Assembly (NCBI GenBank): GCA_031292385.1
Contig: JARLHE010000061.1
Span: 1 to 64,000, forward strand
DNA: 64,000 nt
Origin: Oligoflexia bacterium
GTDB lineage: Bacteria; Bdellovibrionota; UBA1018
Direction of reading: 5' to 3'
The notes under the pieces are model-generated. The model was not told the origin of the DNA and did no database searches. It saw nothing but the letters and a program-made list of their open reading frames with translations. Position 1 is the first letter of the stretch. Every line of letters starts with the position of its first letter. This document shows positions 1 to 64,000 of the stretch, one piece after another. Position numbers and translations under genes: made by a program.

Positions 1-44
1 CCATTACCGCCATTACCGCCATTACCGCCATTACCGCCATTACC
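1..44. repeat. 9-nt tandem repeat coding for Gly-Asn-Gly
   Basis: About five units of CCATTACCG stand at the very start of the window and may continue beyond it. On the minus strand they read GGT AAT GGC and lie in frame with the GYF_2 gene, so copy-number change would lengthen or shorten a low-complexity Gly/Asn segment without shifting the frame. Confidence 0.85.
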
Positions 45-395
45 AATGATCCGCGAGCTCGTGCGTGAGGATTTGGCTGGCCGCGTGTCCCCTCCTCCAG
101 CCGCGAACTTCTTGACGAACTCCGACATGACGACCGCCAACGGAGCCATAACCTCTTTCAGGGAAAGAGGTGCGGCGGAAACGGCCAGCTTGGGTGACAA
201 CTTCGCGGGCAAACGCGGCATGGCGGCTCGAAACTCAGGCACGTCACAAACCCGAACCCATTTTTTCACGCCCAGCTGTTCGCCCCAAATCCCATCCGTC
301 CACAAGACCTTGCCGGACGCGATCGCCTTGAGGATGTCCTGTGTTGAATAAGGACCGCTCTGCGTCTCTTTCCGCCAAAGGTACCATCCGCCCAT
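1..395 (-). CDS. GYF_2-domain protein, 3' end cut by window edge
   Basis: This is a partial reading frame entering from 395 and running off the left end of the window. The first about 55 residues (GGWYLWRKETQSGPYSTQDI onward, with conserved W, G-P-Y/F and a closing W) fit the GYF_2/DUF4339 domain, thought to mediate protein-protein contacts in bacterial membrane or secretion-related proteins. After a linker the frame enters Gly-Asn-Gly repeats encoded by a 9-nt tandem repeat. ATG 395 is preferred because AGGGGA lies upstream; an in-frame ATG at 416 is also possible. It is divergent from grpE. The function is not known. Confidence 0.6.
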   Translation of the reverse strand, partial: MGGWYLWRKETQSGPYSTQDILKAIASGKVLWTDGIWGEQLGVKKWVRVCDVPEFRAAMPRLPAKLSPKLAVSAAPLSLKEVMAPLAVVMSEFVKKFAAGGGDTRPAKSSRTSSRIIGNGGNGGNGGNGGN

Positions 396-494
396 TTTGT
401 CCAAAGTTCCCCTCATTACCTAAGTATCTGGAATAACAAAACTTTGTCCATATGGAATTTCACATTTGACTCTCACCAAAGCGTAACCATAGTT

Positions 495-1046
495 ATGCTC
501 GATATGAACAATACTGAATCACAGCCGGAACAGCAGGCTAAAGGCGCGTCCGAGGCCCCAGGTGTTAAAGACGCCAAAGACGCAAGAATCCAAGAACTCG
601 AAGCTCAGCTGAAAGAGAAGGAAAGTCGTTATCTTTACCTCTACGCTGAATTCGAAAACTATAAAAAGCGGGCGATCAAGGAACGCGCGGATCTGCTCAA
701 GTTCGGATTTGAGTCCCAGGCTCGCGAGCTTCTCCAGGTTTGCGACAATCTCGACCGGGCGATCGCGCATGCGCCGACGGGGACCGACAAAAATTTAGTG
801 GATGGCCTTCACATGGTCATCAATCAATTCCGGGCGACCTTGCAGAAGCAGGGCGTCCAAACGGTTGACTCCCTTCATCAAAACTTCGATCCGAACGTTC
901 ACGAAGCGGTCGGCCAGGAGCCTTCTGAACACCCGGCCGGAACCGTCGTCCGCGAGGAGCTCAAAGGCTATACGCTTCATGGGCGCCTCCTCCGGCCTTC
1001 TCGCGTCGTCATCAGCAGCGGAAACAATACGAGGTCGGCCGGTTGA
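495..1046 (+). CDS. grpE: Nucleotide exchange factor GrpE
   Basis: GrpE releases ADP from DnaK in the cytoplasm and so drives the Hsp70 folding cycle. The protein (about 183 aa) has the family layout: a charged N-terminal tail, a long coiled-coil helix (about 30-70), then the C-terminal beta domain with FDPNVHEAVGQ and a G-V-V-x-E-E-L-K-G-Y-x-L-x-R-L-L-R-P-x-x-V core. It is first in a grpE-dnaK-dnaJ cluster. The start is uncertain: ATG 495 or 504 are the reasonable choices, since an upstream in-frame TTG (444) would add residues unlike the family. No hrcA gene or CIRCE operator was seen before it. Confidence 0.95.
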   Translation: MLDMNNTESQPEQQAKGASEAPGVKDAKDARIQELEAQLKEKESRYLYLYAEFENYKKRAIKERADLLKFGFESQARELLQVCDNLDRAIAHAPTGTDKNLVDGLHMVINQFRATLQKQGVQTVDSLHQNFDPNVHEAVGQEPSEHPAGTVVREELKGYTLHGRLLRPSRVVISSGNNTRSAG

Positions 1047-1108
1047 CAAACCGGAATTCGGTACGATTTTTAATTAAGATTTCAGCTTAGAGAAAAGGAA
1101 ATAAATTT

Positions 1109-3040
1109 ATGGGTAAAATCATTGGAATTGACTTAGGCACTACAAACTCCTGCGTAGCGGTCCTTGAAGGCGGCGATCCGAAAGTGATCCCGAACTCGGA
1201 AGGGGCGAACACGACCCCATCGATCGTCGGCTTTACCGCTTCGGGAGAAAAGCTCGTCGGACAAGCGGCCAAACGCCAAGCCGTTACCAATCCGGACAAG
1301 ACGGTTTTCGAAGCCAAGCGCCTCATCGGCCGTAAATTCACCTCGAAAGAAGTTCAGGAGTTCATCAAAGTGGCTCCCTTCAAAATCATCGAGGCTAAAA
1401 ACGGCGATGCCTGGGTGAAAGTCGGCGACCGCGAATATTCTCCGCAGGAAATTTCCGCGCTTGTTCTCCAGAAAATGAAGAAAACCGCGGAAGACTACCT
1501 CGGCGAACCCGTCACGGAAGCGGTTGTGACCGTTCCCGCTTACTTTAACGACGCTCAACGCCAGGCGACGAAAGACGCGGGCCGCATCGCCGGCCTCGAA
1601 GTGAAGCGCATCATCAACGAGCCCACCTCGGCGGCGCTTGCTTATGGCCTCGATAAACAAGGCAAGGACCACACCGTTGCCGTGTTCGACCTGGGCGGCG
1701 GTACCTTCGATATCTCGATTTTGGAACTCGGCGACGGGGTTTTCGAAGTGAAGGCCACCAACGGCGACACTTTCCTGGGCGGCGGCAACTTCGACCAGCG
1801 CATCATCGGCTGGCTCGCCGACGAGTTCAAAAAGGAAACCGCCATCGATCTCCGCAACGACAAAATGGCGCTTCAGCGCTTGAAAGAGGCTGCGGAAAAG
1901 GCCAAGCACGAGCTTTCGAGCTCGACCGAAACGGACATCAACCTTCCGTTCATTACGGCCGATGCCTCGGGCCCGAAACATTTGAACCTCAAGCTCTCGC
2001 GCGCGAAGCTCGAAGCGCTGGTTGCCGACCTCATCGACAAGCTCGTCGCTCCTTGCGAAACCTGCATCAAGGATTCCGGGCTCGCCAAGAGCAAGATCGA
2101 CGAAGTGATCCTGGTCGGCGGCATGACCCGCATGCCCCGCGTGCAGCAGAAGGTGAAAGAAATCTTCGGAAAAGAACCGCATAAAGGCGTCAACCCGGAT
2201 GAAGTGGTTGCGCTCGGCGCCGCGATTCAGGGTGGCGTGCTCAAGGGCGACGTGAAGGACGTCCTCTTGCTCGACGTGACCCCGCTTTCTCTCGGCATCG
2301 AAACCTTGGGCGGCGTATCGACGAAGCTCATCGAGAAGAACACCACGATTCCGACCAAGAAATCGCAGGTCTTCTCGACGGCCGCCGATAGCCAAAGCGC
2401 CGTGACCATTCATGTGCTTCAAGGCGAGCGCGAGTTCGCCGCCGATAACAAGTCGCTCGGACGCTTTGACCTGGTCGGCCTTCCGCCCGCGCCGCGCGGC
2501 GTGCCGCAGGTGGAAGTCACCTTCGATATCGACGCGAACGGCCTCGTGCACGTATCCGCGAAGGATCTCGGCACGGGTAAAGAGCAATCCATCCGCATCA
2601 CCGCTTCGGGCGGCCTCAGTGAGGACGAAATCAAGCGCATGCAGAAGGAAGCCGAAACCCATCGCGCCGAGGACGAAAAGCGCAAGGAATTGGTCAACGC
2701 GCGCAATACCTTGGACGGCTTGATCTACACGATCGAAAAGACCGTGAAGGAAAACAGCGAAAAGATCGAAGCAGGAACGAAGAAGGAAGTCGAAGACGCT
2801 CTGGTTGAAGCCCGCAAGCAGCTGGACAGCCAGGACGCCGAGGCTCTCCGCGCCGCTACCGAAAAGCTGACGGCCGCTTCGAACAAGATGGCTGAGCAGA
2901 TGTACAAGAGCGCGGGCGCCCAAGCCCCCGGAGCGGGCGAGGGAGCAAGCGAGCAGGCGCACACTGCCGGCGAACAAGGCCACGCCAAGGGCGATAAAAA
3001 ATCGGACGACGTGATCGACGCTGATTTCAAAGAAGTCTGA
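1109..3040 (+). CDS. dnaK: Molecular chaperone DnaK (Hsp70)
   Basis: An ATP-dependent chaperone that binds exposed hydrophobic segments of client proteins. At 643 aa it is the usual length. The N-terminal actin-like ATPase begins with [11 protein letters not shown] (residues 5-15), has the DLGGGTFD phosphate loop near residue 195 and the VTVPAYFND motif near 140. A substrate-binding domain follows, then a helical lid and a tail ending [16 protein letters not shown] lies 8 nt before the ATG. It lies 62 bp after grpE and 19 bp before dnaJ, consistent with one heat-shock operon. Confidence 0.98.
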
Positions 3041-3059
3041 TTTGCGGTAGGTAAGCCTA

Positions 3060-4202
3060 ATGGCTCAAAAGCGGGACTACTACGAAATCCTGGGCGTCTC
3101 TCGCAGCGTTCAGGTGGAAGAACTGAAAAAGGCTTATCGAAAGCTCGCGGTGCAATATCACCCGGACAAAAATCCGGGTGATAAGCACGCGGAAGAACGC
3201 TTCAAAGAGCTTTCGGAAGCTTATGAGGTTCTGTCGGACCCGCAAAAGCGCCAAATGTATGATCAGTTCGGACACGCGGCGGGCGCCGGCAATGCCGGCG
3301 GCCCCGGGTTCGGAGGATTTGAACAAGGCTTCGGCGGGGCTTCGGTCAACGACATCTTCGGCGACATCTTTGGCGACATTTTCGGCGCCGCCGGCGGTGC
3401 CCGGGGCCGTTCACGGCGCTCGGGCGGACGGCCAGGCTCGGATCTCCGCACTCAAATCGACATCACTTTCGAGGAAGCGGCGTTCGGCGCCGAAAAGGTC
3501 ATCACCGTTCCTAAAAATGTTCGCTGCGAAACCTGCGAAGGCTCGGGAGCTAAAGCCGGCACTCAACCGGAAACCTGTAACCAATGCGGTGGGCGCGGCG
3601 AAGTCAGCTTTCAGCAAGGCTTCTTCGCGATCAGCCGGCCTTGCCCGCGCTGCGACGGCGCGGGACAAACCATTCCCCATCCTTGCCCAACTTGTCGCGG
3701 CACGGGACATACGAAGAAACGAAGCCAGATCGCGGTGAAGATTCCCGCCGGCGTGGACACCGGCCAAAGACTGAAGCTGACCGGCGAAGGAGAAGCCGGC
3801 GAGCGTGGCGGAATGTCGGGCGACCTTTATGTCGTCATCAATATTCTGCCTCACGATTTCTTTACCCGGGAAGACGCCGAAGTGATCTGCGAAGTTCCGA
3901 TCACTTTCGCGCAAGCCGCTCTCGGCGCGGAAGTCGAAGTGCCCACGATCGAAGGGAAAGTGAAGCTGAAGATTCCGCCGGGAACCCAGTCCCACAAGGC
4001 GTTCCGACTTAAGGGAAAGGGCTTGGCCCGGCTCGGCTCCTACGGCCGAGGCGACCAGCTGGTGAAGGTCATCGTTGAGGTTCCGACGCGCCTGTCCACG
4101 GAGCAAAAGGAGCTGATCCGTCAACTGAGCGAGACCGGATCGGAAGCCGCCCACCCCATGCATCATAGTTTCTTTGAGAAGGTGAAAAACCTCTTTGATT
4201 AG
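3060..4202 (+). CDS. dnaJ: Chaperone DnaJ (type I Hsp40)
   Basis: A co-chaperone that stimulates DnaK ATP hydrolysis and delivers substrates. The J domain carries HPD (within YHPDKNPG, about 33-35), followed by a Gly/Phe-rich segment with repeated FGDIFG. Four zinc-binding CxxCxGxG motifs ([32 protein letters not shown]) and the two C-terminal substrate domains complete a full-length 380-aa class I protein. A short hairpin overlapping its stop codon probably ends the operon. Confidence 0.98.
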
Positions 4203-4225
4203 TACCGAGTAGGGCCTAATCTTTT
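4197..4225 (+). terminator. Probable terminator after dnaJ
   Basis: GATTAG (overlapping the dnaJ stop) pairs with CTAATC and is followed directly by TTTT. The stem is only 6 bp, so it is a modest intrinsic terminator candidate between dnaJ and the lipoprotein gene. Confidence 0.45.
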
Positions 4226-4237
4226 GACTATCGCCCT

Positions 4238-6052
4238 ATGATTTCAAACCAATCTAAAATCGCGACCGCATCCGCATTGCTCCTTTTGAGCACCTGGCTG
4301 AGCAGCTGCACGACTCCCACTGGCTCCATGGGCAGCGCGAGCTCGCCGTCGCATCCTCCTGCCAAGAGAGCGAGCGTTTCGCCCATCGATAGCCCGATCT
4401 CATCAACGGATATCGCTCAGTCCGCTCCGCCGGCCCAGCCTAATCAGCCGGCCCTTCCGCCCGCCGCGGTTGCCGCTCCGAAAACCGAGAATCAGGAATA
4501 CAACGAGCTCCGCCAGGTTTATCTGACCCAAAAATGCGGGACCAATTTGACCCGTTTCGAGCAATTCGAACAACAGCACCCTAAAAGCCCGATTTTATCG
4601 CAAATCGAGAATCTTCACGGGCTTTGCTTGCTGAACGAGAAGGATTCACAGGGGGCGATCGCCCATTTCAAGAACGCGATCGCGGAAAACGCGGCAAGCC
4701 CGGCCTATCAGCCGTACTTGCTCTACAACCTCGCGAAGGCCCAATTCGAAGCAGGACTGGTTTCTGATGCCGCGCAAACGCTGGGCGACATCGAAAAGAT
4801 CGGCGAAAGCAGCCTCGATACCGAAAACCGCGCCAAACTGGCTCTTTTGAAATCGGCGATCGAAGCGAGAAAAGCGCAGACGGAGATCGAGCGCGGCACG
4901 ATCGGCATCCTTTTGCCCCTGAAAGGCAAGTACGGACGATTCGGTCAGCGGGCGCTTTTGTCGATCGAGCTGGCGCTCGGGATTTTCGGCCCGCAACCAC
5001 CCTCCGGGCTGACGCTCGTACTTGAAGACAGCGGAGAAACCCCCGAGCAGGCACTGCGCGCGCTGAACCGGCTGGTCGTCGATCACCATGTTTCGGCGGT
5101 CATCGGACCGATGCTCAGCAAGGGCATCGACCAAGTCACCCAGCGTGCCGACGAATTGGGCGTGCCGCTGCTTTCGCTCGCTCATCTCGCGAGCAGCGAG
5201 CATCGCCCCGATAGCTTCACGGTCCAGGCAGGCGTGACCTCCCAGCTTCAAGCGAAAGAGGTCGCCCGCTATGCGATCCAAACCTTGGGACTTCGCAAGT
5301 TCGCGGTGCTCTTTCCGCGCGGAAAAGCCGGCGAAGAGTCCGCGCAAAGCTTTTGGGACGCGGTCGACGAATTGGGCGGAAGCGTCACCGGTTACGAATC
5401 CTACGCCCCGGACGAAACCGATTTCAGGCAGGTCGTCGACAAGATTTCCGGTCTTTACTACACCGAAGCCCGCCAAAGGGAGCTCGACCAGCTCGCCAAG
5501 CTGCGCACGGAAAACAAAATAAAAAAACGAACCCGCAAGACCGAGCAATACTTCACTCTGCCGCCGATCGCCGATTACCAGGCGGTCTTCATTCCGGATG
5601 AACCGAAGGTCGCGGCGATGCTCATGCCGACTTTTGCCTATCGCGACGTGGACCACGTGACGTTCCTCGGCCCGTCGAGCTGGAACTCGCCGGAGCTCGC
5701 GACCAGCGCGCAGAACTACGCCGAAGGCTCGCTTTTCGTGGACGCGTTTTTCCCGCAAGGAGCGAGCACTCCAAAAATCGTGAAACGATTCGTGGATAAT
5801 TTTCAAACGGAATTTTCACAGGCTCCGACCGAAATGGAGGCCGTCGCCTACGACGCCGCCAAGGTACTTGAGAGCGCCTTTGAGGCGGCCGGAAAATCCT
5901 ACGACCGCAAGGATCTTCTGAACAACATCCGCAACACGAAAGAGCTCGAAGGGATCACCGGTAAACTGACCTACAAGGATGGGCAGCTGGAGCGTCCGCT
6001 CAAAGTCCTCAGCCTGCACAACGGGCAGATCGTGGAAGATTCGAAGCTGTAG
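4238..6052 (+). CDS. LpoA/LppC-like PBP-activator lipoprotein
   Basis: A predicted outer-membrane lipoprotein. It has an N-terminal signal with lipobox L-S-S-C (Cys24), a Pro/Ser-rich linker, a TPR-like helical segment (about 85-215) and a periplasmic-binding-protein-like domain of the amino-acid receptor type (about 220-590) beginning GTIGILLPLKGKYGRFGQRA. This order is that of LpoA/LppC, which activates class A penicillin-binding proteins in Enterobacteria. Activation of a PBP here is an inference from architecture. Its neighbours do not sharpen the assignment. Confidence 0.8.
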   Translation: MISNQSKIATASALLLLSTWLSSCTTPTGSMGSASSPSHPPAKRASVSPIDSPISSTDIAQSAPPAQPNQPALPPAAVAAPKTENQEYNELRQVYLTQKCGTNLTRFEQFEQQHPKSPILSQIENLHGLCLLNEKDSQGAIAHFKNAIAENAASPAYQPYLLYNLAKAQFEAGLVSDAAQTLGDIEKIGESSLDTENRAKLALLKSAIEARKAQTEIERGTIGILLPLKGKYGRFGQRALLSIELALGIFGPQPPSGLTLVLEDSGETPEQALRALNRLVVDHHVSAVIGPMLSKGIDQVTQRADELGVPLLSLAHLASSEHRPDSFTVQAGVTSQLQAKEVARYAIQTLGLRKFAVLFPRGKAGEESAQSFWDAVDELGGSVTGYESYAPDETDFRQVVDKISGLYYTEARQRELDQLAKLRTENKIKKRTRKTEQYFTLPPIADYQAVFIPDEPKVAAMLMPTFAYRDVDHVTFLGPSSWNSPELATSAQNYAEGSLFVDAFFPQGASTPKIVKRFVDNFQTEFSQAPTEMEAVAYDAAKVLESAFEAAGKSYDRKDLLNNIRNTKELEGITGKLTYKDGQLERPLKVLSLHNGQIVEDSKL

Positions 6053-6059
6053 GTAGATC

Positions 6060-6620
6060 ATGGGTGTCTCGCGTGAATCTTGGAACGATGCGTATCGTAA
6101 CGGATTGTTTTCTCAGGAGCTGATTGGCGCGCTGTCCGTACTTGATCTCCCGTTCCATTGCTCAGCATTGGATCTAGGATGTGGTGCGGGAAGAGACGCC
6201 GTCTACCTGGCCCAGGTCGGTTATGACGTAACCGGAATTGATCTCGCTCCAGAAGCAATTGAAATCGCAAGCCAGCGTGCTCGTGAACGCGGAGTGAAGG
6301 TGGCTTGGACCATCGGCGATGTGCTGGATTTACCCTATAAGGATCAGGCCTTTCATCTTGTCACCGATAGAGCTTGTTTCCACCACATTCCGGACGATGA
6401 TCGCCCAAACTACGTTCGCGAGGTTTCCCGAGTCCTGAAGCCGGGAGGATTTCTGATCCTCCGTGGAAGCAGCGTTCCAGATAGGAGCGGTGCTGCCTGT
6501 TCGGCTTGCGAACAACGCGGGCGGGCTTACGGCAAATATGGTCACTCTTCGTCGGAAGTGACCCTCGCTCCAACACGAAGATTTTCAACAGCTCTCATGC
6601 GCGATTTCTCTGCCCATTGA
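6060..6620 (+). CDS. Class I SAM-dependent methyltransferase, C-terminus atypical
   Basis: The first about 140 residues are a clear class I methyltransferase. They contain the SAM-binding motif LDLGCGAGRDAVYLA, an acidic residue after strand 2 (GIDLAPEA), a motif II-like GDVLDLPY and the closing LKPGGFLILRG. The last 45 residues (Ser/Cys/Arg-rich) do not resemble the family, and the product is short at 186 aa, so an old frameshift or loss of the C-terminal domain is plausible. It starts 7 bp after the lipoprotein gene. Base composition becomes more AT-rich here than in the neighbours, which may mark transferred DNA. The substrate is unknown. Confidence 0.65.
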   Translation: MGVSRESWNDAYRNGLFSQELIGALSVLDLPFHCSALDLGCGAGRDAVYLAQVGYDVTGIDLAPEAIEIASQRARERGVKVAWTIGDVLDLPYKDQAFHLVTDRACFHHIPDDDRPNYVREVSRVLKPGGFLILRGSSVPDRSGAACSACEQRGRAYGKYGHSSSEVTLAPTRRFSTALMRDFSAH

Positions 6621-6798
6621 AAAAGCCCTTGCCGATTTTTGAGAGCACAAATTTTTGAGCTCGAGATCGCACTCAAAATCCCGCATTGCAGACACGGATT
6701 TGCCTCCTGGCGCGCAAAACTCATCACAGCTTCGTTCTTTTCGTAAAACACAAAATTAATTTCACTACGCGCCTACCGGAGGCCTCTAAAATCATCGT

Positions 6799-6811
6799 GT
6801 ATACGAATCAC
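6799..6811 (+). promoter_or_regulatory. GTATAC palindrome upstream of HNH gene 1
   Basis: CGTGTATACGAA lies just before the ATG in an AT-rich stretch. A GTATAC core also occurs about 47 nt before the second HNH gene. It may be a shared operator or a -10-like element; no partner -35 was identified. Confidence 0.3.
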
Positions 6812-7726
6812 ATGACGATTCAAAAACTGTCTGACGATGCCCTACTCTCCCACATTAAATCTCTCGTCCGCGAGGAAACCTGCCTCACGACCGAAATCTT
6901 GCATCACCTGCGCGAGATCGAAGCGCGGAAATTATTTTGCGCACTAGGTTACTCCTCGCTGTTCGAGTACGCCGTCAAAGAGTTGGGATACAGCGAAAGC
7001 GCCACGCAGCTTCGAATCGATTCAATGCGACTGCTTCGTGAGCTTCCGCGAGTTGAAGCGCAGGTACAAAGCGGAGAATTGACGCTTTCGGTTCTCGTTC
7101 AAGCCCAGAAATTTTTCCGGCAGGAAGCAAAGCTGGGAAGACCTGTGAGCGTCGCACAAAAACAGGAAGTCGTGCAAAGCCTCGAAGGCAAATCAGCGCG
7201 CGAGGCCGAGCGCACGCTGCTTGCAATGAGTCCCCAACCCGAAAAACATCGACCCGAAACGGTTCGGCCTGTGACCGCAGAGCTTGCTGAGGTCCGGTTG
7301 AATCTCAACAATGAAACCCTGGAAAATTTGGAAAAATTGAAAGGCCTTCTCGCCCATCAATTCCCCGAGATGACCCTTTCCGATTTGGTCGCCCACCTCG
7401 CAAAGCGCGCGCTGAAAGAGCTCGATCCTGCACAGAAAGAAGTCCGAGCAAAAGCATCGGTTGGGACGTCAGAGGTGAAAACCATTCCAGCAGCGGTGAA
7501 ACGCGAAATCTGGCGCCGCGACGGCTCGCGCTGTATTTATGTCGATCCCGCGACCGGCCGGAGATACGAATCGCGGCATCGCCTACAGATCGATCATCGA
7601 ATACCGAAAGGCCTGGGCGGCGGAAACGATCTCGCGAATTTGCGCCTATTATGCGCCCAACACAACGCTTTCGAGGCCGCACGCGTTTACGGCCGCGAGA
7701 CCATCCAGGAGTATTGGCGATCGTGA
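6812..7726 (+). CDS. HNH endonuclease-domain protein (paralog 1)
   Basis: A 304-aa protein with a helical N-terminal half (HHLREIEARKLFCALGYSSL, then ELGYSESATQLRI) and a C-terminal HNH domain with the D-H, N and H-N elements in LQIDHRIPKGLGGGN and LRLLCAQHN. It shares this architecture with the gene at 62345. Such proteins are multi-copy in Bdellovibrio relatives, where their role is not settled; this is recalled, not searched. ATG 6812 is chosen because homology to the paralog begins there. The AT-rich upstream region carries a GTATAC palindrome that also precedes the paralog. Confidence 0.8.
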   Translation: MTIQKLSDDALLSHIKSLVREETCLTTEILHHLREIEARKLFCALGYSSLFEYAVKELGYSESATQLRIDSMRLLRELPRVEAQVQSGELTLSVLVQAQKFFRQEAKLGRPVSVAQKQEVVQSLEGKSAREAERTLLAMSPQPEKHRPETVRPVTAELAEVRLNLNNETLENLEKLKGLLAHQFPEMTLSDLVAHLAKRALKELDPAQKEVRAKASVGTSEVKTIPAAVKREIWRRDGSRCIYVDPATGRRYESRHRLQIDHRIPKGLGGGNDLANLRLLCAQHNAFEAARVYGRETIQEYWRS

Positions 7727-7848
7727 ATGGAACAGTCTACGAGGTCGGACTGGGAATTTTCTGCCGCCTTGGCAGCTCGACGCAATGCCGTCATACTGAG
7801 AGATGAGATCCGCAGGATGCGGGTCGGGTGAACCAGGAGAGTGTTCGA

Positions 7849-9249
7849 GTGGGACTTCGCTTTGACCCCATGGGCGGGGGTCAATTCAAGCAGGCCGTTC
7901 AGCAGATCATCGAAGCTGAAAGCCAGCCGATCAAGCAGCTCCAGGCGCGCAAAGCGCAGGAAGACACGCGTCTCAAGCTCTTCCAGGAATTCAAAACCAA
8001 GTTTCAAGGTCTCGACAAAGCGCTCGGAGAGCTCAGCTCCTTCAGGTCCTTTCGCGAACTGAAAGCCGATCTGGGCGACGGCTCCGCGCTTGCCTCCGTC
8101 ACGATCGACAAAGACAAGGCGTCGCCCGGAAATTACCAGGTCGAAATCAATCAACTCGCGGCGCGCTCCTCGTCCATCTCCAACGGACATGCCAGTCCCG
8201 ACACGCCGAGCATGGGGCAAGGCTTCATCACCTTGGAAACGCCGGATGGAGATAGCCGCGAAGTCTACGTCGACGAGAAAAATTCGAGCCTTCGCGGCAT
8301 TGCGAACCAGATCAACAACCAGGCCGACTTTCCGGTCCGGGCTTCAGTGGTTCAAGACGTTTCCGACAAGGACAAATCCTGGAAATTGATCTTAACCGCC
8401 AAGAACGAAGGCGCCGCCAATCAAATCAGTTTTCCGGAGTTCTACTTCCTGGACGGCGACGAAGACTTTTACATGGACGACAACCATGAAGCCCAAAACG
8501 CGAAAATAAAAGTCGACGGTTTTGAAATCGAAGCGCCGAACAACGGCATCCAGGATTTCCTGCCCGGCGTGAACCTCAACCTGAAGCAGGCGAAAGACGG
8601 CCAGCCCATCACGCTATCGATCACCGAGGACTTTCAGAAGATCAGCGGCAAGGTCAAAAACTTCGTCGATAAGGCGAATGAAATCCTGGGCTTCATCACT
8701 AAACAGAACTCCGTCGACGACAAAAGCGATACCCGGACCTCGTTCGCCGGCGATACCGGCCTTCAAAACGTCGAATTCCGCTTGCGCAACCTGTTGCAGG
8801 AGGGGTTTCCGGTCTACGCGGAAGGGAAAGACGACCCCAAAGTCTATGTATTGAGCGATTTCGGGATCGAATTCGACAAATCCGGCCAGCTGAATTTCAA
8901 AGAAGATAAATTCCAGAAGTTTATGGAGAAAAACTTCGAAAGCCTCTCCCAGGTATTCACGGGCGACCAAGGCCTCGCGACCCAGATGAAAGTCATGCTG
9001 TCGGGCTACACGACGCCGGGAGTGGGCATGCTGGCCCAGCGCGAGCAGAGCATGCGCAACCGGATCAAACAGATCGACACGGACATCGACAATAAATCGC
9101 GCATGCTCGATCGGCGTCAGCAGACCCTGACCGAACAGTTCTCGCGACTGGAGGCTTCTCTCAGCGCGATGCAAAAGCAACAGCAGTACCTCAGTTCCGC
9201 CCTCCCCAGCGGGGGAGGCGGAGGTCTCATGTCACTTCTAGGTGGCTAA
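7849..9249 (+). CDS. fliD: Flagellar filament capping protein FliD
   Basis: FliD caps the growing filament outside the cell and promotes flagellin folding. The 466-aa protein begins VGLRFDPMGGGQFKQAV, close to the usual FliD/flagellin-type amphipathic N-terminus. It has a central Gly/Asp-rich body with repeated LNLKQAKDGQPI-type strands and ends in a coiled coil rich in Gln/Arg. GTG 7849 is preferred over GTG 7828 because AGGAGA stands 8 nt before it and the N-terminus then matches the family. It heads a run of closely spaced or overlapping genes devoted to filament assembly. Confidence 0.9.
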   Translation: MGLRFDPMGGGQFKQAVQQIIEAESQPIKQLQARKAQEDTRLKLFQEFKTKFQGLDKALGELSSFRSFRELKADLGDGSALASVTIDKDKASPGNYQVEINQLAARSSSISNGHASPDTPSMGQGFITLETPDGDSREVYVDEKNSSLRGIANQINNQADFPVRASVVQDVSDKDKSWKLILTAKNEGAANQISFPEFYFLDGDEDFYMDDNHEAQNAKIKVDGFEIEAPNNGIQDFLPGVNLNLKQAKDGQPITLSITEDFQKISGKVKNFVDKANEILGFITKQNSVDDKSDTRTSFAGDTGLQNVEFRLRNLLQEGFPVYAEGKDDPKVYVLSDFGIEFDKSGQLNFKEDKFQKFMEKNFESLSQVFTGDQGLATQMKVMLSGYTTPGVGMLAQREQSMRNRIKQIDTDIDNKSRMLDRRQQTLTEQFSRLEASLSAMQKQQQYLSSALPSGGGGGLMSLLGG

Positions 9250-9268
9250 GTTAAACAGGAGAGAATGA

Positions 9269-9673
9269 ATGGCAGGCAATCCATACGGCTCCAGCGGAGC
9301 AAACCAGTACAAGCAAATGGCGGTTAAAACCGCGAACCGCGGCCAGCTCCTCATCATGCTTTACGAGGCGGCGATCCAGAACGTCAAAAAAGCGTCGGCA
9401 GCCATCGATCGAAACGATACCCCGACCAAGGGTGTCGCCATCGGCAAGGCCCACGACATCGTCAATGAATTGGCAAACACCCTCGATTTCGAAGTTGGGG
9501 GCACCATTGCCCGCGACTTAGAACGATTGTATCATTTCATGACGGAGCAGCTTCTCAAGGCGAACCTTGAGAACAGCAAAGAGAAGCTCCAGACGGTTTC
9601 GAAGTTGCTCGAAACGCTGCTTTCCGGATGGAAGGAAGCGATCGCGCAGACGAACAAAGGATCGGCGAAATAG
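9269..9673 (+). CDS. fliS: Flagellin export chaperone FliS
   Basis: FliS binds the disordered C-terminal tail of flagellin in the cytoplasm and prevents premature polymerisation. The 134-aa protein has the typical N-terminus (NPYGSSGANQYKQM), the RGQLLIMLYEAAIQNVKKA helix and a helical-bundle C-terminus. AGGAGAG lies 7 nt before the ATG. It follows fliD by 19 bp, the usual fliD-fliS order. Confidence 0.95.
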   Translation: MAGNPYGSSGANQYKQMAVKTANRGQLLIMLYEAAIQNVKKASAAIDRNDTPTKGVAIGKAHDIVNELANTLDFEVGGTIARDLERLYHFMTEQLLKANLENSKEKLQTVSKLLETLLSGWKEAIAQTNKGSAK

Positions 9674-9678
9674 ACCAC

Positions 9679-10146
9679 ATGGATGTGGCAACTTTTGAAG
9701 AAGTCCTGAGTCTACTCCAAGCGAGAAACCGCTGTCTTGAGCGGCTGCTGGGGCTTTGCCGCGCGTTCGGCGAGCAATGGGTGCAATGGGCGGATGAAAC
9801 CGCCCGGGACCAGGGCCTCGCGCGATTCCAAGAAAAGCGCACATCCCACTTCCATACCTTGGAACTCTATGACCGGAAAATCTCCGACTCCTTAAAAGGT
9901 CTTTCAAACGATTCGGACCCGCGGAACTCCTTGCAAGGCGCGAAAGTCGACGTCGTTCTCGCCGAGCGAGCCGAGCTCGTTCGGGCAATCATCGATCAAG
10001 ACAACCGGATCATGGGGATGCTCGACAGCGAAAAATCCCGTGTGCTGGACGAACTCGCGGCAGCCCGCCGTGGACAATCCCTGGTCAATAAATTCAAAAG
10101 CAGCTGGGTCACCGAATCCGGGGAAGGATTGGACCGGAAATTATGA
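9679..10146 (+). CDS. FliT/FlgN-like flagellar export chaperone
   Basis: A 155-aa, almost entirely helical protein located directly after fliS, where FliT- or FlgN-type chaperones usually sit. Its heptad-like pattern (VLSLLQARNRCLERLLGLCR, AERAELVRAIIDQDNRIM) fits the FlgN/FliT antiparallel helical fold. FliT would chaperone FliD, FlgN the hook-filament junction proteins; the sequence does not decide between them. ATG 9679 avoids overlap with fliS. Its stop overlaps the next start as ATGA, so translation is coupled. Confidence 0.7.
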   Translation: MDVATFEEVLSLLQARNRCLERLLGLCRAFGEQWVQWADETARDQGLARFQEKRTSHFHTLELYDRKISDSLKGLSNDSDPRNSLQGAKVDVVLAERAELVRAIIDQDNRIMGMLDSEKSRVLDELAAARRGQSLVNKFKSSWVTESGEGLDRKL

Positions 10147-11330
10147 GCTTCATCGATCTGAACGAGTACGAAATCGTCCACTCCGTGGAAGTCCCGGTCA
10201 TGGGAGACCGGCTCGTGCGCCTGCAGACCCTTGAAGAGGCGATTCAGGATCTCATTACGGCCCGTAACGCGATCTCGGCGGAAACCGCCGCACGCGAAGG
10301 CATCCAGGGATTTTTCATCCAAGTCAAACCCAAGAAAACGCCCGCGACCGCGCCTGCGCAAACGCCGGCCGACCCCGCTGCCAAGCCTCCGACTCCCGTA
10401 AACAGCGAGCCGAAAGCCTCCATGGAGGGAATCTATCTCGCCGACGGAACGCTCAATATCAATCAGCTCATTCAATCGGCCGAAGTGCTCTTCAAAGCGG
10501 CCGAATATCCGCTCGCTCGCAAAATCTACAAAGCAATCATGAAGACGGGCGAGCGCCCCTGGCTAGCCGCCCGCGAGATCGGCCGTTGCTACGAAGCCGA
10601 GGGAAAACTCGAGGCCGCGCGCGCCCAATATGAGGAATCGATCGCTTATCAGCCGCTGGCCGCCACTTTCAGAATGCTGGCCTCGCTTCTCATCCGCCTC
10701 AAAAAAGACCAGGAAGCGGCGGAAATCCTGGATCGGGCCCTGCTGCTGAAAGACCTGACCGACGAAAACCGCTTTGACTTTCACCAAACCGCCGGCAATT
10801 GCTGGGCGAGGATTCATAGCGGCCGCGACGCCGAACGCCACTTCCGGCGCGCGCTCGATCTGCAGCCCGACTCCGGCGAAATCCGCTGTGCCCTTGGCGC
10901 GATTTATCTCCAGGAAGGCCGCATTGACGATTCGGAACGGCATTTCGAGGACGCTTTGCTGAAAAACCCAAGAAATCAGGCCGCGCTTTCCGGACTCGGC
11001 TCATGCGCGCTGGCTGACGGCAACAAAACCGCGGCGCACGCTTACTTCGCGCGCGCCCTGAAAATCGACATCGTCAACCCGACCGCGATTTTCAACCTCG
11101 TCAAGTGCGCATACGAGATCAAGAACTACGCGGTCGCGACGGAAATCCTGGAAGACTACATACAAGTCGCGCCGGTGAACGCTCACCTTCTCTACAGCCT
11201 CGCGGGACTTCAATATCACTTGGGCCGTCAAGCCGACGTCAAAGCGACTTGCAGGAAAATTCTCGATATTGCCCCTAAACACACAGGCGCGGGAGATTTG
11301 CTTAATCGACTTTCAAATGCAAGCGCATGA
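10143..11330 (+). CDS. TPR-repeat protein of the flagellar operon
   Basis: A 395-aa protein with a distinct N-terminal segment (MSFIDLNEYEIVHSVEVPVM), an Ala/Pro/Thr linker (about 60-95) and then roughly seven tetratricopeptide repeats (for example ALDLQPDSGEIRCALGAIYL and ALLKNPRNQAALSGLGSCAL). No signal peptide or membrane segment is visible, so it is probably a cytoplasmic scaffold. The ATGA overlaps at both ends tie it to its neighbours. A role in flagellin export or glycosylation is inferred from position only. Confidence 0.8.
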   Translation: MSFIDLNEYEIVHSVEVPVMGDRLVRLQTLEEAIQDLITARNAISAETAAREGIQGFFIQVKPKKTPATAPAQTPADPAAKPPTPVNSEPKASMEGIYLADGTLNINQLIQSAEVLFKAAEYPLARKIYKAIMKTGERPWLAAREIGRCYEAEGKLEAARAQYEESIAYQPLAATFRMLASLLIRLKKDQEAAEILDRALLLKDLTDENRFDFHQTAGNCWARIHSGRDAERHFRRALDLQPDSGEIRCALGAIYLQEGRIDDSERHFEDALLKNPRNQAALSGLGSCALADGNKTAAHAYFARALKIDIVNPTAIFNLVKCAYEIKNYAVATEILEDYIQVAPVNAHLLYSLAGLQYHLGRQADVKATCRKILDIAPKHTGAGDLLNRLSNASA

Positions 11331-11362
11331 AGCGCTTGTACGCAAACCGTCAGGAGGATGGG

Positions 11363-11548
11363 ATGGCGACCGATATGACCTTACTCATAGGAGCTAAAGG
11401 GGGGGCCGGAGGAGAAACCGTGGACGACTCCACTCTCGAGGAAATTAACGTGGAAAGAATGCTGGTGGGCTTTCTTCGCGCGCTGATCTCCGAGCAATTC
11501 GGCGAACAGTCCGGCCGGTACGAATCCGAGATCGGGGGTCACGCTTGA
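11363..11548 (+). CDS. Small protein of the flagellar operon
   Basis: A 61-aa acidic protein (MATDMTLLIGAKGGAGGETV then DDSTLEEINVERMLVGFLRA) with a Gly-rich start and a C-terminal amphipathic helix. The start at 11363 is chosen for a perfect AGGAGG 5 nt upstream; an earlier in-frame ATG (11327) overlaps the TPR stop. Its stop overlaps the TTG start of the glycosyltransferase. No known family was recognised. Confidence 0.65.
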   Translation: MATDMTLLIGAKGGAGGETVDDSTLEEINVERMLVGFLRALISEQFGEQSGRYESEIGGHA

Positions 11549-13437
11549 GCAATCAGAAGGTTCGCTGCATGGTGATCCAGCTGACGAGGCTGGGTGACAC
11601 ATTACAGAGCCTGATGGCGCTCAGAGCGGCCAAGCAGCTTTATCCAAATCTAGAGATCCACTTCGTCGCGCGCGAAGGCTTCGCCGATGCCGCGAAAAGA
11701 ATCCCCTGGATCGAGAAAGTCGTCACCTTCCCTTCCGAAAAGATCTTAGCGCCTATCTTGAATGAGACCGGCTCACAGAGCCAGGCGCTGAGCGAGCTCG
11801 CGCGCTGGATCTCGCCGCTCGTCGGGTCGCAATGGGATTTCATCGTCAACTGGTCCTACTCGGAGTCGAGCAGTTATCTTACCGGAATTCTTCCGGCCCG
11901 GGTCAAACTCGGGTTCTCGCGCGCGGTCGGCAACCCATCGCTCGCGAACTCGACGACTCCGCTGGTCGCGACCGACGGCTGGAGTCACTATGTGCAGGGG
12001 GTGATTCAGGGCGGAATCCGCCAGAACATCCATCTCACGGATATCCTGACCACGCAGCTTCTCACCGCGCTGCAAATCCACGTCGGCGAGCCGTCCGACG
12101 CCGGCGACGCTCCCGTCACTTCGAAAAGCTTTTTTCATCTCAAAACCGAAGCCGCGAGCGAGCTGGCGCTGGGAAGCCGGTGGCGCGACCCGAGCCGGAA
12201 ATGGATCGCCTTCCAGCTTGGCGCCGGAAAAGAAGATAAGACCTGGGATCCGGATCACTGGGCGACGCTCGCTGAAAAAATCCTTCAGAACCATCCGGAG
12301 TACGGCATCGTGCTCATGGGCGGAGAAAAGGACCGATGGCGCGAGGAAGCGCTCCGGCATGCCTTGGGCGATTCCGACGTGACTTCCGGACGCAACATCA
12401 TCTCGCTGGTGGGAAAATCGAACTTCGATCTCTGGGCCTCCGTGATCAGTCGCTGCCAATGGCTGTTCTCCTGCGACACGGCGGCCGTTCATCTCGCAAG
12501 CGTGTTGGGCACCCGGGTCATGAATCTTTCCATCGGCCCGGCTCGACTCAATGAAACCGGCCCGTACGGCAACGGCCATTACGTGCTGTCCGCGCAGCAC
12601 GGTTGCCCGGCCTGCTCGCAGGCCGGAACCGCCGAAGGCCATGTTTGCCGCGCACGCCTCCGGCCGGAGATCGTCTACGGCACCTGGTCCTTCGCGGTTG
12701 AAATGTCGAGCATTTCTTTCAACACCTCTGGCAATCCGTCCGCGCGTCGCGCGAAAAACCTGAATCGTCACTTCGAGCGACTCGGAATCAGAAATAACAG
12801 CGACACCGGCGCGCGGATTTTCCGCTCCCGGATTCGCAGCACCACCGACGGCGGCGGAGTCGTATATGAGCCCGCGGACGACCATCCGATGGACCTCAAT
12901 GAATGGACCTCCACGGTGATGGGCCATATCGCCCGCGCCTGGTACTGCGGCTGGGTGCCCCCCGTCGGCAGCGAGCTCACCCGCGTGCGCATCACGACCG
13001 AGCTGATCCAGAAACTGCGCGAGCTCGACGAATCCTCCCAGCTGCTCTCGAAAATCTGCGAAGAAGCGAATCGCACGGCGCTCATACTCAACCGCCGCAG
13101 CGCACGCCTTCGCTCCGACAAAGTGATGCGGATTGACGACCGCGAGGAGCTCAACGAGCTCGGACGCCGGCTCAGAGATCTCGATCTTTTGATCGAGAGG
13201 CTGGGCAAAACCCATGTCCCGCTCCAGGCGTTCGCCCAGATGTCCAAAGTACTGATGCACAATCTCCAAGGCGAAAAGCTGGCCAATCTGGGCAAAGAGA
13301 GCGCCAACTGCTACCGACAACTAGCGGAAGGCGTCAAGATCCTCCGGGATTGGTTGAAGCATACCCTGCAGCTCGCTCGCCCCGTCGCAATCGCTCCGGC
13401 CAATCCCGGGTTGATCGCGGTTGAAGGAGCAAGATGA
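11545..13437 (+). CDS. GT9-family glycosyltransferase with extra C-terminal domain
   Basis: The first about 380 residues match the heptosyltransferase (GT9) fold. The N-terminal loop reads VIQLTRLGDTLQSLMALRAA, a second domain has FQLGAGKEDKTWDPDHWATL, and the donor-site region has WLFSCDTAAVHLASVLGTRV. About 250 further residues form a helical domain absent from ordinary LPS heptosyltransferases. The setting between filament-assembly genes suggests glycosylation of flagellin or another filament protein; this is inference, and an LPS-core role remains possible. TTG 11545 overlaps the preceding stop, and its own stop overlaps the next ATG. Confidence 0.75.
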   Translation: MSNQKVRCMVIQLTRLGDTLQSLMALRAAKQLYPNLEIHFVAREGFADAAKRIPWIEKVVTFPSEKILAPILNETGSQSQALSELARWISPLVGSQWDFIVNWSYSESSSYLTGILPARVKLGFSRAVGNPSLANSTTPLVATDGWSHYVQGVIQGGIRQNIHLTDILTTQLLTALQIHVGEPSDAGDAPVTSKSFFHLKTEAASELALGSRWRDPSRKWIAFQLGAGKEDKTWDPDHWATLAEKILQNHPEYGIVLMGGEKDRWREEALRHALGDSDVTSGRNIISLVGKSNFDLWASVISRCQWLFSCDTAAVHLASVLGTRVMNLSIGPARLNETGPYGNGHYVLSAQHGCPACSQAGTAEGHVCRARLRPEIVYGTWSFAVEMSSISFNTSGNPSARRAKNLNRHFERLGIRNNSDTGARIFRSRIRSTTDGGGVVYEPADDHPMDLNEWTSTVMGHIARAWYCGWVPPVGSELTRVRITTELIQKLRELDESSQLLSKICEEANRTALILNRRSARLRSDKVMRIDDREELNELGRRLRDLDLLIERLGKTHVPLQAFAQMSKVLMHNLQGEKLANLGKESANCYRQLAEGVKILRDWLKHTLQLARPVAIAPANPGLIAVEGAR

Positions 13438-14048
13438 CCATGCAATCCATTCCATTGACCGTCAACGGCAACTCGCGTGAAATCCCGCTCAATGGCGAGA
13501 GCTCGCTCGGGGATCTTCTCGACTATTTGCGGAACGCGTACACGAGCGAAACCAACTGCATTTCCTCGATCCGCATCGACGGCGAGGAAATCTCGGAATC
13601 CGCCGAAAAGGCCCTGGCCCCTCTTCCGATCTCCGAGCTCCGCAGCATCGAGGTCAGCACCGCGCATCCGCGCGAGCTCGCGCAGGCGACGCTGCAAGAT
13701 ATGATCGAATTCTGCGAACCGCTCATCACGCGCGCCAAAATCGCCGGTGAAGAGTTCCGGGCCGACGGACACCCCTCGCGCGACCTGGCGAGCCTCGTCG
13801 ACGGCATCAGCACTTTCATCGAGGCGCTTCAGGGTGCGCGACAGATCCTGAACATTCGATCCGGCGCTCTGCCGAGCGTGGATCTGCTCGAGGCCGACCT
13901 CACGTCCATCATGAAGGACGCCGTCAGCTTTTACGAAGAAGGCCACATCGATTACGTCGCCGAGCTGCTCTCCGATTATCTCGTGAAGAATCTCGAGGAA
14001 TGGCGCACTGACGGCGTTCCGGCGCTCATGCGGGCCAGGGACAGCTGA
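13434..14048 (+). CDS. Possible beta-grasp plus helical protein of flagellar operon
   Basis: A 204-aa protein with no family I recognise. The first about 75 residues (SIPLTVNGNSREIPL, then SLGDLLDYLR, then ISSIRIDGEEI) alternate strand, helix and strand like ThiS/MoaD-type beta-grasp domains, but without a C-terminal Gly-Gly. The remainder is helical (ATLQDMIEFCEPLITRAKIA, DAVSFYEEGHIDYVAELLSD). It is coupled to the glycosyltransferase by an ATGA overlap and closes the operon. It could be an adaptor for the glycosyltransferase or a chaperone; both are guesses. Confidence 0.6.
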   Translation: MTMQSIPLTVNGNSREIPLNGESSLGDLLDYLRNAYTSETNCISSIRIDGEEISESAEKALAPLPISELRSIEVSTAHPRELAQATLQDMIEFCEPLITRAKIAGEEFRADGHPSRDLASLVDGISTFIEALQGARQILNIRSGALPSVDLLEADLTSIMKDAVSFYEEGHIDYVAELLSDYLVKNLEEWRTDGVPALMRARDS

Positions 14049-14059
14049 AGCAAGCCTTT

Positions 14060-15145
14060 CTACCTGCCGGCAGGCTGGGCCATTCCGTCCACTATGCTTT
14101 CCAGGACAAAACCGCTGGCTTGCTGAGGCAGGGCATGGCCGATACCCTCGACTCCGTTGAGCTTGATATCGAATCCCAGCGCCTTCAGGAAATTGTACAG
14201 GTCCTCGTGCATGTGGTTCGGAACAAGGCTGTCCTTCTCGCCCATATTGATCGTGATGGGGACCTTCGGCATCTTCGTCACAAGGCTCGTCACATCGACC
14301 GCTCTCATGCCCTTCATAACGCCGATCGCCCCTTGGGTCACCGCATCGACCCACTTGGATTGCAATGCCGTCAGCGGCTGCCCTTCCGGAATCCCCCGCA
14401 TCAACCGATACCGATTTTCGACGTGAGGACGAAAAGAGCGGAAGGTGTAGTAATCCAGGAAAACCGGATCCATGATCATATCCATGAACGATTTCGGGAC
14501 GATGCTGCTTAAAATATTCTCAGCCAAAGCCATTTGGGGCATTTGAGCGCGGGCCGAGTCCAGACGGTAGGTATAAGGCGCGTTCAAATTCATTCCCTTT
14601 ATCCTGAACGGCAAATCGCGCCTTGCCGCCACTTCCGCGACGATTCCGCCCCCCATGGAGTGCCCCACCAAATAGGCGTTTTTCACGCCCTTTTCCTGAA
14701 TCAAACCAATGACGTCGTCGACATTATCGCGATAATCAATAATATCAGTAGAATAATTTGATTCGAGATCGGCAGCCAAAGTGGTGCCGTGTCCGTGAAG
14801 ATCCATGCGCAGAACGCCGTAGCCCTGGTCAACCAGCTTTATGGCGATATCGTCCCACGAATGAAGATCTTCCGTCAGCCCGTGCACCAGGACGACGGTG
14901 GGCTTCGCCTTGCCCGCCTTCGATGCCCGGGCCGGCTCGTAATCGTAAAACATCTTCCGGCCGCTTGCGAGGGCGATCAACCCATGGTCTTTATGAAGCC
15001 CCTTCGGAGGTCCCAATTCCTGGTATTTCTCGAGGGTTGCCACGACATGGGACATGATACAGCCGACGAAATCCGCCCGCGCCGCCCAAGGGGCGGCGAA
15101 CGCCAAAAATAACAACAGGACTGTGAATTGATGAATGTACCGCAT
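14060..15145 (-). CDS. Exported alpha/beta hydrolase
   Basis: A 361-aa protein with an N-terminal signal peptide (hydrophobic TVLLLFLAFAAPWAARA), then an alpha/beta hydrolase domain with the oxyanion segment VVLVHGLTEDLHSWD and the nucleophile elbow GHSMGG. A candidate catalytic His lies in GIGHALPQQ near the C-terminus. It is probably a periplasmic or envelope esterase or lipase; the substrate is unknown. It is convergent with the flagellar operon (11 bp between stops) and follows rarA on the minus strand. Confidence 0.85.
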   Translation of the reverse strand: MRYIHQFTVLLLFLAFAAPWAARADFVGCIMSHVVATLEKYQELGPPKGLHKDHGLIALASGRKMFYDYEPARASKAGKAKPTVVLVHGLTEDLHSWDDIAIKLVDQGYGVLRMDLHGHGTTLAADLESNYSTDIIDYRDNVDDVIGLIQEKGVKNAYLVGHSMGGGIVAEVAARRDLPFRIKGMNLNAPYTYRLDSARAQMPQMALAENILSSIVPKSFMDMIMDPVFLDYYTFRSFRPHVENRYRLMRGIPEGQPLTALQSKWVDAVTQGAIGVMKGMRAVDVTSLVTKMPKVPITINMGEKDSLVPNHMHEDLYNFLKALGFDIKLNGVEGIGHALPQQASGFVLESIVDGMAQPAGR

Positions 15146-15186
15146 ACGCCGCCGCTCTTGTCGGCATATCGGAGAAAAACCTTAAG

Positions 15187-16557
15187 CTATTTCTCGAAGT
15201 CCGGATTGAGCCGATCGAGCTTCTCTTTCAGCTGCTTTTCGAGGCCGATTTCTTTCGGCTCGTAAAAGCGGGTCCCGATCAGCTCGGAAGGCAGATGCGA
15301 TTGCTGGGCCCTCTGGTCTTTTTGATCGTGAGCGTAGCGGTAGCTCTTTCCGTAGCCTTCGTTTTTCATCAGCCCGGTCACCGCGTTTCGCAGATGAAAG
15401 GGCACGGGAAGCGCCCCGCTCTTTCGAACCTCCGCGAGCGCCGCGCCGATGCCCGCGTAACTTGCGTTGCTTTTGGGCGCGAGCGCGAGATAGGTCACCG
15501 CTTGCGCCAGATTGATCCGCGCTTCCGGCATCCCCACGAACTCGACCGCTTCTTTTACGGCGATGGCCATCTGCAGGCCCCGGGGATCGGCGTTACCCAC
15601 GTCTTCCGACGCCAAAATAACGAGTCGTCGCGCGATAAAAAGGGGATCCTCCCCCGCCTCGAGCATGCGAGCCAAATAGTAGAGGCCGGCGTGCGGATCG
15701 CTATCGCGAATGCTTTTGATGAAGGCCGAGACGACGTTGTAATGCTCTTCCCCGGATTTATCGTAAGGAACCGGCTGACGCTCCAGCGCGGATTCGAGCG
15801 CTTTTTGGACTTCCGCCACTCCCAAAACCTGATCAGTCCCGGTTCCGGCGGTAAGAGCCACGTTTTCAAGAGCCGTGAGCGCCCGGCGCCCATCCCCTTC
15901 GGCCTGCGAAGCGAGCCAGGCGATCGCCTCTTCGTTCAATTTCAGGAACCCGCCCAAGCCGCGTTCCGAGTCCTTGAGCGCGGCTCTGAGAATTTGGGAA
16001 ATCGCCTCTTCGGGCAAACGCTCGAAACGGATCACCCGCGTTCGCGACAAGAGTGCGCTGTTGAGCTCGAAGGATGGATTTTCAGTCGTCGCGCCGATCA
16101 GCGTGATCGTCCCGTCTTCGACAAAGGGCAAAAGCGCGTCTTGCTGGCCTTTGTTGAAGCGATGGATTTCATCCACGAAGAGAATCGTCTTGCGGCGACT
16201 CATTCGCTGGCTTTGCTTGGCGCGCTCAGCGGCTTCGCGAATTTCCTTGATGCCGCTTTGAACCGCGCTCAAGGTCACGAACTGCGAATGAGTTTCCCGC
16301 GAAATGATCTTTGCCAGCGTTGTCTTGCCGCAGCCGGGCGGTCCCCAAAGAATGAGCGAGGGAACGCGGTCAGAAGCGATCCATTGACGCAGGGGCTTCC
16401 CGGGCCCCAGCACGCGCTCCTGCCCCGTAAACTCATCCAGACTCCGAGGTCGCATCCGATGAGCCAAAGGTCCGGAAGCCGGCCCGGATGTCCCCAGAGG
16501 AGTCGAACGAGAAGTCGGCGAGTTCTCTTCCGCAAAATCAAAGAGATCAGAGTCCAC
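15187..16557 (-). CDS. rarA: Replication-associated recombination protein A (RarA/MgsA)
   Basis: An AAA+ ATPase acting at stalled replication forks with SSB and RecA. The 456-aa protein carries Walker A GPPGCGKT (about 72-79), Walker B FVDEIHRFNKGQQDALLP, sensor 1 IGATTENPSFELN and the C-terminal tetramerisation region (RNAVTGLMKNEGYGKSYRYA). GTG 16557 is chosen because GGAGAAAGGA precedes it and it leaves room for the divergent nadK promoter; a longer start at 16635 would run into nadK. Confidence 0.93.
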   Translation of the reverse strand: MDSDLFDFAEENSPTSRSTPLGTSGPASGPLAHRMRPRSLDEFTGQERVLGPGKPLRQWIASDRVPSLILWGPPGCGKTTLAKIISRETHSQFVTLSAVQSGIKEIREAAERAKQSQRMSRRKTILFVDEIHRFNKGQQDALLPFVEDGTITLIGATTENPSFELNSALLSRTRVIRFERLPEEAISQILRAALKDSERGLGGFLKLNEEAIAWLASQAEGDGRRALTALENVALTAGTGTDQVLGVAEVQKALESALERQPVPYDKSGEEHYNVVSAFIKSIRDSDPHAGLYYLARMLEAGEDPLFIARRLVILASEDVGNADPRGLQMAIAVKEAVEFVGMPEARINLAQAVTYLALAPKSNASYAGIGAALAEVRKSGALPVPFHLRNAVTGLMKNEGYGKSYRYAHDQKDQRAQQSHLPSELIGTRFYEPKEIGLEKQLKEKLDRLNPDFEK

Positions 16558-16600
16558 GGCTTTCCTTTCTCCCAGGCCACTTCTGTTGTAAAGAGTGTGA

Positions 16601-17521
16601 ATGCGCCCCCCCAAGCGAATCGGGTTTGTCATCAAGCGTCATCAGGCGGAAGCCTCTGCTTTAGCGGTTGAGCTCGCTCAGCTCGCTCTATCGCGCGGCG
16701 CGTCGCTTGTGTTTGAAAAAGAAACCACCCCTGTGGTCCGAGCGATCGTCCATTCGTTCCCGGCCAAATCGCGCAAATCGATCGCCGCGCGAATTCAGCG
16801 GCTCGACAAGCTCCAAATCGTCGAACAGACCGATCTCATTGTCGTTTGTGGCGGCGATGGAACCTATTTGAGCATCGCCCGCCTGATGTGGGGCCGCAGC
16901 GTCCCGGTCATGGGCGTCAATATGGGCCAGCTCGGCTTTCTGACCGAGATCAAACGCAGCGAGGCCATGGAAAGCCTCAAGCGCATCCTCGACGGAGTTC
17001 AACCCGCCATCAGCGAACGGGCCCTGCTCGAGGTCACCCTCAGAAGAAAAGAGAAAATCATCTTTCAAGGCCCGGTCGTCAATGACGCCGTCATTTCCAA
17101 AGGGGCGATCGCCCGAATCATCGGGCTGCAAATCGCGGTGAATTCGCGCTGGGTGCATAACGTCCGTGCGGACGGAATCATCGTGAGCACGCCCACCGGA
17201 TCGACCGCCTATTCGCTCGCTGCGGGCGGCCCCATTCTTGAACCCTCGCTGCCCGCTTTGATCATGACCCCGATTTGCCCGCATAGCCTGACCCAAAGAC
17301 CGCTGGTGATTCCGGACCACTCCGAAATCCAGATCTGCCTCAATCACCGACCAGGGCACGTGCTGCTGACGTTGGACGGACAGGACGCGGTCGACATGCA
17401 CGAGGACGACGTCGTCACCATCCGGCGATTCAAAAAGCACTCGTTGAAGCTGATTTCCTCGCCGACGCGCGACTACTTCGCCCTCTTGCGCGAAAAGCTG
17501 AAATTCGGGATGCGTGATTAA
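16601..17521 (+). CDS. nadK: NAD kinase
   Basis: It phosphorylates NAD to NADP in the cytoplasm. The 306-aa protein has the hallmark GGDGT (84-88), the second motif STPTGSTAYSLAAGGPI (about 200-216) and the C-terminal LTLDGQ element. It is divergent from rarA with a 43-bp gap and followed 10 bp later by recN, the common nadK-recN pairing. Confidence 0.95.
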   Translation: MRPPKRIGFVIKRHQAEASALAVELAQLALSRGASLVFEKETTPVVRAIVHSFPAKSRKSIAARIQRLDKLQIVEQTDLIVVCGGDGTYLSIARLMWGRSVPVMGVNMGQLGFLTEIKRSEAMESLKRILDGVQPAISERALLEVTLRRKEKIIFQGPVVNDAVISKGAIARIIGLQIAVNSRWVHNVRADGIIVSTPTGSTAYSLAAGGPILEPSLPALIMTPICPHSLTQRPLVIPDHSEIQICLNHRPGHVLLTLDGQDAVDMHEDDVVTIRRFKKHSLKLISSPTRDYFALLREKLKFGMRD

Positions 17522-17531
17522 GAGGTAAACC

Positions 17532-19214
17532 ATGCTCGACACCCTCACGATCAAAAATATCGCCGTCATCGATTCAGCCGAGATCCAATTCAAAAAGGGC
17601 CTCAACGTGCTTTCCGGCGAAACCGGAGCCGGAAAATCGATCGTGCTCGAAGCCATCTCGCTGATTCTCGGCAGCCGGGCGAACACCGAACTGATCCGCG
17701 CCGGATGCGACGAGGCCGTCGTCGAAGGCCTTTTCAACCTCGACGAGCTCGACTGGATTCAAAACCGCCTCGAGAATCTGGGATTCAAAACCGACGGCGA
17801 CGGGCGCGATCTCCTGATCAAACGCGTGGTCAACCGGAGCGGCCGCCATCGGATCCACATCAACGGCGAGCTCGCGACGCTTTCGATCCTTCAAGAGCTT
17901 TGCGAAGGATTGATCGATCTTTGCGGGCAGCACGAACATCAGACGCTCACCAAATCGGCGACCCAGCTCGAACTGCTCGACCGCTACGGCACCCTGGAGG
18001 CGCTCCGCGGCGATTACGCGCGGATTTTCGAAAAGGCCCGCTCCCTGCGCAGGGAGCGCGAAGAGCTTCTCCAAGCCGACGCCGAGCGCACCCGGCGCGC
18101 CGATTTCCTGAAATTCCAGATCGACGAGCTCACCGCCGCGCAGCTCGCAGCCGGCGAAGACGAAGAGCTTCAGAAAGAGAAAATTCTCCTGCAATCCGCG
18201 GAATCCCGCGTGCTCTCGGGCGAAGCGGCCCGGCAGATCCTGGAGGAGGACGAAAAAGGCACCCTCAACTCTTTGCGCCTCGCCCACAGCAAAATGCGCG
18301 CGCTCGCTCAAACCGACGAGCGCGCGAGCCCGATGCTCGAGGCCCTGGAACGGGCGCTCGCTGAAACCGAAGAAGCAACGCTCTCGCTGCACCGCTATCT
18401 GGGCGGAGTGGACCTCAACCCCGAAAGGCTTGAGCAGGTTCAGGACCGGCTTTCGCTCATCGCCGATCTGCGCCGCAAATACGGCGCTTCAGTGGCCGAA
18501 ATGCTCGCCACCCTGACCCGCGTGGAAGCCGAATATGCGACCCTGGAGCAAACCGGGGAAAAAATCGATGCGCTTTCGGCCGAGCTCGAAACGGCTGAAG
18601 CCGAGCTTCGCAAAACGGGCCGGAAACTTTCGTCCGCGCGCAAGAAGGCCGCCGAGCTTTTGGCCGACTCGGTGACCGCCGAGCTCCACGACCTCAAAAT
18701 GAGCGACGCGCGCTTCGCGATCGAGCTCGCGCCCAAGGAAGAAATCGGGGATTGGACGGCGACCGGCGCCGATCAGATTCACTTTTTGGTGCAAACAAAC
18801 AAAGGCGAGGCCCAACGTCCGCTCGGAAAGATCGCCTCCGGCGGGGAGCTCTCGCGCCTGATGCTCGCCATTCGCCGCGTGATCGCCGACAAAGGCGGGA
18901 TTGGCGTTTACCTTTTCGACGAAATCGACGCCGGCATCGGCGGCCAAACCGCCTTTCAGGTCGGAAAGAAGCTGAAATCGGTCGCGGCCTACAACCAGGT
19001 TCTTTGCATCACCCACCTGCCACAGGTCGCATCGTTCGCCGATCACCACCTGGTCGTGCGCAAGACCACTTCCGCAAAGCGCACCGTCACCGAAGTCGTC
19101 GCCCTGACCAAAGCTTCCGAGCGCAAGGAAGAGCTGGCGCGGATGCTGGGCGGCCCGGAACTCACCAAGAAAAGCCTGGAAAACGCGGCTGAGCTTTTAC
19201 AGCTGGCTCGTTAG
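17532..19214 (+). CDS. recN: DNA repair protein RecN
   Basis: An SMC-like ATPase for double-strand break repair. The 560-aa protein has Walker A in GETGAGKSIVLEAISLILGS, the LCGQHEHQTL element, a long central coiled coil (about 150-380), the ABC signature KIASGGELSRLMLAI and Walker B YLFDEIDAGIGG. It is translated just after nadK. The gene is intact although an IS element begins 13 bp past its stop. Confidence 0.97.
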   Translation: MLDTLTIKNIAVIDSAEIQFKKGLNVLSGETGAGKSIVLEAISLILGSRANTELIRAGCDEAVVEGLFNLDELDWIQNRLENLGFKTDGDGRDLLIKRVVNRSGRHRIHINGELATLSILQELCEGLIDLCGQHEHQTLTKSATQLELLDRYGTLEALRGDYARIFEKARSLRREREELLQADAERTRRADFLKFQIDELTAAQLAAGEDEELQKEKILLQSAESRVLSGEAARQILEEDEKGTLNSLRLAHSKMRALAQTDERASPMLEALERALAETEEATLSLHRYLGGVDLNPERLEQVQDRLSLIADLRRKYGASVAEMLATLTRVEAEYATLEQTGEKIDALSAELETAEAELRKTGRKLSSARKKAAELLADSVTAELHDLKMSDARFAIELAPKEEIGDWTATGADQIHFLVQTNKGEAQRPLGKIASGGELSRLMLAIRRVIADKGGIGVYLFDEIDAGIGGQTAFQVGKKLKSVAAYNQVLCITHLPQVASFADHHLVVRKTTSAKRTVTEVVALTKASERKEELARMLGGPELTKKSLENAAELLQLAR

Positions 19215-19227
19215 TTCAGACCCAAAG

Positions 19228-19263
19228 TGTCGGGTGGTGACCTAATGTTGGCAACTTAAGGGC
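19228..19263. repeat. IS4-type left inverted repeat
   Basis: It starts TGTCGGGTGGTGACCTAATG and ends GGCAACTTAAGGGC, and pairs with the right end at 20607-20642 with four mismatches. Confidence 0.85.
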
Positions 19264-19359
19264 GTAAGATGGATTGACGCCGGCAGGGAATCGCGGCACA
19301 AATAAAAAAAGGCACTGCGTGAACAGTGCCTAAACAGCGCAACTTCTCTGGAGGGTTTT

Positions 19360-20614
19360 ATGACACGCCCTCGTCACGCCGCTAGCCTTAATCTATCCGT
19401 CTTTAGTCTCTAAAAACAAGCAAATACTGCGAGAATACGTCCTAGATTCCGGTGCTTTCTCGCGCAATCGCAAGCTTCCCATCGAGCACACAGTTGGAGT
19501 GGTCTTGCACATGGCCGCTCATCGCAATGGCGACGGCTATGAACCATCGATCCCGTTTCTCATCAAGCCATCACCCAGGCGCGAAATAAGCTCGACTGGC
19601 AGGCGTTCCGGTTTCTCCTTGAGCAAGCCAATCAAGACGAAACGCTTTCTGATCCCAGCTTTCGATATCAGGGCCATATCACCCGTGCAGTCGATGGCAC
19701 GAAGCTTAGCTTGCCACGCTCAGATGATCTGCTCGATCTTTTTGAGCCTCACGGCACCCGAGTGGGTGAAAGCCATTATCCGGCAGCACTTTTAGTTACC
19801 GCTATGAACGTATTTACGGGTCAGTGCAGGGCCGCACGCGTCGTCAACCATATCGAAAGCGAACGAGATCAACTGATGTCGATGATTGAGCTCGATTTTA
19901 AGGCCGGTGACGTTGCGGTTTTAGATCGTGGATTTCACGGCGACGAGGTCTTTCTTTGCTTCGAGAAATACCAGCAGTTCTATCTTTGTCGCATGCGGGC
20001 GGCCGAACAAAAACGCGATGCTTGGATTCATCAGTTTTTACTCACGGGTAAGAAAGAACAGGTGATCTTAAAAAAGCTCAAGCGTCCTGGTCCCAACGGC
20101 GAGACCGGTTGTTTTGGCGACCAACCTGCTCGATTTAAAGAAATATTCGCGTAAATCACTCTTAGGCCTTTATCTGCACCGCTGGCGAGTGGAGACGATG
20201 TACGGCCGCGTAAAAACGCTGCTACAACTGGAGCGTTTCCACTCGAAAACCTACAACGGGGTCATGCAAGAGATCTTCGCCAATCTCCTAGTGATTTCTC
20301 TCACTGCGATGGTTGTTTTAGAAAGCGCACAGCGTCTCAAGCTTGACCCTGACATTGCCATCCCCAGCTTTATAAACGCGCAGGCCGTCGTTAAACGTCA
20401 CCTCTTTGAGGCGGTAACGGCACGACGCCCACTCACACCGAGCGAGGCCAGACGATTAGCCCGTACCCTGGTCAGAGAAGCTTCCCAGGTCATCTGGAAA
20501 AAGCAGCCCGGACGGAGCTACCCTCGGGTCTCGATGCAGCCCGTGAAAGTTTGGGGTCTATACAAAAAATCCAGGATAAAGGGATTCAAGCAAATGAGAC
20601 GGGAGGGCCCTTAA
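19360..20614 (+). pseudogene. IS4-family transposase, broken in three places
   Basis: A single transposase can be followed only by changing frame near 19376, near 19540 and near 20106. After the first shift the frame reads LVSKNKQILREYVLDSGAFS, after the second TIDPVSHQAITQARNKLDWQ, after the third TNLLDLKKYSRKSLLGLYLH. The DDE catalytic residues are recognisable: D in AVDGTKLSLP, D in VLDRGFHGDE, and E in the IS4 signature Y-(2)-R-(3)-E-(6)-K, here YLHRWRVETMYGRVK. The reading frame has therefore decayed but the motifs remain, which points to fairly recent inactivation. Confidence 0.88.
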
Positions 20615-20642
20615 GTTGCCAGCATTAGGTGATGACCCGACA
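20607..20642. repeat. IS4-type right inverted repeat
   Basis: It starts GCCCTTAAGTTGCCAGCATT and ends ACCCGACA, the inverted partner of the left end. Confidence 0.85.
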
Positions 20643-20739
20643 TTCGAGAGCTATCGCTGGATCCACCTAGCTGATCGTATCTTCCAAAATGGAGCGGAGG
20701 AATCTATGACGCGAATCTCAACCAAAAGGTACGGCCTAC

Positions 20740-20760
20740 CTTTAAAGTTTAACTTTAAAG
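20740..20760. terminator. Palindrome at the end of lpxH
   Basis: CTTTAAAGTT and AACTTTAAAG form a perfect 10-bp inverted repeat around one T and overlap the lpxH stop codon. It may act in termination for lpxH; the very short loop makes this uncertain. The rest of the 112 bp between the IS and lpxH shows nothing. Confidence 0.35.
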
Positions 20761-21501
20761 CCGCTCGCGCCCGATCGACTCATCGCCCGAGGACCACGAT
20801 AAGAACGATCCGTGGACGGGCGGAAAGCCCACATTGATGTACTGCCCCGGGCGGCCGTCGATCGAGAATTTCATCTCATCCAGGTCATGACAGTGGCCGA
20901 GCACGACGAAATCGTAGCCCTGGGCGATCTTTTCGGCGGCGAAACTTCGGTAAGTGTTGCGAAGACGCTCGATTTTCTCGGTTGGCAAGGAGGCCGACAG
21001 CTTCGGCTTCTGGTCCCGACTGTAGCGGCTGCTGCGATTGCCGATCCGGTCTACCCATTGCCCGGGCAGCGCCCAAACGAAGGCATGAAACGGAGCGCTC
21101 CGAAACGTCGCCCGCAAAGCGCGGTAAGTGTAATCGCCGGAATCCACCAAATCGCCGTGCGCGATGAAAAAACGCCGGCCATCCAACCTGAGCAGCACTT
21201 CACTGGAATGAACCGTCACGCGCGGAAGCCCGCGAAACGCCCGCCGCAGCAGAAAGTCGTGATTGCCCTCGATATACTCGACGCTCGCGCCGCGCGCGCC
21301 GGCGGCGGCGATCTCATCGAAAAACTCCCGATAGCGCTCGCGAAAAAGTTTTTTGTCGCCGACGAAGAGATCGAAAATGTCACCGGCCAAAACAAGGATG
21401 TCGCCGGATTGCACCCGCGTACGAATCAAGTCCAGCAAGGACCGGTACACCGAATCCTCCGCGCCGCGGATGTGAAGATCAGATACGATAAAAAGACTCA
21501 T
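20755..21501 (-). CDS. lpxH: UDP-2,3-diacylglucosamine diphosphatase (LpxH-like)
   Basis: A calcineurin-like metallophosphoesterase of lipid A synthesis that hydrolyses UDP-2,3-diacylglucosamine to lipid X at the inner-membrane surface. The 248-aa protein shows every metal-binding motif: D8-x-H10 (SDLH), GDIFD (D41), GNHD (N80, H81), HGD (H115) and GHCH (H203, H205). Length and an Arg/Tyr-rich insert between HGD and GHCH fit LpxH rather than generic phosphatases. It supports a lipid A-bearing outer membrane. Confidence 0.85.
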   Translation of the reverse strand: MSLFIVSDLHIRGAEDSVYRSLLDLIRTRVQSGDILVLAGDIFDLFVGDKKLFRERYREFFDEIAAAGARGASVEYIEGNHDFLLRRAFRGLPRVTVHSSEVLLRLDGRRFFIAHGDLVDSGDYTYRALRATFRSAPFHAFVWALPGQWVDRIGNRSSRYSRDQKPKLSASLPTEKIERLRNTYRSFAAEKIAQGYDFVVLGHCHDLDEMKFSIDGRPGQYINVGFPPVHGSFLSWSSGDESIGRERL

Positions 21502-21523
21502 CCGAGACGGAATATTACCCTAA

Positions 21524-21904
21524 TCAATATTTTTGGTCGAGGATCTTGCCGCGAGCCCGATGGTCTTGAGCCGCCGCTTCGCGCAAGCGGAGAAACTCCT
21601 CGCCCGTGAACTGGCGCACGACCTTGCCCTGCGCGTCTTTCAATACGACTCTAAGGCCGGGGCCCGAGCCTTCGGCCGCCGCGGCGAGGCCGCTAGCGCG
21701 CGTCTGCGGGTCGGCGCTGAAAGTTTCGAGCGCCTTGTCGACCGCTTGGGACATTTCCGTATCGGAGCGGGGCTCCTGCTTTTCCTCGGAGTGATCGCCC
21801 TTATTTTGACGGCGTTGCTCCGCATCTTCCCTCGAATGGGCGTCGTCTTTGGTCTGCACGAGCCGCAAATAGGGGACTCCTGACGTCAGCGGATTGATTT
21901 TCAT
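21524..21904 (-). CDS. flaG: FlaG-like flagellar protein
   Basis: A 126-aa protein whose C-terminal half carries the FlaG-type strand pair GLRVVLKDAQGKVVRQFTGE followed by a short helix. FlaG influences filament length in other bacteria. The N-terminal half is charged and disordered (Glu/Lys/Arg/Gln-rich). ATG 21904 is preferred since GGAGG lies 8 nt upstream; a further in-frame ATG is at 21919. It lies downstream of a flagellin on the same strand, past that gene's terminator. Confidence 0.7.
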   Translation of the reverse strand: MKINPLTSGVPYLRLVQTKDDAHSREDAEQRRQNKGDHSEEKQEPRSDTEMSQAVDKALETFSADPQTRASGLAAAAEGSGPGLRVVLKDAQGKVVRQFTGEEFLRLREAAAQDHRARGKILDQKY

Positions 21905-21951
21905 GCAGGCACCCTCCATCTGACTTTTCGGCCCCCTCGCGCAAAACTTAA

Positions 21952-21982
21952 ATCTCCCGGAAGCTCGGCACCTCCGGGAGAT
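21952..21982 (-). terminator. Terminator downstream of flagellin 1
   Basis: ATCTCCCGG and CCGGGAGAT form a perfect 9-bp stem with a 13-nt loop. Read on the minus strand, it is followed by TTAAGTTTT. It lies between the flagellin at 22052 and flaG. Confidence 0.75.
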
Positions 21983-22051
21983 CGCTTAAGTCGTCCCATA
22001 GGCCACTATGGCCTGCGGGACTGGCGTACCTGAGAGACTTGGAAAGACGGC

Positions 22052-22885
22052 CTACAGCAGCTTGAGCGCGGCCATCGGCGAGCTATTGGCTTGCGCCAAG
22101 ACCGAAATTCCGGCCTGCTGAAGGATGTTGCCGCGAACCAAATCGGAGGTCGCCTGCGCGACGTCGGTATCCGCGATACGCGACCGGGCGGCATCCAAGT
22201 TGTCTTTCGTCACCCCGATATTATTGATCGTGGAGTGCAACTTGTTCTGCGTCGCGCCCAGGCTCGCGCGAGCGGCGAAAACCTTGGACGTCGCATCGTC
22301 GATTTTATCGAGCGCATCGCGAGCGTCGCCGATGCTGGTGTAGTCGAGATTTTTCACCCCGAGCGAATCCGCTCGCACGTCGTTTTCCTTGGTGTTGAAT
22401 TTAATCCGGTCCGCGCCGTCGTTGCGGATACCGACCTGGATCTCGAGCTCCGACTTAGGGGCCTGGCCGTTCAACAACGGCATGCCGTTGTAAGAGGTGA
22501 CATTCGCGATTCGATCCACTTCCTGGATCAGGCTTTGGGCTTCGCGATTGATATAGCTGCGCTCTTTATCGCCCACCGTATCGGAGCTGGCTTGAATGGC
22601 GAGCTCTCTTAAACGGACCATGATATTGCCGATTTCGGTCAACCCGCCCTCCGCGACCTGGGAAAACGAAATACCGTCGTTCGCGTTTCTTTCGGCCTGC
22701 CCCAACGAGCGGACTTGCGCCCTCAAATTCTCGCTGATGGAAAGGCCGGCCGCATCGTCGCCCGCGTTGGTGATTCGCTGGCCCGACGCCAATTCTTTGT
22801 AATTTTTCGCTTGATCCGCCTGCGTGGATTGCAGGCTCCGAGCAGCGGCCATGGAGCCCAGGTTGGTGCCAATTCTTAAACCCAT
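22052..22885 (-). CDS. fliC: Flagellin 1
   Basis: A 277-aa flagellin consisting of the conserved D0/D1 ends with a very short central part. The N-terminus begins MGLRIGTNLGSMAAARSLQS and includes GQRITNAGDDAAGLSISENL; the C-terminus has TKDNLDAARSRIADTDVAQA and ends VLAQANSSPMAALKLL. The start is set by the MGLRI signature shared by all five flagellins here. It diverges most from the others (for example DYTSIGDARDALDKI). A sigma-28-like promoter lies about 285 nt upstream and a hairpin terminator follows. Confidence 0.95.
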   Translation of the reverse strand: MGLRIGTNLGSMAAARSLQSTQADQAKNYKELASGQRITNAGDDAAGLSISENLRAQVRSLGQAERNANDGISFSQVAEGGLTEIGNIMVRLRELAIQASSDTVGDKERSYINREAQSLIQEVDRIANVTSYNGMPLLNGQAPKSELEIQVGIRNDGADRIKFNTKENDVRADSLGVKNLDYTSIGDARDALDKIDDATSKVFAARASLGATQNKLHSTINNIGVTKDNLDAARSRIADTDVAQATSDLVRGNILQQAGISVLAQANSSPMAALKLL

Positions 22886-23169
22886 AACGTCCCTCACTTA
22901 AGCGCGAAGCATCGCTTGTGAAGCCGTTAGGGTCGCAATATGCGCCTGAAGCCGGCTACGCAAGCATTTGCCTGAGTTGCCACCTTACGAGCACGTCTGA
23001 GCGTTTAGATCGAAAAGAATAACGAATCGGGCCCGATAACCCGATTCCATTTTCTCCAAACAACGATGTGTTTCCTGCATTCATGAATCACAGCAGCGAT
23101 CCACTCTGCAGACGTTGTCAGCCTGGTGATGGTCGAAGGGCCAACCCCTTCTTCCGACTGACACTCTCA

Positions 23170-23197
23170 TTATCGACGCATGGCGTCAAAAACTCAA
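23170..23197 (-). promoter_or_regulatory. Sigma-28-like promoter of flagellin 1
   Basis: On the minus strand TTGAGTTT, a 12-nt spacer and GTCGATAA resemble the FliA consensus TAAAGTTT-N11-GCCGATAA (6 of 8 and 7 of 8 matches). Confidence 0.55.
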
Positions 23198-23340
23198 GAG
23201 AGTTAACAATCGTATAAATACGAGGAGTTGCTGACCCGATGAAGAGCCGCAAAAGAGGGGTGGAGATTCGCGCGTTTCAGCGCAGCGCCCGCGCGAGAGC
23301 CGAGCCCGCAAAGCGGGCGGAGATTCGCGCGCTTGAAAGA

Positions 23341-23370
23341 GTGACCGCCCTGGGGTCGCAGGGCGGTCAC
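23341..23370 (-). terminator. Terminator downstream of flagellin 2
   Basis: GTGACCGCCCT and AGGGCGGTCAC form a perfect 11-bp stem with an 8-nt loop about 35 nt past the flagellin 2 stop; TCTTTC follows on the minus strand. Confidence 0.8.
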
Positions 23371-23405
23371 AAGGATTGGTGTTGGTACTGCGGAATCAGG
23401 TCAGA

Positions 23406-24239
23406 TTAGCCAATGAGCTTGAGGGCCAATTGGCTGTTCTGATTAGCTTGACTGAGGACCGATACGCCGGCTTGAGACAGAATATTCTGTTTCGTGAGCT
23501 CGGCGGTTTCGGATGCCATGTCCACGTCGTAGATTCGGCTACGAGCGGCGGACATGTTCTCGTCATAAATGGTCATGCTGTTCACGCCCGATTGCAGACG
23601 GTTCTGCAAAGCGCCCAGTTCAGCACGATTGCCCGACAGTACGCGGATCGCCTCGTCGACTTTGTCGAGGTTTTCCTGAGCAGAGCCCTTGTCGGCCACG
23701 CTGATGCCGCCCAACCCGAGCTTGTCCAGGCCGACGTTGGTTTTTTCCGCGTCGTATTGGAACCGGTCCAGCTCCGCCTTGTTGTGCAAGCCGATCTGGA
23801 ACTCCAGCTTTCCACCTTCACCATTTAACAAGTGATGGCCGTTGAATTCCGTCGAGTCGGCGATACGCGACACTTCCGACTTGAGCTGCTGGACTTCCTT
23901 ATCGATGAAGCCACGCTCAACATCCGACACGGTGTCGGATGCCGCTTGGGTCGAAAGCTCGCGGAAACGAACCAGGATGTTGCCCACTTCGTTCATGCCG
24001 CCTTCCGCGGTCTGAATCATCGAGATCCCGTCGTTCGCGTTGCGGATGTTTTGCCGAACGGAACGAATCGATGCTCTCATTTTTTCAGAGATCGCCAGAC
24101 CCGCGGCATCGTCAGCCGCGCGATTGATGCGCGAACCGGACGCCAACTTTTCCAACGAATTTTTCTGAGCCATGCTGTTGACGCCCAGATTTCTCTGAGC
24201 CGCCAACGACTGCGTATTAGTGCTAATTCTTAAACCCAT
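23406..24239 (-). CDS. fliC: Flagellin 2
   Basis: A 277-aa flagellin beginning MGLRISTNTQSLAAQRNLGV with the conserved SGSRINRAADDAAGLAISEK block. The C-terminus has SRIYDVDMASETAELTKQNI and VLSQANQNSQLALKLIG. The central region is minimal, as in the other four. It is transcribed toward flagellin 1 but has its own terminator, so the two are likely separate units. A strong -35 match lies at 24492-24499. Confidence 0.96.
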   Translation of the reverse strand: MGLRISTNTQSLAAQRNLGVNSMAQKNSLEKLASGSRINRAADDAAGLAISEKMRASIRSVRQNIRNANDGISMIQTAEGGMNEVGNILVRFRELSTQAASDTVSDVERGFIDKEVQQLKSEVSRIADSTEFNGHHLLNGEGGKLEFQIGLHNKAELDRFQYDAEKTNVGLDKLGLGGISVADKGSAQENLDKVDEAIRVLSGNRAELGALQNRLQSGVNSMTIYDENMSAARSRIYDVDMASETAELTKQNILSQAGVSVLSQANQNSQLALKLIG

Positions 24240-24471
24240 AGACGTACCTCTCCCCTAAGCGCGCAACCTCACCGTCTGCACGGTTGTTGTGCGCCAACTC
24301 GACTTTGATTAACGCGTCGCGGCACCCATTGGGCAAACGAAGTCCCATTCAGCACTGCGGTTCAACGCAATCCGAGTCCATTTCAGTTAAATTAAGCAGG
24401 AATTTGCTGTACCCCTGCGAAGGCACCCGCTCTACTAAGACCTATTCTTAGTAAAACTGCCTTCACAGACT

Positions 24472-24499
24472 GTTTCGGTCGGGTAATCGTCAAACTTTA
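24472..24499 (-). promoter_or_regulatory. Sigma-28-like promoter of flagellin 2
   Basis: The minus strand carries a perfect TAAAGTTT -35 box, a 12-nt spacer and ACCGAAAC, a weaker match to GCCGATAA. It lies just beyond the meaB stop, leaving a leader of about 225 nt that contains a 7-bp hairpin (TACTAAG/CTTAGTA, 24433-24453). Confidence 0.5.
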
Positions 24500-24519
24500 G
24501 ACTTTTTTGACTCAATGAA

Positions 24520-25479
24520 TCAGGTTTCAAAAAGCGAATCAGCCGCCTTATAGGGATCCGTCTTTCGCTGAGCCAGGGAATCCAGCAATTGGTGCCCTGA
24601 TGGCGTTTTAAACGCGTCATGGACCGTTTGAACCAGTCTCTCCATCAAAATGTCGGCGACTTCGTTTTTCAAAAACTCCCGGACTTTCAAATCGCGCTGG
24701 CCGCTTCGGGTGAGATAAGCTTGATGTTGCTGAACGGCGTCCGCCAATTCTTTGACGCCGATGTCTCGCTGAGCCTCGGTCTTCAGAACAGGCATCATCC
24801 ACGAGTGCTCGTCATGGGGATTCATCCCCACCATGGTCACAAGCTCGCGAACCAGCTTATCCGCTTCCGGACGATCGCTCTTATTGACGGCGAAGATATC
24901 GGCGATTTCCATCAAACCCGCTTTCATCACCTGGATCGAGTCGCCGCTTTCCGGAACCAGAACCACGATGACGGTTTGAGCGAGGCGCAAAATATCGAGC
25001 TCGGTTTGGCCGACGCCGGCCGTTTCGACCAGGATGACGTCAAAGCCCGCGGCGTCCAAAAGGAGCACGACTTCTTTTGTCGCATGCGAAAGCCCGCCGT
25101 GCTTGCCGCGCGTGCCGAGGGAGCGAATATAAACTTCGGGATCCGAGGCGTGCTGCTGCATTCGAATGCGGTCCCCGAGAATGGCGCCCCCCGAAAAAGG
25201 GCTCGAGGGATCGATGGCAACGACCGCCACCTTTTTTCCGAGAGAGCGGAGATGTTTCGTCAGTACGTCCGCGAGGGTCGACTTGCCCGCGCCGGGTGGG
25301 CCCGTAATTCCCCAAACCTCCGCCTTTCCTGTCTTCGGATAGATTTGCTCCATCACGGAGGAAACATCGCCGTCTCGATTTTCGACTTTTGAAATCAGTC
25401 GCGCCAGAGAAAGGCGATGGCCGGCGAGCATTCCCTGAACTAGCTGAGATAGACCGAGCTGAGATAAATTCGACACCAT
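24520..25479 (-). CDS. meaB: Methylmalonyl-CoA mutase-associated GTPase MeaB
   Basis: A G3E-family GTPase that protects and reloads adenosylcobalamin-dependent methylmalonyl-CoA mutase. Walker A is GPPGAGKST (about 60-68), switch regions lie in AIDPSSPFSGGAILGDRIRM and LVETAGVGQTELD, and the base-specificity motif is NKSD. The mutase itself is not in this window. ATG 25479 is used; an in-frame TTG at 25494 sits directly against an AGGGGG and is less likely. Confidence 0.92.
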   Translation of the reverse strand: MVSNLSQLGLSQLVQGMLAGHRLSLARLISKVENRDGDVSSVMEQIYPKTGKAEVWGITGPPGAGKSTLADVLTKHLRSLGKKVAVVAIDPSSPFSGGAILGDRIRMQQHASDPEVYIRSLGTRGKHGGLSHATKEVVLLLDAAGFDVILVETAGVGQTELDILRLAQTVIVVLVPESGDSIQVMKAGLMEIADIFAVNKSDRPEADKLVRELVTMVGMNPHDEHSWMMPVLKTEAQRDIGVKELADAVQQHQAYLTRSGQRDLKVREFLKNEVADILMERLVQTVHDAFKTPSGHQLLDSLAQRKTDPYKAADSLFET

Positions 25480-25518
25480 TTGTTCATCGCACAACCCCCT
25501 GGTTGATGCGCAGCATAA

Positions 25519-26418
25519 TTAGCGGCTCTTCGGGTCGACAGGGAAGATTTCGCTGAGCCGATCGATCGCGACATGAACCAAACCGCCCTTCCCCACGGAA
25601 ACGATATCGGCGAACAGGGCATCCCAAACAAATTCACTCGCTACATAGGAAAAACGGGCGCGAACCGTCTGGGAAAAGGTCTCATCGGTTCCGGTCACGG
25701 TGACAATCAGCTCGGTATCGCTTTGGCTCAGGCTTTCGTAGCTTGCCTGGTACAGAGGGCTTTGCTCGTCGATCCAATGGGTGATCGTCCAGGTCATTCC
25801 GAAGATGGGAGTATGATCGCGATCGAGCGGAAGGTCGTGAAGTTCGCGATAGACCTGGCCTTCCTCGGTGCTTTCCAGCCGGGTCAGAACGGCACCCACT
25901 TCCGCTTCCACGATTTGATTAAACCTGGCGTTAGCCATGCGAAAAATCAGACAGGGACGGCCGTCAAGATGGGTTATCAAGGCATTTTCGCTGAAGCGGA
26001 TGCGGGCCGTGGGCCGGGAGAACCGGGCGAACATAATACCGGTGCCAAGAGCCAGCGCGATCAGTCCGGTCAAGGCTTCGACCGTGACAAGCAGATGGGC
26101 TCCGAACGAAGCCGGGCTCACCTTCCCGTAGCCGATCGTGGCCAGCGTCTGCACGCTGAAGAAAAAACACTCCTTCCAACGGTCGAGCTCGCTTGCCGCG
26201 CGAATTCCATCAAGCGCGGCGCTGCCCGCCAAAAAATACGCCGTTCCGAAGATCAGGTTCACGACAAAATAACCAAACGCGATGAACGCGAGAAACTTCG
26301 TCCATCTCATGGAGAGAAGGAAATGATAGGAATCGGAAAACGCTTCCTTTTTGAAGCTGGACGGATCGACGTTACTGGACCCGTCGCGATTGAGAAACCG
26401 CTTTTTATGCGAAGACAT
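25519..26418 (-). CDS. Inward-rectifier K+ channel (KirBac type)
   Basis: A 299-aa inner-membrane channel with a slide helix, two transmembrane segments (about 41-64 and 107-131) flanking a pore helix and the selectivity filter TIGYG (94-98). A C-terminal beta-rich cytoplasmic domain of the Kir type (FRMANARFNQIVEAEVGAVL, FGMTWTITHWIDEQSPLY) follows. It selects K+ by the filter; gating in this organism is unknown. It is divergent from the M48 peptidase gene. Confidence 0.92.
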   Translation of the reverse strand: MSSHKKRFLNRDGSSNVDPSSFKKEAFSDSYHFLLSMRWTKFLAFIAFGYFVVNLIFGTAYFLAGSAALDGIRAASELDRWKECFFFSVQTLATIGYGKVSPASFGAHLLVTVEALTGLIALALGTGIMFARFSRPTARIRFSENALITHLDGRPCLIFRMANARFNQIVEAEVGAVLTRLESTEEGQVYRELHDLPLDRDHTPIFGMTWTITHWIDEQSPLYQASYESLSQSDTELIVTVTGTDETFSQTVRARFSYVASEFVWDALFADIVSVGKGGLVHVAIDRLSEIFPVDPKSR

Positions 26419-26459
26419 ATCTGACTCTAAGCTTTTGCATCATTTGTTCCGAGAAGCAA

Positions 26460-27785
26460 ATGATGCCACCTGAAGCCGTTGCTCAAATCGACAATCTTTC
26501 GCAAAACGCCATGCCTCTGACGGGCATCATCGTGCTGATGCTGATTCCGCTGACGGCGTACGCGCTCTGGGGCGATTACTTCGAGCGCTACATCGGGAAG
26601 CTCAGGGAAGACCAGGAAGAGTTCCAAGAAATCGAAGAGCTCACGCGCGTGCGCCTGAACGGCCTGTTCGCCGTGCTCGCCGAAGCCGTCATCTTTTTGG
26701 GCTCAGCCCAGGGCGATCCGTCCGCGGCAGCCCCCCATCCGTTTGGGCACCTCCACGCGGCGCTACGCGGGCTCTTCGGGGTCGGCACGATTATCTCGCT
26801 TATGCTGCTGCAAGCGCGTTATGAGCGCTGCGTTCGAAACGATCAAGGCAAAGGCGCCGCGATGGCGCATTTCAAGTCGGCGGCGCGCGCTTGCCTCTGG
26901 TCCTTGCTCGGCGGAGCGATATATCTCGCAGTATTCGCGGCCGGGATGCTGGTTTGCACCGCTCCGGCGGCGATTTTCAAGCTTCCTCAGTCCGTAGCGG
27001 TTTTCCTGCTTCTTTCAGGCATGGCGGTCGGGGTAGTCGGAGGGCTCTGCGCGAGTTTCGGCATCGCTCCGGTTCTGGTCCGGAAAATTTTCGGCGCGGA
27101 AAAAATCTCCGACGCGAAAATCGTCGCCGAGCTCGACAAGGTTTTCGATGCCAGTGCCGTCGCGCGTCCGGGCTATTGGATGATCGGGGTCAAACAATAT
27201 CACCCGGCAAACGCGATGGTGGCCGGATTCCGCGCCGGCACCGGACTTCTCAGGCCCGGCCTGTTCATCTCGAAGTCGGCGATCGACGCCTTGTCGCTGG
27301 ACGAACTGCGGGCAATCGTCTTTCACGAGATCAGCCACATTCGTCTCGGCCACCTGAAGAAGCGTTTCATCTTTTCTTCCGGATTGGTTATTTGCGCGAG
27401 CCTCTTTACCGGAACGACGGTCGAAGTCATTCAAGCCGTGACCCAGCAAAACTCGCTCGCGGCGTTCAGCGGCTGTATCGCCCTCGTGGCGTCCTTCGCG
27501 ATCTCGATTCGCGCCCTCGCCGAACAGACCCGCTATCAGGAAGTGCAAGCGGATATCCACTCAATCGAAACCCTCGGCTCGAACCTCAAGGACCTCTCGA
27601 GCGCCCTCCGCAAACTCGATAAGGCGAACGGTATCCTTCCCCTTCGTAAGGAACCCGGATCGATGATGGTCGCCTCGGGCCATCCCGCCACCGAGTTGCG
27701 CGTGAAAATCCTGGCCAAATACTTCGAGCTCCGGCGCGAAAAGAAAGCGGCAGAAGAAGAAACCCGGAACGACCAAGCCGCCTGA
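26460..27785 (+). CDS. M48-family membrane metallopeptidase
   Basis: A 441-aa integral membrane protease with several N-terminal hydrophobic segments (about 20-36, 105-119, 148-168, 179-200). A soluble domain has the zinc motif HEISH (289-293) within VFHEISHIRLGHLKKR, and a downstream region QADIHSIETLGS is a possible third-ligand site. The layout resembles HtpX/Ste24-type M48 peptidases that degrade damaged membrane proteins, but no close subfamily is claimed. Two adjacent ATGs (26460, 26463) are equally possible starts. Confidence 0.85.
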   Translation: MMPPEAVAQIDNLSQNAMPLTGIIVLMLIPLTAYALWGDYFERYIGKLREDQEEFQEIEELTRVRLNGLFAVLAEAVIFLGSAQGDPSAAAPHPFGHLHAALRGLFGVGTIISLMLLQARYERCVRNDQGKGAAMAHFKSAARACLWSLLGGAIYLAVFAAGMLVCTAPAAIFKLPQSVAVFLLLSGMAVGVVGGLCASFGIAPVLVRKIFGAEKISDAKIVAELDKVFDASAVARPGYWMIGVKQYHPANAMVAGFRAGTGLLRPGLFISKSAIDALSLDELRAIVFHEISHIRLGHLKKRFIFSSGLVICASLFTGTTVEVIQAVTQQNSLAAFSGCIALVASFAISIRALAEQTRYQEVQADIHSIETLGSNLKDLSSALRKLDKANGILPLRKEPGSMMVASGHPATELRVKILAKYFELRREKKAAEEETRNDQAA

Positions 27786-27807
27786 GGCTACAGGGTCTTC
27801 TTGACTG

Positions 27808-27928
27808 AGCCTGTCCAAGAAAAGGTGAGGGGGTTCTTGCGGCAGGAAGCCGAAGCCCGAGCTACGGCGAAGGGCGCAAGAAGGCCCAAGGATGGGCCGG
27901 CCCCCGACACCCTTTTCTTGGACAGGCT
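27808..27928. repeat. 3'-end inverted-repeat element, copy A (reverse)
   Basis: A 121-bp element with terminal arms AGCCTGTCCAAGAAAAGG and CCTTTTCTTGGACAGGCT, 23 nt past the M48 stop. Its reverse complement aligns with copy B at 41649 and, with an internal deletion, copy C at 47283. An inner hairpin GGCCC/GGGCC is present. The rest of the gap to 27980 shows nothing else. Confidence 0.85.
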
Positions 27929-27979
27929 GGGCAATTTCTACCGATTGACCGGAACCGGCCTTATGCGCATCCTAATAAA

Positions 27980-28540
27980 ATGCGTTGGAACTGCCCCCAC
28001 TGCGGAAGAAGCCTTCACTTAGCCGATAAGAAAATTCCCAAACATTGGGCCTTTTCGAAATGCATCGACTGCCGCGGCTTCGCGCTGATTCGAAACGGCG
28101 CCCGCAATATCATCAAGGTGGACGGAACTCCCGCGGATGAAAAAGTTTTGGCCTCCGAGGCCTACACCGTCTCCGGGCGAACCGAGATCTCCACCACGGT
28201 CCAACCCGATGGATCGGTGATCGCGGCCGCCGCGCCGATGATGCCGGAACCGCCTCTCGAGACCGAGCCGCCGTCTCCGGCAAGCGCGGAACCAGCCAAA
28301 CCCGCGATCAAGCCCGTCACCCGTCGACGGATGTCGCTTGCCGAAATGCAAGCCGCCGCGATCGCCGCCCGTGCCGCCGCCCTATCGGAGATCGCCGCCG
28401 CGATTCGAGGCAACACGCAATCGTTCCCAATGCCTCTTCCCGAACCGCCGTTTGATTCCGCGCGCGCGCGTCTCGTCCCGATCCTTGCCGGATTGTTCGC
28501 GGCGATCGCGGTCGGCGCGGCGTTTTTTCATTTTTTCTAG
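27980..28540 (+). CDS. Zinc-ribbon protein with C-terminal membrane anchor
   Basis: A 186-aa protein starting with a zinc ribbon (MRWNCPHCGRSLHLADKKIP followed by C-I-D-C, four Cys). It continues through a Pro/Glu/Ala-rich linker (about 85-130) to an Ala-rich helix and one C-terminal transmembrane segment (LVPILAGLFAAIAVGAAFFHF). The ribbon resembles MJ0042-type domains often fused to membrane segments in deltaproteobacteria. The function is unknown. It is convergent with the GT39 gene, 1 bp apart. Confidence 0.7.
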   Translation: MRWNCPHCGRSLHLADKKIPKHWAFSKCIDCRGFALIRNGARNIIKVDGTPADEKVLASEAYTVSGRTEISTTVQPDGSVIAAAAPMMPEPPLETEPPSPASAEPAKPAIKPVTRRRMSLAEMQAAAIAARAAALSEIAAAIRGNTQSFPMPLPEPPFDSARARLVPILAGLFAAIAVGAAFFHFF

Positions 28541-28541
28541 G

Positions 28542-30023
28542 CTAGCGGCGCGGATCGCAACGCCAGACCTCGACCCATTTCGCGAGGATTCCGCCCCGGA
28601 GCGCTTCGAGACGCTGAATTTTCACGCAACTCGCGTCCGCGAATTCCGGCGGAGCATCGTAACGGATATCCGTGACGAAGAAGATCGATTTCTTCAGCAC
28701 GCCCCGACCCGAGCTCTCGTCCGCCAGGATACCGAGATCGGGCCATTCGTCCCGCTCCTTGATCTCGCGAGGGATGAGCGTCACCGACGATTCCGGGCCG
28801 AGAGCGAAAAATGCCTGTCCCGCGGTTTGATAGCGCGAACCGACGACCGGAACGCGCAAATCGCTGTTTCCGGGCAGTGAGCGCAAATAGGGCTCCAAGA
28901 GGTTCCATGCCGTCAGGTCATTGGTCACATCCAGGCGCGGGTCCTGACCCTTTCCCTGAAACGACGCGAGCGCCCAGTTCCCGACCGGAATATGACAGGC
29001 CAGAACGACGAAAACGCCGAGCGCAAGACCGTAGCCGCGCTGAAGCCGAGCCAAGCGCTGCCACTTCCCTCGCCCATACGACCAGCCCAACGCCAGCATG
29101 AGCGGCCACCACCCAATCAGCGCCCAGTGCGGTTTGAAATCGGACCAAAGCGGCTGCACGCAATAAATCAGCAGCGCGGGAAGCGCCCAAACCCAAAGGT
29201 AGGAAAAGACGAGCTCGCGCTTGCGAAACAGCTTCGAAAAACTGGCGAAAGAAAAAAACAGCAGCGCCGGCCCGGCCGCAACCGCTTCGATGACCCAAAA
29301 ACGCAGATAGCGCGAAAAAGAGAGGGCGCTACCCGCGTGGCGATCGCGGATCTGGTAAAGAATCGACGCCCATTGATGATGAGCGTTCCAGATGAGGAGC
29401 GGAAGCGACGCCAGCGCCGCGCTCAAAAAGATCACCGCGCAACCCCGAACCTTCGCGCTCGAGCCTCGTGCCCAAAGCAGAATGGAAAGCCCCGCGGAGC
29501 CCGCGACCAGCACGCCGGAGTATTTGGACAAAATGGCGAAAACAACGCCCAAAGCCAGCAAAAGGTAATCGCTTGCGGAAGGGTTTTCCTCGGTGATGAA
29601 TCCCCAGCACCCGGAAAACGCGAGCATCCATCCGAAAATCAGAGGAAGATCGGGCACCATCATCCAGGAGAGCGCGAAAATCCCCGCAAGCGACAGGACG
29701 ACCGTACCCGCGCCCGTGAGGCGTTCCTCCGAAACTCCCGCTTTCTCGAACCAGCGCAGAACCAGGGCGAAGCTCGCCGAAATCAGCGCCGCCGACGGAA
29801 AGCGCACCATCGCGGACGAATGCGTTCCCAATAACCAACCCAAGACGTGCTGCGAAACGGCGATCAGCCAGGCCACCATCGGGGGATGGTACGCGTAAGC
29901 CCAGGCGGGCCTTTGGGCAAGCGCCCAATAGTAAGCCTCGTCATCCGTGAGGCCGATGAGCACGCCGTGGATCCAAAGAACGAAAAAAAGCGCGAGGGGA
30001 AGCTTAAGACGATTTCTTATCAT
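28542..30023 (-). CDS. GT39-family (ArnT/PMT-like) glycosyltransferase
   Basis: A 493-aa inner-membrane enzyme with about ten hydrophobic segments and the periplasmic-loop signature DDEAYYW (27-33) followed by YHPPMVAWLI. Both are typical of PMT_2/ArnT enzymes that use polyprenyl-phosphate sugar donors, for example to modify lipid A or glycans. The acceptor cannot be told from sequence. Its start overlaps the 3' end of the M14 peptidase gene by 20 bp on the same strand. Confidence 0.88.
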   Translation of the reverse strand: MIRNRLKLPLALFFVLWIHGVLIGLTDDEAYYWALAQRPAWAYAYHPPMVAWLIAVSQHVLGWLLGTHSSAMVRFPSAALISASFALVLRWFEKAGVSEERLTGAGTVVLSLAGIFALSWMMVPDLPLIFGWMLAFSGCWGFITEENPSASDYLLLALGVVFAILSKYSGVLVAGSAGLSILLWARGSSAKVRGCAVIFLSAALASLPLLIWNAHHQWASILYQIRDRHAGSALSFSRYLRFWVIEAVAAGPALLFFSFASFSKLFRKRELVFSYLWVWALPALLIYCVQPLWSDFKPHWALIGWWPLMLALGWSYGRGKWQRLARLQRGYGLALGVFVVLACHIPVGNWALASFQGKGQDPRLDVTNDLTAWNLLEPYLRSLPGNSDLRVPVVGSRYQTAGQAFFALGPESSVTLIPREIKERDEWPDLGILADESSGRGVLKKSIFFVTDIRYDAPPEFADASCVKIQRLEALRGGILAKWVEVWRCDPRR

Positions 30024-30972
30024 GATCTGGGATGACGAATTCGATCATCGTGCGAATCCCGGCGCTGAAAGATCGCCAGTACTGCTCGGCCTTGGCCGGA
30101 TTCGCCGTCGGGAGCTCCAACGTCAAAGTCGGGATGCCCATTTCCTGCCCGGCATAATTGCCGAGCGAACCCGGGAAATAGCCCGTGGAAACCGCCTTGA
30201 GCTTCGAGCGAAGCGCCAGGCAATCGCGAACGTAGTATCTCGGAAATCGGGCCAGCGACAGGATATTCGGCCCGTCGTAATCCAGATGGTTCAGCGGCGA
30301 ATGGATGGCGAGGATCTTTTTCGGGTGATATTTTTGGATCAAATCTTCCTGAAAGCGCGTTTCGGGCTCGGATGCCGCCGCCTTACCGGGAAAGCGGCGA
30401 GGATCGGATCGCAAACGCTTGGTCCAGGCCGCAATCGCGCGGTCCTTCCAGTCATGCGTGTCGAAATTGCGATTCACGTCCACTCCGTTGGCATTCATGC
30501 GCGTGCGCGGTTTTCGATAAAATCCGTCCGGGTTGACGAAAGGCGCGATGACGACTCGGGCGTTTTTCAAGTTCGCCTGGTTTTCCATCGCCCAGCGAGC
30601 GACCTTGAAGCCCAAATAAATCGGCGTCACTTCATCGCCGTGAATGGCGGAAAAAATCAAGGTGACATTGGTGGAATCGGGATCACCGAATTCCGCGTAA
30701 ACCAGCGGCCGGCCTTGAACGGATTTTCCGCCCATCTTCCATTGAATACCCGCGCAGGGCTCCAGGCTCTTTCCTTGCGTGTTCCAGTTCAACGCCGCGA
30801 TTTGATCCCGCAGCTCGGAGCACCAGGCGTCTTCCGACGCTGACGCAGGGCCATTCGATGCGGCGCTGTTTTGCGTATTTTCCAGCGCCGCGCGAACATC
30901 CGGAGCCAGCCCTACCGAAAGGGCGATCATCAGTATCGCGGGGGTAACAGCGGTAAATACTTTTGTCATCAT
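30004..30972 (-). CDS. M14-family zinc carboxypeptidase (MpaA-like)
   Basis: A 322-aa exported peptidase with a signal peptide (hydrophobic 9-23, cleavage near VRA). An M14 domain has HGDE (H111, E114), NRNF (167-170, substrate carboxylate recognition), a third zinc ligand at H224 and the catalytic Glu in LELP (about 286). MpaA relatives cleave the gamma-D-Glu-meso-Dap bond in murein peptides. A murein role fits the envelope genes around it but is inferred. Confidence 0.82.
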   Translation of the reverse strand: MMTKVFTAVTPAILMIALSVGLAPDVRAALENTQNSAASNGPASASEDAWCSELRDQIAALNWNTQGKSLEPCAGIQWKMGGKSVQGRPLVYAEFGDPDSTNVTLIFSAIHGDEVTPIYLGFKVARWAMENQANLKNARVVIAPFVNPDGFYRKPRTRMNANGVDVNRNFDTHDWKDRAIAAWTKRLRSDPRRFPGKAAASEPETRFQEDLIQKYHPKKILAIHSPLNHLDYDGPNILSLARFPRYYVRDCLALRSKLKAVSTGYFPGSLGNYAGQEMGIPTLTLELPTANPAKAEQYWRSFSAGIRTMIEFVIPDHDKKSS

Positions 30973-30976
30973 TCGG

Positions 30977-31600
30977 TTACTGCTCGCTTTTCCTCAGCTT
31001 GCGATGACTATTGTACCATTGAGCCGCCATCGCCAAAACCACTAAACCGATCAAGGCCGCGATACCGTGCTCGGCTTTCTGGATCGCGCGGATCACCTGC
31101 TCGATATTGTCGCCAAAGATGACAACCGCCCCGATGATCAAGGGCACGCTGATCAACGCCGCCAAACCGTCGTAAAAAAGAAAAACGCGATAAGGAAGAT
31201 GAAGCGTGCCGGCGCAAAAAAAGATCGGGGCGCGAAAACCGGGCATGAAGCGGGCGGCGAAAATGAGCGGGTTCCCGCGAGCGCGAAATTTTCTCTGAAC
31301 CGAGTTCAGCCGGTCATCGGGAAGCAGCTTATGGAAAATCCACTTCTTCGTCAGCTTGCGCCCGAAGTGCGCGCCCAAAAAAAACATGATCGTGTCGCCC
31401 AACGTAACCCCGAGATAGGCGACGATCATCGCGCCGACGACACTGATCAAGCCGTAATAGGCGGCGATGCCGGCCATGAAGAGCGTCAGATCTTCGGGAA
31501 TCGGGAGTCCCAAGCCGCAAACCAGCAGAATACCGAAGACCACCAGATAGATCGTCGAGCTCGAGAACTGCAAAAGAAAATCAAGAAGTTGCTGATCCAT
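30977..31600 (-). CDS. DedA-family membrane protein
   Basis: A 207-aa multi-pass inner-membrane protein. It has the DedA signature region GLPIPEDLTLFMAGIAAYYG, then GVTLGDTIMFFLGAHFGRKL and FAARFMPGFRAPIFFCAGTL. DedA proteins are lipid-carrier flippases needed for membrane homeostasis. Its start overlaps the 3' end of xerC by 20 bp. Confidence 0.9.
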   Translation of the reverse strand: MDQQLLDFLLQFSSSTIYLVVFGILLVCGLGLPIPEDLTLFMAGIAAYYGLISVVGAMIVAYLGVTLGDTIMFFLGAHFGRKLTKKWIFHKLLPDDRLNSVQRKFRARGNPLIFAARFMPGFRAPIFFCAGTLHLPYRVFLFYDGLAALISVPLIIGAVVIFGDNIEQVIRAIQKAEHGIAALIGLVVLAMAAQWYNSHRKLRKSEQ

Positions 31601-32537
31601 TTTTTTTCGTGTGCAGCGGGTGCGCTCCTCGATATTCGTCCAAGAGCGCTCCTAAGTCCACATGAGTGTATCTTTGGGTCGTCGAAAGCCGGGCATGGCC
31701 CAGGAGCTCTTGAATTACCCTCAAATCAGCCCCCGCGGCCAAAAGATGGGTCGCGAAGCTATGCCTCAAGCCGTGCGGCGAGAGATTTTTCGCTGAAGCG
31801 ATTCGCACCAGATGCCTTGCCACGGTTCTCGCCACGCTTCGAGAGGTCAGGCGCCCTCCCCTATAATTGACAAAAACCGGCGACTTGCCGTGAAGCCCTT
31901 CTCCTTGAGCGCGCCTTCTTTCCCAGTAGGCGCGAAGAGCCTCGACGGCGGGCGGCCCGAGCGGAACCCGCCTTTCCTTGGATCCCTTGCCGAAAACGGT
32001 GGCCCAGCCACGCTCCAAGTCCACATCGCCCATACTCAAGCCGACGCCCTCCGAAACGCGTAAACCGGATCCATAGAGCAATTCAAAAATGGCCCGATCG
32101 CGCAACCCGAGCGAGGTGGTCAGATCCGGCGCCTCGATCAGTTCCTCCATCTCCTCGATTTTGAGAAAATTCGGAAGGTTCTTCTCTTTTTTCGGCGAAG
32201 AAACCCACTGCCCCACGTCCCGGTCGATCCAGCCGCGCATCCTGAAATACCGCAACATCGAACGAATCGCGGAAAGCCTCCGGCAAATCGAGGCGCGCTC
32301 ATGGGTATCGTAAAGAGACGCCAGATAGGATCGAAGATGAACCGGCTCCAAACGCTCAGCCAAAGCGGCGGTATCCGCGATTTTCCTGACCGACTCGAGA
32401 TCGTCAAGCCAGTGCTCCAGGTCGATGCGGTAAGCTCGTAAAGTATGCGCGCTAAGCCGCCTCTGAGTCGCCAAAAAGCTCAGGAATTCCTCAATCGCGG
32501 CTCGAAGTGGCATTAAATGGGAGGTCGGGACTTTCAA
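31581..32537 (-). CDS. xerC: Tyrosine recombinase XerC
   Basis: A site-specific recombinase that resolves chromosome dimers at dif with XerD. The 318-aa protein has the SAM-like N-terminal domain and the catalytic set R160 (SGLRVSE), a Lys in the beta-hairpin (GKGSKERR), H255-x-x-R258 (HGLRH), H281 (GHARL) and the nucleophile Y290 (QRYTH). Length and lack of mobile-element context favour the housekeeping enzyme over a phage integrase. XerC versus XerD cannot be separated with certainty here. Confidence 0.88.
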   Translation of the reverse strand: MKVPTSHLMPLRAAIEEFLSFLATQRRLSAHTLRAYRIDLEHWLDDLESVRKIADTAALAERLEPVHLRSYLASLYDTHERASICRRLSAIRSMLRYFRMRGWIDRDVGQWVSSPKKEKNLPNFLKIEEMEELIEAPDLTTSLGLRDRAIFELLYGSGLRVSEGVGLSMGDVDLERGWATVFGKGSKERRVPLGPPAVEALRAYWERRRAQGEGLHGKSPVFVNYRGGRLTSRSVARTVARHLVRIASAKNLSPHGLRHSFATHLLAAGADLRVIQELLGHARLSTTQRYTHVDLGALLDEYRGAHPLHTKKNGSATS

Positions 32538-32583
32538 GGTCCTTTTAGTTTAACGGGGTTCCGAACCGTGTTAAAGGAGCACC

Positions 32584-33936
32584 ATGTCATCCCAAATTCA
32601 CATCGTCGGAGCAGGCCTTGCGGGCAGCGAAGCCGCCTATTATTTGGCGCAACGTGGAGTTCAAGTCATCCTTCACGAAATGAGGCCGGCCCTCATGACC
32701 CCAGCCCATAAAACAGATCGCTGCGGGGAACTGGTCTGCAGCAACTCGTTTAAATCCAAAGCGCCTCACTCGGCGCCGGGAATGCTGAAAGCCGAAATGA
32801 AGCGAGTGAGTTCGCTCGTTCTCGAGTGCGCCGAAGAATGCTCCGTCCCGGGAGGAGAGGCGATGACCGTCGATCGCGACCTCTTCGCTGAGAAAATCAC
32901 CCATAAACTGCGTTCTCACCCCAATATCCAAATGGTGGGGGAAGAGGTCACGCGCCCGGCCGAGGGAGAAATCACTTTGCTGGCTACCGGCCCCCTCACT
33001 TCCGACCGTCTCGGCGAATGGCTCGGCAAGGCGACCGGTGCCGAAGACCTCTATTTTTACGATGCGATCGCACCCATCATCGATGCCGCGACGATCGATA
33101 TGGACCGGGCATTCGTGGCGAACCGCTACGATAAGGGCGGCGAGGAAGCTTACATCAATTGCCCGATGAACGAGGCGGAGTACAACGCCTTCATCGACGC
33201 GTTGATGGGAGCGGAGAAAATCCCGCCCAAGAATTTCGAAAAAGAAAAATATTTCCAAGGATGCCAGCCCATCGAGGCAATTGCCAACACGGGACGCGAC
33301 AGCTTGCGCTTCGGGCCGATGAAACCGGTCGGCTTGACCGACCCGAGAACCGGCGCCAGACCTTACGCGGTCATTCAGCTTCGTCCGGAGAATCTCGCGA
33401 AAATCGCCTATAATTTAGTGGGCTTTCAGACCAAGCTCAAATACGGGGAACAAACGCGGGTCTTTCGGCTGATCCCCGCCCTTCACCGCGCGGAATTCCT
33501 GCGGCTCGGCTCCATTCATCGCAACACTTATGTCTGCGGGCCGCGCGTCCTGAGACCCGATCTCTCGCTCAAAGGGCATCCCCGCGTTTATTTGGCCGGG
33601 CAAATCACCGGCGTCGAAGGCTACCTTGAATCGGCGGCGTGCGGAATCCTCGCGGCGATTTTTATCGAACAACGCCTGCGCCAGCTGCCGCACCAAAGCC
33701 CCCCGGGCAATACGGCTTTCGGGTCCCTGCTCCGACATATAATTGGCAGCGAACCCGGGAATTACCAGCCGGCCAACATGAACTTCTCTATTTTCGATGT
33801 AAACTTATTTGATGGCGTGACCGGGCTCAAGCAGCGCGACCAAGCGCGGGCCGCCATGGCCGCGCAAAGCATCGACAATTTCTCGAAATGGTGGAGCAGC
33901 CGGGAATGCGGGAATATCGCTGAACGGCAGCCTTAA
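32584..33936 (+). CDS. trmFO: Folate-dependent tRNA(uracil-54) methyltransferase TrmFO
   Basis: It forms ribothymidine at tRNA position 54 using methylenetetrahydrofolate and FADH2. The 450-aa protein has the N-terminal FAD-binding GAGLAGSEAAYYLAQRGVQV, the TDRCGELVCSNSFKS motif and the C-terminal LAGQITGVEGYLESAACG typical of the GidA/TrmFO group. AAAGGAG lies before the ATG. Confidence 0.97.
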   Translation: MSSQIHIVGAGLAGSEAAYYLAQRGVQVILHEMRPALMTPAHKTDRCGELVCSNSFKSKAPHSAPGMLKAEMKRVSSLVLECAEECSVPGGEAMTVDRDLFAEKITHKLRSHPNIQMVGEEVTRPAEGEITLLATGPLTSDRLGEWLGKATGAEDLYFYDAIAPIIDAATIDMDRAFVANRYDKGGEEAYINCPMNEAEYNAFIDALMGAEKIPPKNFEKEKYFQGCQPIEAIANTGRDSLRFGPMKPVGLTDPRTGARPYAVIQLRPENLAKIAYNLVGFQTKLKYGEQTRVFRLIPALHRAEFLRLGSIHRNTYVCGPRVLRPDLSLKGHPRVYLAGQITGVEGYLESAACGILAAIFIEQRLRQLPHQSPPGNTAFGSLLRHIIGSEPGNYQPANMNFSIFDVNLFDGVTGLKQRDQARAAMAAQSIDNFSKWWSSRECGNIAERQP

Positions 33937-33967
33937 CAACTCGGGAGCTTCGGTATAGAATTTCAGA

Positions 33968-34561
33968 ATGCAGATCGTCGCACAGGGACCGCGAATTTAT
34001 CTTCGGGAAATGTCACCTTCTGACTGGAAAGCCGTAAACGTCTACGCTTCCGATCCAAAAGTGATCGAGCTTCAGGGCTGGGGCCCGCATACCGAGAATG
34101 ATTCAAAAGACTGGGTCGCGCTCGCGATCCGCGAAGCATCCGTCAAACCCAGGAAAATGTTTTATTTCGGCATCTGCCTCAACGCCGACGACCAACTGAT
34201 CGGGGGCGCGAGCGTGCAGCGCATGACCGATCCGATCAATTACGGAACCGCCGAGATCGGGCTCTACCTTCGCAGCGATCAATGGCGCCAGGGCTACGGA
34301 AGAGAAGCGATCAAACTGCTGATCCCGCATATTTTCGAAAACACGAACATTCACCGGCTCGTCGGACGCTGCCGAGAGGCCAACCAGGCCTCGGCCCGGC
34401 TTCTCGAATCAGTGGGTTTCCGGAAAGAAGGGCACTTCATCCGGGACGTCCTCATCCGAGGCAAGCTGACGAATTCGTACTCGTTTGCCCTTCTTAAAGA
34501 AGAGTACAATACGAGCGCGACCGAGCATATCAGCCTGGATCGGCTTCAATCATTGGTGTGA
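33968..34561 (+). CDS. GNAT acetyltransferase (RimJ/RimL type)
   Basis: A 197-aa N-acetyltransferase with the RimJ/RimL-like pattern: RIYLREMSPSDWKAVNVYAS at the start and GLYLRSDQWRQGYGREAIKL as the acetyl-CoA-binding motif A. NQASARLLESVGFRKEGHFI is motif B. It probably acetylates a protein N-terminus or small molecule; the substrate is unknown. Confidence 0.85.
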   Translation: MQIVAQGPRIYLREMSPSDWKAVNVYASDPKVIELQGWGPHTENDSKDWVALAIREASVKPRKMFYFGICLNADDQLIGGASVQRMTDPINYGTAEIGLYLRSDQWRQGYGREAIKLLIPHIFENTNIHRLVGRCREANQASARLLESVGFRKEGHFIRDVLIRGKLTNSYSFALLKEEYNTSATEHISLDRLQSLV

Positions 34562-34567
34562 ACGCGC

Positions 34568-35050
34568 CTAGCCGTGCATCAACCGCTTGAGATCGGCTAA
34601 AACTTCGGCTTCGTGTCCTTCCGGTTTGACAGCGGGGTAGACTTTCCGAATAACGCCCTTGGGATCGACGATAAAGGTCACGCGATTCCAGTACATCTTG
34701 CCTTTGTATTCGTCTTGTCCCACGCCCAAGGCCTTCAAGAGCTCCGCGCGCGTGTCGGCGAGCAGCGGAATCGTAAAGCTGAATTTGTCGCAAAAATCCT
34801 TATGAGAAGCGACGTCGTCTTGGCTTAGGCCGAAGACCGAGACATCGACCTTATCGAACTCGGGCTTGGCCTTTGAAAAGCCTCGGCCTTCAAGGGTGCA
34901 ACCCGGGGTATCGTCCTTGGGGTAAACGTACAGAACGAACCATTTGCCCGCCAAGTCGGCGAGCTGAACCGTCTTCTTGTCCTGATTCGGCAAGCTGAAC
35001 TGAGGAAATGGGCGACCTTCGGTCAAAAGGCTGGATGAAAGTTGGCTCAT
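34568..35050 (-). CDS. bcp: Thiol peroxidase Bcp/PrxQ, lacking the usual resolving Cys
   Basis: A peroxiredoxin that reduces hydroperoxides in the cytoplasm. The 160-aa protein has the peroxidatic site DDTPGCTLEGRGF with C51. The typical resolving Cys five residues later is Arg here, so the common alpha-2 disulfide cannot form. C87 (FCDKFSF) may substitute, as in the alpha-3-type PrxQ subgroup. The start is ATG 35050, preceded by GAAGGAGA at good spacing. It is divergent from yebC. Confidence 0.9.
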   Translation of the reverse strand: MSQLSSSLLTEGRPFPQFSLPNQDKKTVQLADLAGKWFVLYVYPKDDTPGCTLEGRGFSKAKPEFDKVDVSVFGLSQDDVASHKDFCDKFSFTIPLLADTRAELLKALGVGQDEYKGKMYWNRVTFIVDPKGVIRKVYPAVKPEGHEAEVLADLKRLMHG

Positions 35051-35122
35051 GAAATCTAAATCTCCTTCGAACAATTTTCTATCCTGGATTTTGGCCCAAA
35101 AACAGGGCAATTATAAGTCACT

Positions 35123-35848
35123 ATGGGCGCCCAATGGAAACACGCAGGCCGTCAGGCCAACGCCGCCAAACGCGGCGCGATGATCAGCAAGTTGGCTAAA
35201 GAAATTCAAATCGCCGCCAAACAGGGCGGCGCCGACCCGGGCGGTAATTCGAGATTGCGCACGGCGCTTGAAGCGGCACGCAGGCAATCGGTACCCCGCG
35301 ACGTCATTGAGCGCGCGGTCAAAAAAGGCGCGGGCCTGCTTGAAGGGGCTAGCTACGAGCTCGTCACCTACGAAGGATTCGCGCCCCATAAAGTTCCCGT
35401 CATCGTCGAGTGCATGACCGACAACAAAAACCGGACCGCCTCGGACATCCGTATTTTGTTCCGCAAAGGACAGCTCGGCTCCAGCGGCTCCGTCGGCTAT
35501 CTCTTCGACCGGATGGGCGTGATCGAAGCTGCGCATTCTGATCGTTCGATCGATATCGAGGGTGCGGCTATCGAAGCCGGCGCGCAAAACGTCGAGAAGA
35601 TGGAAGACTCGGTCGATGAGAACGGCAAGCCGCAAATCGGCGCGCGTTTTTTCACCGAAACCACCGACCTCGATGCCGTGAACAAGGCCCTGATCGAAGC
35701 CGGTTGGGCGACCTCGGCGGCCGAGATGCGCTACATTCCGAAAAGCCTGATCACGCTGGGCGACGCGGAGTCGAAAGATGTCATCGCCTTCCTGGAAGAC
35801 ATTGACGACAACGACGACGTCCACCGGGTCTATCCGGCGCTCGCTTAA
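35123..35848 (+). CDS. yebC: YebC/PmpR-family protein
   Basis: A 241-aa protein with the family N-terminus GAQWKHAGRQANAAKRGAMI and KLAKEIQIAAKQGGADPGGN. It continues with the middle RGQ-like DNKNRTASDIRILFRKGQL and the C-terminal ETTDLDAVNKALIEAGW. YebC proteins were described as DNA-binding regulators and more recently as translation factors easing proline-rich stalling. Which applies here is not known. Confidence 0.95.
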   Translation: MGAQWKHAGRQANAAKRGAMISKLAKEIQIAAKQGGADPGGNSRLRTALEAARRQSVPRDVIERAVKKGAGLLEGASYELVTYEGFAPHKVPVIVECMTDNKNRTASDIRILFRKGQLGSSGSVGYLFDRMGVIEAAHSDRSIDIEGAAIEAGAQNVEKMEDSVDENGKPQIGARFFTETTDLDAVNKALIEAGWATSAAEMRYIPKSLITLGDAESKDVIAFLEDIDDNDDVHRVYPALA

Positions 35849-36780
35849 ACAACGCGGGTCAATACCGGCTTTCCGGAAAAATGCGCTCTTAGGTCATCGC
35901 AAACCAGCTTCGCCATCGCTTGGCGAGTCGACCAGGTTCCGCTGGCGACATGCGGAGCCAGCACCACGTTCTCAAGAGCCATGAGTTCCGCGGGCACGCG
36001 GGGCTCGTGCGCGAAAACGTCGAGAGCGGCCGCGCGAATCGTCTTCGACCGGAGCGCTTCGATCAATGCCGGCTCATCGATCAAGGACCCGCGCGCGATG
36101 TTCACCAAAGTCCCGTCCGGTCCCAACGCCCGAAGAACTTTTTCATCGATGAGCGATTGCGTGGCGGCGCCACCAGGCGCGCTGACCACCAGAAAATCCA
36201 CATGAGCGGCAAGCGCTTCCACGTCGGGAAAGAATGAATAGGGGACGTCGGATTTAGGTTTCGGATTCGTGTAGGCGATCGACATCCCGAAAGCCTCGGC
36301 CCGGTGAGCGACCGCCCGACCAATCCTTCCCAAACCGACGATCCCGAGCCGCGCCCCGCTCACCCGATGCATGAGCGGAAAGGCGCCCGCTTCCCAGCAT
36401 TTTTCGCGAACGAAGCGATCCGCCTGCACAACTCCGCGCGAGGCCGCGAGCAAAAGAGTCATGGCGAAATCGGCGACATCCGCCGTCAACACGTCCGGGG
36501 TGTTGGTGACCACGATCCCGCGCGCCCGCGCCGTCTCGACATCGATCGAATCGTATCCGACGCTGTAGGTGGAAATAATCTCCAGTCGAGGCAGACGCCC
36601 GATCAATCCGGCCGTCACGGGAACCCACGCCGTCGCGGCGATTCCGCGGATCTTCGGCGCAACCTCTTCAAAGGCCGGATCCGCCGGGCCGCCTATCAAC
36701 GTATGAAGGATAAAATCCCGCTCCAAATCCTGCGCGAGAAAAGAAGGCAATGCGGAAACAGCTAACAACTCAGGCTTCAT
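35845..36780 (-). CDS. D-isomer-specific 2-hydroxyacid dehydrogenase
   Basis: An NAD(P)-dependent oxidoreductase of 311 aa. The Rossmann motif is GIVGLGRIGRAVAHRAEAFG, and the catalytic residues are Arg in NIARGSLID, Glu in FAHEPRVP and His in APHVASGT. It resembles glyoxylate/hydroxypyruvate reductases; the substrate is not fixed by sequence. ATG 36780 is chosen because a small membrane-protein gene ends 4 bp upstream. Confidence 0.88.
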   Translation of the reverse strand: MKPELLAVSALPSFLAQDLERDFILHTLIGGPADPAFEEVAPKIRGIAATAWVPVTAGLIGRLPRLEIISTYSVGYDSIDVETARARGIVVTNTPDVLTADVADFAMTLLLAASRGVVQADRFVREKCWEAGAFPLMHRVSGARLGIVGLGRIGRAVAHRAEAFGMSIAYTNPKPKSDVPYSFFPDVEALAAHVDFLVVSAPGGAATQSLIDEKVLRALGPDGTLVNIARGSLIDEPALIEALRSKTIRAAALDVFAHEPRVPAELMALENVVLAPHVASGTWSTRQAMAKLVCDDLRAHFSGKPVLTRVV

Positions 36781-36784
36781 TTGC

Positions 36785-36940
36785 TCAGACGCCGCGCGAC
36801 GGAACCCAGCCGTTCTCCAGCGCAAGCCAACCGATCGCCAGTAAAATCGCGAAAAGCAGCACCGTAAGGACGATATACAACATATAAGGGTGCTTCCAAA
36901 TCGGACCTTGGTGTTCACGTTCGGGCTTTAATATTTCCAT
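36785..36940 (-). CDS. 51-aa single-pass membrane miniprotein
   Basis: A short frame from ATG 36940 to TGA 36785 encodes a charged N-terminus (MEILKPEREHQGPIWKHPYM), one clear transmembrane helix (LYIVLTVLLFAILLAIGWLA) and a short polar tail. It ends 4 bp before the start of the dehydrogenase gene, so the two are probably co-transcribed. No family was recognised. The composition (sharp hydrophobic block, Lys/Arg/Glu flank) makes chance unlikely. Confidence 0.6.
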   Translation of the reverse strand: MEILKPEREHQGPIWKHPYMLYIVLTVLLFAILLAIGWLALENGWVPSRGV

Positions 36941-36987
36941 AGGCTGATACTAGCACTAAATAATGGCTTGGGGTATCGTCGCAGCAA

Positions 36988-38721
36988 GTGACTCAAGTCG
37001 AAAAAATTCCGAATTACCTAAACCCCTACATCGTCGCGCAAGACGCGACCCAGTACACGCCGATCGACCACGCGAGCTGGCGTTACATCATGACGATTTC
37101 GCGTGAATTTTTCGCCAAGCACGCGCATCCGCTATACCTCAAGGGCCTCAAGGAAACCGGCATTTCGACCGAGCGCATCCCACTGATCAGCGAAATGGAC
37201 GAAAAGCTTCGCCGGTTCGGCTGGCAAGCCGTCGCGGTCAGCGGCTTCATCCCGCCCGCGGTGTTCATGGAATTCCTGTCGCGCGGAATTTTGCCGATCG
37301 CCTGCGACATGCGAAAGCTTGAAAACATCGCGTATACTCCCGCCCCCGATATCGTGCACGAGGCGGCGGGCCACGCTCCGATCATCGCCGATCCCGAATA
37401 CGCGAAATACCTACGCCATTACGGGGAGCTCGCCGAAAAAGCCATTTTTTCGAAACAAGACATGGACGTTTATGAAGCAGTCCGCGCTCTTTCGGAAATC
37501 AAGGAAGACCCGCGCTCGACTCCCGAAGAGATCAAAGCCGCCGAAATGCTCCTGGACGAAGCTTCCGCGGCCGTCGATCACGTCAGCGAGGCGACCCAAT
37601 TGGGGCGCATGGGCTGGTGGACGATCGAATACGGCTTGCTCGGCGACGAAACCGATCCGAAGATTTACGGAGCGGGTCTTCTGTCTTCGGTCGGAGAAAG
37701 CTATAACTGCCTCAAACCGCACGTGAAGAAGATTCCGCTCACCGTCGATTGCGTCGATGTCACTTACGACATCACCCGCCCGCAACCGCAGCTTTTCATC
37801 GCGCGCGATTTCAAAGCACTGGTGCAAGCGCTCGACGACCTCGCGGAACGCCTTGCCTTTCGACAGGGCGGCGTGGAAAGCCTCAAAAAGGCCAAAAAGG
37901 CGGCCGCGCTTACGACAACCGTGCTTGAATCGGGCATACAGATCAGCGGCGTTCTCGAACGCTTCGAGTGCGATGCCGCGGGCGAGCTTTCTTTCCTGAA
38001 ATATTCGGGCCCGGTGCAGCTTTGCCACGAAAACAAAGAAATTCCCGGGCAAGGCCCCGAGCATCACCCGCAAGGATTCAGCTCACCGGTCGGAAAAATC
38101 CGGGGCTTGGGAAAAACCGCGGCCGAGCTCACCGACACCGACTTGAAAAATCTGGGCAACCCGGCGCGTATTCAATTCGAATCCGGAATCAAACTCGAAG
38201 GAACGCTCACCGGCAGCACGAAAAAAGACGGAAAAATTATTCTCCTGAGCTTTAAAGATTGCGCCGTGCGCGCCGCGAACGGCGATCTGCTTTTTGATCC
38301 GTCATGGGGCGCGTTCGATCTCGCCTGCGGATCGCGCGCGATTTCGGTCCACGGCTGGGCCGCCGATCGCGCCCGTTATCTCGAAGCCACGGGCGGATTC
38401 AATCAAGCGCCAGGCCGCCAAAAAACCAATCTGACAAACGACAATCGCCCGCTCAACCAGCTATACGCACGCGTCCGTGCCACTCGTGAAGCAGGAAAGC
38501 CGGACGCAAAAGCCATCGGGGAGCTCGCGACGATTCACTCCGAGCTCGAAGCCCGCCATCCTTCGGACTGGCTTCTTCGCTACGAGCTGCTGGAGCTCGA
38601 TCACATCCACAAACTCAAGAGTCCCTGGAAAGACTCCATCAAACACCGGCTCGATGAGATGGCGGCGGTTTCCCAGGAAAACCGCGAGCTCATTCATCGC
38701 GGACTGGAGCTCATTCAATGA
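36988..38721 (+). CDS. Aromatic amino acid hydroxylase, long form (phenylalanine 4-monooxygenase-like)
   Basis: A non-heme iron, pterin-dependent hydroxylase. The iron ligands are H124 and H129 (VHEAAGH) and E214 (WWTIEYGL), with surrounding PDIVHEAAGHAPIIADPEYA. The catalytic domain fills about the first 300 residues. A further about 270-residue C-terminal part, with a helical end (LLRYELLELDHIHKL), is not found in the usual 260-300 aa bacterial enzyme. The start is GTG 36988. Conversion of Phe to Tyr is the expected reaction. Its stop overlaps the next start (ATGA). Confidence 0.88.
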   Translation: MTQVEKIPNYLNPYIVAQDATQYTPIDHASWRYIMTISREFFAKHAHPLYLKGLKETGISTERIPLISEMDEKLRRFGWQAVAVSGFIPPAVFMEFLSRGILPIACDMRKLENIAYTPAPDIVHEAAGHAPIIADPEYAKYLRHYGELAEKAIFSKQDMDVYEAVRALSEIKEDPRSTPEEIKAAEMLLDEASAAVDHVSEATQLGRMGWWTIEYGLLGDETDPKIYGAGLLSSVGESYNCLKPHVKKIPLTVDCVDVTYDITRPQPQLFIARDFKALVQALDDLAERLAFRQGGVESLKKAKKAAALTTTVLESGIQISGVLERFECDAAGELSFLKYSGPVQLCHENKEIPGQGPEHHPQGFSSPVGKIRGLGKTAAELTDTDLKNLGNPARIQFESGIKLEGTLTGSTKKDGKIILLSFKDCAVRAANGDLLFDPSWGAFDLACGSRAISVHGWAADRARYLEATGGFNQAPGRQKTNLTNDNRPLNQLYARVRATREAGKPDAKAIGELATIHSELEARHPSDWLLRYELLELDHIHKLKSPWKDSIKHRLDEMAAVSQENRELIHRGLELIQ

Positions 38722-39104
38722 CGCCATCTACCTGGGTTGGAATTGGAGCCGCATCCGCCTTCATCGCCGTTGCTTGCGGAGCCTTCGGCGCTCACGGGCT
38801 GGAAAAAATACTGGAACCCCGGATGCTGGAAATCTGGAAGACCGGCGCCCAATACCAGATGTACCATGCGCTCGCATTGATCGGCTTCGGGCTTTGGGCA
38901 GGTATGCATGCAAAAGGGGCGGCCTCCAACTATCTGAACAATTACCCAGGCTGGGCCTTCCTGTTCGGCACGATTCTCTTTTCCGGGAGTTTGTACGCGC
39001 TGGCACTGACGGGCATTCGGATACTCGGAGCAGTTACCCCGTTCGGCGGCCTTGCCTTTTTGCTGGGCTGGATTCTGTTTGCGTTTAACGCTCTTCGGGC
39101 GTAA
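38718..39104 (+). CDS. DUF423 (YgdD-like) inner-membrane protein
   Basis: A 128-aa protein with four hydrophobic segments. It has the DUF423 pattern IGAASAFIAVACGAFGAHGL, then YHALALIGFGLW and GTILFSGSLYALALTGIRIL, ending in TPFGGLAFLLGWILFAF. The molecular role is unknown. The ATGA overlap with the hydroxylase gene indicates coupling. Confidence 0.9.
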   Translation: MTPSTWVGIGAASAFIAVACGAFGAHGLEKILEPRMLEIWKTGAQYQMYHALALIGFGLWAGMHAKGAASNYLNNYPGWAFLFGTILFSGSLYALALTGIRILGAVTPFGGLAFLLGWILFAFNALRA

Positions 39105-39114
39105 CCCATCGAAA

Positions 39115-39747
39115 ATGACCGAAGCACAAAGCCAAACGCCTGTTGAAATCGTGGCCAACATCTCGCGCGTCGTCACCGCCGTCGTCGACCGCATTACCGG
39201 CGATCGGGCGGAGTTTCCTTTGCTCGTCGCCGCCGCGTGCGTGCAAGGGCTTAAGAATTTCGGCATCGAGTCCCGGGTCATGTACGGGCAGGCGGCCTGG
39301 ATCGAGATCATGAGCGATCATTCCGTGCGCTGGGCGGGATGCTGGAACGGCAACATCCATTTCTGGGTGGCGACCCAGTTCGGCGAAGTCGTCGACCTGA
39401 ACACCAGCGTCGCCTACCGTACCCGCGCCCATACACAACCCAACTTAAAAGCGATCTATTCGCCGCCGATGCTCTGGTCGATCGAAGTGCCCAGGTTTTA
39501 CCGCTACGAAGCCGAAGGAGTCGCCGAACTGGAACTGACCGAAGACAAAGACCGCGCCCGCTTTGAGACGGTTCTTCGCGAAATCAACGAAAAGTGCTCC
39601 CCCGCGCAGGTCGCGGCATGCGAGCAAGCCTTTCCGAACGAGCCTGTTCTCTGCCATGGGCGAAAGCTGCTCGACGATTCCCACGACACCTTCAAGCATT
39701 TCGACCGGGCGCTCGCGGTCCATGGCATCTCTCCCTCTCCGTTTTAA
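39115..39747 (+). CDS. Transglutaminase/arylamine-acetyltransferase-fold protein
   Basis: A 210-aa protein of no family I can name. A Cys (AAACVQGLKNFG), a His (GNIHFWVATQFG) and an Asp (VVDLNTSVAY) appear in the order and spacing expected of a papain-like/transglutaminase triad. The fold call is therefore an inference from motif order. ATG 39115 is preferred; it lies 11 bp after the DUF423 gene. No signal peptide is visible. Confidence 0.6.
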   Translation: MTEAQSQTPVEIVANISRVVTAVVDRITGDRAEFPLLVAAACVQGLKNFGIESRVMYGQAAWIEIMSDHSVRWAGCWNGNIHFWVATQFGEVVDLNTSVAYRTRAHTQPNLKAIYSPPMLWSIEVPRFYRYEAEGVAELELTEDKDRARFETVLREINEKCSPAQVAACEQAFPNEPVLCHGRKLLDDSHDTFKHFDRALAVHGISPSPF

Positions 39748-39833
39748 AAATTCATTAACTTCAACAAGTTAAAACCAAACTAGCCTTACATTGCGCATCG
39801 TGTCATCATTAGGTAAGCAACTCAGTAACCCGA

Positions 39834-40346
39834 ATGAGACTACGAATGCCGTCGTCGCCATTATTCAAGATCAGACTGCAGGGCTATGTGCTCGCATGGA
39901 TCGCGCTTTCTCTTTTCTCTTCCGGCAGCGCGCTGGGGGCGCTGGGAGAACGTGAAGACTCGATCGAAGTCGATCGGAAATCCTTGAGCGGCTCGCATCA
40001 CACCCAAGCGGTCTATTCCGGTTTCTCGGTTCATGAAATCGCCAACGACGGCGTTACGATCCGCGAGTACGTATCGCAAAACGGCGTGATTTTCGGCATC
40101 GCCTGGAAAGGGGTCATCCACCCCGATCTGAGCACCCTTCTGGGCTCTTACTCTTCCGAGTACCAAACGGTTTCAAAAAATTCGCAATACGCGCGCGCTA
40201 GAAGCGCCCTTGGCAGAAGAAACTATTCCGAAACAAAAAGCGCGAACGTCGTCGTCGAAAAATCCGGACATATGCGGGCGCTTCAGGGGAAGGCCTATCT
40301 CCCCTCATTGATACCCGAAGGGATGACGCCAAGTGATATCCAATAA
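39834..40346 (+). CDS. DUF2844-family exported protein
   Basis: A 170-aa protein with a signal peptide (LAWIALSLFSSGSALGALG). The DUF2844 core is an E-R-E-D-S-I-x-x-D-like start followed by YSGFSVHEIANDGVTIREYV and NGVIFGIAWKG. In other proteobacteria DUF2844 genes sit beside DUF3443 genes, as here. The function is unknown. Its 3' end overlaps the next gene. Confidence 0.75.
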   Translation: MRLRMPSSPLFKIRLQGYVLAWIALSLFSSGSALGALGEREDSIEVDRKSLSGSHHTQAVYSGFSVHEIANDGVTIREYVSQNGVIFGIAWKGVIHPDLSTLLGSYSSEYQTVSKNSQYARARSALGRRNYSETKSANVVVEKSGHMRALQGKAYLPSLIPEGMTPSDIQ

Positions 40347-41646
40347 GCGCGCTATCACAGCCCTTCTGATTTTCGCGGCGAGCGCCCTCAGCGGCTGCCA
40401 GCAAAGCGCGGCTATTTATCCGGCGAATTCGTCCAGCTCCGGCAGTTGGACCTCGACCACCTCGTCAACCTCATCCGGCGGCACCACCAGCACCCCCGTC
40501 GGCGGGAACATCATGACGATCACCGTGAACGGCTCGCTTTGCGGAGCCAATCAGTACGCCAACGAGCCTTGCGTATCGGTCACGCTTTGCGCCGCGGGGA
40601 ATCCGAATAACTGCCAGACCATCGATAATATTTTGCTCGACACCGGAAGTTACGGACTGCGTATTTTTCAGTCGCAGATCACGGTGCCGCTCACGCCGAT
40701 CACGAACTCTTCCGGGGCCAGCCTCGCCGAATGCGTGCAGTTCGGCGACGGAAGCACCGAATGGGGACCCGTTCAATATGCCGACGTGAAGCTCGGCAAT
40801 GAACCGGCCATCGAAGTGCCGGTCCTCACAATCGACTCAACGTATGCAACCCCGCCCGCGATTTGCAGTTCGTCGCAGAGCACGCCCGACACCTCGCCCA
40901 GCGAAGCGGGCTTCAACGGGATTCTCGGAGTCGGCCTGCTCGCTCAAGACTGCGGCACCTATTGCGCACAAACCGCGAGCAACGGAATGTATTACGCCTG
41001 CTCGGGAACGACTTGCTCGCAAACCACGATCCCGCTCGCTCAACAGGTCACCAACCCCGTATCTAAGCTGCCGACCGATAACAACGGCGTGATCGTGGAG
41101 CTTCCGGGAGGAATATCCCTCGGCGGCACAAGTTCCGTGACGGGAACCCTCATTTTTGGGATCGGCACGCAAACCAATAATATCCCGAGCGGGGTTACCG
41201 CGTTCGAGGCCAACTCAAGCGCCGAGTTCACCTCGGTGTTCAGCGCCTATAGCTCGGCCGCCATTCCGAGCTTTATCGACAGCGGATCCAGCATCCTTTT
41301 CATGCCGCCGGCCTCGTCCTTGCCCGCATGCAATACCGCCGCGGGCGGCTCGCACACCGGATCCGGCTACTCTTCCCTTTACTGCCCCTCTTCGAACATC
41401 GCCTTATCGAGCACGAATTACAGCGCCACCGGCTCGGTCAACGGAAACGTGTCCTTCGATGCGGGCAACGCTTACAACCTTTTCAATTCCGGCAACTCCG
41501 TTTTCATCAATATGGTCGGAAACGGCGGAAGCGGCTCGAGTGCGATAGTGGACTGGGGCTTGCCCTTCTTTTTCGGGCGCAACGTCTATGTGGGGATCGA
41601 AAACACCCAATCGGCGCTCGGCACCGGACCGTACTGGGCATATTAG
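40333..41646 (+). CDS. DUF3443-family lipoprotein with aspartic-protease-like motifs
   Basis: A 437-aa predicted lipoprotein (signal with lipobox A-L-S-G-C) followed by a Ser/Thr-rich linker (about 28-60). The body contains two motifs typical of two-lobed aspartic proteases: ILLDTGSYGLRIF (about 100) and FIDSGSSILFM (about 312). It is Cys-rich between them. DUF3443 has no assigned function I know of; a pepsin-like fold is inferred from the paired D-T/S-G-S motifs. GTG 40333 overlaps the DUF2844 gene. Repeat copy B starts 3 nt after its stop. Confidence 0.7.
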   Translation: MISNKRAITALLIFAASALSGCQQSAAIYPANSSSSGSWTSTTSSTSSGGTTSTPVGGNIMTITVNGSLCGANQYANEPCVSVTLCAAGNPNNCQTIDNILLDTGSYGLRIFQSQITVPLTPITNSSGASLAECVQFGDGSTEWGPVQYADVKLGNEPAIEVPVLTIDSTYATPPAICSSSQSTPDTSPSEAGFNGILGVGLLAQDCGTYCAQTASNGMYYACSGTTCSQTTIPLAQQVTNPVSKLPTDNNGVIVELPGGISLGGTSSVTGTLIFGIGTQTNNIPSGVTAFEANSSAEFTSVFSAYSSAAIPSFIDSGSSILFMPPASSLPACNTAAGGSHTGSGYSSLYCPSSNIALSSTNYSATGSVNGNVSFDAGNAYNLFNSGNSVFINMVGNGGSGSSAIVDWGLPFFFGRNVYVGIENTQSALGTGPYWAY

Positions 41647-41648
41647 GC

Positions 41649-41764
41649 GCCTGTCGAAAAAAAGGTGTCGGGGGCCGGGCCATTCACGGCCCTTCTTGCG
41701 CCTTCGCTTCCGCTCAGGCTTCGGCATCCTGCCGCAAGAACCCCCTCACTTTTTTTCGACAGGC
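41649..41764 (+). repeat. 3'-end inverted-repeat element, copy B
   Basis: A 116-bp element with perfect 16-bp arms GCCTGTCGAAAAAAAG and CTTTTTTTCGACAGGC, directly after the DUF3443 stop. The inner part GGTGTCGGGGGCCGG is shared with the other copies; the inner hairpin is GGGCC/GGCCC. Confidence 0.88.
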
Positions 41765-41896
41765 TACGCAAAAGAACTAACCGCTGATGCGGCTGTAAAA
41801 ACAGAAGCTGACCCCGTTTAGGATGCAGTAACCATCAGTGGCTCAAGCGAAAGTCTGAAACGACTTGTCACGCATGGCGCGAAAACCTGGGCTTGG

Positions 41897-41950
41897 TGCA
41901 GGAAGGGCCGTGAATGGCCCGCCCCCCGACACCCCTTTCACGGACGGCCT
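41897..41950 (-). repeat. 3'-end inverted-repeat element, copy D (half copy)
   Basis: Read on the minus strand it runs from GCCGTCCGTGAAAGG through GGTGTCGGGGG and a GGGCC/GGCCC hairpin, and lacks the far arm. It overlaps the marC stop codon. The 302-bp gap between the DUF3443 and marC genes otherwise shows no gene or signal. Confidence 0.65.
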
Positions 41951-42587
41951 AGCCTATGAAATTCTTGATCCCGACCCGGATCATCATCACCGCGATCGAA
42001 ATCAACACCAGGGAGGCGAGCTTGGCGACGACTTTCATGTTCTTCTCGCCGATCAAGTCGAGCAAATACTTCGAATTTTTGAACGCGATCCAGACAATCA
42101 ATAAATTCAAGCCGATCGCGAAAAAGGTATTCAAATAGCCGTACGACTTCGCGGCCAGAATAATGGTCGTAATCGACGCCGGCCCCATCACCATGGGAAT
42201 TCCGAGGGGCGTGGCGCCGTGAAGCGAATTCTCATGCGAAGCGATATCGCCGTTATCGACGTAAGGAGTTTTCTGGGGTCTCGCCAATTGAAGAAGCGAG
42301 GAAACGAGAAGAACCAGCCCCCCGCCGACTCTGAAGTCGTTCTCGGTGATTCCGACGACCGAGAAAAACGCCCTGCCCGCCAAAAGAAACAGGACCCCGA
42401 CGATCGACGCCGCTATCACGGCTTCATTCGCTACTTTCATCCGGCGCACCGGAGTGGTGCCCGCGGTCATCGTGGCGAACACGGGTACCGCCATGGGTGC
42501 GTCCATGGCTATGAAAAGCGGAACAAACGAGAGTGCGAAGGCATGAAACATGTGCCCGAAGATGAACCCCGGCGGCGAGAAAGACAA
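41949..42587 (-). CDS. MarC-family integral membrane protein
   Basis: A 212-aa six-segment membrane protein. It has family features FHAFALSFVPLFIAMDAPMA near the start and GATPLGIPMVMGPASITTII in the middle, which resembles the MarC P-L-x-x-P-x-x-x-G-P-x-x-I pattern. The transport substrate is unknown. It is convergent with the DUF3443 gene. Confidence 0.88.
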   Translation of the reverse strand: MSFSPPGFIFGHMFHAFALSFVPLFIAMDAPMAVPVFATMTAGTTPVRRMKVANEAVIAASIVGVLFLLAGRAFFSVVGITENDFRVGGGLVLLVSSLLQLARPQKTPYVDNGDIASHENSLHGATPLGIPMVMGPASITTIILAAKSYGYLNTFFAIGLNLLIVWIAFKNSKYLLDLIGEKNMKVVAKLASLVLISIAVMMIRVGIKNFIG

Positions 42588-42611
42588 TTCAAGATTAGGT
42601 CGGGTCTCTGC

Positions 42612-43052
42612 TTAAGAATTGTTAAGAACGAGATTATAGGTGCCGGTGGCCATGGCGACGGGCTGCTTCATCCCCTTGCGATAAAGCAGGCTGTGCACGA
42701 CGCAGAGGCGCTTACCGTGAAACATGATTTGGGATTCGGCCGTCAGCACGTCTCCCAAATCGATCGGACGAAAGTAATTCACTTTCAACTCGACGGTGGA
42801 GCAGAAATCCTTGGGTCCCAGAGTCGGAAAAATCGCCGTCGCGCACGCGATATCGAAGAACGCGGAAATCACGCCCCCGTGGACGCGCCCCGCCGGGGAA
42901 AGATGATCGTAGCGAATCTTGAGGCTTGTCCGGGAAGTCATTTTTTGGGGATCGACCGCCAGAACTGTGAAGCCCAGCCATTTTCCGAAAGCATCGGGAT
43001 GCTGGTAATTTTCGAGAACTAATTTCTTCGCTGTCTTCTTCTTCGGCTTCAT
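42612..43052 (-). CDS. PaaI-type hotdog thioesterase
   Basis: A 146-aa acyl-CoA thioesterase-like protein with the hotdog pattern RYDHLSPAGRVHGGVISAFF, where HGG precedes the central helix. KVNYFRPIDLGDVLTAESQI and a final strand YRKGMKQPVAMATGTYNLVL follow. ATG 43052 overlaps the ampG stop (ATGA), so the two are coupled. The substrate is unknown. Confidence 0.85.
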   Translation of the reverse strand: MKPKKKTAKKLVLENYQHPDAFGKWLGFTVLAVDPQKMTSRTSLKIRYDHLSPAGRVHGGVISAFFDIACATAIFPTLGPKDFCSTVELKVNYFRPIDLGDVLTAESQIMFHGKRLCVVHSLLYRKGMKQPVAMATGTYNLVLNNS

Positions 43053-44272
43053 CGCTTCACCTCCATCCAACGGTTATATCGAGTGAGCAGCAAGAGCCCC
43101 GGAACCATCGCGAAAACGGACACGAGATAATAGGACTCCCAACCAAGGGCTTTCGCCAGCGCGCCCATCGGCGCGGCCGCCACCACGCGGTTGAGCGCCA
43201 TGAAGCTGGTGAGGAGCGCAAACTGCGTCGCCGTGAATCTTTTATCACAAATGCTCATCAAAAACGCGGTGAAGGCCGCGGTGCCCATGCCGGTGCAGAT
43301 ATTCTCGACCGTAATCGCCGCGACCATCATCGGATAGCTATGGCCGATATGAGCCAGTGCCATGAAAGTGAGGCCGGAGATCCCCTGGGCGAGCCCGAAA
43401 ATCCAGAGCGAACGGCGCAGCCCCAGCCGCACCATCGCAAGCCCTCCGATGAATGTTCCAAGCAGCGTCGCGACCAGGCCGAACCCTTTCGTCACGGCGC
43501 CGATGTCGGTTTTCGTGAATCCGAGCTGCAGCATGAAAGGGGTCATCAAAGCCGCCGCGATGACGGCGTCGAGTTTATAGGCGAAAATGAACGCCAAAAT
43601 CTCGTAGGCCCCCCGCCGCTTGAAAAACTGAACGAACGGCAAGACCACCGCATCCGTCAAGGAGCGGGGCGCCTGCGCGGGAACCGCCGGTTCGGGCGCG
43701 AAAAAACAAGTCGCGACACCGACCAGCATCGATGTGGCGATCAAAGCGTAAACCGAATGCCAACTCATATGGTCCGAGAGAATCAAAGTGAGCGAACCCG
43801 ACACCAGCATCGCCACGCGGTAGCCGAGGATGTAAACCGACGCGCCTAAACCGCGCTCCTCCTCCTCAAGCACATCCGTTCGATAGGCATCGATCACGAT
43901 GTCCTGACTGGCGCTGAAAAAAGCGACCATCAATGCCAGAAAGGCAGTGAAGCGCGGAGAAATCTGCGGGCTCGAATACCCCAGGGCTAAAATCGAAACG
44001 ATCAGCGAAAGCTGGGTCATCAAAATCCAGCCGCGACGACGGCCGAGAAGCGGCGGCACGAAGCGATCCATCAAAGGCGACCAAAGAAATTTAAACGTGT
44101 AAGGAAGCCCTACCAGCGAAAACAGCCCGATCACCGTCAGATCGACCTTTTGATCGACCATCCATGCCTGAAGCATCGACCCGGTGACCCCAAGAGGAAT
44201 ACCTGAAGAAAATCCAAGTAGAAGCACCGCGGCAACCCGCCAGAGTCTTTGTACGCGCATGTCGATGGCCAT
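43049..44272 (-). CDS. ampG: AmpG-like MFS muropeptide permease
   Basis: A 408-aa twelve-segment transporter. It has AmpG features LLGFSSGIPLGVTGSMLQAW near the N-terminus, FLWSPLMDRFVPPLLGRRRG in the first half and SASQDIVIDAYRTDVLEEEE in the loop. AmpG imports anhydromuropeptides for cell-wall recycling, which fits the murein-related genes nearby. ATG 44272 is chosen; it leaves a 38-bp gap to the divergent TldD gene. Confidence 0.88.
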   Translation of the reverse strand: MAIDMRVQRLWRVAAVLLLGFSSGIPLGVTGSMLQAWMVDQKVDLTVIGLFSLVGLPYTFKFLWSPLMDRFVPPLLGRRRGWILMTQLSLIVSILALGYSSPQISPRFTAFLALMVAFFSASQDIVIDAYRTDVLEEEERGLGASVYILGYRVAMLVSGSLTLILSDHMSWHSVYALIATSMLVGVATCFFAPEPAVPAQAPRSLTDAVVLPFVQFFKRRGAYEILAFIFAYKLDAVIAAALMTPFMLQLGFTKTDIGAVTKGFGLVATLLGTFIGGLAMVRLGLRRSLWIFGLAQGISGLTFMALAHIGHSYPMMVAAITVENICTGMGTAAFTAFLMSICDKRFTATQFALLTSFMALNRVVAAAPMGALAKALGWESYYLVSVFAMVPGLLLLTRYNRWMEVKR

Positions 44273-44310
44273 TACTAGAAAAGGTAGCACAATTCGGCTA
44301 AGACAGCTCA

Positions 44311-45903
44311 ATGGCCAATTCGACTCAAACACAAAGAGCAGCCTTATCTTCCGATCTCATCGCGCTTCGCGAAACACTCCTCGGACTCCTCCCGCAGCTG
44401 GAAGCCCAGCCCAGCTGGTACGCTTCGATTTTTTTCGAGCGCAAGCGATCCAAAACCTTTTCGGCCAATCTCAAGCAAACCAACATCGCCGATCAGGCGA
44501 GCGCGGGCGTGGTTTTTAGAATCTATGACGGCTATACCCTTTTTGAGCGCGCGACGGATGATCTGAGCGCGCAGAACCTGAATCGCACGGTGGCCGAATT
44601 CGTCCAACGGGTGAAAAACTCGCCTCACCCCGAAGGCGCGACCCTGCGCGCTTATCCCGCCCCGAGCTGGAAAGACCGGCTCTCCTCGGGCGAGCTCGAT
44701 CCGGAAATCAAAAACCAGATCCCCGCGGACGTGACCGCGCGCACCCCGGTGCATTTCGGAATCCGTTTCATGGAAGACCCGCGCAAGCTCGACGCGGGAA
44801 TCGCCCTTGAAAAGCTGAAAGCGCTTCTCGACCGCTGTCAAAAGCTCGCGCCCGAGTCGGGCCTGAAAGAGTCGGACCTCACGTACGTTGCCGCACGGCA
44901 GACGACGGCCGACGAGGAATCGATTTTCATCGATCGTGGATCCGTCCTGTCCCAAACGCTGCTGCGACAAGCCCTGACGGTGATCACGATGTCCGAATCC
45001 GACCGCACGCACCTCCGCGTGGGCGGGCTGGGCGGCCTGGAAGCGATCGAAGTGGAAGAAAATGAACTGCGCACGCTTCTCAAAGATCTGGCCGCGCTGA
45101 AATCCGCTCACAAGCTCACTCCCGGAAAATACCGCGTTCTTTTCGGTCCCGTTCTCTCGGGAGTGCTCGCGCACGAAGCCTTCGGTCACTCGCAGGAAGC
45201 CGATACCTGCGCGCGCGGCCGAAGCAAAGCCTGGGAGCTTTACGCCAGCGGCGAAAAGGTGGGCAACGAGCACGCGACGATTCTGAATAATCCCGCGATT
45301 TTTGAAACCGGGGGCAAGCCCTTCGCTGCGTGGGGCAGTTACTTCTTCGACGAAGAAGGATGGCTCGCCCAAAGCCAGGTGCTGCTCGATCACGGACGGC
45401 TCAAGGCCCCGATGACCAATCTCACATCCGCCTTGCGGCTCGGAGTCGCCCGCACCGCCAACGGCAAACGCGAAAGCTGGGCGAACGGCGTCTATACCCG
45501 CCAAACGAACACTTATTTCAGCCCGGGCAAAAAGACCCTCGCGGGCCTGATGAGCGAGCTGGGCGACGGGTTCCTGGCTCTGCATCCCGCCGGCGGCATG
45601 GAAGATCCGAAAGGAATGGGAATTCAAGTCGGCATCTCCTATCTGCAAGAAGTCAAAGGCGGCGCCCTGACGGGCCGGGTTTTCAAAGGCCCCGCGGGAG
45701 GCGATATTCAGCTCACCGGTTACACGCCCGACGTGCTGAACTCGATCGTGGACAAATCGAAAATCGAATTCGATTCTCCGGAGCCCGACAAGGCACTCCA
45801 TCCCTGGAACGATGCCGGGGGTTGCGGAAAGTACCACAAGGAATTCGTCTTCGCCGGATGCGGCGGCCCTTACATGCTGCTCGACCAAGTGATTTTAGGA
45901 TAA
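44311..45903 (+). CDS. TldD-like metallopeptidase
   Basis: A 530-aa member of the TldD/PmbA family. These proteins form heterodimeric proteases that digest unfolded peptides threaded into a closed chamber. The catalytic HExxxH zinc motif is present (H288-E289 to H293 in LAHEAFGHSQE), followed by GYTPDVLNSIVDKSK and a C-terminal GCGKYHKEFVFAGCGGPYML with a likely further metal-ligand Cys. It is longer than E. coli TldD. The partner gene follows 6 bp later. Confidence 0.9.
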   Translation: MANSTQTQRAALSSDLIALRETLLGLLPQLEAQPSWYASIFFERKRSKTFSANLKQTNIADQASAGVVFRIYDGYTLFERATDDLSAQNLNRTVAEFVQRVKNSPHPEGATLRAYPAPSWKDRLSSGELDPEIKNQIPADVTARTPVHFGIRFMEDPRKLDAGIALEKLKALLDRCQKLAPESGLKESDLTYVAARQTTADEESIFIDRGSVLSQTLLRQALTVITMSESDRTHLRVGGLGGLEAIEVEENELRTLLKDLAALKSAHKLTPGKYRVLFGPVLSGVLAHEAFGHSQEADTCARGRSKAWELYASGEKVGNEHATILNNPAIFETGGKPFAAWGSYFFDEEGWLAQSQVLLDHGRLKAPMTNLTSALRLGVARTANGKRESWANGVYTRQTNTYFSPGKKTLAGLMSELGDGFLALHPAGGMEDPKGMGIQVGISYLQEVKGGALTGRVFKGPAGGDIQLTGYTPDVLNSIVDKSKIEFDSPEPDKALHPWNDAGGCGKYHKEFVFAGCGGPYMLLDQVILG

Positions 45904-45909
45904 CCCGCT

Positions 45910-47284
45910 ATGAACTGGACTCTCGATCAACTGAAGAAAAACCTGAATGAAAAAAAAAGGCGCCACCGCCTGGATCATCACCGAAGAGCACGTGCATCGC
46001 CGCGAACGCTACTTCATGCTCGATCGCGACGCGCTGGTCGTCGATCAGGACCGTGACGTGCACTCCTACAATATCCATTTGAAGCTCTTCGTCGACATCG
46101 GGCGCCCCGGACGGCAAGGTGAAATCTCGAAAAAGCTGTTCACCGCGCTCCCCTTGGACGAGCAACTCGATGCTGCCATCGTGGCCGCCAAGCAAACCGA
46201 CCATCAGGCCTGGTCGCTTCCTTTGCAATTTCCCAAAGAGGTTCCCGACATCAAGACCTCCGACCCTCGAATCGCGGAAGACATGGAAAACGTCATGGCC
46301 CAACTGACCCAGGCGACCGGAAAAGCCGTCGCGCGCCCGCGCGAATCGCGCTTCAACTCGGCCGAGCTCTTTCTCTCCGTGCACGACAGCGAGCTTCACT
46401 TAAGCAACGGGCTGAGGCACCGCTCATCGCAAAGCCGCATCTATTCGGAAGCCGCCTATTCGTACTCCCGGAAAAAGCCTAACGGCGCCGTCGAATCGGA
46501 CGAATACCTCAACACCCGCTGGGCGGTGAATCTCGACGATCTCGCCATCGATCGCCTTTTTGACGAAACCGCGGACCGCGCTCGCCATTCGCTCGACACC
46601 CACAAGCCCGTTACAGGGCACTATCCGGTCATTGTCGACGCCGACGTGCTCGCGACGCTTTTCAACAATCACCTTTCGCAGCTATCTTCGGCCAACTCCT
46701 ATCACGGCTTGCCCTTCGTCAAGCCAGGCGATGAGCTGGTCAAAAACGCGACCGGGGATCTTCTCACGATCACCCTCGACCCATCGCTCGAATACGGCGC
46801 CGATACCGGCGCTTTTTCCGAAAGCGGCGTCAGCCAGTCGCCTTTCCGGCTCGTCGAGAAAAATCGGGTGATCGCGACCGCCACCGACAAGCGCTACGCG
46901 GATTATCTGAAACTACCCGTAACCGCGACGCGCGGAAACGTCGTGGTCGAAGCCGGCTCGCTTTCGCACGAAGAGCTGACCCGCCAGGCCCCCAAAGTTT
47001 TGGAAATTCTCCAGTTCTCCGGACTTTTCGCGGACCCCAATACCGGGACTTTCAGCAGCGAAATCCGGCTCGCCAAACTTTACGAAAACCAGGACGGGAA
47101 AAACGTGAAGACGACCTACGTCAAAGGTGGTTCCCTGTCCGGCAGCTTCACCGATAATCTTCGGGCAGCGAAGCTTTCCCGCAACCGCGTGAAACGCTCG
47201 CATTTCTCCGCGAACAATTCCCGGGGCGAAGGCTACTACGGCCCCGAGCACATCCTGCTGAGCGACGTTTCAATAGTTGGATAG
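45910..47284 (+). CDS. TldE/PmbA-like partner, N-terminus shifted at an A9 tract
   Basis: The partner subunit of the TldD-like protease, without an HExxxH motif, with family strands such as FCKP-like LPFVKPGDELVKNATGDLLT and EIRLAKLYENQDGKNVKTTY. The natural start appears to be ATG 45910 (AGGA upstream, encoding MNWTLDQLKKNLNEKK), but a run of nine A at 45950-45958 puts this frame out of step with the body. Eight A would join them. An alternative ATG at 45947 inside the run-on reads MKKKGATAW in the correct frame (445 aa). This may be a sequencing slip, transcript slippage or a real start switch. Confidence 0.8.
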
Positions 47285-47358
47285 CCTGTTCAAGAAAAGG
47301 TGTCGGGGGCCGGCCCATCCATGGGCCTTCTTGCGCCCTCGCTTTTCTTGAACAGGCT
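47283..47358 (+). repeat. 3'-end inverted-repeat element, copy C (short form)
   Basis: A 76-bp element overlapping the TldE-like stop codon, with perfect 17-bp arms AGCCTGTTCAAGAAAAG and CTTTTCTTGAACAGGCT. It has the shared GGTGTCGGGGGCCGG block and a GGCCC/GGGCC inner hairpin. Relative to copies A and B it lacks about 40 internal bp. It lies between convergent genes. Confidence 0.88.
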
Positions 47359-47378
47359 TAACGAGAAGAGACTTTGCG

Positions 47379-47831
47379 CTAGTGCGAGACCGGAGGCTTA
47401 TCCGCCGGAGCCACGCCTTGCGCCACTTGGGTCACCTGCAAGACGTTGAAATCGAGGATCGCTTCGCCTACTTTTTGATTCGTTCCCTTCACCCAGGAAA
47501 GAACGAAGCGGTGCTGGCCGAACATCGTGATCGGAAAATTGCCGTAGCGGAAAACCGCCTTCATCCTTTGCTGTTCCACGGGAATGCGCATGTCCCCGTT
47601 TCCAACCACCTGCTGGCGGCCGTCCGGAGTCAAAAGATGAATCAGCATCTTCCCGTTGAAATCCTCGGGTTCCGTTTTTTCAAACGAAAGGGAGATCACG
47701 ACCGACTGCAATTGAATCGGGACCTGGGGCGTCCGAATATCTTCGAGCACATCGAAAACCGAAAGGCTTCCCGTTTGCTGATCGACCGAGGCACCGAGAG
47801 AAAGAGCGGCAAAATGTATTTTAAGTGGCAT
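47379..47831 (-). CDS. DUF6941-like hypothetical protein
   Basis: A 150-aa soluble protein rich in beta strands. The pattern IHFAALSLGASVDQQTGSLS, FDVLEDIRTPQVPI and LIHLLTPDGRQQV resembles DUF6941, a family of unknown function. No signal peptide or catalytic motif is seen. It lies downstream of tadA on the same strand. Confidence 0.7.
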   Translation of the reverse strand: MPLKIHFAALSLGASVDQQTGSLSVFDVLEDIRTPQVPIQLQSVVISLSFEKTEPEDFNGKMLIHLLTPDGRQQVVGNGDMRIPVEQQRMKAVFRYGNFPITMFGQHRFVLSWVKGTNQKVGEAILDFNVLQVTQVAQGVAPADKPPVSH

Positions 47832-47864
47832 GGGTACCTATTCTGATACCAAGCGGGACGGAGT

Positions 47865-48332
47865 TCAATCCCGCTTTCTCTGAAAGAATCTTTTTAAAAT
47901 CGCGCCGCATTCGGAATTGGACGGCTCACATGGCTCGACCTTGAAGCGGTGGTTAATCCGAGTGTCTTGATGCAGGGGATACCCGAGGCTCAGCGCCCCT
48001 CCCTTGGGATCCGACACCCCGTAGTAAACCGCTTCGAGCCTCGCTTGCTGGCATGCGGCAAGACACATGGGGCAAGGCTCGAGCGTGACATACATCACGC
48101 AATCCATGAGACGCCAATGCCCAGTCGTCCGCGCTGCGTCTTGGATCGCGATTATTTCGGCATGCGCGATCGGATTATCATCCTGCTCGCGACGGTTATA
48201 GCCGCGACCGACGATCTTGAGCGCGCCTTGGGCGGGATCTTTCCAGACAATCACCGCGCCGACCGGAACCTCGTCCTCGTCGGCGGCCTGTTGGGCGAGG
48301 CGCAACGCCTCATTCAACCATTCGACAGCCAT
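47865..48332 (-). CDS. tadA: tRNA-specific adenosine deaminase TadA
   Basis: It deaminates A34 to inosine in tRNA-Arg(ACG). The 155-aa protein has the zinc and catalytic residues H57 and E59 (IAHAEI) and C87/C90 (LEPCPMC), and the family stretch GGALSLGYPLHQDTRINHRF. A few nt separate it from the PilZ gene upstream. Confidence 0.95.
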   Translation of the reverse strand: MAVEWLNEALRLAQQAADEDEVPVGAVIVWKDPAQGALKIVGRGYNRREQDDNPIAHAEIIAIQDAARTTGHWRLMDCVMYVTLEPCPMCLAACQQARLEAVYYGVSDPKGGALSLGYPLHQDTRINHRFKVEPCEPSNSECGAILKRFFQRKRD

Positions 48333-48338
48333 CGGGAC

Positions 48339-49157
48339 TCAACTCACCTTCTCGTGAGAGTGAGAAACCTTGACCACTGGCGACTCCAGCTCCTGAAGCC
48401 GTCGCAAAAATTCGTCCTGATTCAGAAGGTAACGGGATTTTTTGTAAAACTGGGCGATTTTTTTGAGCCGGGCATTGATCGTTCTCAAAGAACGGCGATC
48501 CGCTCGGGCCATTTCACCGAACTTGATCCCGACTCCTTTGGGATGAGTCACCGTGCTCTGGGTCCGCCAAACCGTGAAGCCTTCGCACTTCATCAGGATT
48601 CCGAAAACCGAGAACGAAAGCAGCACGCGCTCGTCCTGCGGGAGCTCATGGCGAAGCTTAATGAAGCAACCGCCCAAAGAAAGATCCAGGATCTCCGCCT
48701 GGATCGTCTCACCGATTTTGCGCTCGACTTTGACCGGTACGGAAAGCCGGTAACGAGGATTGCTTTCCCACCAGCGAATCCGGGGAAAAAAATAAGGCAC
48801 GCGCACCTCACGCGCCACGCGCGCGGTGAGAAGCAAGAGACCGATGAGCGAAAAAATAAGCGCTAATGCCGGATGCTGGCTGGCACCGTAATGGTGCGCG
48901 ATGAAAATCGTCTCGTAAGCGACCCAGCTATTGGCGAGAACGAAAAGATACCATCCCCAGCGCTTCATCTCCCAAAAACCGTAGCCAACCGTCATCGCCA
49001 GCGCCGAAAGGAAAAACATTCCAGGAGAAAGCAAAACGCTCCCGATGGAAGATGCGGGAAGATCGAAAAGCAAAGTCGTCGCGACGGTGTACGACACCGG
49101 AAAGGCCATATAAATGACCGCAACCGATTTCAGAAATTTGGAAGTGTATTGCTTCAA
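48339..49157 (-). CDS. PilZ-domain membrane protein
   Basis: A 272-aa protein with four N-terminal hydrophobic segments and a cytoplasmic PilZ domain (about 130-230). The c-di-GMP motifs are RYR in NPRYRLSV (about 135-137) and DLSLGG (158-163). It should sense c-di-GMP at the inner membrane. TTG 49157 is chosen because GAGG lies 6 nt upstream and earlier in-frame starts would overlap the preceding GNAT gene. Confidence 0.85.
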   Translation of the reverse strand: MKQYTSKFLKSVAVIYMAFPVSYTVATTLLFDLPASSIGSVLLSPGMFFLSALAMTVGYGFWEMKRWGWYLFVLANSWVAYETIFIAHHYGASQHPALALIFSLIGLLLLTARVAREVRVPYFFPRIRWWESNPRYRLSVPVKVERKIGETIQAEILDLSLGGCFIKLRHELPQDERVLLSFSVFGILMKCEGFTVWRTQSTVTHPKGVGIKFGEMARADRRSLRTINARLKKIAQFYKKSRYLLNQDEFLRRLQELESPVVKVSHSHEKVS

Positions 49158-49212
49158 GCGGCGCCTCTTCTGCTGATACTCTAATATCGGATTTTCGCCG
49201 CGTTTTGTGAAC

Positions 49213-50097
49213 TTAAACTGCGTCCAGTCCCCAAATCCAAATCTCCTCCTGGATGACGCGAGGAGCGATACGGGCGGGATCCAAGACAGCCGCCAGATAG
49301 AGAAATTCTTGACGTGATTTTTCTCGGGAGAACCCGAGTTTTTCAACGTCTCGTGACGAGCCCAACAAGGTCAGCTCGGGACGCTCGGCCCGCAATGAGC
49401 CCAGAAGCGCCTTCAGAGCCGACGGCTCTCCTCCCCATTCATGGACCAGTCCGCCCAAATCTATCCCGCGGCCGACCGCCGCGTAAGCATCCGGTGCCGT
49501 TCGCGGCCCGACCCAGTACCAGTCGACATGACGATGGGCTTCGATCCAAACACGGTCTTGAGGCGTCAAAATCACGCCGCTGCCGCGTTTCATCAATAGA
49601 TCAAAAATTCCCGGATTCCACCCCTTCTCAAGCGAGCCGCCAGCTTTAGGCAGCTCGAGCGACTGCAGCGGAATCAGGATCTGGGAGCCGCAAAGCGTGA
49701 ATCCCAGCTTCGCGTAGAGAGAGTGCTCGGCGCCCCAAAGCAGAGCGACCGCGGCGCCCGCATCACGCGCCCGAGCGAGCGCTTGCGCAACCAAACGCGT
49801 CGCAAGGCCCTGGCCGCGAAACCGCTCGCCCGTTGCAACCGCGCCGATCAATGCCGCCCGCACCGCGTCTCCCGACAGTGTCCGAATTGACGCAAGCCGC
49901 AGGCCCGCGCCTGCCATCAGGTCGCCTTCGTCGGACACCGCTCCCAAGCGAATAACGCTGCGCTCTCCGGCTCCTGCGGCCGACCAAATTGGGAAGTCGT
50001 CCAAATAATGCATGCCTGGAGCAAGCTGAAAGGCTTGATCGAGCAGCCTCGAGAACTGCTGCATGCGAAAGGAATCGGTAATTTCAACGATTTGCAT
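49213..50097 (-). CDS. GNAT-family acetyltransferase
   Basis: A 294-aa protein with an N-terminal GNAT domain: acetyl-CoA motif GAVATGERFRGQGLATRLVA, then VALLWGAEHSLYAKLGFTLC. A second, less conserved half (about 160-294) resembles the Eis-like two-domain organisation. The substrate is unknown. Confidence 0.82.
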   Translation of the reverse strand: MQIVEITDSFRMQQFSRLLDQAFQLAPGMHYLDDFPIWSAAGAGERSVIRLGAVSDEGDLMAGAGLRLASIRTLSGDAVRAALIGAVATGERFRGQGLATRLVAQALARARDAGAAVALLWGAEHSLYAKLGFTLCGSQILIPLQSLELPKAGGSLEKGWNPGIFDLLMKRGSGVILTPQDRVWIEAHRHVDWYWVGPRTAPDAYAAVGRGIDLGGLVHEWGGEPSALKALLGSLRAERPELTLLGSSRDVEKLGFSREKSRQEFLYLAAVLDPARIAPRVIQEEIWIWGLDAV

Positions 50098-50223
50098 AGC
50101 TTATCCAGCATAACGCCAATGACAGCGCCAAAGACAGGAAATGACACACTTGAGGACCCAATTAATTCTGCCGACAAGAAAATGTAGTGAGAACCATCAA
50201 ATTCAAAACGGAGGACGTTAAGC

Positions 50224-50520
50224 GTGTCCAAAAAGAAAAACAAATTTGACCTGGGTAATCTAGTTCACGAAGGCCATCTGAAGGATGGAGAAACCTTGTT
50301 TTTCGTCAGCGATCCGAAAAAAACCTGCAAAGTCACCCGTCAACCCAATGGCGAATACAAAGTTCAGGTCGGCGCCGAAACCACTACCCTACACGCTTTC
50401 GCCCAGAAATGCCTTGGACAAGATCCGCCGGATCACGCCGCGAAATGGTTTCGCATTGAAGCCGGCAAATCACTCTACGACCTCTGGCATCTGAACGACG
50501 ACTACTCTTCCGCCGCTTAG
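50224..50520 (+). CDS. Small RAMA-like domain protein
   Basis: A 98-aa basic-start protein (MSKKKNKFDLGNLVHEGHLK). The pattern GHLKDGETLFFVSDPKKTCK, YKVQVGAETTTLHAFAQKCL, AAKWFRI and GKSLYDL matches the RAMA (restriction enzyme and adenine methylase associated) fold, thought to bind or recognise modified DNA. GTG 50224 follows GGAGG at 9 nt. It stands alone, not beside a restriction gene. Confidence 0.6.
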   Translation: MSKKKNKFDLGNLVHEGHLKDGETLFFVSDPKKTCKVTRQPNGEYKVQVGAETTTLHAFAQKCLGQDPPDHAAKWFRIEAGKSLYDLWHLNDDYSSAA

Positions 50521-50528
50521 TAGGCTAA

Positions 50529-51131
50529 CTATTGGGCGGAGCCAAAACCGATGGGAACGTGGTAGTCGACCAGCACGGCCTCGTCCGAGAAGCCGAAGCC
50601 CGGGGTCGAAAGCGTTCCCATCAATCCTCCGACCGGCACCGAGTTCGAATCGTAGACCCGTCGATCAAAGCTGGTCGTGATCGTGACATTGGGCACCGGG
50701 TCGATCTTCACATTGACGCTTTCGATCTGCTGCATCGGAGTCGACTGAAAATTGACACCCGCGCTTAATGCGTCCGTGATTTTCAGGGTCGATGACATCG
50801 TATCCGTCAGGGCCGCCGGATAAAGACCACGGTCGCCGATTCCGCTGATAAAGGATTGAGGATCTTGTCCGGTCGAGGTGCTGGAACTCGATGTGTACTG
50901 GGGATTATCCAGGAAGATCGGCTTCCCTGATAACGCGGTCGTGGGGCTTGCGCCCACCGGAGCCTGGGCGGCGTTGCGGCGTTCAGCGCCTTTGTATGGC
51001 TTGGGCTCCAGCACAAGACGCCTGACCTTTGCATGCACCTGATGAGGAGCCACGATAAAATAGCCATCGGCCATCGCCGCTCGAGCGAAAAAAAAGGCGA
51101 CGACCGCGAGGACAAATCCCTTTTTGTGCAT
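50529..51131 (-). CDS. Exported protein of unknown function
   Basis: A 200-aa protein with a signal peptide (LAVVAFFFARAAMADG) and a Ser/Thr-rich middle (TSSSSTSTGQ). Beta-rich C-terminal strands (VNVKIDPVPNVTITTSFDRR) end with VDYHVPIGFGSAQ. No family was recognised; it is probably periplasmic or surface-exposed. It is convergent with the RAMA-like gene and divergent from flagellin 3. Confidence 0.65.
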   Translation of the reverse strand: MHKKGFVLAVVAFFFARAAMADGYFIVAPHQVHAKVRRLVLEPKPYKGAERRNAAQAPVGASPTTALSGKPIFLDNPQYTSSSSTSTGQDPQSFISGIGDRGLYPAALTDTMSSTLKITDALSAGVNFQSTPMQQIESVNVKIDPVPNVTITTSFDRRVYDSNSVPVGGLMGTLSTPGFGFSDEAVLVDYHVPIGFGSAQ

Positions 51132-51281
51132 AAAAATACCCCGGATTTATCAATAATTCAGCAATATACATACCACCCGCCAGTCACCCAACTCGCTAAA
51201 ACAAATGACTTTTTTCGCGATAAACACCTCCCACGCCACAGAATGCGACCAAACCTTCGGCTACTGCCTAAAAAATATACT

Positions 51282-51308
51282 TAAGGTTTCCCAGCTGTGT
51301 CCGATCAG
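51282..51308 (+). promoter_or_regulatory. Sigma-28-like promoter of flagellin 3
   Basis: TTAAGGTT, an 11-nt spacer and TCCGATCA resemble TAAAGTTT-N11-GCCGATAA. It would give a leader of about 110 nt that contains the GGA hairpin at 51386. Nothing else stands out in the 294 bp before the gene. Confidence 0.5.
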
Positions 51309-51385
51309 ACCTATGGAAGCAGAGAGGAACCTCGGTCAAGACGACTGCGTGTCCGGATTCTGAATAAGAACTCTGTTTTCCCATA

Positions 51386-51400
51386 GACCCAGGATGGGTC
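51386..51400 (+). promoter_or_regulatory. GGA-loop hairpin (CsrA-type site), flagellin 3 leader
   Basis: GACCC and GGGTC form a 5-bp stem around the loop AGGAT, 25 nt before the ATG and 14 nt before the GGAGGA ribosome-binding site. CsrA/RsmA binds GGA in such loops and blocks flagellin translation in other bacteria. Confidence 0.55.
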
Positions 51401-51425
51401 GCGAAAGCCTTCATGGAGGAAGGTT

Positions 51426-52277
51426 ATGGGACTGAGAATTAACACAAACGTGCCTTCACTCGTTGCTCAGAGAAATCTGCGCGGCACGCGTGGCTCTCTC
51501 GACCGAAACTTCGAGAGACTCAGCTCTGGATCCAGAATCAATCACGCTTCCGACGACGCCGCCGGACTCGCCATCTCCGAAAACATGCGCGCACAGCTTC
51601 GCGGCCTAAGCCAAGCCGAGCGCAACGCCCAAGACGGCATCTCCCTCATTCAAGTCGCTGAAGGCGCCGTTGCCGAAATTTCTAATATCTTGATCCGTAT
51701 GCGCGAGCTCGGCGTGCAGGCCTCGTCTGATACGATCGGACAGCAGGAACGCAAATTCCTGAACGTCGAGTTCACTCAACTTTCGCAGGAAATCGACCGG
51801 ATCTCCGCAAGCACCAGCTTCAACAATGTTCCCTTGCTGAATGGACAGGCCTCGACCTTCGAGATCCAGGTAGGTACGGGCAACAATCCGGAAACCGACC
51901 GCATACGGCTTTTCGATTCCAACTCGGCTGACGTGAGCGTGGTCGCCCTCGGGCTCAACCTCGCCAGCGTCGAAGATAAAACAAACTCACAAAACTCCCT
52001 CGCCCTCGTGGATTCGGCCATCAACTCAATTACGTCCATTCGAGCGGACTTCGGGGCCCTGCAAAACAGGTTACAGTCAGTGTCCAATAATATCGTGATC
52101 AGCAAGGAAAACCTCGCCTCGGCGAACAGCCGCATCCGCGACGCCGATCTCGCGGAAGAGACCGCGGAGCTCACGAAGAATCAAGTTCTCATGAACGCGG
52201 GCATCAGCGTGCTGACTCAAGCGAATAGCACGGTGAAGAGCGCCCTGAACCTCCTGGGTAACGGAGGCGGCGGATGA
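51426..52277 (+). CDS. fliC: Flagellin 3
   Basis: A 283-aa flagellin starting MGLRINTNVPSLVAQRNLRG with the SGSRINHASDDAAGLAISEN block. The C-terminal SRIRDADLAEETAELTKNQV and VLTQANSTVKSALNLLGNGG complete D0. The variable centre is minimal. GGAGGAAGGTT precedes the ATG. It is the first of three plus-strand flagellins and differs more from flagellins 4 and 5 than they do from each other. Confidence 0.96.
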   Translation: MGLRINTNVPSLVAQRNLRGTRGSLDRNFERLSSGSRINHASDDAAGLAISENMRAQLRGLSQAERNAQDGISLIQVAEGAVAEISNILIRMRELGVQASSDTIGQQERKFLNVEFTQLSQEIDRISASTSFNNVPLLNGQASTFEIQVGTGNNPETDRIRLFDSNSADVSVVALGLNLASVEDKTNSQNSLALVDSAINSITSIRADFGALQNRLQSVSNNIVISKENLASANSRIRDADLAEETAELTKNQVLMNAGISVLTQANSTVKSALNLLGNGGGG

Positions 52278-52342
52278 GGACCGAGTTTACAACACGCCTA
52301 ACTACGGGAGGACATGGGCCCTAAGTAGTGACGTGTAAAGTA

Positions 52343-52382
52343 GCGTGTGACAGGAGGGCGGAAGCCCGACGTTGTCATGCGC
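52343..52382 (+). repeat. Nested-hairpin repeat, copy 1
   Basis: The outer stem pairs GCGTGTGACA with TGTCATGCGC (two G-T wobbles). The inner stem GGGC/GCCC is closed by a GGAA tetraloop, with GGA and GACGT as the two sides of the internal loop. Confidence 0.85.
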
Positions 52383-52558
52383 ATAGTAAAGAGTTTGACC
52401 CGAAAGCAAGGCAGTTGCCTCGCTTGTTTCCTGGATGCGTACGACGGCGCCGTGCCGTCTTACGCAAGCGTTTGGATTCCGGCCTGCTCCGATCCTCCAT
52501 GATGGATCGGTCGGAGCAGGTCGGCTCCACCGCATGAGCCAGGCGGTTCGGAAAATTT

Positions 52559-52686
52559 GCGTGTGACAGGAGGGCGGGAGCCCGACGTTGTCATACGCAT
52601 GAAAAGCATGACAGGAGGGCGAAAGCCCGACGTTGTCATGCGCATGAAAAGCATGACAGGAGGGCGAAAGCCCGACGTTGTCATAC
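52559..52686 (+). repeat. Nested-hairpin repeats, copies 2-4 in tandem
   Basis: Three copies (52559-52598, 52606-52641, 52651-52686) repeat with a 45-nt period. Each has the TGACA-GGA-GGGC arm, a tetraloop (GGGA, GAAA, GAAA), GCCC-GACGT and TGTCA. Copy 3 has a perfect 8-bp outer stem, GCATGACA/TGTCATGC. Confidence 0.88.
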
Positions 52687-52695
52687 GCATTATAA

Positions 52696-52709
52696 GAGCA
52701 TGGATGCTC
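52696..52709 (+). promoter_or_regulatory. GGA-loop hairpin (CsrA-type site), flagellin 4 leader
   Basis: GAGCA and TGCTC pair around TGGA, so that CATGGATG matches the CsrA core CANGGANG. It lies 60 nt before the ATG. Confidence 0.55.
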
Positions 52710-52768
52710 GATCGGTCCAATATGGGCCGAGTGCTGCACGGAGGATAGCGAAATGAACGGAGACTAAT

Positions 52769-53608
52769 ATGGGTTTGAGAATCGCAACTAATGTGACCGC
52801 ACTCAATGCGCAACGGACGATGGCCGCTACGCGCATGAATCTGGACAAGTCGCTCGAGCGGCTGGCCTCCGGCTCGCGTATCAACCACGCCGGCGACGAT
52901 GCCGCCGGACTCGCGATTTCCGAGAACCTGCGCGCCCAGATCCGCGGCATGCGACAGGCCAAAAGAAACTCACAGGACGGCGTCTCGCTGGTGCAAGTGG
53001 CGGAAGGCGGCCTGAACGAAATCTCGAACATCATCGTGCGACTGCGAGAACTGGCGATTCAATCCGCGTCAGACACGATCAGCGATGTTGAACGCCAATT
53101 CACCGATCGCGAATTCCAGTCGCTCAAGCAGGAAATCGACCGGATCGCGAACGTCACCCAGTTTAACGGCATGCCGATGCTGAACGGCAAAGGCGCCATC
53201 TACGAACTGCAAGTGGGCACGCACAACAACCCTATCCTCGATCGAATCGTCTTCAACGCCGACCGCTCGGACGCGTCCCTGGACGCCCTGAAACTCGGCG
53301 GCGAATCCGTGGCAACCAAGCAGGGCGCGCAGCTCTCGCTCGCGGTCATCGACGACTCCCTGATCCGAGTCAACTCCGTCCGGGCGGACCTGGGCGCGCT
53401 TCAAAACCGCCTCCAGTCGACGATCAATAACCTGGCGATCAGCGACGAGAACCTCTCGGCCGCGAACAGCCGCATCCGCGATACGGACATGGCGGAAGAG
53501 GTTTCGGAGATGACCAAACAGAACATCTTGATGCAATCGGGCATTGCGGTCCTCGGGCAAGCGAACCAGAGCAATCAAGCGGCATTGAAGCTGCTCAGCA
53601 ACGGGTAA
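52769..53608 (+). CDS. fliC: Flagellin 4
   Basis: A 279-aa flagellin: MGLRIATNVTALNAQRTMAA at the start, SGSRINHAGDDAAGLAISEN, then SRIRDTDMAEEVSEMTKQNI and VLGQANQSNQAALKLLSNG at the end. It is nearly identical to flagellin 5 in protein and, over long stretches, in DNA, which indicates recent duplication or gene conversion. ACGGAGAC precedes the ATG. The leader shares an 18-nt block with flagellin 5. Confidence 0.97.
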   Translation: MGLRIATNVTALNAQRTMAATRMNLDKSLERLASGSRINHAGDDAAGLAISENLRAQIRGMRQAKRNSQDGVSLVQVAEGGLNEISNIIVRLRELAIQSASDTISDVERQFTDREFQSLKQEIDRIANVTQFNGMPMLNGKGAIYELQVGTHNNPILDRIVFNADRSDASLDALKLGGESVATKQGAQLSLAVIDDSLIRVNSVRADLGALQNRLQSTINNLAISDENLSAANSRIRDTDMAEEVSEMTKQNILMQSGIAVLGQANQSNQAALKLLSNG

Positions 53609-53667
53609 CGCAATGACGAATTGAACCAGAATTCCCACGCGGGATGGGCTCGCGCGGGATAAACAAA

Positions 53668-53681
53668 GGGCAAGGATGCCC
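53668..53681 (+). promoter_or_regulatory. GGA-loop hairpin (CsrA-type site), flagellin 5 leader
   Basis: GGGCA and TGCCC pair around AGGA, giving CAAGGATG, an exact match to the CsrA core CANGGANG. It lies about 78 nt before the ATG. The 18-nt block GCTGCACGGAGGATAGCG follows at 53720-53737, as in flagellin 4. Confidence 0.6.
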
Positions 53682-53758
53682 GTCGTGACATGGATTCCGC
53701 GCGAGCGGAAAGTCGCGAAGCTGCACGGAGGATAGCGCTAAACATATGGAGATGAAAT

Positions 53759-54592
53759 ATGGGACTCAGAATAAACACGAACATTACTTCGCTCAACGCG
53801 CAGCGAACGATGGCGGCGACCCGCATGAATTTGGATCGTACCCTCGAGCGCCTCGCATCGGGCTCACGAATTAACCATGCCGGCGACGATGCCGCCGGAC
53901 TCGCGATTTCCGAGAATCTGCGCGCGCAGATCCGCGGCATGCGGCAAGCCAAGAGAAACTCACAAGACGGGGTTTCGATGGTGCAGGTGGCGGAAGGCGG
54001 CCTGAACGAAATCTCGAACATCATCGTGCGCTTGCGCGAACTGTCGATCCAATCCGCGTCAGACACGATCAGCGATGTTGAACGCCAATTCACCGACCGC
54101 GAATTCCAGTCGCTCAAGCAGGAAATCGACCGGATCGCGAACGTCACCCAGTTCAACGGCATGCCGATGCTGAACGGCAAAGGCGAAATCTACGAATTCC
54201 AGGTGGGAACGCATAACAACCCCATCCTCGACCGTATCGTGTTCAATGCCGAGCGCTCGGACGCGTCGCTGGACGCTTTGAAACTCGGCGGCGAATCCGT
54301 GGCCACCAAGCAAGGCTCGCAGCTGTCGCTTTCGGTGATCGACGACGCGCTCGTTCGCGTGAACTCGGTTCGCGCCGACCTGGGCGCTTTGCAAAACCGC
54401 CTGCAATCGACGATCAACAACCTGGCGATCAGCGACGAGAATCTCTCCGCAGCGAACAGCCGCATCCGCGACACGGACATGGCGGAAGAAGTTTCGGAAA
54501 TGACCAAGCAGAACATCTTGATGCAATCGGGCATCGCGGTGCTCGGACAGGCGAATAATACGGCAAATGCAGCCCTGAAGCTGTTAGGATAA
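53759..54592 (+). CDS. fliC: Flagellin 5
   Basis: A 277-aa flagellin starting MGLRINTNITSLNAQRTMAA and ending GIAVLGQANNTANAALKLLG. Differences from flagellin 4 are few and mainly conservative (for example GEIYEF for GAIYEL). The ribosome site is ATGGAGATGAAAT. A hairpin follows the stop at 54616. Confidence 0.97.
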   Translation: MGLRINTNITSLNAQRTMAATRMNLDRTLERLASGSRINHAGDDAAGLAISENLRAQIRGMRQAKRNSQDGVSMVQVAEGGLNEISNIIVRLRELSIQSASDTISDVERQFTDREFQSLKQEIDRIANVTQFNGMPMLNGKGEIYEFQVGTHNNPILDRIVFNAERSDASLDALKLGGESVATKQGSQLSLSVIDDALVRVNSVRADLGALQNRLQSTINNLAISDENLSAANSRIRDTDMAEEVSEMTKQNILMQSGIAVLGQANNTANAALKLLG

Positions 54593-54615
54593 TAATGTGA
54601 TGAAATCGGAAACCC

Positions 54616-54645
54616 CTCCCCCGGAAATCTGAACTTTCGGGGGAG
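54616..54645 (+). terminator. Hairpin after flagellin 5
   Basis: CTCCCCCG and CGGGGGAG form a perfect 8-bp stem (AAA/TTT may extend it inside the loop), without a strong T run after it. It may be an attenuator or rho-assisted terminator before the reductase-like gene. Confidence 0.6.
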
Positions 54646-54681
54646 TCGCGAAACGATTCTCATCGCGAGGTGGGCATTATC

Positions 54682-55635
54682 ATGCCGAAATCAGTACTGA
54701 TCGTGGGAGGCAGCGGCTTCCTCGGGACTCATCTCGGGCTCAGGCTCCGGGAAGAGTACAGGGTCTATTCGACTTACCTGACGAGGAATCTAAAAATTCC
54801 CGGAGTGTCGAATCTTCCTCTCGACGTCGGAAACCGGGCACTGCTGAGAAAAATCATCGGCATCGCGAAGCCCGACGTCATCGTTTATCTGGTCAACGGA
54901 GGACCGGATTTGCGCGATATGGTGCAGCTCGAAAAACTGCACACCGAAGGAGCGGCGAACATCACGAATGTGCCGGAAGCCTCGCACAGCCATTTCATAT
55001 ACCTGTCGTCGGCGATGGTATTTGACGGCTCAAGGGGCAACTATCGGGAAACCGATGCCAGCATTCCGAACACGCTGCTGGGGCGAGCCAAGGTTTCGGG
55101 CGAGAACTTTCTGCGATCGCGATCTACGCATATGCTCGTGATTCGGAGCAGCCCGGTGTTCGGTCGGGGCAATCCGTTTCATTTATCGACGCTGGATCGG
55201 ATTCGGATGTCCCTGGATCGGGGCCGAACCCTGGAACTAAACGACCATCACCTTCACTCCTTCGCGCCGGTTACGGGCCTGGTCGATGTTTTAAGCAAGG
55301 TGATCTCGAGCATGACCGTAAGCAGCGGCCCAGCCGCGAAGACCTCGCTGAAAAACCGAACGCTTCACTACGGAGGGCTGACCAAGGTCTCGCTCGCCGA
55401 ATTCGCGCGAGTCTTCGCCAAGCGTTACCGATATGATCCGAAATTGATCCTGCCTCAAGCCATCTCGACGCGTGCCGCACGCACCCAAATGGTCGTCGGC
55501 GACATCGGCATGTCGCATCCCGGGGATTTCTCCCTCAACTCGAGCGCGACGATCGAGCTTTTAAAGACTAAGCCCTTTCTCCTGGAGGAGGGCTTTGATT
55601 TGATCGATCAAAAGCTGGTTGTTTCCCTTGGTTGA
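54682..55635 (+). CDS. RmlD-like sugar reductase/epimerase lacking the catalytic Tyr
   Basis: A 317-aa extended-SDR protein with Rossmann motif GGSGFLGTHLG (about 9-19), the active-site-like YLSSAMVFDG (about 107-116) and a VIRSSPVFGRGNPF segment, closest in layout to dTDP-4-dehydrorhamnose reductase. The catalytic YxxxK is LxxxK (L133-K137 in LLGRAKVSGE), so the proton-donating Tyr is missing. It may be a non-catalytic or altered enzyme. ATG 54682 is chosen over GTG 54670. Its 3' end overlaps the convergent gene by 75 bp. Confidence 0.75.
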   Translation: MPKSVLIVGGSGFLGTHLGLRLREEYRVYSTYLTRNLKIPGVSNLPLDVGNRALLRKIIGIAKPDVIVYLVNGGPDLRDMVQLEKLHTEGAANITNVPEASHSHFIYLSSAMVFDGSRGNYRETDASIPNTLLGRAKVSGENFLRSRSTHMLVIRSSPVFGRGNPFHLSTLDRIRMSLDRGRTLELNDHHLHSFAPVTGLVDVLSKVISSMTVSSGPAAKTSLKNRTLHYGGLTKVSLAEFARVFAKRYRYDPKLILPQAISTRAARTQMVVGDIGMSHPGDFSLNSSATIELLKTKPFLLEEGFDLIDQKLVVSLG

Positions 55636-56220
55636 GCGGCGATTATCGCGGGTCGCGCGGACAAATTCCGTGAAATAATATTTCGCAACCTGCTCAGGGA
55701 GCACTTTCTCGTTCTGGAAAGTCCAAAAAATATTCCTGAACGGCCCAACCTGGGCGTGCAATTCCCCGCCACGGCCATCGACGGCGGGATTCGGAATACT
55801 GGCGGCCTGGCCGTCAACAGCCAATGCACCACGCACATGCTGGGAGAACTGAAACTGGATAACGCCGTGCGCAGCATTATTCACGACGAGTTTAATTTGG
55901 TTTCTGAAAACCATGAAGTCAGCCGCTGTGCCGGCCACGTTGTAAACTTTAATTTCCTGGAATTGAACGCCACCTTCGGAATAGGCGTTAAATATCTTTG
56001 TGTATTCATTGAATATTTCGCGAAGCTCGGAAAGAAATCCAACGGTGCTTTCCTCAACCAACTGCTCAGGATCCGAAACCCCCGATTGCATGAGGCGATC
56101 CATTTCCGGATGACTCTCACCTCGCGCGAGCTCATGAATCCATCCAGAAGAAGGGCCCGAAGAAGGACCAGAAGATGACCCGGGCGGATTGCCACCCTGT
56201 TGAGTTGAAAAATAGGCCAT
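55561..56220 (-). CDS. Hypothetical protein with Gly/Ser/Pro-rich N-terminus
   Basis: A 219-aa protein whose first 40 residues are low complexity (GGNPPGSSSGPSSGPSSG), followed by a helical part (STVGFLSELREIFNEYTKIF). A beta-rich domain contains VYNVAGTAADFMVFRNQIKL, and the end is helical (LLIDQIKALLQEKGLSL). No family was recognised and no signal peptide is seen. ATG 56220 is preceded by GGGGGA; a longer start at 56277 is less likely. The last 75 bp overlap the reductase-like gene on the other strand. Confidence 0.65.
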   Translation of the reverse strand: MAYFSTQQGGNPPGSSSGPSSGPSSGWIHELARGESHPEMDRLMQSGVSDPEQLVEESTVGFLSELREIFNEYTKIFNAYSEGGVQFQEIKVYNVAGTAADFMVFRNQIKLVVNNAAHGVIQFQFSQHVRGALAVDGQAASIPNPAVDGRGGELHAQVGPFRNIFWTFQNEKVLPEQVAKYYFTEFVRATRDNRRSTKGNNQLLIDQIKALLQEKGLSL

Positions 56221-56572
56221 AGATTCCCCCACGCAAAATGTACTCAAAAAAAGTGCTCCAGAACACGGTGATGTCAATTGGAACCCGGAATCGTAACGTG
56301 GGCGCCGTTTTACGGCTTTAGGCTTCCTGGCCTAGCCAGGCATGCACACCACCGTAAGGTACAGCCCCCGGGCTTAATTGACTGTAGGGTCCAATTTATA
56401 GATTCACCGGCCCTGGAGCAACTTCAGTATACCAAAAATCGGGAAGGGAAGAGTGAAGATTCCGCATCGGACCCGCTCATCTGACCCACCCGGGGCAACC
56501 GCCCGTAATTTCGCGATTTACAGCTCTACCAGGAGATGACACACTTTTCCTTGACACCCAACGGCACTAAAA
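56221..56572. other. Structured intergenic region without a gene
   Basis: About 350 bp with short palindromes (CCTGG-CCTAG-CCAGG near 56330, AGCCC-CC-GGGCT near 56366) and no convincing frame. It should hold the divergent promoters of the hypothetical gene and the response regulator, and could hide a small RNA; no known RNA family was recognised. Confidence 0.4.
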
Positions 56573-57685
56573 ATGGCAGCAAAAAAACTTCTTGTAGCGG
56601 ACGACAGCCTAACGATTCAAAAAGTGATCCGCCTAGCTCTTTCGGGAGCGGCAGCCGGCTCCAGCGATACGTACGACATCCAGGCGGTGTCGGACGGGAA
56701 CGATGCTATTCAGCAAATTTCGCTTTTTAGGCCCGACATCGTCCTAATCGACGTTTCCTTGCCTGGAAAATCCTCGTTTGAGGTCAAACGCGCCATCAAC
56801 GAGCATCGCGATCTCGATGAAATCCGGTTTGTGCTCATGTCGAGCGCCTTTGAAAAAGTGGATGAAAAACAGGTACAAGAGGTCGAATTTCATGGAAGGC
56901 TTACCAAACCCTTCGACCCGGCTCATTTGCGTGAAGTCCTAAGCCAAGTACTGGCCCAGGTTCACGATAAGCACCGAGAGCCCACCCTCTTCATTCAGCG
57001 CACACCCGATCTCTCCAATACTCCCGAGATGCCTCCGTTACCTCCGATGGCATCTGCAATACCTCCGATTCCTCCGTTGCCGCCAGCGGCATCCGCCATG
57101 CCCGCGATGCCTCCGCTGCCGCCCATTTCACCGGAAACCGGCGACAGTCATTCATGGGCCCCCGACTTTGATGAGCCGATCAGCTATCCGAACGAAATTC
57201 CACCGCCACCGATCGAGCTGAATGAGCCCCAAACAGACGGAATCGAAATACCCGCTATCCCGAGCTTCATGCCCGAAACCAGCCGCTCAGACGATCGGGA
57301 TGCGGATATTCGCAATTTAACGGAATCGACGATACGAATGGCAGGATTGGATGATTTTGAATGGAGCGTTCAAGAACCATCTCTCAAGCCGCCCGCCGGG
57401 TTCACTGATACAGCCGATAGCGACTTCAGCCTGCCTGCTTCCGAAGGCTTTTCGCCGCCTCCCCCTCCGATCGAGGTGAGTGCCGCGGTCTCGAATGATT
57501 TAGAGTTCGAACCGCCGGCGGCGGTCAAACAGCCAATTCCCGAAGTGAAAGTCAGCGAAGAATCGATTCGAATCGAAGTCGAGCGTGTCTTGCAGGGAAT
57601 GGTAAAAAAGCTCTTGCCCGATATCGCCGAGCGGCTCGTCAAGGAAGAGATTCGGAAGCTTTTGAACGAGCAGCCCGGATCTTAA
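56573..57685 (+). CDS. Response regulator with Pro-rich linker (RomR-like layout)
   Basis: A 370-aa protein. The receiver domain (1-125) has the acidic pair D10-D11 (VADDSLTIQ), phosphoacceptor D60 (LIDVSLPGKS) and the conserved Lys in LTKPFD. A long Pro/Met/Ala repeat linker follows (PPLPP, IPPIPP, MPPLPP; about 150-310). A C-terminal amphipathic helix (VERVLQGMVKKLLPDIAERL) ends the protein. Receiver plus Pro-rich linker plus short C-terminal module is the layout of the polarity regulator RomR. Identity with RomR is not claimed. There is no DNA-binding domain. Its 3' end overlaps birA by 47 bp. Confidence 0.8.
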   Translation: MAAKKLLVADDSLTIQKVIRLALSGAAAGSSDTYDIQAVSDGNDAIQQISLFRPDIVLIDVSLPGKSSFEVKRAINEHRDLDEIRFVLMSSAFEKVDEKQVQEVEFHGRLTKPFDPAHLREVLSQVLAQVHDKHREPTLFIQRTPDLSNTPEMPPLPPMASAIPPIPPLPPAASAMPAMPPLPPISPETGDSHSWAPDFDEPISYPNEIPPPPIELNEPQTDGIEIPAIPSFMPETSRSDDRDADIRNLTESTIRMAGLDDFEWSVQEPSLKPPAGFTDTADSDFSLPASEGFSPPPPPIEVSAAVSNDLEFEPPAAVKQPIPEVKVSEESIRIEVERVLQGMVKKLLPDIAERLVKEEIRKLLNEQPGS

Positions 57686-58436
57686 CGTCTTCGGCGTAAA
57701 GCGCGCGTGTCGCGCCTGCGAGATCTTTCACGAGCAACTCGCCGTCAGGCCCCAGTTTCTCCACAAAACCCGGAGTCGATTCCGAACCCGCGCTTCCCGC
57801 GCGCCAACTCACCGCATCCCCGGATTTAAACGCCGCGAGCTTTTCGTAACGCCGAGCAATCGACGAAGCTCCCTTGATCTGAAGCTCGTCCAGAGCATCG
57901 AGAACGCCGGACACGATGGGCATTCGGAGTTCGTCCACCGAGAGCTGAGGGGCGACTGCCCGCAAAAACGTCGCCTCTTGGTCCACGCCTTCGGGCGCCG
58001 CGGCGCAATTCAAGCCGATCCCGATCACGACGTACGGCGACTGAGCGACGGCCCCCAGATTGGCCGCTTCGCAAAGAATCCCGCCCGCTTTCGCACGTTT
58101 CAGCCAAAGATCGTTCGGCCACTTGATTTCAAGATCCAACCTGGGGTCAAAGCTTCGCAAAGTCTCGGCAATCGCGACCGCGGTTGCGAGCGGTATCCAA
58201 CTCCAAACTTTGCCCAAGCCGGCTTCCGCGGGCAGTCGCGCCAAGATCGAAAGAAAAAGATTCCCCTCAAGCGACTCCCACTTCCGCCCTAATCTCCCCC
58301 GCCCCGAAATTTGTCGTCTGGCGGAAACCCAAGTCCCATGCGGAAAGCCGGCCTCGGCAAGCCGTCGCGCATCGTCGTTCGTCGATTCGCTGACCTCGAC
58401 AACCGTATTCGCCGCCTGAGCATGAATAGAGGGCAT
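57639..58436 (-). CDS. birA: Biotin-protein ligase BirA (catalytic domain only)
   Basis: It activates biotin with ATP and attaches it to acetyl-CoA carboxylase BCCP. The 265-aa protein has the biotinyl-AMP loop GRGRLGRKW (45-53), KWPNDLWL and VVIGIGLNC. The N-terminal helix-turn-helix of bifunctional BirA is absent, so it does not act as a repressor. Its start overlaps the nadC stop as TGATG. Confidence 0.93.
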   Translation of the reverse strand: MPSIHAQAANTVVEVSESTNDDARRLAEAGFPHGTWVSARRQISGRGRLGRKWESLEGNLFLSILARLPAEAGLGKVWSWIPLATAVAIAETLRSFDPRLDLEIKWPNDLWLKRAKAGGILCEAANLGAVAQSPYVVIGIGLNCAAAPEGVDQEATFLRAVAPQLSVDELRMPIVSGVLDALDELQIKGASSIARRYEKLAAFKSGDAVSWRAGSAGSESTPGFVEKLGPDGELLVKDLAGATRALYAEDVKIRAARSKASESLP

Positions 58437-59356
58437 CAGGTCCCTTCCACCAATAGCGAAAGATCGATCGCGGCCACTGAGTGTGTGAGCGACCCCACCG
58501 AAAGAACGTGAACTCCCTCGAACACGTACTGAGCGATGTTTTCCTCGTTCAGGCCACCGGAGATTTCAACGATGATTCGATCCGAATCCGCGGACTTCGC
58601 GATCGTTTTTACGGCCGCGCGCGCGTCGGACGGCGAAAAATTGTCGAGTAAAACCGCATCGACTCTTTGGTTCAGCGCCGATCGAAGCTCTTTTTCGTCG
58701 CGAACTTCAATTTCGATCCGAAGTCCATGCGGAGCGATCCCCCGCACCCCCTTCACCGCGGCCTCAATGCCTCCAGCCGAAGCGATATGATTTTCTTTGA
58801 TCAACACGCCGCCGGAAAGGCTGACCCGGTGGCTATGACCACCGCCCGCCAACACCCCGCAAATGGCCAGATCCCGATATCCCGGTAAAGTCTTGCGGGT
58901 CGCGGTCACTCGCGGCGGATTTCCCGGACCCTTCCACGCCTTTCGAACCTGCTCGACCAGCCCAAAGGTCCGCATCGCGATTCCGCCCGTATACGAGGCC
59001 AGATTCAGAAATGGCCGCTCGAGGGCGAGCACCCGGTCAGCGGGACCTTGCCATTCACAGACCAGCTGTCCCGCGCGCAAACGCTCGCCATCAAAAATTT
59101 TCTGGCGGATCCGAATTTTCGGCTCCACCGCCGCCATCGCCTCAATGAGTCCGTCAGCCGCCCAAATCCCCTCGGATTTCGCGACAATCCGGGCACGAAC
59201 CCGGCGATCGGGGCGAGTGAGAGTCCCCAGCGTCGTCCAATCAAAACCGCCATCGTCTTCCAAACCCGCCCTTAAGGCGCGGCTCCAGGAAGAGGTGGTC
59301 GAAATCAACGATAAGTGTCTTTTTACAAGCTTGGTTTTGTCCGTCTTTTGAGGCAT
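58436..59356 (-). CDS. nadC: Nicotinate-nucleotide pyrophosphorylase NadC
   Basis: It converts quinolinate and PRPP to nicotinate mononucleotide in NAD synthesis. The 306-aa protein has the type II PRTase features [40 protein letters not shown] and [12 protein letters not shown], and the C-terminal [10 protein letters not shown] plus [14 protein letters not shown]. The nadC-birA pair overlaps. The 5' end lies 30 bp before rph on the other strand. Confidence 0.95.
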
Positions 59357-59386
59357 TCAAAAGTTTCGTACCAGAAAGGAACAATC

Positions 59387-60094
<708 letters not shown>

Positions 60095-60111
60095 TATGAG
60101 TATTAACGCGG

Positions 60112-61188
60112 ATGTTTCCACTGGCCGAATTGCGCAAGCTTTTGATTCCGATTTTATTATTTGAGCTTTGCGCGCTCAGTGTGTCCGTGTTTCGTTCGCC
60201 CGACGCGCTCGCCGCATCCGAGCTCAGCATGCGACGAACCAAGCGAGTCCAAGTTTCAGGGCTCAGCTTCAGTAAGGACGGCCCCACGCTCAACTTCGAA
60301 GGCGAAGGCGAGCAATGTCGCGCGTTCGCGATCATCGAAGGCACTTATACGAGGAAAAACTGGACCCTGATCGTGGGCCGGGTCAAAGTTCCCCGTGATC
60401 CCGATGGTCACTTCAAACTGAAAACCGAGCTTCGAAGCACTCAAAAGAACCTGATTCTCGCGGCGATCGGCCCGGACGGACAAATCGAGTTCGAAACTCT
60501 GAAAATCAATTATCCCGGGTACCCGCTGGATCGGCGTTCATCCAGGCACAGCTTCGCCGTCGGAGTGGGGTTGACCCGTCTGTCCTATCAGCAGGACGCA
60601 AGCAGCTTCGGTCCGGCCACCAGCTTTTCCGAAGAAGCGATCACGGTCAAAGGCAGCTATCTTTATCGCCTCGCTCCTCCAAGATGGGACATAGGCGTTT
60701 CGGCATTCATTTCGACACTGACCTTCGGCGCCAATATACCCGGCACCAGCGTCCGCTCGCTCGGGCTCAATGCCCGCATCGGATACAATATCCCGCTTCC
60801 AAGCAACCGCTGGGCGTTGTCCATCATGGGCGGGTTTTATTACACGACGATGTTCGTGAGCCCCGCGGACTTCGGCTTCGAAAATCTCTCCGGCCCGCAG
60901 CTGTTTCCGGTGATTCGCTATTTCCTGCCCAACCACGAAGCTCTCAGTGCCTACCTCAAATACTCCCCCGTAAGCGCCGGGACTTTCAGCTTACAGTCAT
61001 CCAGCCGCGAAATCGCGGGCGGGATCACCTATAGCCATCATCTCTCGAATGGACACAGCCTTCCGTTCAGCATCGACGTCTCCGATCTTGTCTCGACCGC
61101 GTTCGCGAACAACGCCGTTTCCGGCGTAACTGAAAGCGTCCCCATTAAGCTCACGACGGTGAGTTTCAGCGTGGGCTACACGTTTTAG
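60112..61188 (+). CDS. Putative outer-membrane beta-barrel protein
   Basis: A 358-aa protein with a signal peptide (LLIPILLFELCALSVSV), a periplasmic segment of about 100 residues and then alternating amphipathic strands. These include HSFAVGVGLTRLSYQQD, SLGLNARIGYNIPLPSNRW and EIAGGITYSHHLS. It ends with SVGYTF, the C-terminal Phe signature used by the BAM complex. The family and function are unknown. Confidence 0.75.
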   Translation: MFPLAELRKLLIPILLFELCALSVSVFRSPDALAASELSMRRTKRVQVSGLSFSKDGPTLNFEGEGEQCRAFAIIEGTYTRKNWTLIVGRVKVPRDPDGHFKLKTELRSTQKNLILAAIGPDGQIEFETLKINYPGYPLDRRSSRHSFAVGVGLTRLSYQQDASSFGPATSFSEEAITVKGSYLYRLAPPRWDIGVSAFISTLTFGANIPGTSVRSLGLNARIGYNIPLPSNRWALSIMGGFYYTTMFVSPADFGFENLSGPQLFPVIRYFLPNHEALSAYLKYSPVSAGTFSLQSSSREIAGGITYSHHLSNGHSLPFSIDVSDLVSTAFANNAVSGVTESVPIKLTTVSFSVGYTF

Positions 61189-61197
61189 GACGAAGGA

Positions 61198-61530
61198 TCA
61201 GCGCTTGTCGACGGCGCTGAGATCGACGACCGTCTTTCCGATGTCGCAGCTCAAGATCACGCCGTTATTCGAGCTCAAGATGCCGCCGCTCACGAAAAAC
61301 GCCGCGGGCTGCTCGGTGTCGTCGAATACGAATACGTAACCGGTTCCCGGCACTTGAATGATCTGAATCAAATCGCCGGAGACCACGGCGTCTTCGCTTT
61401 TCGCGGACTGGCTAGCGAGAACGCGGGCCAACGCCTCCTGCTGGCAACGATCCTGCGGCTTGGCGATCGCGGCCATCGCAAGCGGAGCGGACAGAAACGA
61501 AATAAACGAGAGACAGATGAGTTTTTTCAT
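61198..61530 (-). CDS. Small exported protein
   Basis: A 110-aa protein with a clear signal peptide (MKKLICLSFISFLSAPLAMA) and a mature part with two Cys (DRCQQEAL, LSCDIGK) that could form a disulfide. No family was recognised. It is convergent with the outer-membrane protein gene. Confidence 0.65.
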   Translation of the reverse strand: MKKLICLSFISFLSAPLAMAAIAKPQDRCQQEALARVLASQSAKSEDAVVSGDLIQIIQVPGTGYVFVFDDTEQPAAFFVSGGILSSNNGVILSCDIGKTVVDLSAVDKR

Positions 61531-61739
61531 AGCCGCTATTTATGCAACAAAACGCGGCGGCGCAAACGCCATTTATCGTCCCAAAAAAATCTAACCGATC
61601 GCTAACACGTGCCTGTGTCACATCCGACACAAATCTTGACTGTTTTACTAAAGTTTAACATTCTATCGCCGATAAGTGCTCATGAGGACCTTGCGGACGT
61701 ACCACAGGGGTACAGAGCGGTTCCAAAGAGGAGATGAAA

Positions 61740-62045
61740 ATGTCGAGCGAAGCGAAAAAACCAACCCCCGCCTCACAACAGCAACAACCACATTCCGAAG
61801 GCCACAAAAAACCCGAGGTCCAGCACGTGACCAAAGGCAAGCGCGTCGAGCCGGCTCCCGGCGGCTGCCATGCATGGGGCTGCAAAAGGGGTGAAGCGCA
61901 CTTCAACTTCTGCGACGAGCATTACGATCACTTCAAATTCGGTCTCATCAAAAAGAGCGGCGAGCCCGTTCCAGATTACGAGAAAAAGTTCGAGCACTTC
62001 CAAGCCTGGAAATCCCGGCAAAAGAGCGCTCACAAAGTCGCGTAA
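61740..62045 (+). CDS. Small Cys/His-rich putative zinc-binding protein
   Basis: A 101-aa hydrophilic protein. A low-complexity N-terminus (Lys/Pro/Gln/His) leads to a compact motif GGCHAWGCKRGEAHFNFCDE, then HYDHF, with three Cys and several His spaced like a zinc site (C-x4-C-x9-C-x2-H). A basic helix ends the protein. ATG 61740 is chosen because GAGGAG stands 7 nt upstream. No known family was recognised. Confidence 0.65.
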   Translation: MSSEAKKPTPASQQQQPHSEGHKKPEVQHVTKGKRVEPAPGGCHAWGCKRGEAHFNFCDEHYDHFKFGLIKKSGEPVPDYEKKFEHFQAWKSRQKSAHKVA

Positions 62046-62212
62046 AGCGATCGGGCGTGTGACGGCGAAAACCGGAAGGTCTACGCCGCATCATCCGTCT
62101 GAAGAGCAGAAGGCGCGCTGGGCCGTAAAACCAGCCGTCTTCTTCGAGGCGTAAAGCGGCGGGCGCCTATGCTCGCGATCGTTCGCGAAAGCGCTGTACC
62201 CGCCACTCCTCA

Positions 62213-62248
62213 GAAGGCCCCAGGATCATCCAGATCTTCGGGGCCTTC
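62213..62248 (+). terminator. Hairpin upstream of HNH gene 2
   Basis: GAAGGCCCC and GGGGCCTTC form a perfect 9-bp stem with an 18-nt loop, followed by GTTCATT. It is a likely terminator for the upstream transcript. The remaining about 300-bp gap is AT-rich near its right end and carries GTATAC at about 62293. Confidence 0.65.
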
Positions 62249-62344
62249 GTTCATTGTAGCGCGCGAAGCTCGCCGCTCACCTGGGCAATAATCTGTATAC
62301 ATAATTTTTGATGATTTATTTCTACGCTATGATAAATCACTCTT

Positions 62345-63280
62345 ATGAATTTGAAATTGAAATCGAACAAAAACCTCCTTCAGGAAATCAAGCATTTAGC
62401 GACACAAGAGCGCGATCTACTTATGCAGGTGCTTCATTATCTGCGCGAAATCGAGCTCCGTAAGCTGCATCTATCGATGGGATACCCCGATCTTTATGTC
62501 TTTGCCCAAAAAGAGCTCGGCTACTCGAACGGCGCGGCTTACCGCCGGATCGCGGCGATGCGGCTTTTGGAGAGCGTTCCTGAAGCTGGAGAAAAACTTC
62601 AAAGCGGAGAGCTGCATCTCGAGAGCGCCTCGGCCGCGCAGAGCGCTTTTCGAAAAGAGGACCTGCGGCGCAGAAATGCCGGGGAGATTCAGCTCACGAA
62701 ACAAGAAAAATCCGAAATCATAAAGGACATGTCGGGCAAATCAACTCGTCAGGCCGAGCATCTTCTATTTGAGAAATTGCCAGAGGTCGCTCCTTTGGCG
62801 GAAGAAAAAATGCGGCCGCTTGCCGACCAAAAAACTTTGATCCAATTTGCGGCAACTCCCGAGCTCATGGAAAAACTGGAAGAGCTGAAAAATCTCATGG
62901 CTCATCAGAACTACGATGGCCGAATGGATGTGCTTGTTGAGAAGCTGGCCGATCTGGCGCTTCAGAAATGGAGACCGAAAGTAAGCAACGCCCAAGAGCC
63001 TCAAAAAACCGAAGCTAAAACTCCTGCCCAGAAATCCCCGGCGCCGGGGGTGCGTACGCGTTATATTTCTACCGCGGTTAAAGAGGCCGTAAAACTCAGG
63101 GATCAGGCCTGCACCTACCGCGACCCGAAATCCGGGCGAGTTTGCGGCAGCAAACATGGGCTTCAATTCGATCACATCCAGGCTTTTAGCCAAGATGGGC
63201 CGAATACGGCTGAAAATCTGACCCTGCTTTGCGGCGCGCATAACCGCTGGAAGGCCGAACTCGAAGGCCTAGTACGCTGA
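62345..63280 (+). CDS. HNH endonuclease-domain protein (paralog 2)
   Basis: A 311-aa paralog of the gene at 6812. The shared helical block is LHYLREIELRKLHLSMGYPD and KELGYSNGAAYRRIAAMRLL, then KSTRQAEHLL and a Pro/Lys/Gln linker. The C-terminal HNH domain reads HGLQFDHIQAFSQDG, N-T-A-E-N-L and LLCGAHN. Here a Cys pair (CTYRDPKSGRVC) precedes the HNH core, a possible structural zinc site absent in paralog 1. The role is unknown. Confidence 0.82.
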   Translation: MNLKLKSNKNLLQEIKHLATQERDLLMQVLHYLREIELRKLHLSMGYPDLYVFAQKELGYSNGAAYRRIAAMRLLESVPEAGEKLQSGELHLESASAAQSAFRKEDLRRRNAGEIQLTKQEKSEIIKDMSGKSTRQAEHLLFEKLPEVAPLAEEKMRPLADQKTLIQFAATPELMEKLEELKNLMAHQNYDGRMDVLVEKLADLALQKWRPKVSNAQEPQKTEAKTPAQKSPAPGVRTRYISTAVKEAVKLRDQACTYRDPKSGRVCGSKHGLQFDHIQAFSQDGPNTAENLTLLCGAHNRWKAELEGLVR

Positions 63281-63281
63281 T

Positions 63282-64000
63282 TTAAAGATCGAGGATCATC
63301 GGCAAGACGACCGGTTTTTTCCCGGTGTTCGCGAAGAAAAAACGACGCAGCTCGATGCGGATTTCTTCTTGGATATCCATCTGCGGCTCGCCGGTGCGGC
63401 GCAAATCATTCTCGTAGGCAGCAAGCTTTTTCATGCAGATTTTTTTGGCTTCTTCGATCAGGAAACCCTCACGGTCCTCATGAGCCAGGCCGCGCGTGAT
63501 GATTTCCGGACCCGAAATAATCCGCCGGGTCTCGATGTTTCTAACCATCAGCGAAAACACGATGCCCTTCTCGCCGATTTGGCGCCGGTCCTTCAAGACC
63601 AGGCGGGACATTTCGTTGCCCTCGCGACCTTCGACTAAAACCCGGGGCTCTTCCATCTGCTCGACCAGCCGGAATGAATCCTTCGTCAGCTCCAAAACCG
63701 CGCCGTTCGTGGCGACAAGCACGTTCTCAGCGGCGACCTTCGTCTCGCGCGCGAGCTTGGCGTGATGGACCATGTGGCGGTATTCGCCGTGGATCGGCAG
63801 GAAAAACTTAGGCCGCGTGAGCTCGATCATCTGCTGCAGTTCGGGGCGTGTCGCGTGCCCTGAAGTATGGATATCGTGCACGGCCTCGTAAAGAACCTCG
63901 GCGCCCTGCTTGAAAAGGCTGTTGATCATGCGTCCGATCGCCTTTTCGTTGCCCGGGATGAACTTCGAGCTCATCAAAACGAGATCGCCTTCCTGCAGCT
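63282..64000 (-). CDS. rnj: Ribonuclease J, C-terminal part (cut by window edge)
   Basis: The frame enters from beyond 64000 and ends at 63282. It contains the late metallo-beta-lactamase/beta-CASP elements: SSKFIPGNEKAIGRMINSLF, the HTSGHATRPELQQMIELTRP segment (motif C-type His) and FFLPIHGEYRHM. The RNase J C-terminal domain follows. The N-terminal HxHxDH motif lies outside the window. RNase J is an endo- and 5'-3' exonuclease in mRNA decay. Confidence 0.9.
   Translation of the reverse strand, partial: LQEGDLVLMSSKFIPGNEKAIGRMINSLFKQGAEVLYEAVHDIHTSGHATRPELQQMIELTRPKFFLPIHGEYRHMVHHAKLARETKVAAENVLVATNGAVLELTKDSFRLVEQMEEPRVLVEGREGNEMSRLVLKDRRQIGEKGIVFSLMVRNIETRRIISGPEIITRGLAHEDREGFLIEEAKKICMKKLAAYENDLRRTGEPQMDIQEEIRIELRRFFFANTGKKPVVLPMILDL

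Follow-up and report, generated by a model that had tools for sequence, protein, structure and literature searches.

Predicted CsrA control of flagellin leaders and a conserved micro-ORF in an uncultured Bdellovibrio relative

In an uncultured relative of Bdellovibrio, we propose that FliW-antagonised CsrA represses the translation of flagellin, directly at the gene fla3 and through coupling to a micro-ORF at fla4. We place the probability of this explanation as a whole at about 0.8. The micro-ORF found in the fla4/fla5 leaders is the new element here. The analysis started from a stretch of 64,000 nucleotides (the window), and all genome material consists of MAG assemblies. The window carries fla3 (283 aa, 51426..52277), fla4 (279 aa, 52769..53608) and fla5 (277 aa, 53759..54592) as neighbouring genes on the plus strand. 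The genome encodes seven flagellins in total, five of them in the window. The other two, fla6 on contig C43 and fla7 on C27, lie outside it and were not part of the first-pass annotation.

Results

GGA-loop hairpins in the leaders of fla3, fla4 and fla5

The first-pass annotation had described one GGA-loop hairpin upstream of each of the three genes. All three are present where it had placed them, and all are recovered when the leaders are folded computationally in isolation. In the fla3 leader, the hairpin GACCC-AGGAT-GGGTC (site 1, 51386..51400, plus strand) is predicted by folding and by covariation among 31 orthologous leaders, in which it forms helix 1. A second hairpin, AGCCTTC-ATGGAG-GAAGGTT (site 2, 51406..51425, plus strand), had been overlooked. 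It is likewise supported by the predicted fold and by covariation (helix 2), and it surrounds the Shine-Dalgarno sequence, which starts in its loop. The fla4 leader contains HP1, GAGC-ATGGAT-GCTC (equivalently GAGCA-TGGA-TGCTC; 52696..52709, plus strand), and HP2, TCGGTCC-AATAT-GGGCCGA (52712..52730, plus strand), identified by alignment and covariation as helices 1 and 2. The stem and position of HP2 are retained in the window, and the loop GGA present in relatives is lost. Downstream, a GGAGGA at 52740..52745 (plus strand), nearly invariant among aligned fla4/fla5 leaders (alignment A1), is both a GGA site and the probable Shine-Dalgarno sequence of the micro-ORF. In the fla5 leader, HP1 is GGGC-AAGGAT-GCCC (equivalently GGGCA-AGGA-TGCCC; 53668..53681, plus strand), supported by the predicted fold and by the covariance model R1 described below. 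It sits inside a 13-bp outer stem, GCTCGCGCGGGAT/ATTCCGCGCGAGC (53648..53706, plus strand; fold z -3.2). Here the GGAGGA (53727..53732, plus strand) falls within an 18-nt stretch identical between fla5 and fla4, followed by the Shine-Dalgarno GGAG (53748..53751, plus strand); the stop codon of the micro-ORF is absent.

Each leader thus has at least two GGA sites: in fla3 both are in hairpin loops, one of them over the Shine-Dalgarno sequence, and in fla4 and fla5 they are HP1 and the GGA of the ribosome-binding sites, where the first-pass annotation had also noted GGA. Its account of the loops holds as well, in that CATGGATG (fla4) and CAAGGATG (fla5) match CANGGANG and CCAGGATG (fla3) does not.

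Hairpin excess and covariation in orthologous leaders

Hairpins of this kind could arise by chance in GC-rich leaders, and taken singly the leaders are weak. In a shuffle test, P was 0.014 for fla3 with its two hairpins, 0.11 for fla4 and 0.13 for fla5. The three leaders jointly, with four hairpins, gave P = 0.0005, a value owed to the second fla3 hairpin around the Shine-Dalgarno sequence. Of 55 other window genes, 9 also have one such GGA hairpin no more than 120 nt from the start, so a single hairpin is little proof. The case for the hairpins as putative regulatory sites rests on orthologues rather than on single leaders.

We sampled 48 fla3 leaders and 80 fla4/fla5 leaders from relatives, all of which were used in counting hairpins and micro-ORFs. 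GGA-loop hairpins number 1.75 per fla3 leader, compared with 0.14 (sd 0.05) in shuffled sequences, and 1.34 per fla4/fla5 leader, compared with 0.13 (sd 0.04). Covariation was analyzed in two alignments with structures partly chosen by eye. For A1, 55 of the 80 fla4/fla5 rows were picked by eye for alignability, a bias that favours structure; HP1 and HP2 are paired in 86.5% of cells, double-changed cells number 167 versus 51.5 in shuffles, and the covariation score is 0.573, with slid structures reaching at most 0.122. In A2, the 31 fla3 leaders, double-changed cells number 18 versus 5.5; helix 2, that of site 2, is paired in 95% of cells, with double changes at four pairs. Stem covariation, a check named in the first-pass annotation, is therefore observed across relatives: the stems change in compensating fashion while the loops keep ANGGAN. 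In three leaders (L133, L141 and L142) the loop of fla3 site 1 is TGA instead of GGA with the stem retained, and these are natural loss-of-site variants. The excess in orthologues and the covariation refute chance as the whole explanation, despite the weak single leaders, and we assign it a negligible probability.

R1, a covariance model for leaders of the fla4/fla5 type with the window fla5 outside the training set, was searched against the genome itself at E<=1. It returned only the leaders of fla4 (52690-52771, 55.9 bits) and fla5 (53662-53761, 37.1 bits). Across the phylum, 102 of 192 genomes contain matches. Among 20 hits inspected, partly by eye, 18 lie upstream of flagellin-like starts, some of these apparent in raw sequence only, and one lies upstream of flgN. 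One relative (G036) has such a leader, L278, in front of flgN, about 3 kb upstream of csrA; it contains GGCC-AGGAT-GGCC and ATGGAGGA, and feedback of CsrA onto its own operon is possible there. A known Rfam family was also considered for the flagellin regions. No credible match was obtained, only sub-threshold eukaryotic or unrelated families, and 6S RNA (RF00013; 56251-56422, minus strand, 75.4 bits) is the sole curated Rfam hit in the window.

A micro-ORF before fla4-type flagellins

The fla4 leader contains a micro-ORF, overlooked in the first-pass annotation, of the sequence ATG AAC GGA GAC TAA (MNGD-stop; 52753..52767, plus strand). It ends 1 nt before the fla4 ATG and has the fla4 Shine-Dalgarno GGAG (52759-52762) inside it. 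The GGAGGA at 52740-52745 lies 7 nt upstream of the ATG of the micro-ORF, over what is, judged from the sequence, the putative Shine-Dalgarno of this ORF. The same arrangement, with a separate GGAGGA upstream and the flagellin Shine-Dalgarno enclosed, characterizes the fla4 type in general. A micro-ORF of 3-6 codons, usually Met-x-Gly-Gly-stop and ending 1-5 nt before the flagellin ATG, is present in 69 of the 80 fla4/fla5 leaders, compared with 4.8% in shuffles. At the level of the phylum it recurs in 10 of 15 analysed leaders found with R1, with other second codons (MQGG, MHGG, MTGG).

Is the micro-ORF translated? CsrA may act on the leaders by plain occlusion, as at hag, with the ATG and stop being by-products of a favoured Shine-Dalgarno sequence and spacer. 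The Gly codons are forced, because the micro-ORF overlaps the flagellin Shine-Dalgarno, and they coincide with it as this alternative would have it; the informative features are therefore the start, frame and stop only. The window fla5, which has lost the stop, manages without the ORF, the window fla3 has no intact one either, and only 1 of the 48 fla3 leaders contains one. Against an untranslated micro-ORF, 67 of 69 stops lying between the Shine-Dalgarno and the ATG share the frame of the GGA, and the three stop codons (32 TAA, 30 TAG, 6 TGA) are swapped freely. The peptides vary (MNGG, MKGG, MTGG, MLKGG, MDG, MQGG, MHGG) and retain start, frame and stop. On the flagellin tree we count at least 17 stop-codon swaps, 11 whole-codon length changes and 32 peptide changes versus 9 gains or losses. 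A scan of 55 other window genes found no micro-ORF (0/55). From these sequence patterns, we consider it probable that the micro-ORF is translated and coupled to fla4, and occlusion with an untranslated ORF rather unlikely. We found no relevant open-access paper that reports micro-ORFs at flagellin genes or CsrA in Bdellovibrio.

Two classes of flagellin leaders

The first-pass annotation saw no equal hairpins before the minus-strand flagellins and suggested two regulatory classes. Indeed, the 120 nt next to flaA and flaB contain no GGA hairpin of at least 5 bp. The division is supported by relatives, in which flaA and flaB leaders are at the hairpin background (0.14 and 0.00 per leader, respectively, versus 0.09 shuffled) and have other conserved elements instead. 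The flaA leader contains a 21-nt element, CAGGGGTACAGCAAATTCCTG, with a short stem and the invariant loop GGTACAGCAAATT (24397-24417, minus strand). It occurs beside flaA, as a rule once per genome, and is present, near-matches included, in roughly two dozen of the 58 genomes. It has no Rfam match and may serve to regulate flagellins of the other class. The flaB leaders of relatives share CTCAGACGTTT...AACTCGGCC about 80-110 nt before the start, of which the window copy (about 22960-23005, minus strand) is degenerate. flaA and flaB, and probably fla7 too, would be outside the CsrA regime. The fla6-type leaders of relatives are enriched in hairpins (0.80 per leader versus 0.12 shuffled), with the GGA hairpin GGCA-GGGAT-TGCC; fla6 of this genome (L012, contig C43) has only a weak hairpin with an 8-nt loop, CCGGC-AAGGAAAA-GCTGG.

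Promoters and the fla3-fla4 spacer

A consensus scan identified a sigma-28-like promoter of fla3, TTAAGGTT-N11-TCCGATCA (51281..51307, plus strand), as a consensus match at 12 of 16 positions. This candidate lies at about -145, and a transcription start downstream of the hairpins, which the first-pass annotation named as evidence against its proposal, is not indicated at fla3. The same scan located sigma-28-like promoters upstream of flaA, flaB, fla6 and fla7 and none visible upstream of fla4 or fla5, and these two genes are probably transcribed by read-through from fla3. The order fla3-fla4, often plus fla5, is retained in most relatives.

The predicted fold of the fla3-fla4 spacer is much more stable than those of shuffled sequences (z -8.9). 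It contains four copies of a 45-48-nt unit, TGACAGGAGGGC-GNRA-GCCCGACGTTGTCA (52337-52384, 52553-52600, 52598-52645 and 52643-52690). We considered whether these repeats are a genome-wide family; clear copies are present at the fla3-fla4 locus only. A role of the spacer as a CsrA-hairpin sponge is not supported for this genome: by the same rule the window spacer has no GGA hairpins, and the spacers of relatives have on average 3.3 per kb versus 1.2 shuffled. The majority of fla3-fla4 spacers in relatives also contain a variable hairpin followed directly by GTTTCCTGGA (window 52396-52437, plus strand), typically 40-190 nt past the fla3 stop. Within it, GTTTCCTG does not vary among the 35 copies aligned, all of them picked with a pattern that itself includes TTTCCTG. 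This element may be a leaky terminator, a processing site or a binding site.

csrA and fliW

Absence of csrA would have spoken against the first-pass annotation. One csrA (E 2e-25) and one fliW were found in the genome, as neighbours located after flgK-flgL, with start codons about 0.27 kb apart. Both genes are present in 56 of 58 relatives, including 35 of 35 good-quality genomes; the relatives without both, G009 and G012, are 82% complete assemblies. The best solved match of CsrA (P0001, 74 aa) is 5dmb_D, and that of FliW is 5dmb_A, a chain of the same entry. FliW binds a C-terminal extension of CsrA; the alignment of the 74-aa protein to the FliW-bound CsrA of 5dmb extends to residue 62.

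Discussion

Control of fla3-fla5 by CsrA, as the first-pass annotation proposed, appears highly probable from the genomic evidence: csrA together with fliW, the covariation, the ANGGAN loops, the phylum-wide association of the leader with flagellins and the hairpin over the fla3 Shine-Dalgarno. ANGGAN is the loop core contacted by RsmE/CsrA (PMC7652899). CsrA usually represses via several GGA sites, one over the Shine-Dalgarno sequence, and its dimer connects a strong site upstream with a weaker one (PMC5574718). Another interpretation is that the hairpins have a function for the ribosome or for the mRNA itself, as standby sites, 5' stabilisers or thermometer-like sequestration of the Shine-Dalgarno, and that the loop GGA is Shine-Dalgarno mimicry and not a protein site. 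This would fit GGA being part of a Shine-Dalgarno and the enclosure of the Shine-Dalgarno itself by fla3 hairpin 2. However, HP1 and HP2 precede the flagellin start by some 40-75 nt, their ANGGAN loops are constant while the stems vary, and csrA and fliW co-occur with the hairpins. We regard it as improbable.

Our preferred explanation, repression by FliW-antagonised CsrA, has points against it. SELEX ligands of CsrA have mostly four or fewer base pairs in the stem (PMC7652899), and several stems of these leaders are longer. The loss of GGA from fla4 HP2, the loss of the micro-ORF from fla5 and the TGA loops in some fla3 orthologues also count against it.

In the proposed mechanism, the leaders of fla3, fla4 and fla5 would be CsrA targets, with FliW setting CsrA activity. 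A CsrA dimer would bridge the upstream hairpin and the GGA in the ribosome-binding site and thereby block ribosomes. At fla3, CsrA would act directly on initiation of the flagellin. At fla4, ribosomes would enter at the upstream GGAGGA and read through the micro-ORF before reinitiating at the flagellin ATG; by blocking the micro-ORF, CsrA could then switch flagellin off through translational coupling. Export of flagellin would free FliW, which would take CsrA away, and translation would rise. These observations suggest that CsrA brakes flagellin production partly through the micro-ORF.

The closest known system for fla3 is hag of Bacillus subtilis, with its Hag-FliW-CsrA partner switch, in which FliW relieves CsrA repression (PMC7652899, PMC6529632). 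The hag leader has two CsrA sites, one over the Shine-Dalgarno, the layout of fla3; csrA and fliW are neighbours there too, and flagellin is the target. In contrast to hag, the flagellins here are in tandem with two leader designs, fla4/5 have HP1-HP2-GGAGGA plus the micro-ORF, and the sites are predicted. The flaA leader of Campylobacter jejuni has two ANGGA-loop stem-loops with compensatory changes, the second over the ribosome-binding site (PMC4894983). It differs in being a single short leader of 45 nt, fliW is not beside csrA, and the leader is not known to contain a micro-ORF. In the fla4 leader, 7 nt separate GGAGGA from the ATG of the micro-ORF, and 1 nt separates the stop of this ORF from the flagellin ATG. 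This arrangement is close to that of iraD/ORF27 of E. coli, where CsrA, with sites at the start region of the upstream ORF, blocks this ORF and thereby the coupled gene; the upstream ORF stops where the regulated gene has its start codon (PMC5574718). ORF27 has 27 codons, compared with 3-6 here, iraD is not a flagellin, and the arrangement here recurs across a phylum. Repeated GGA hairpins are also a property of CsrB/RsmZ-type sponge RNAs; unlike these, the present hairpins are cis elements located at start codons, in a flagellin region without a credible Rfam match.

To our knowledge, CsrA-FliW control of flagellin is established in few lineages only, and we found no earlier report of it in this phylum among open-access papers. 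The prediction made here, backed by covariation, extends it to a phylum that includes predatory and free-living bacteria, with several flagellins in each cell, and by this prediction the flagellins of a single genome fall into two classes. Through the micro-ORF, the CsrA switch would be linked to a start-stop-reinitiate element. With obligatory passage of ribosomes through the micro-ORF and CsrA-controlled entry, flagellin output would depend on termination and reinitiation at one spot. In our estimate it is an even bet that an ORF of 3-6 codons, among the shortest regulatory ORFs known to be conserved, gates the flagellin mRNAs of Bdellovibrionota, with CsrA controlling ribosome entry.
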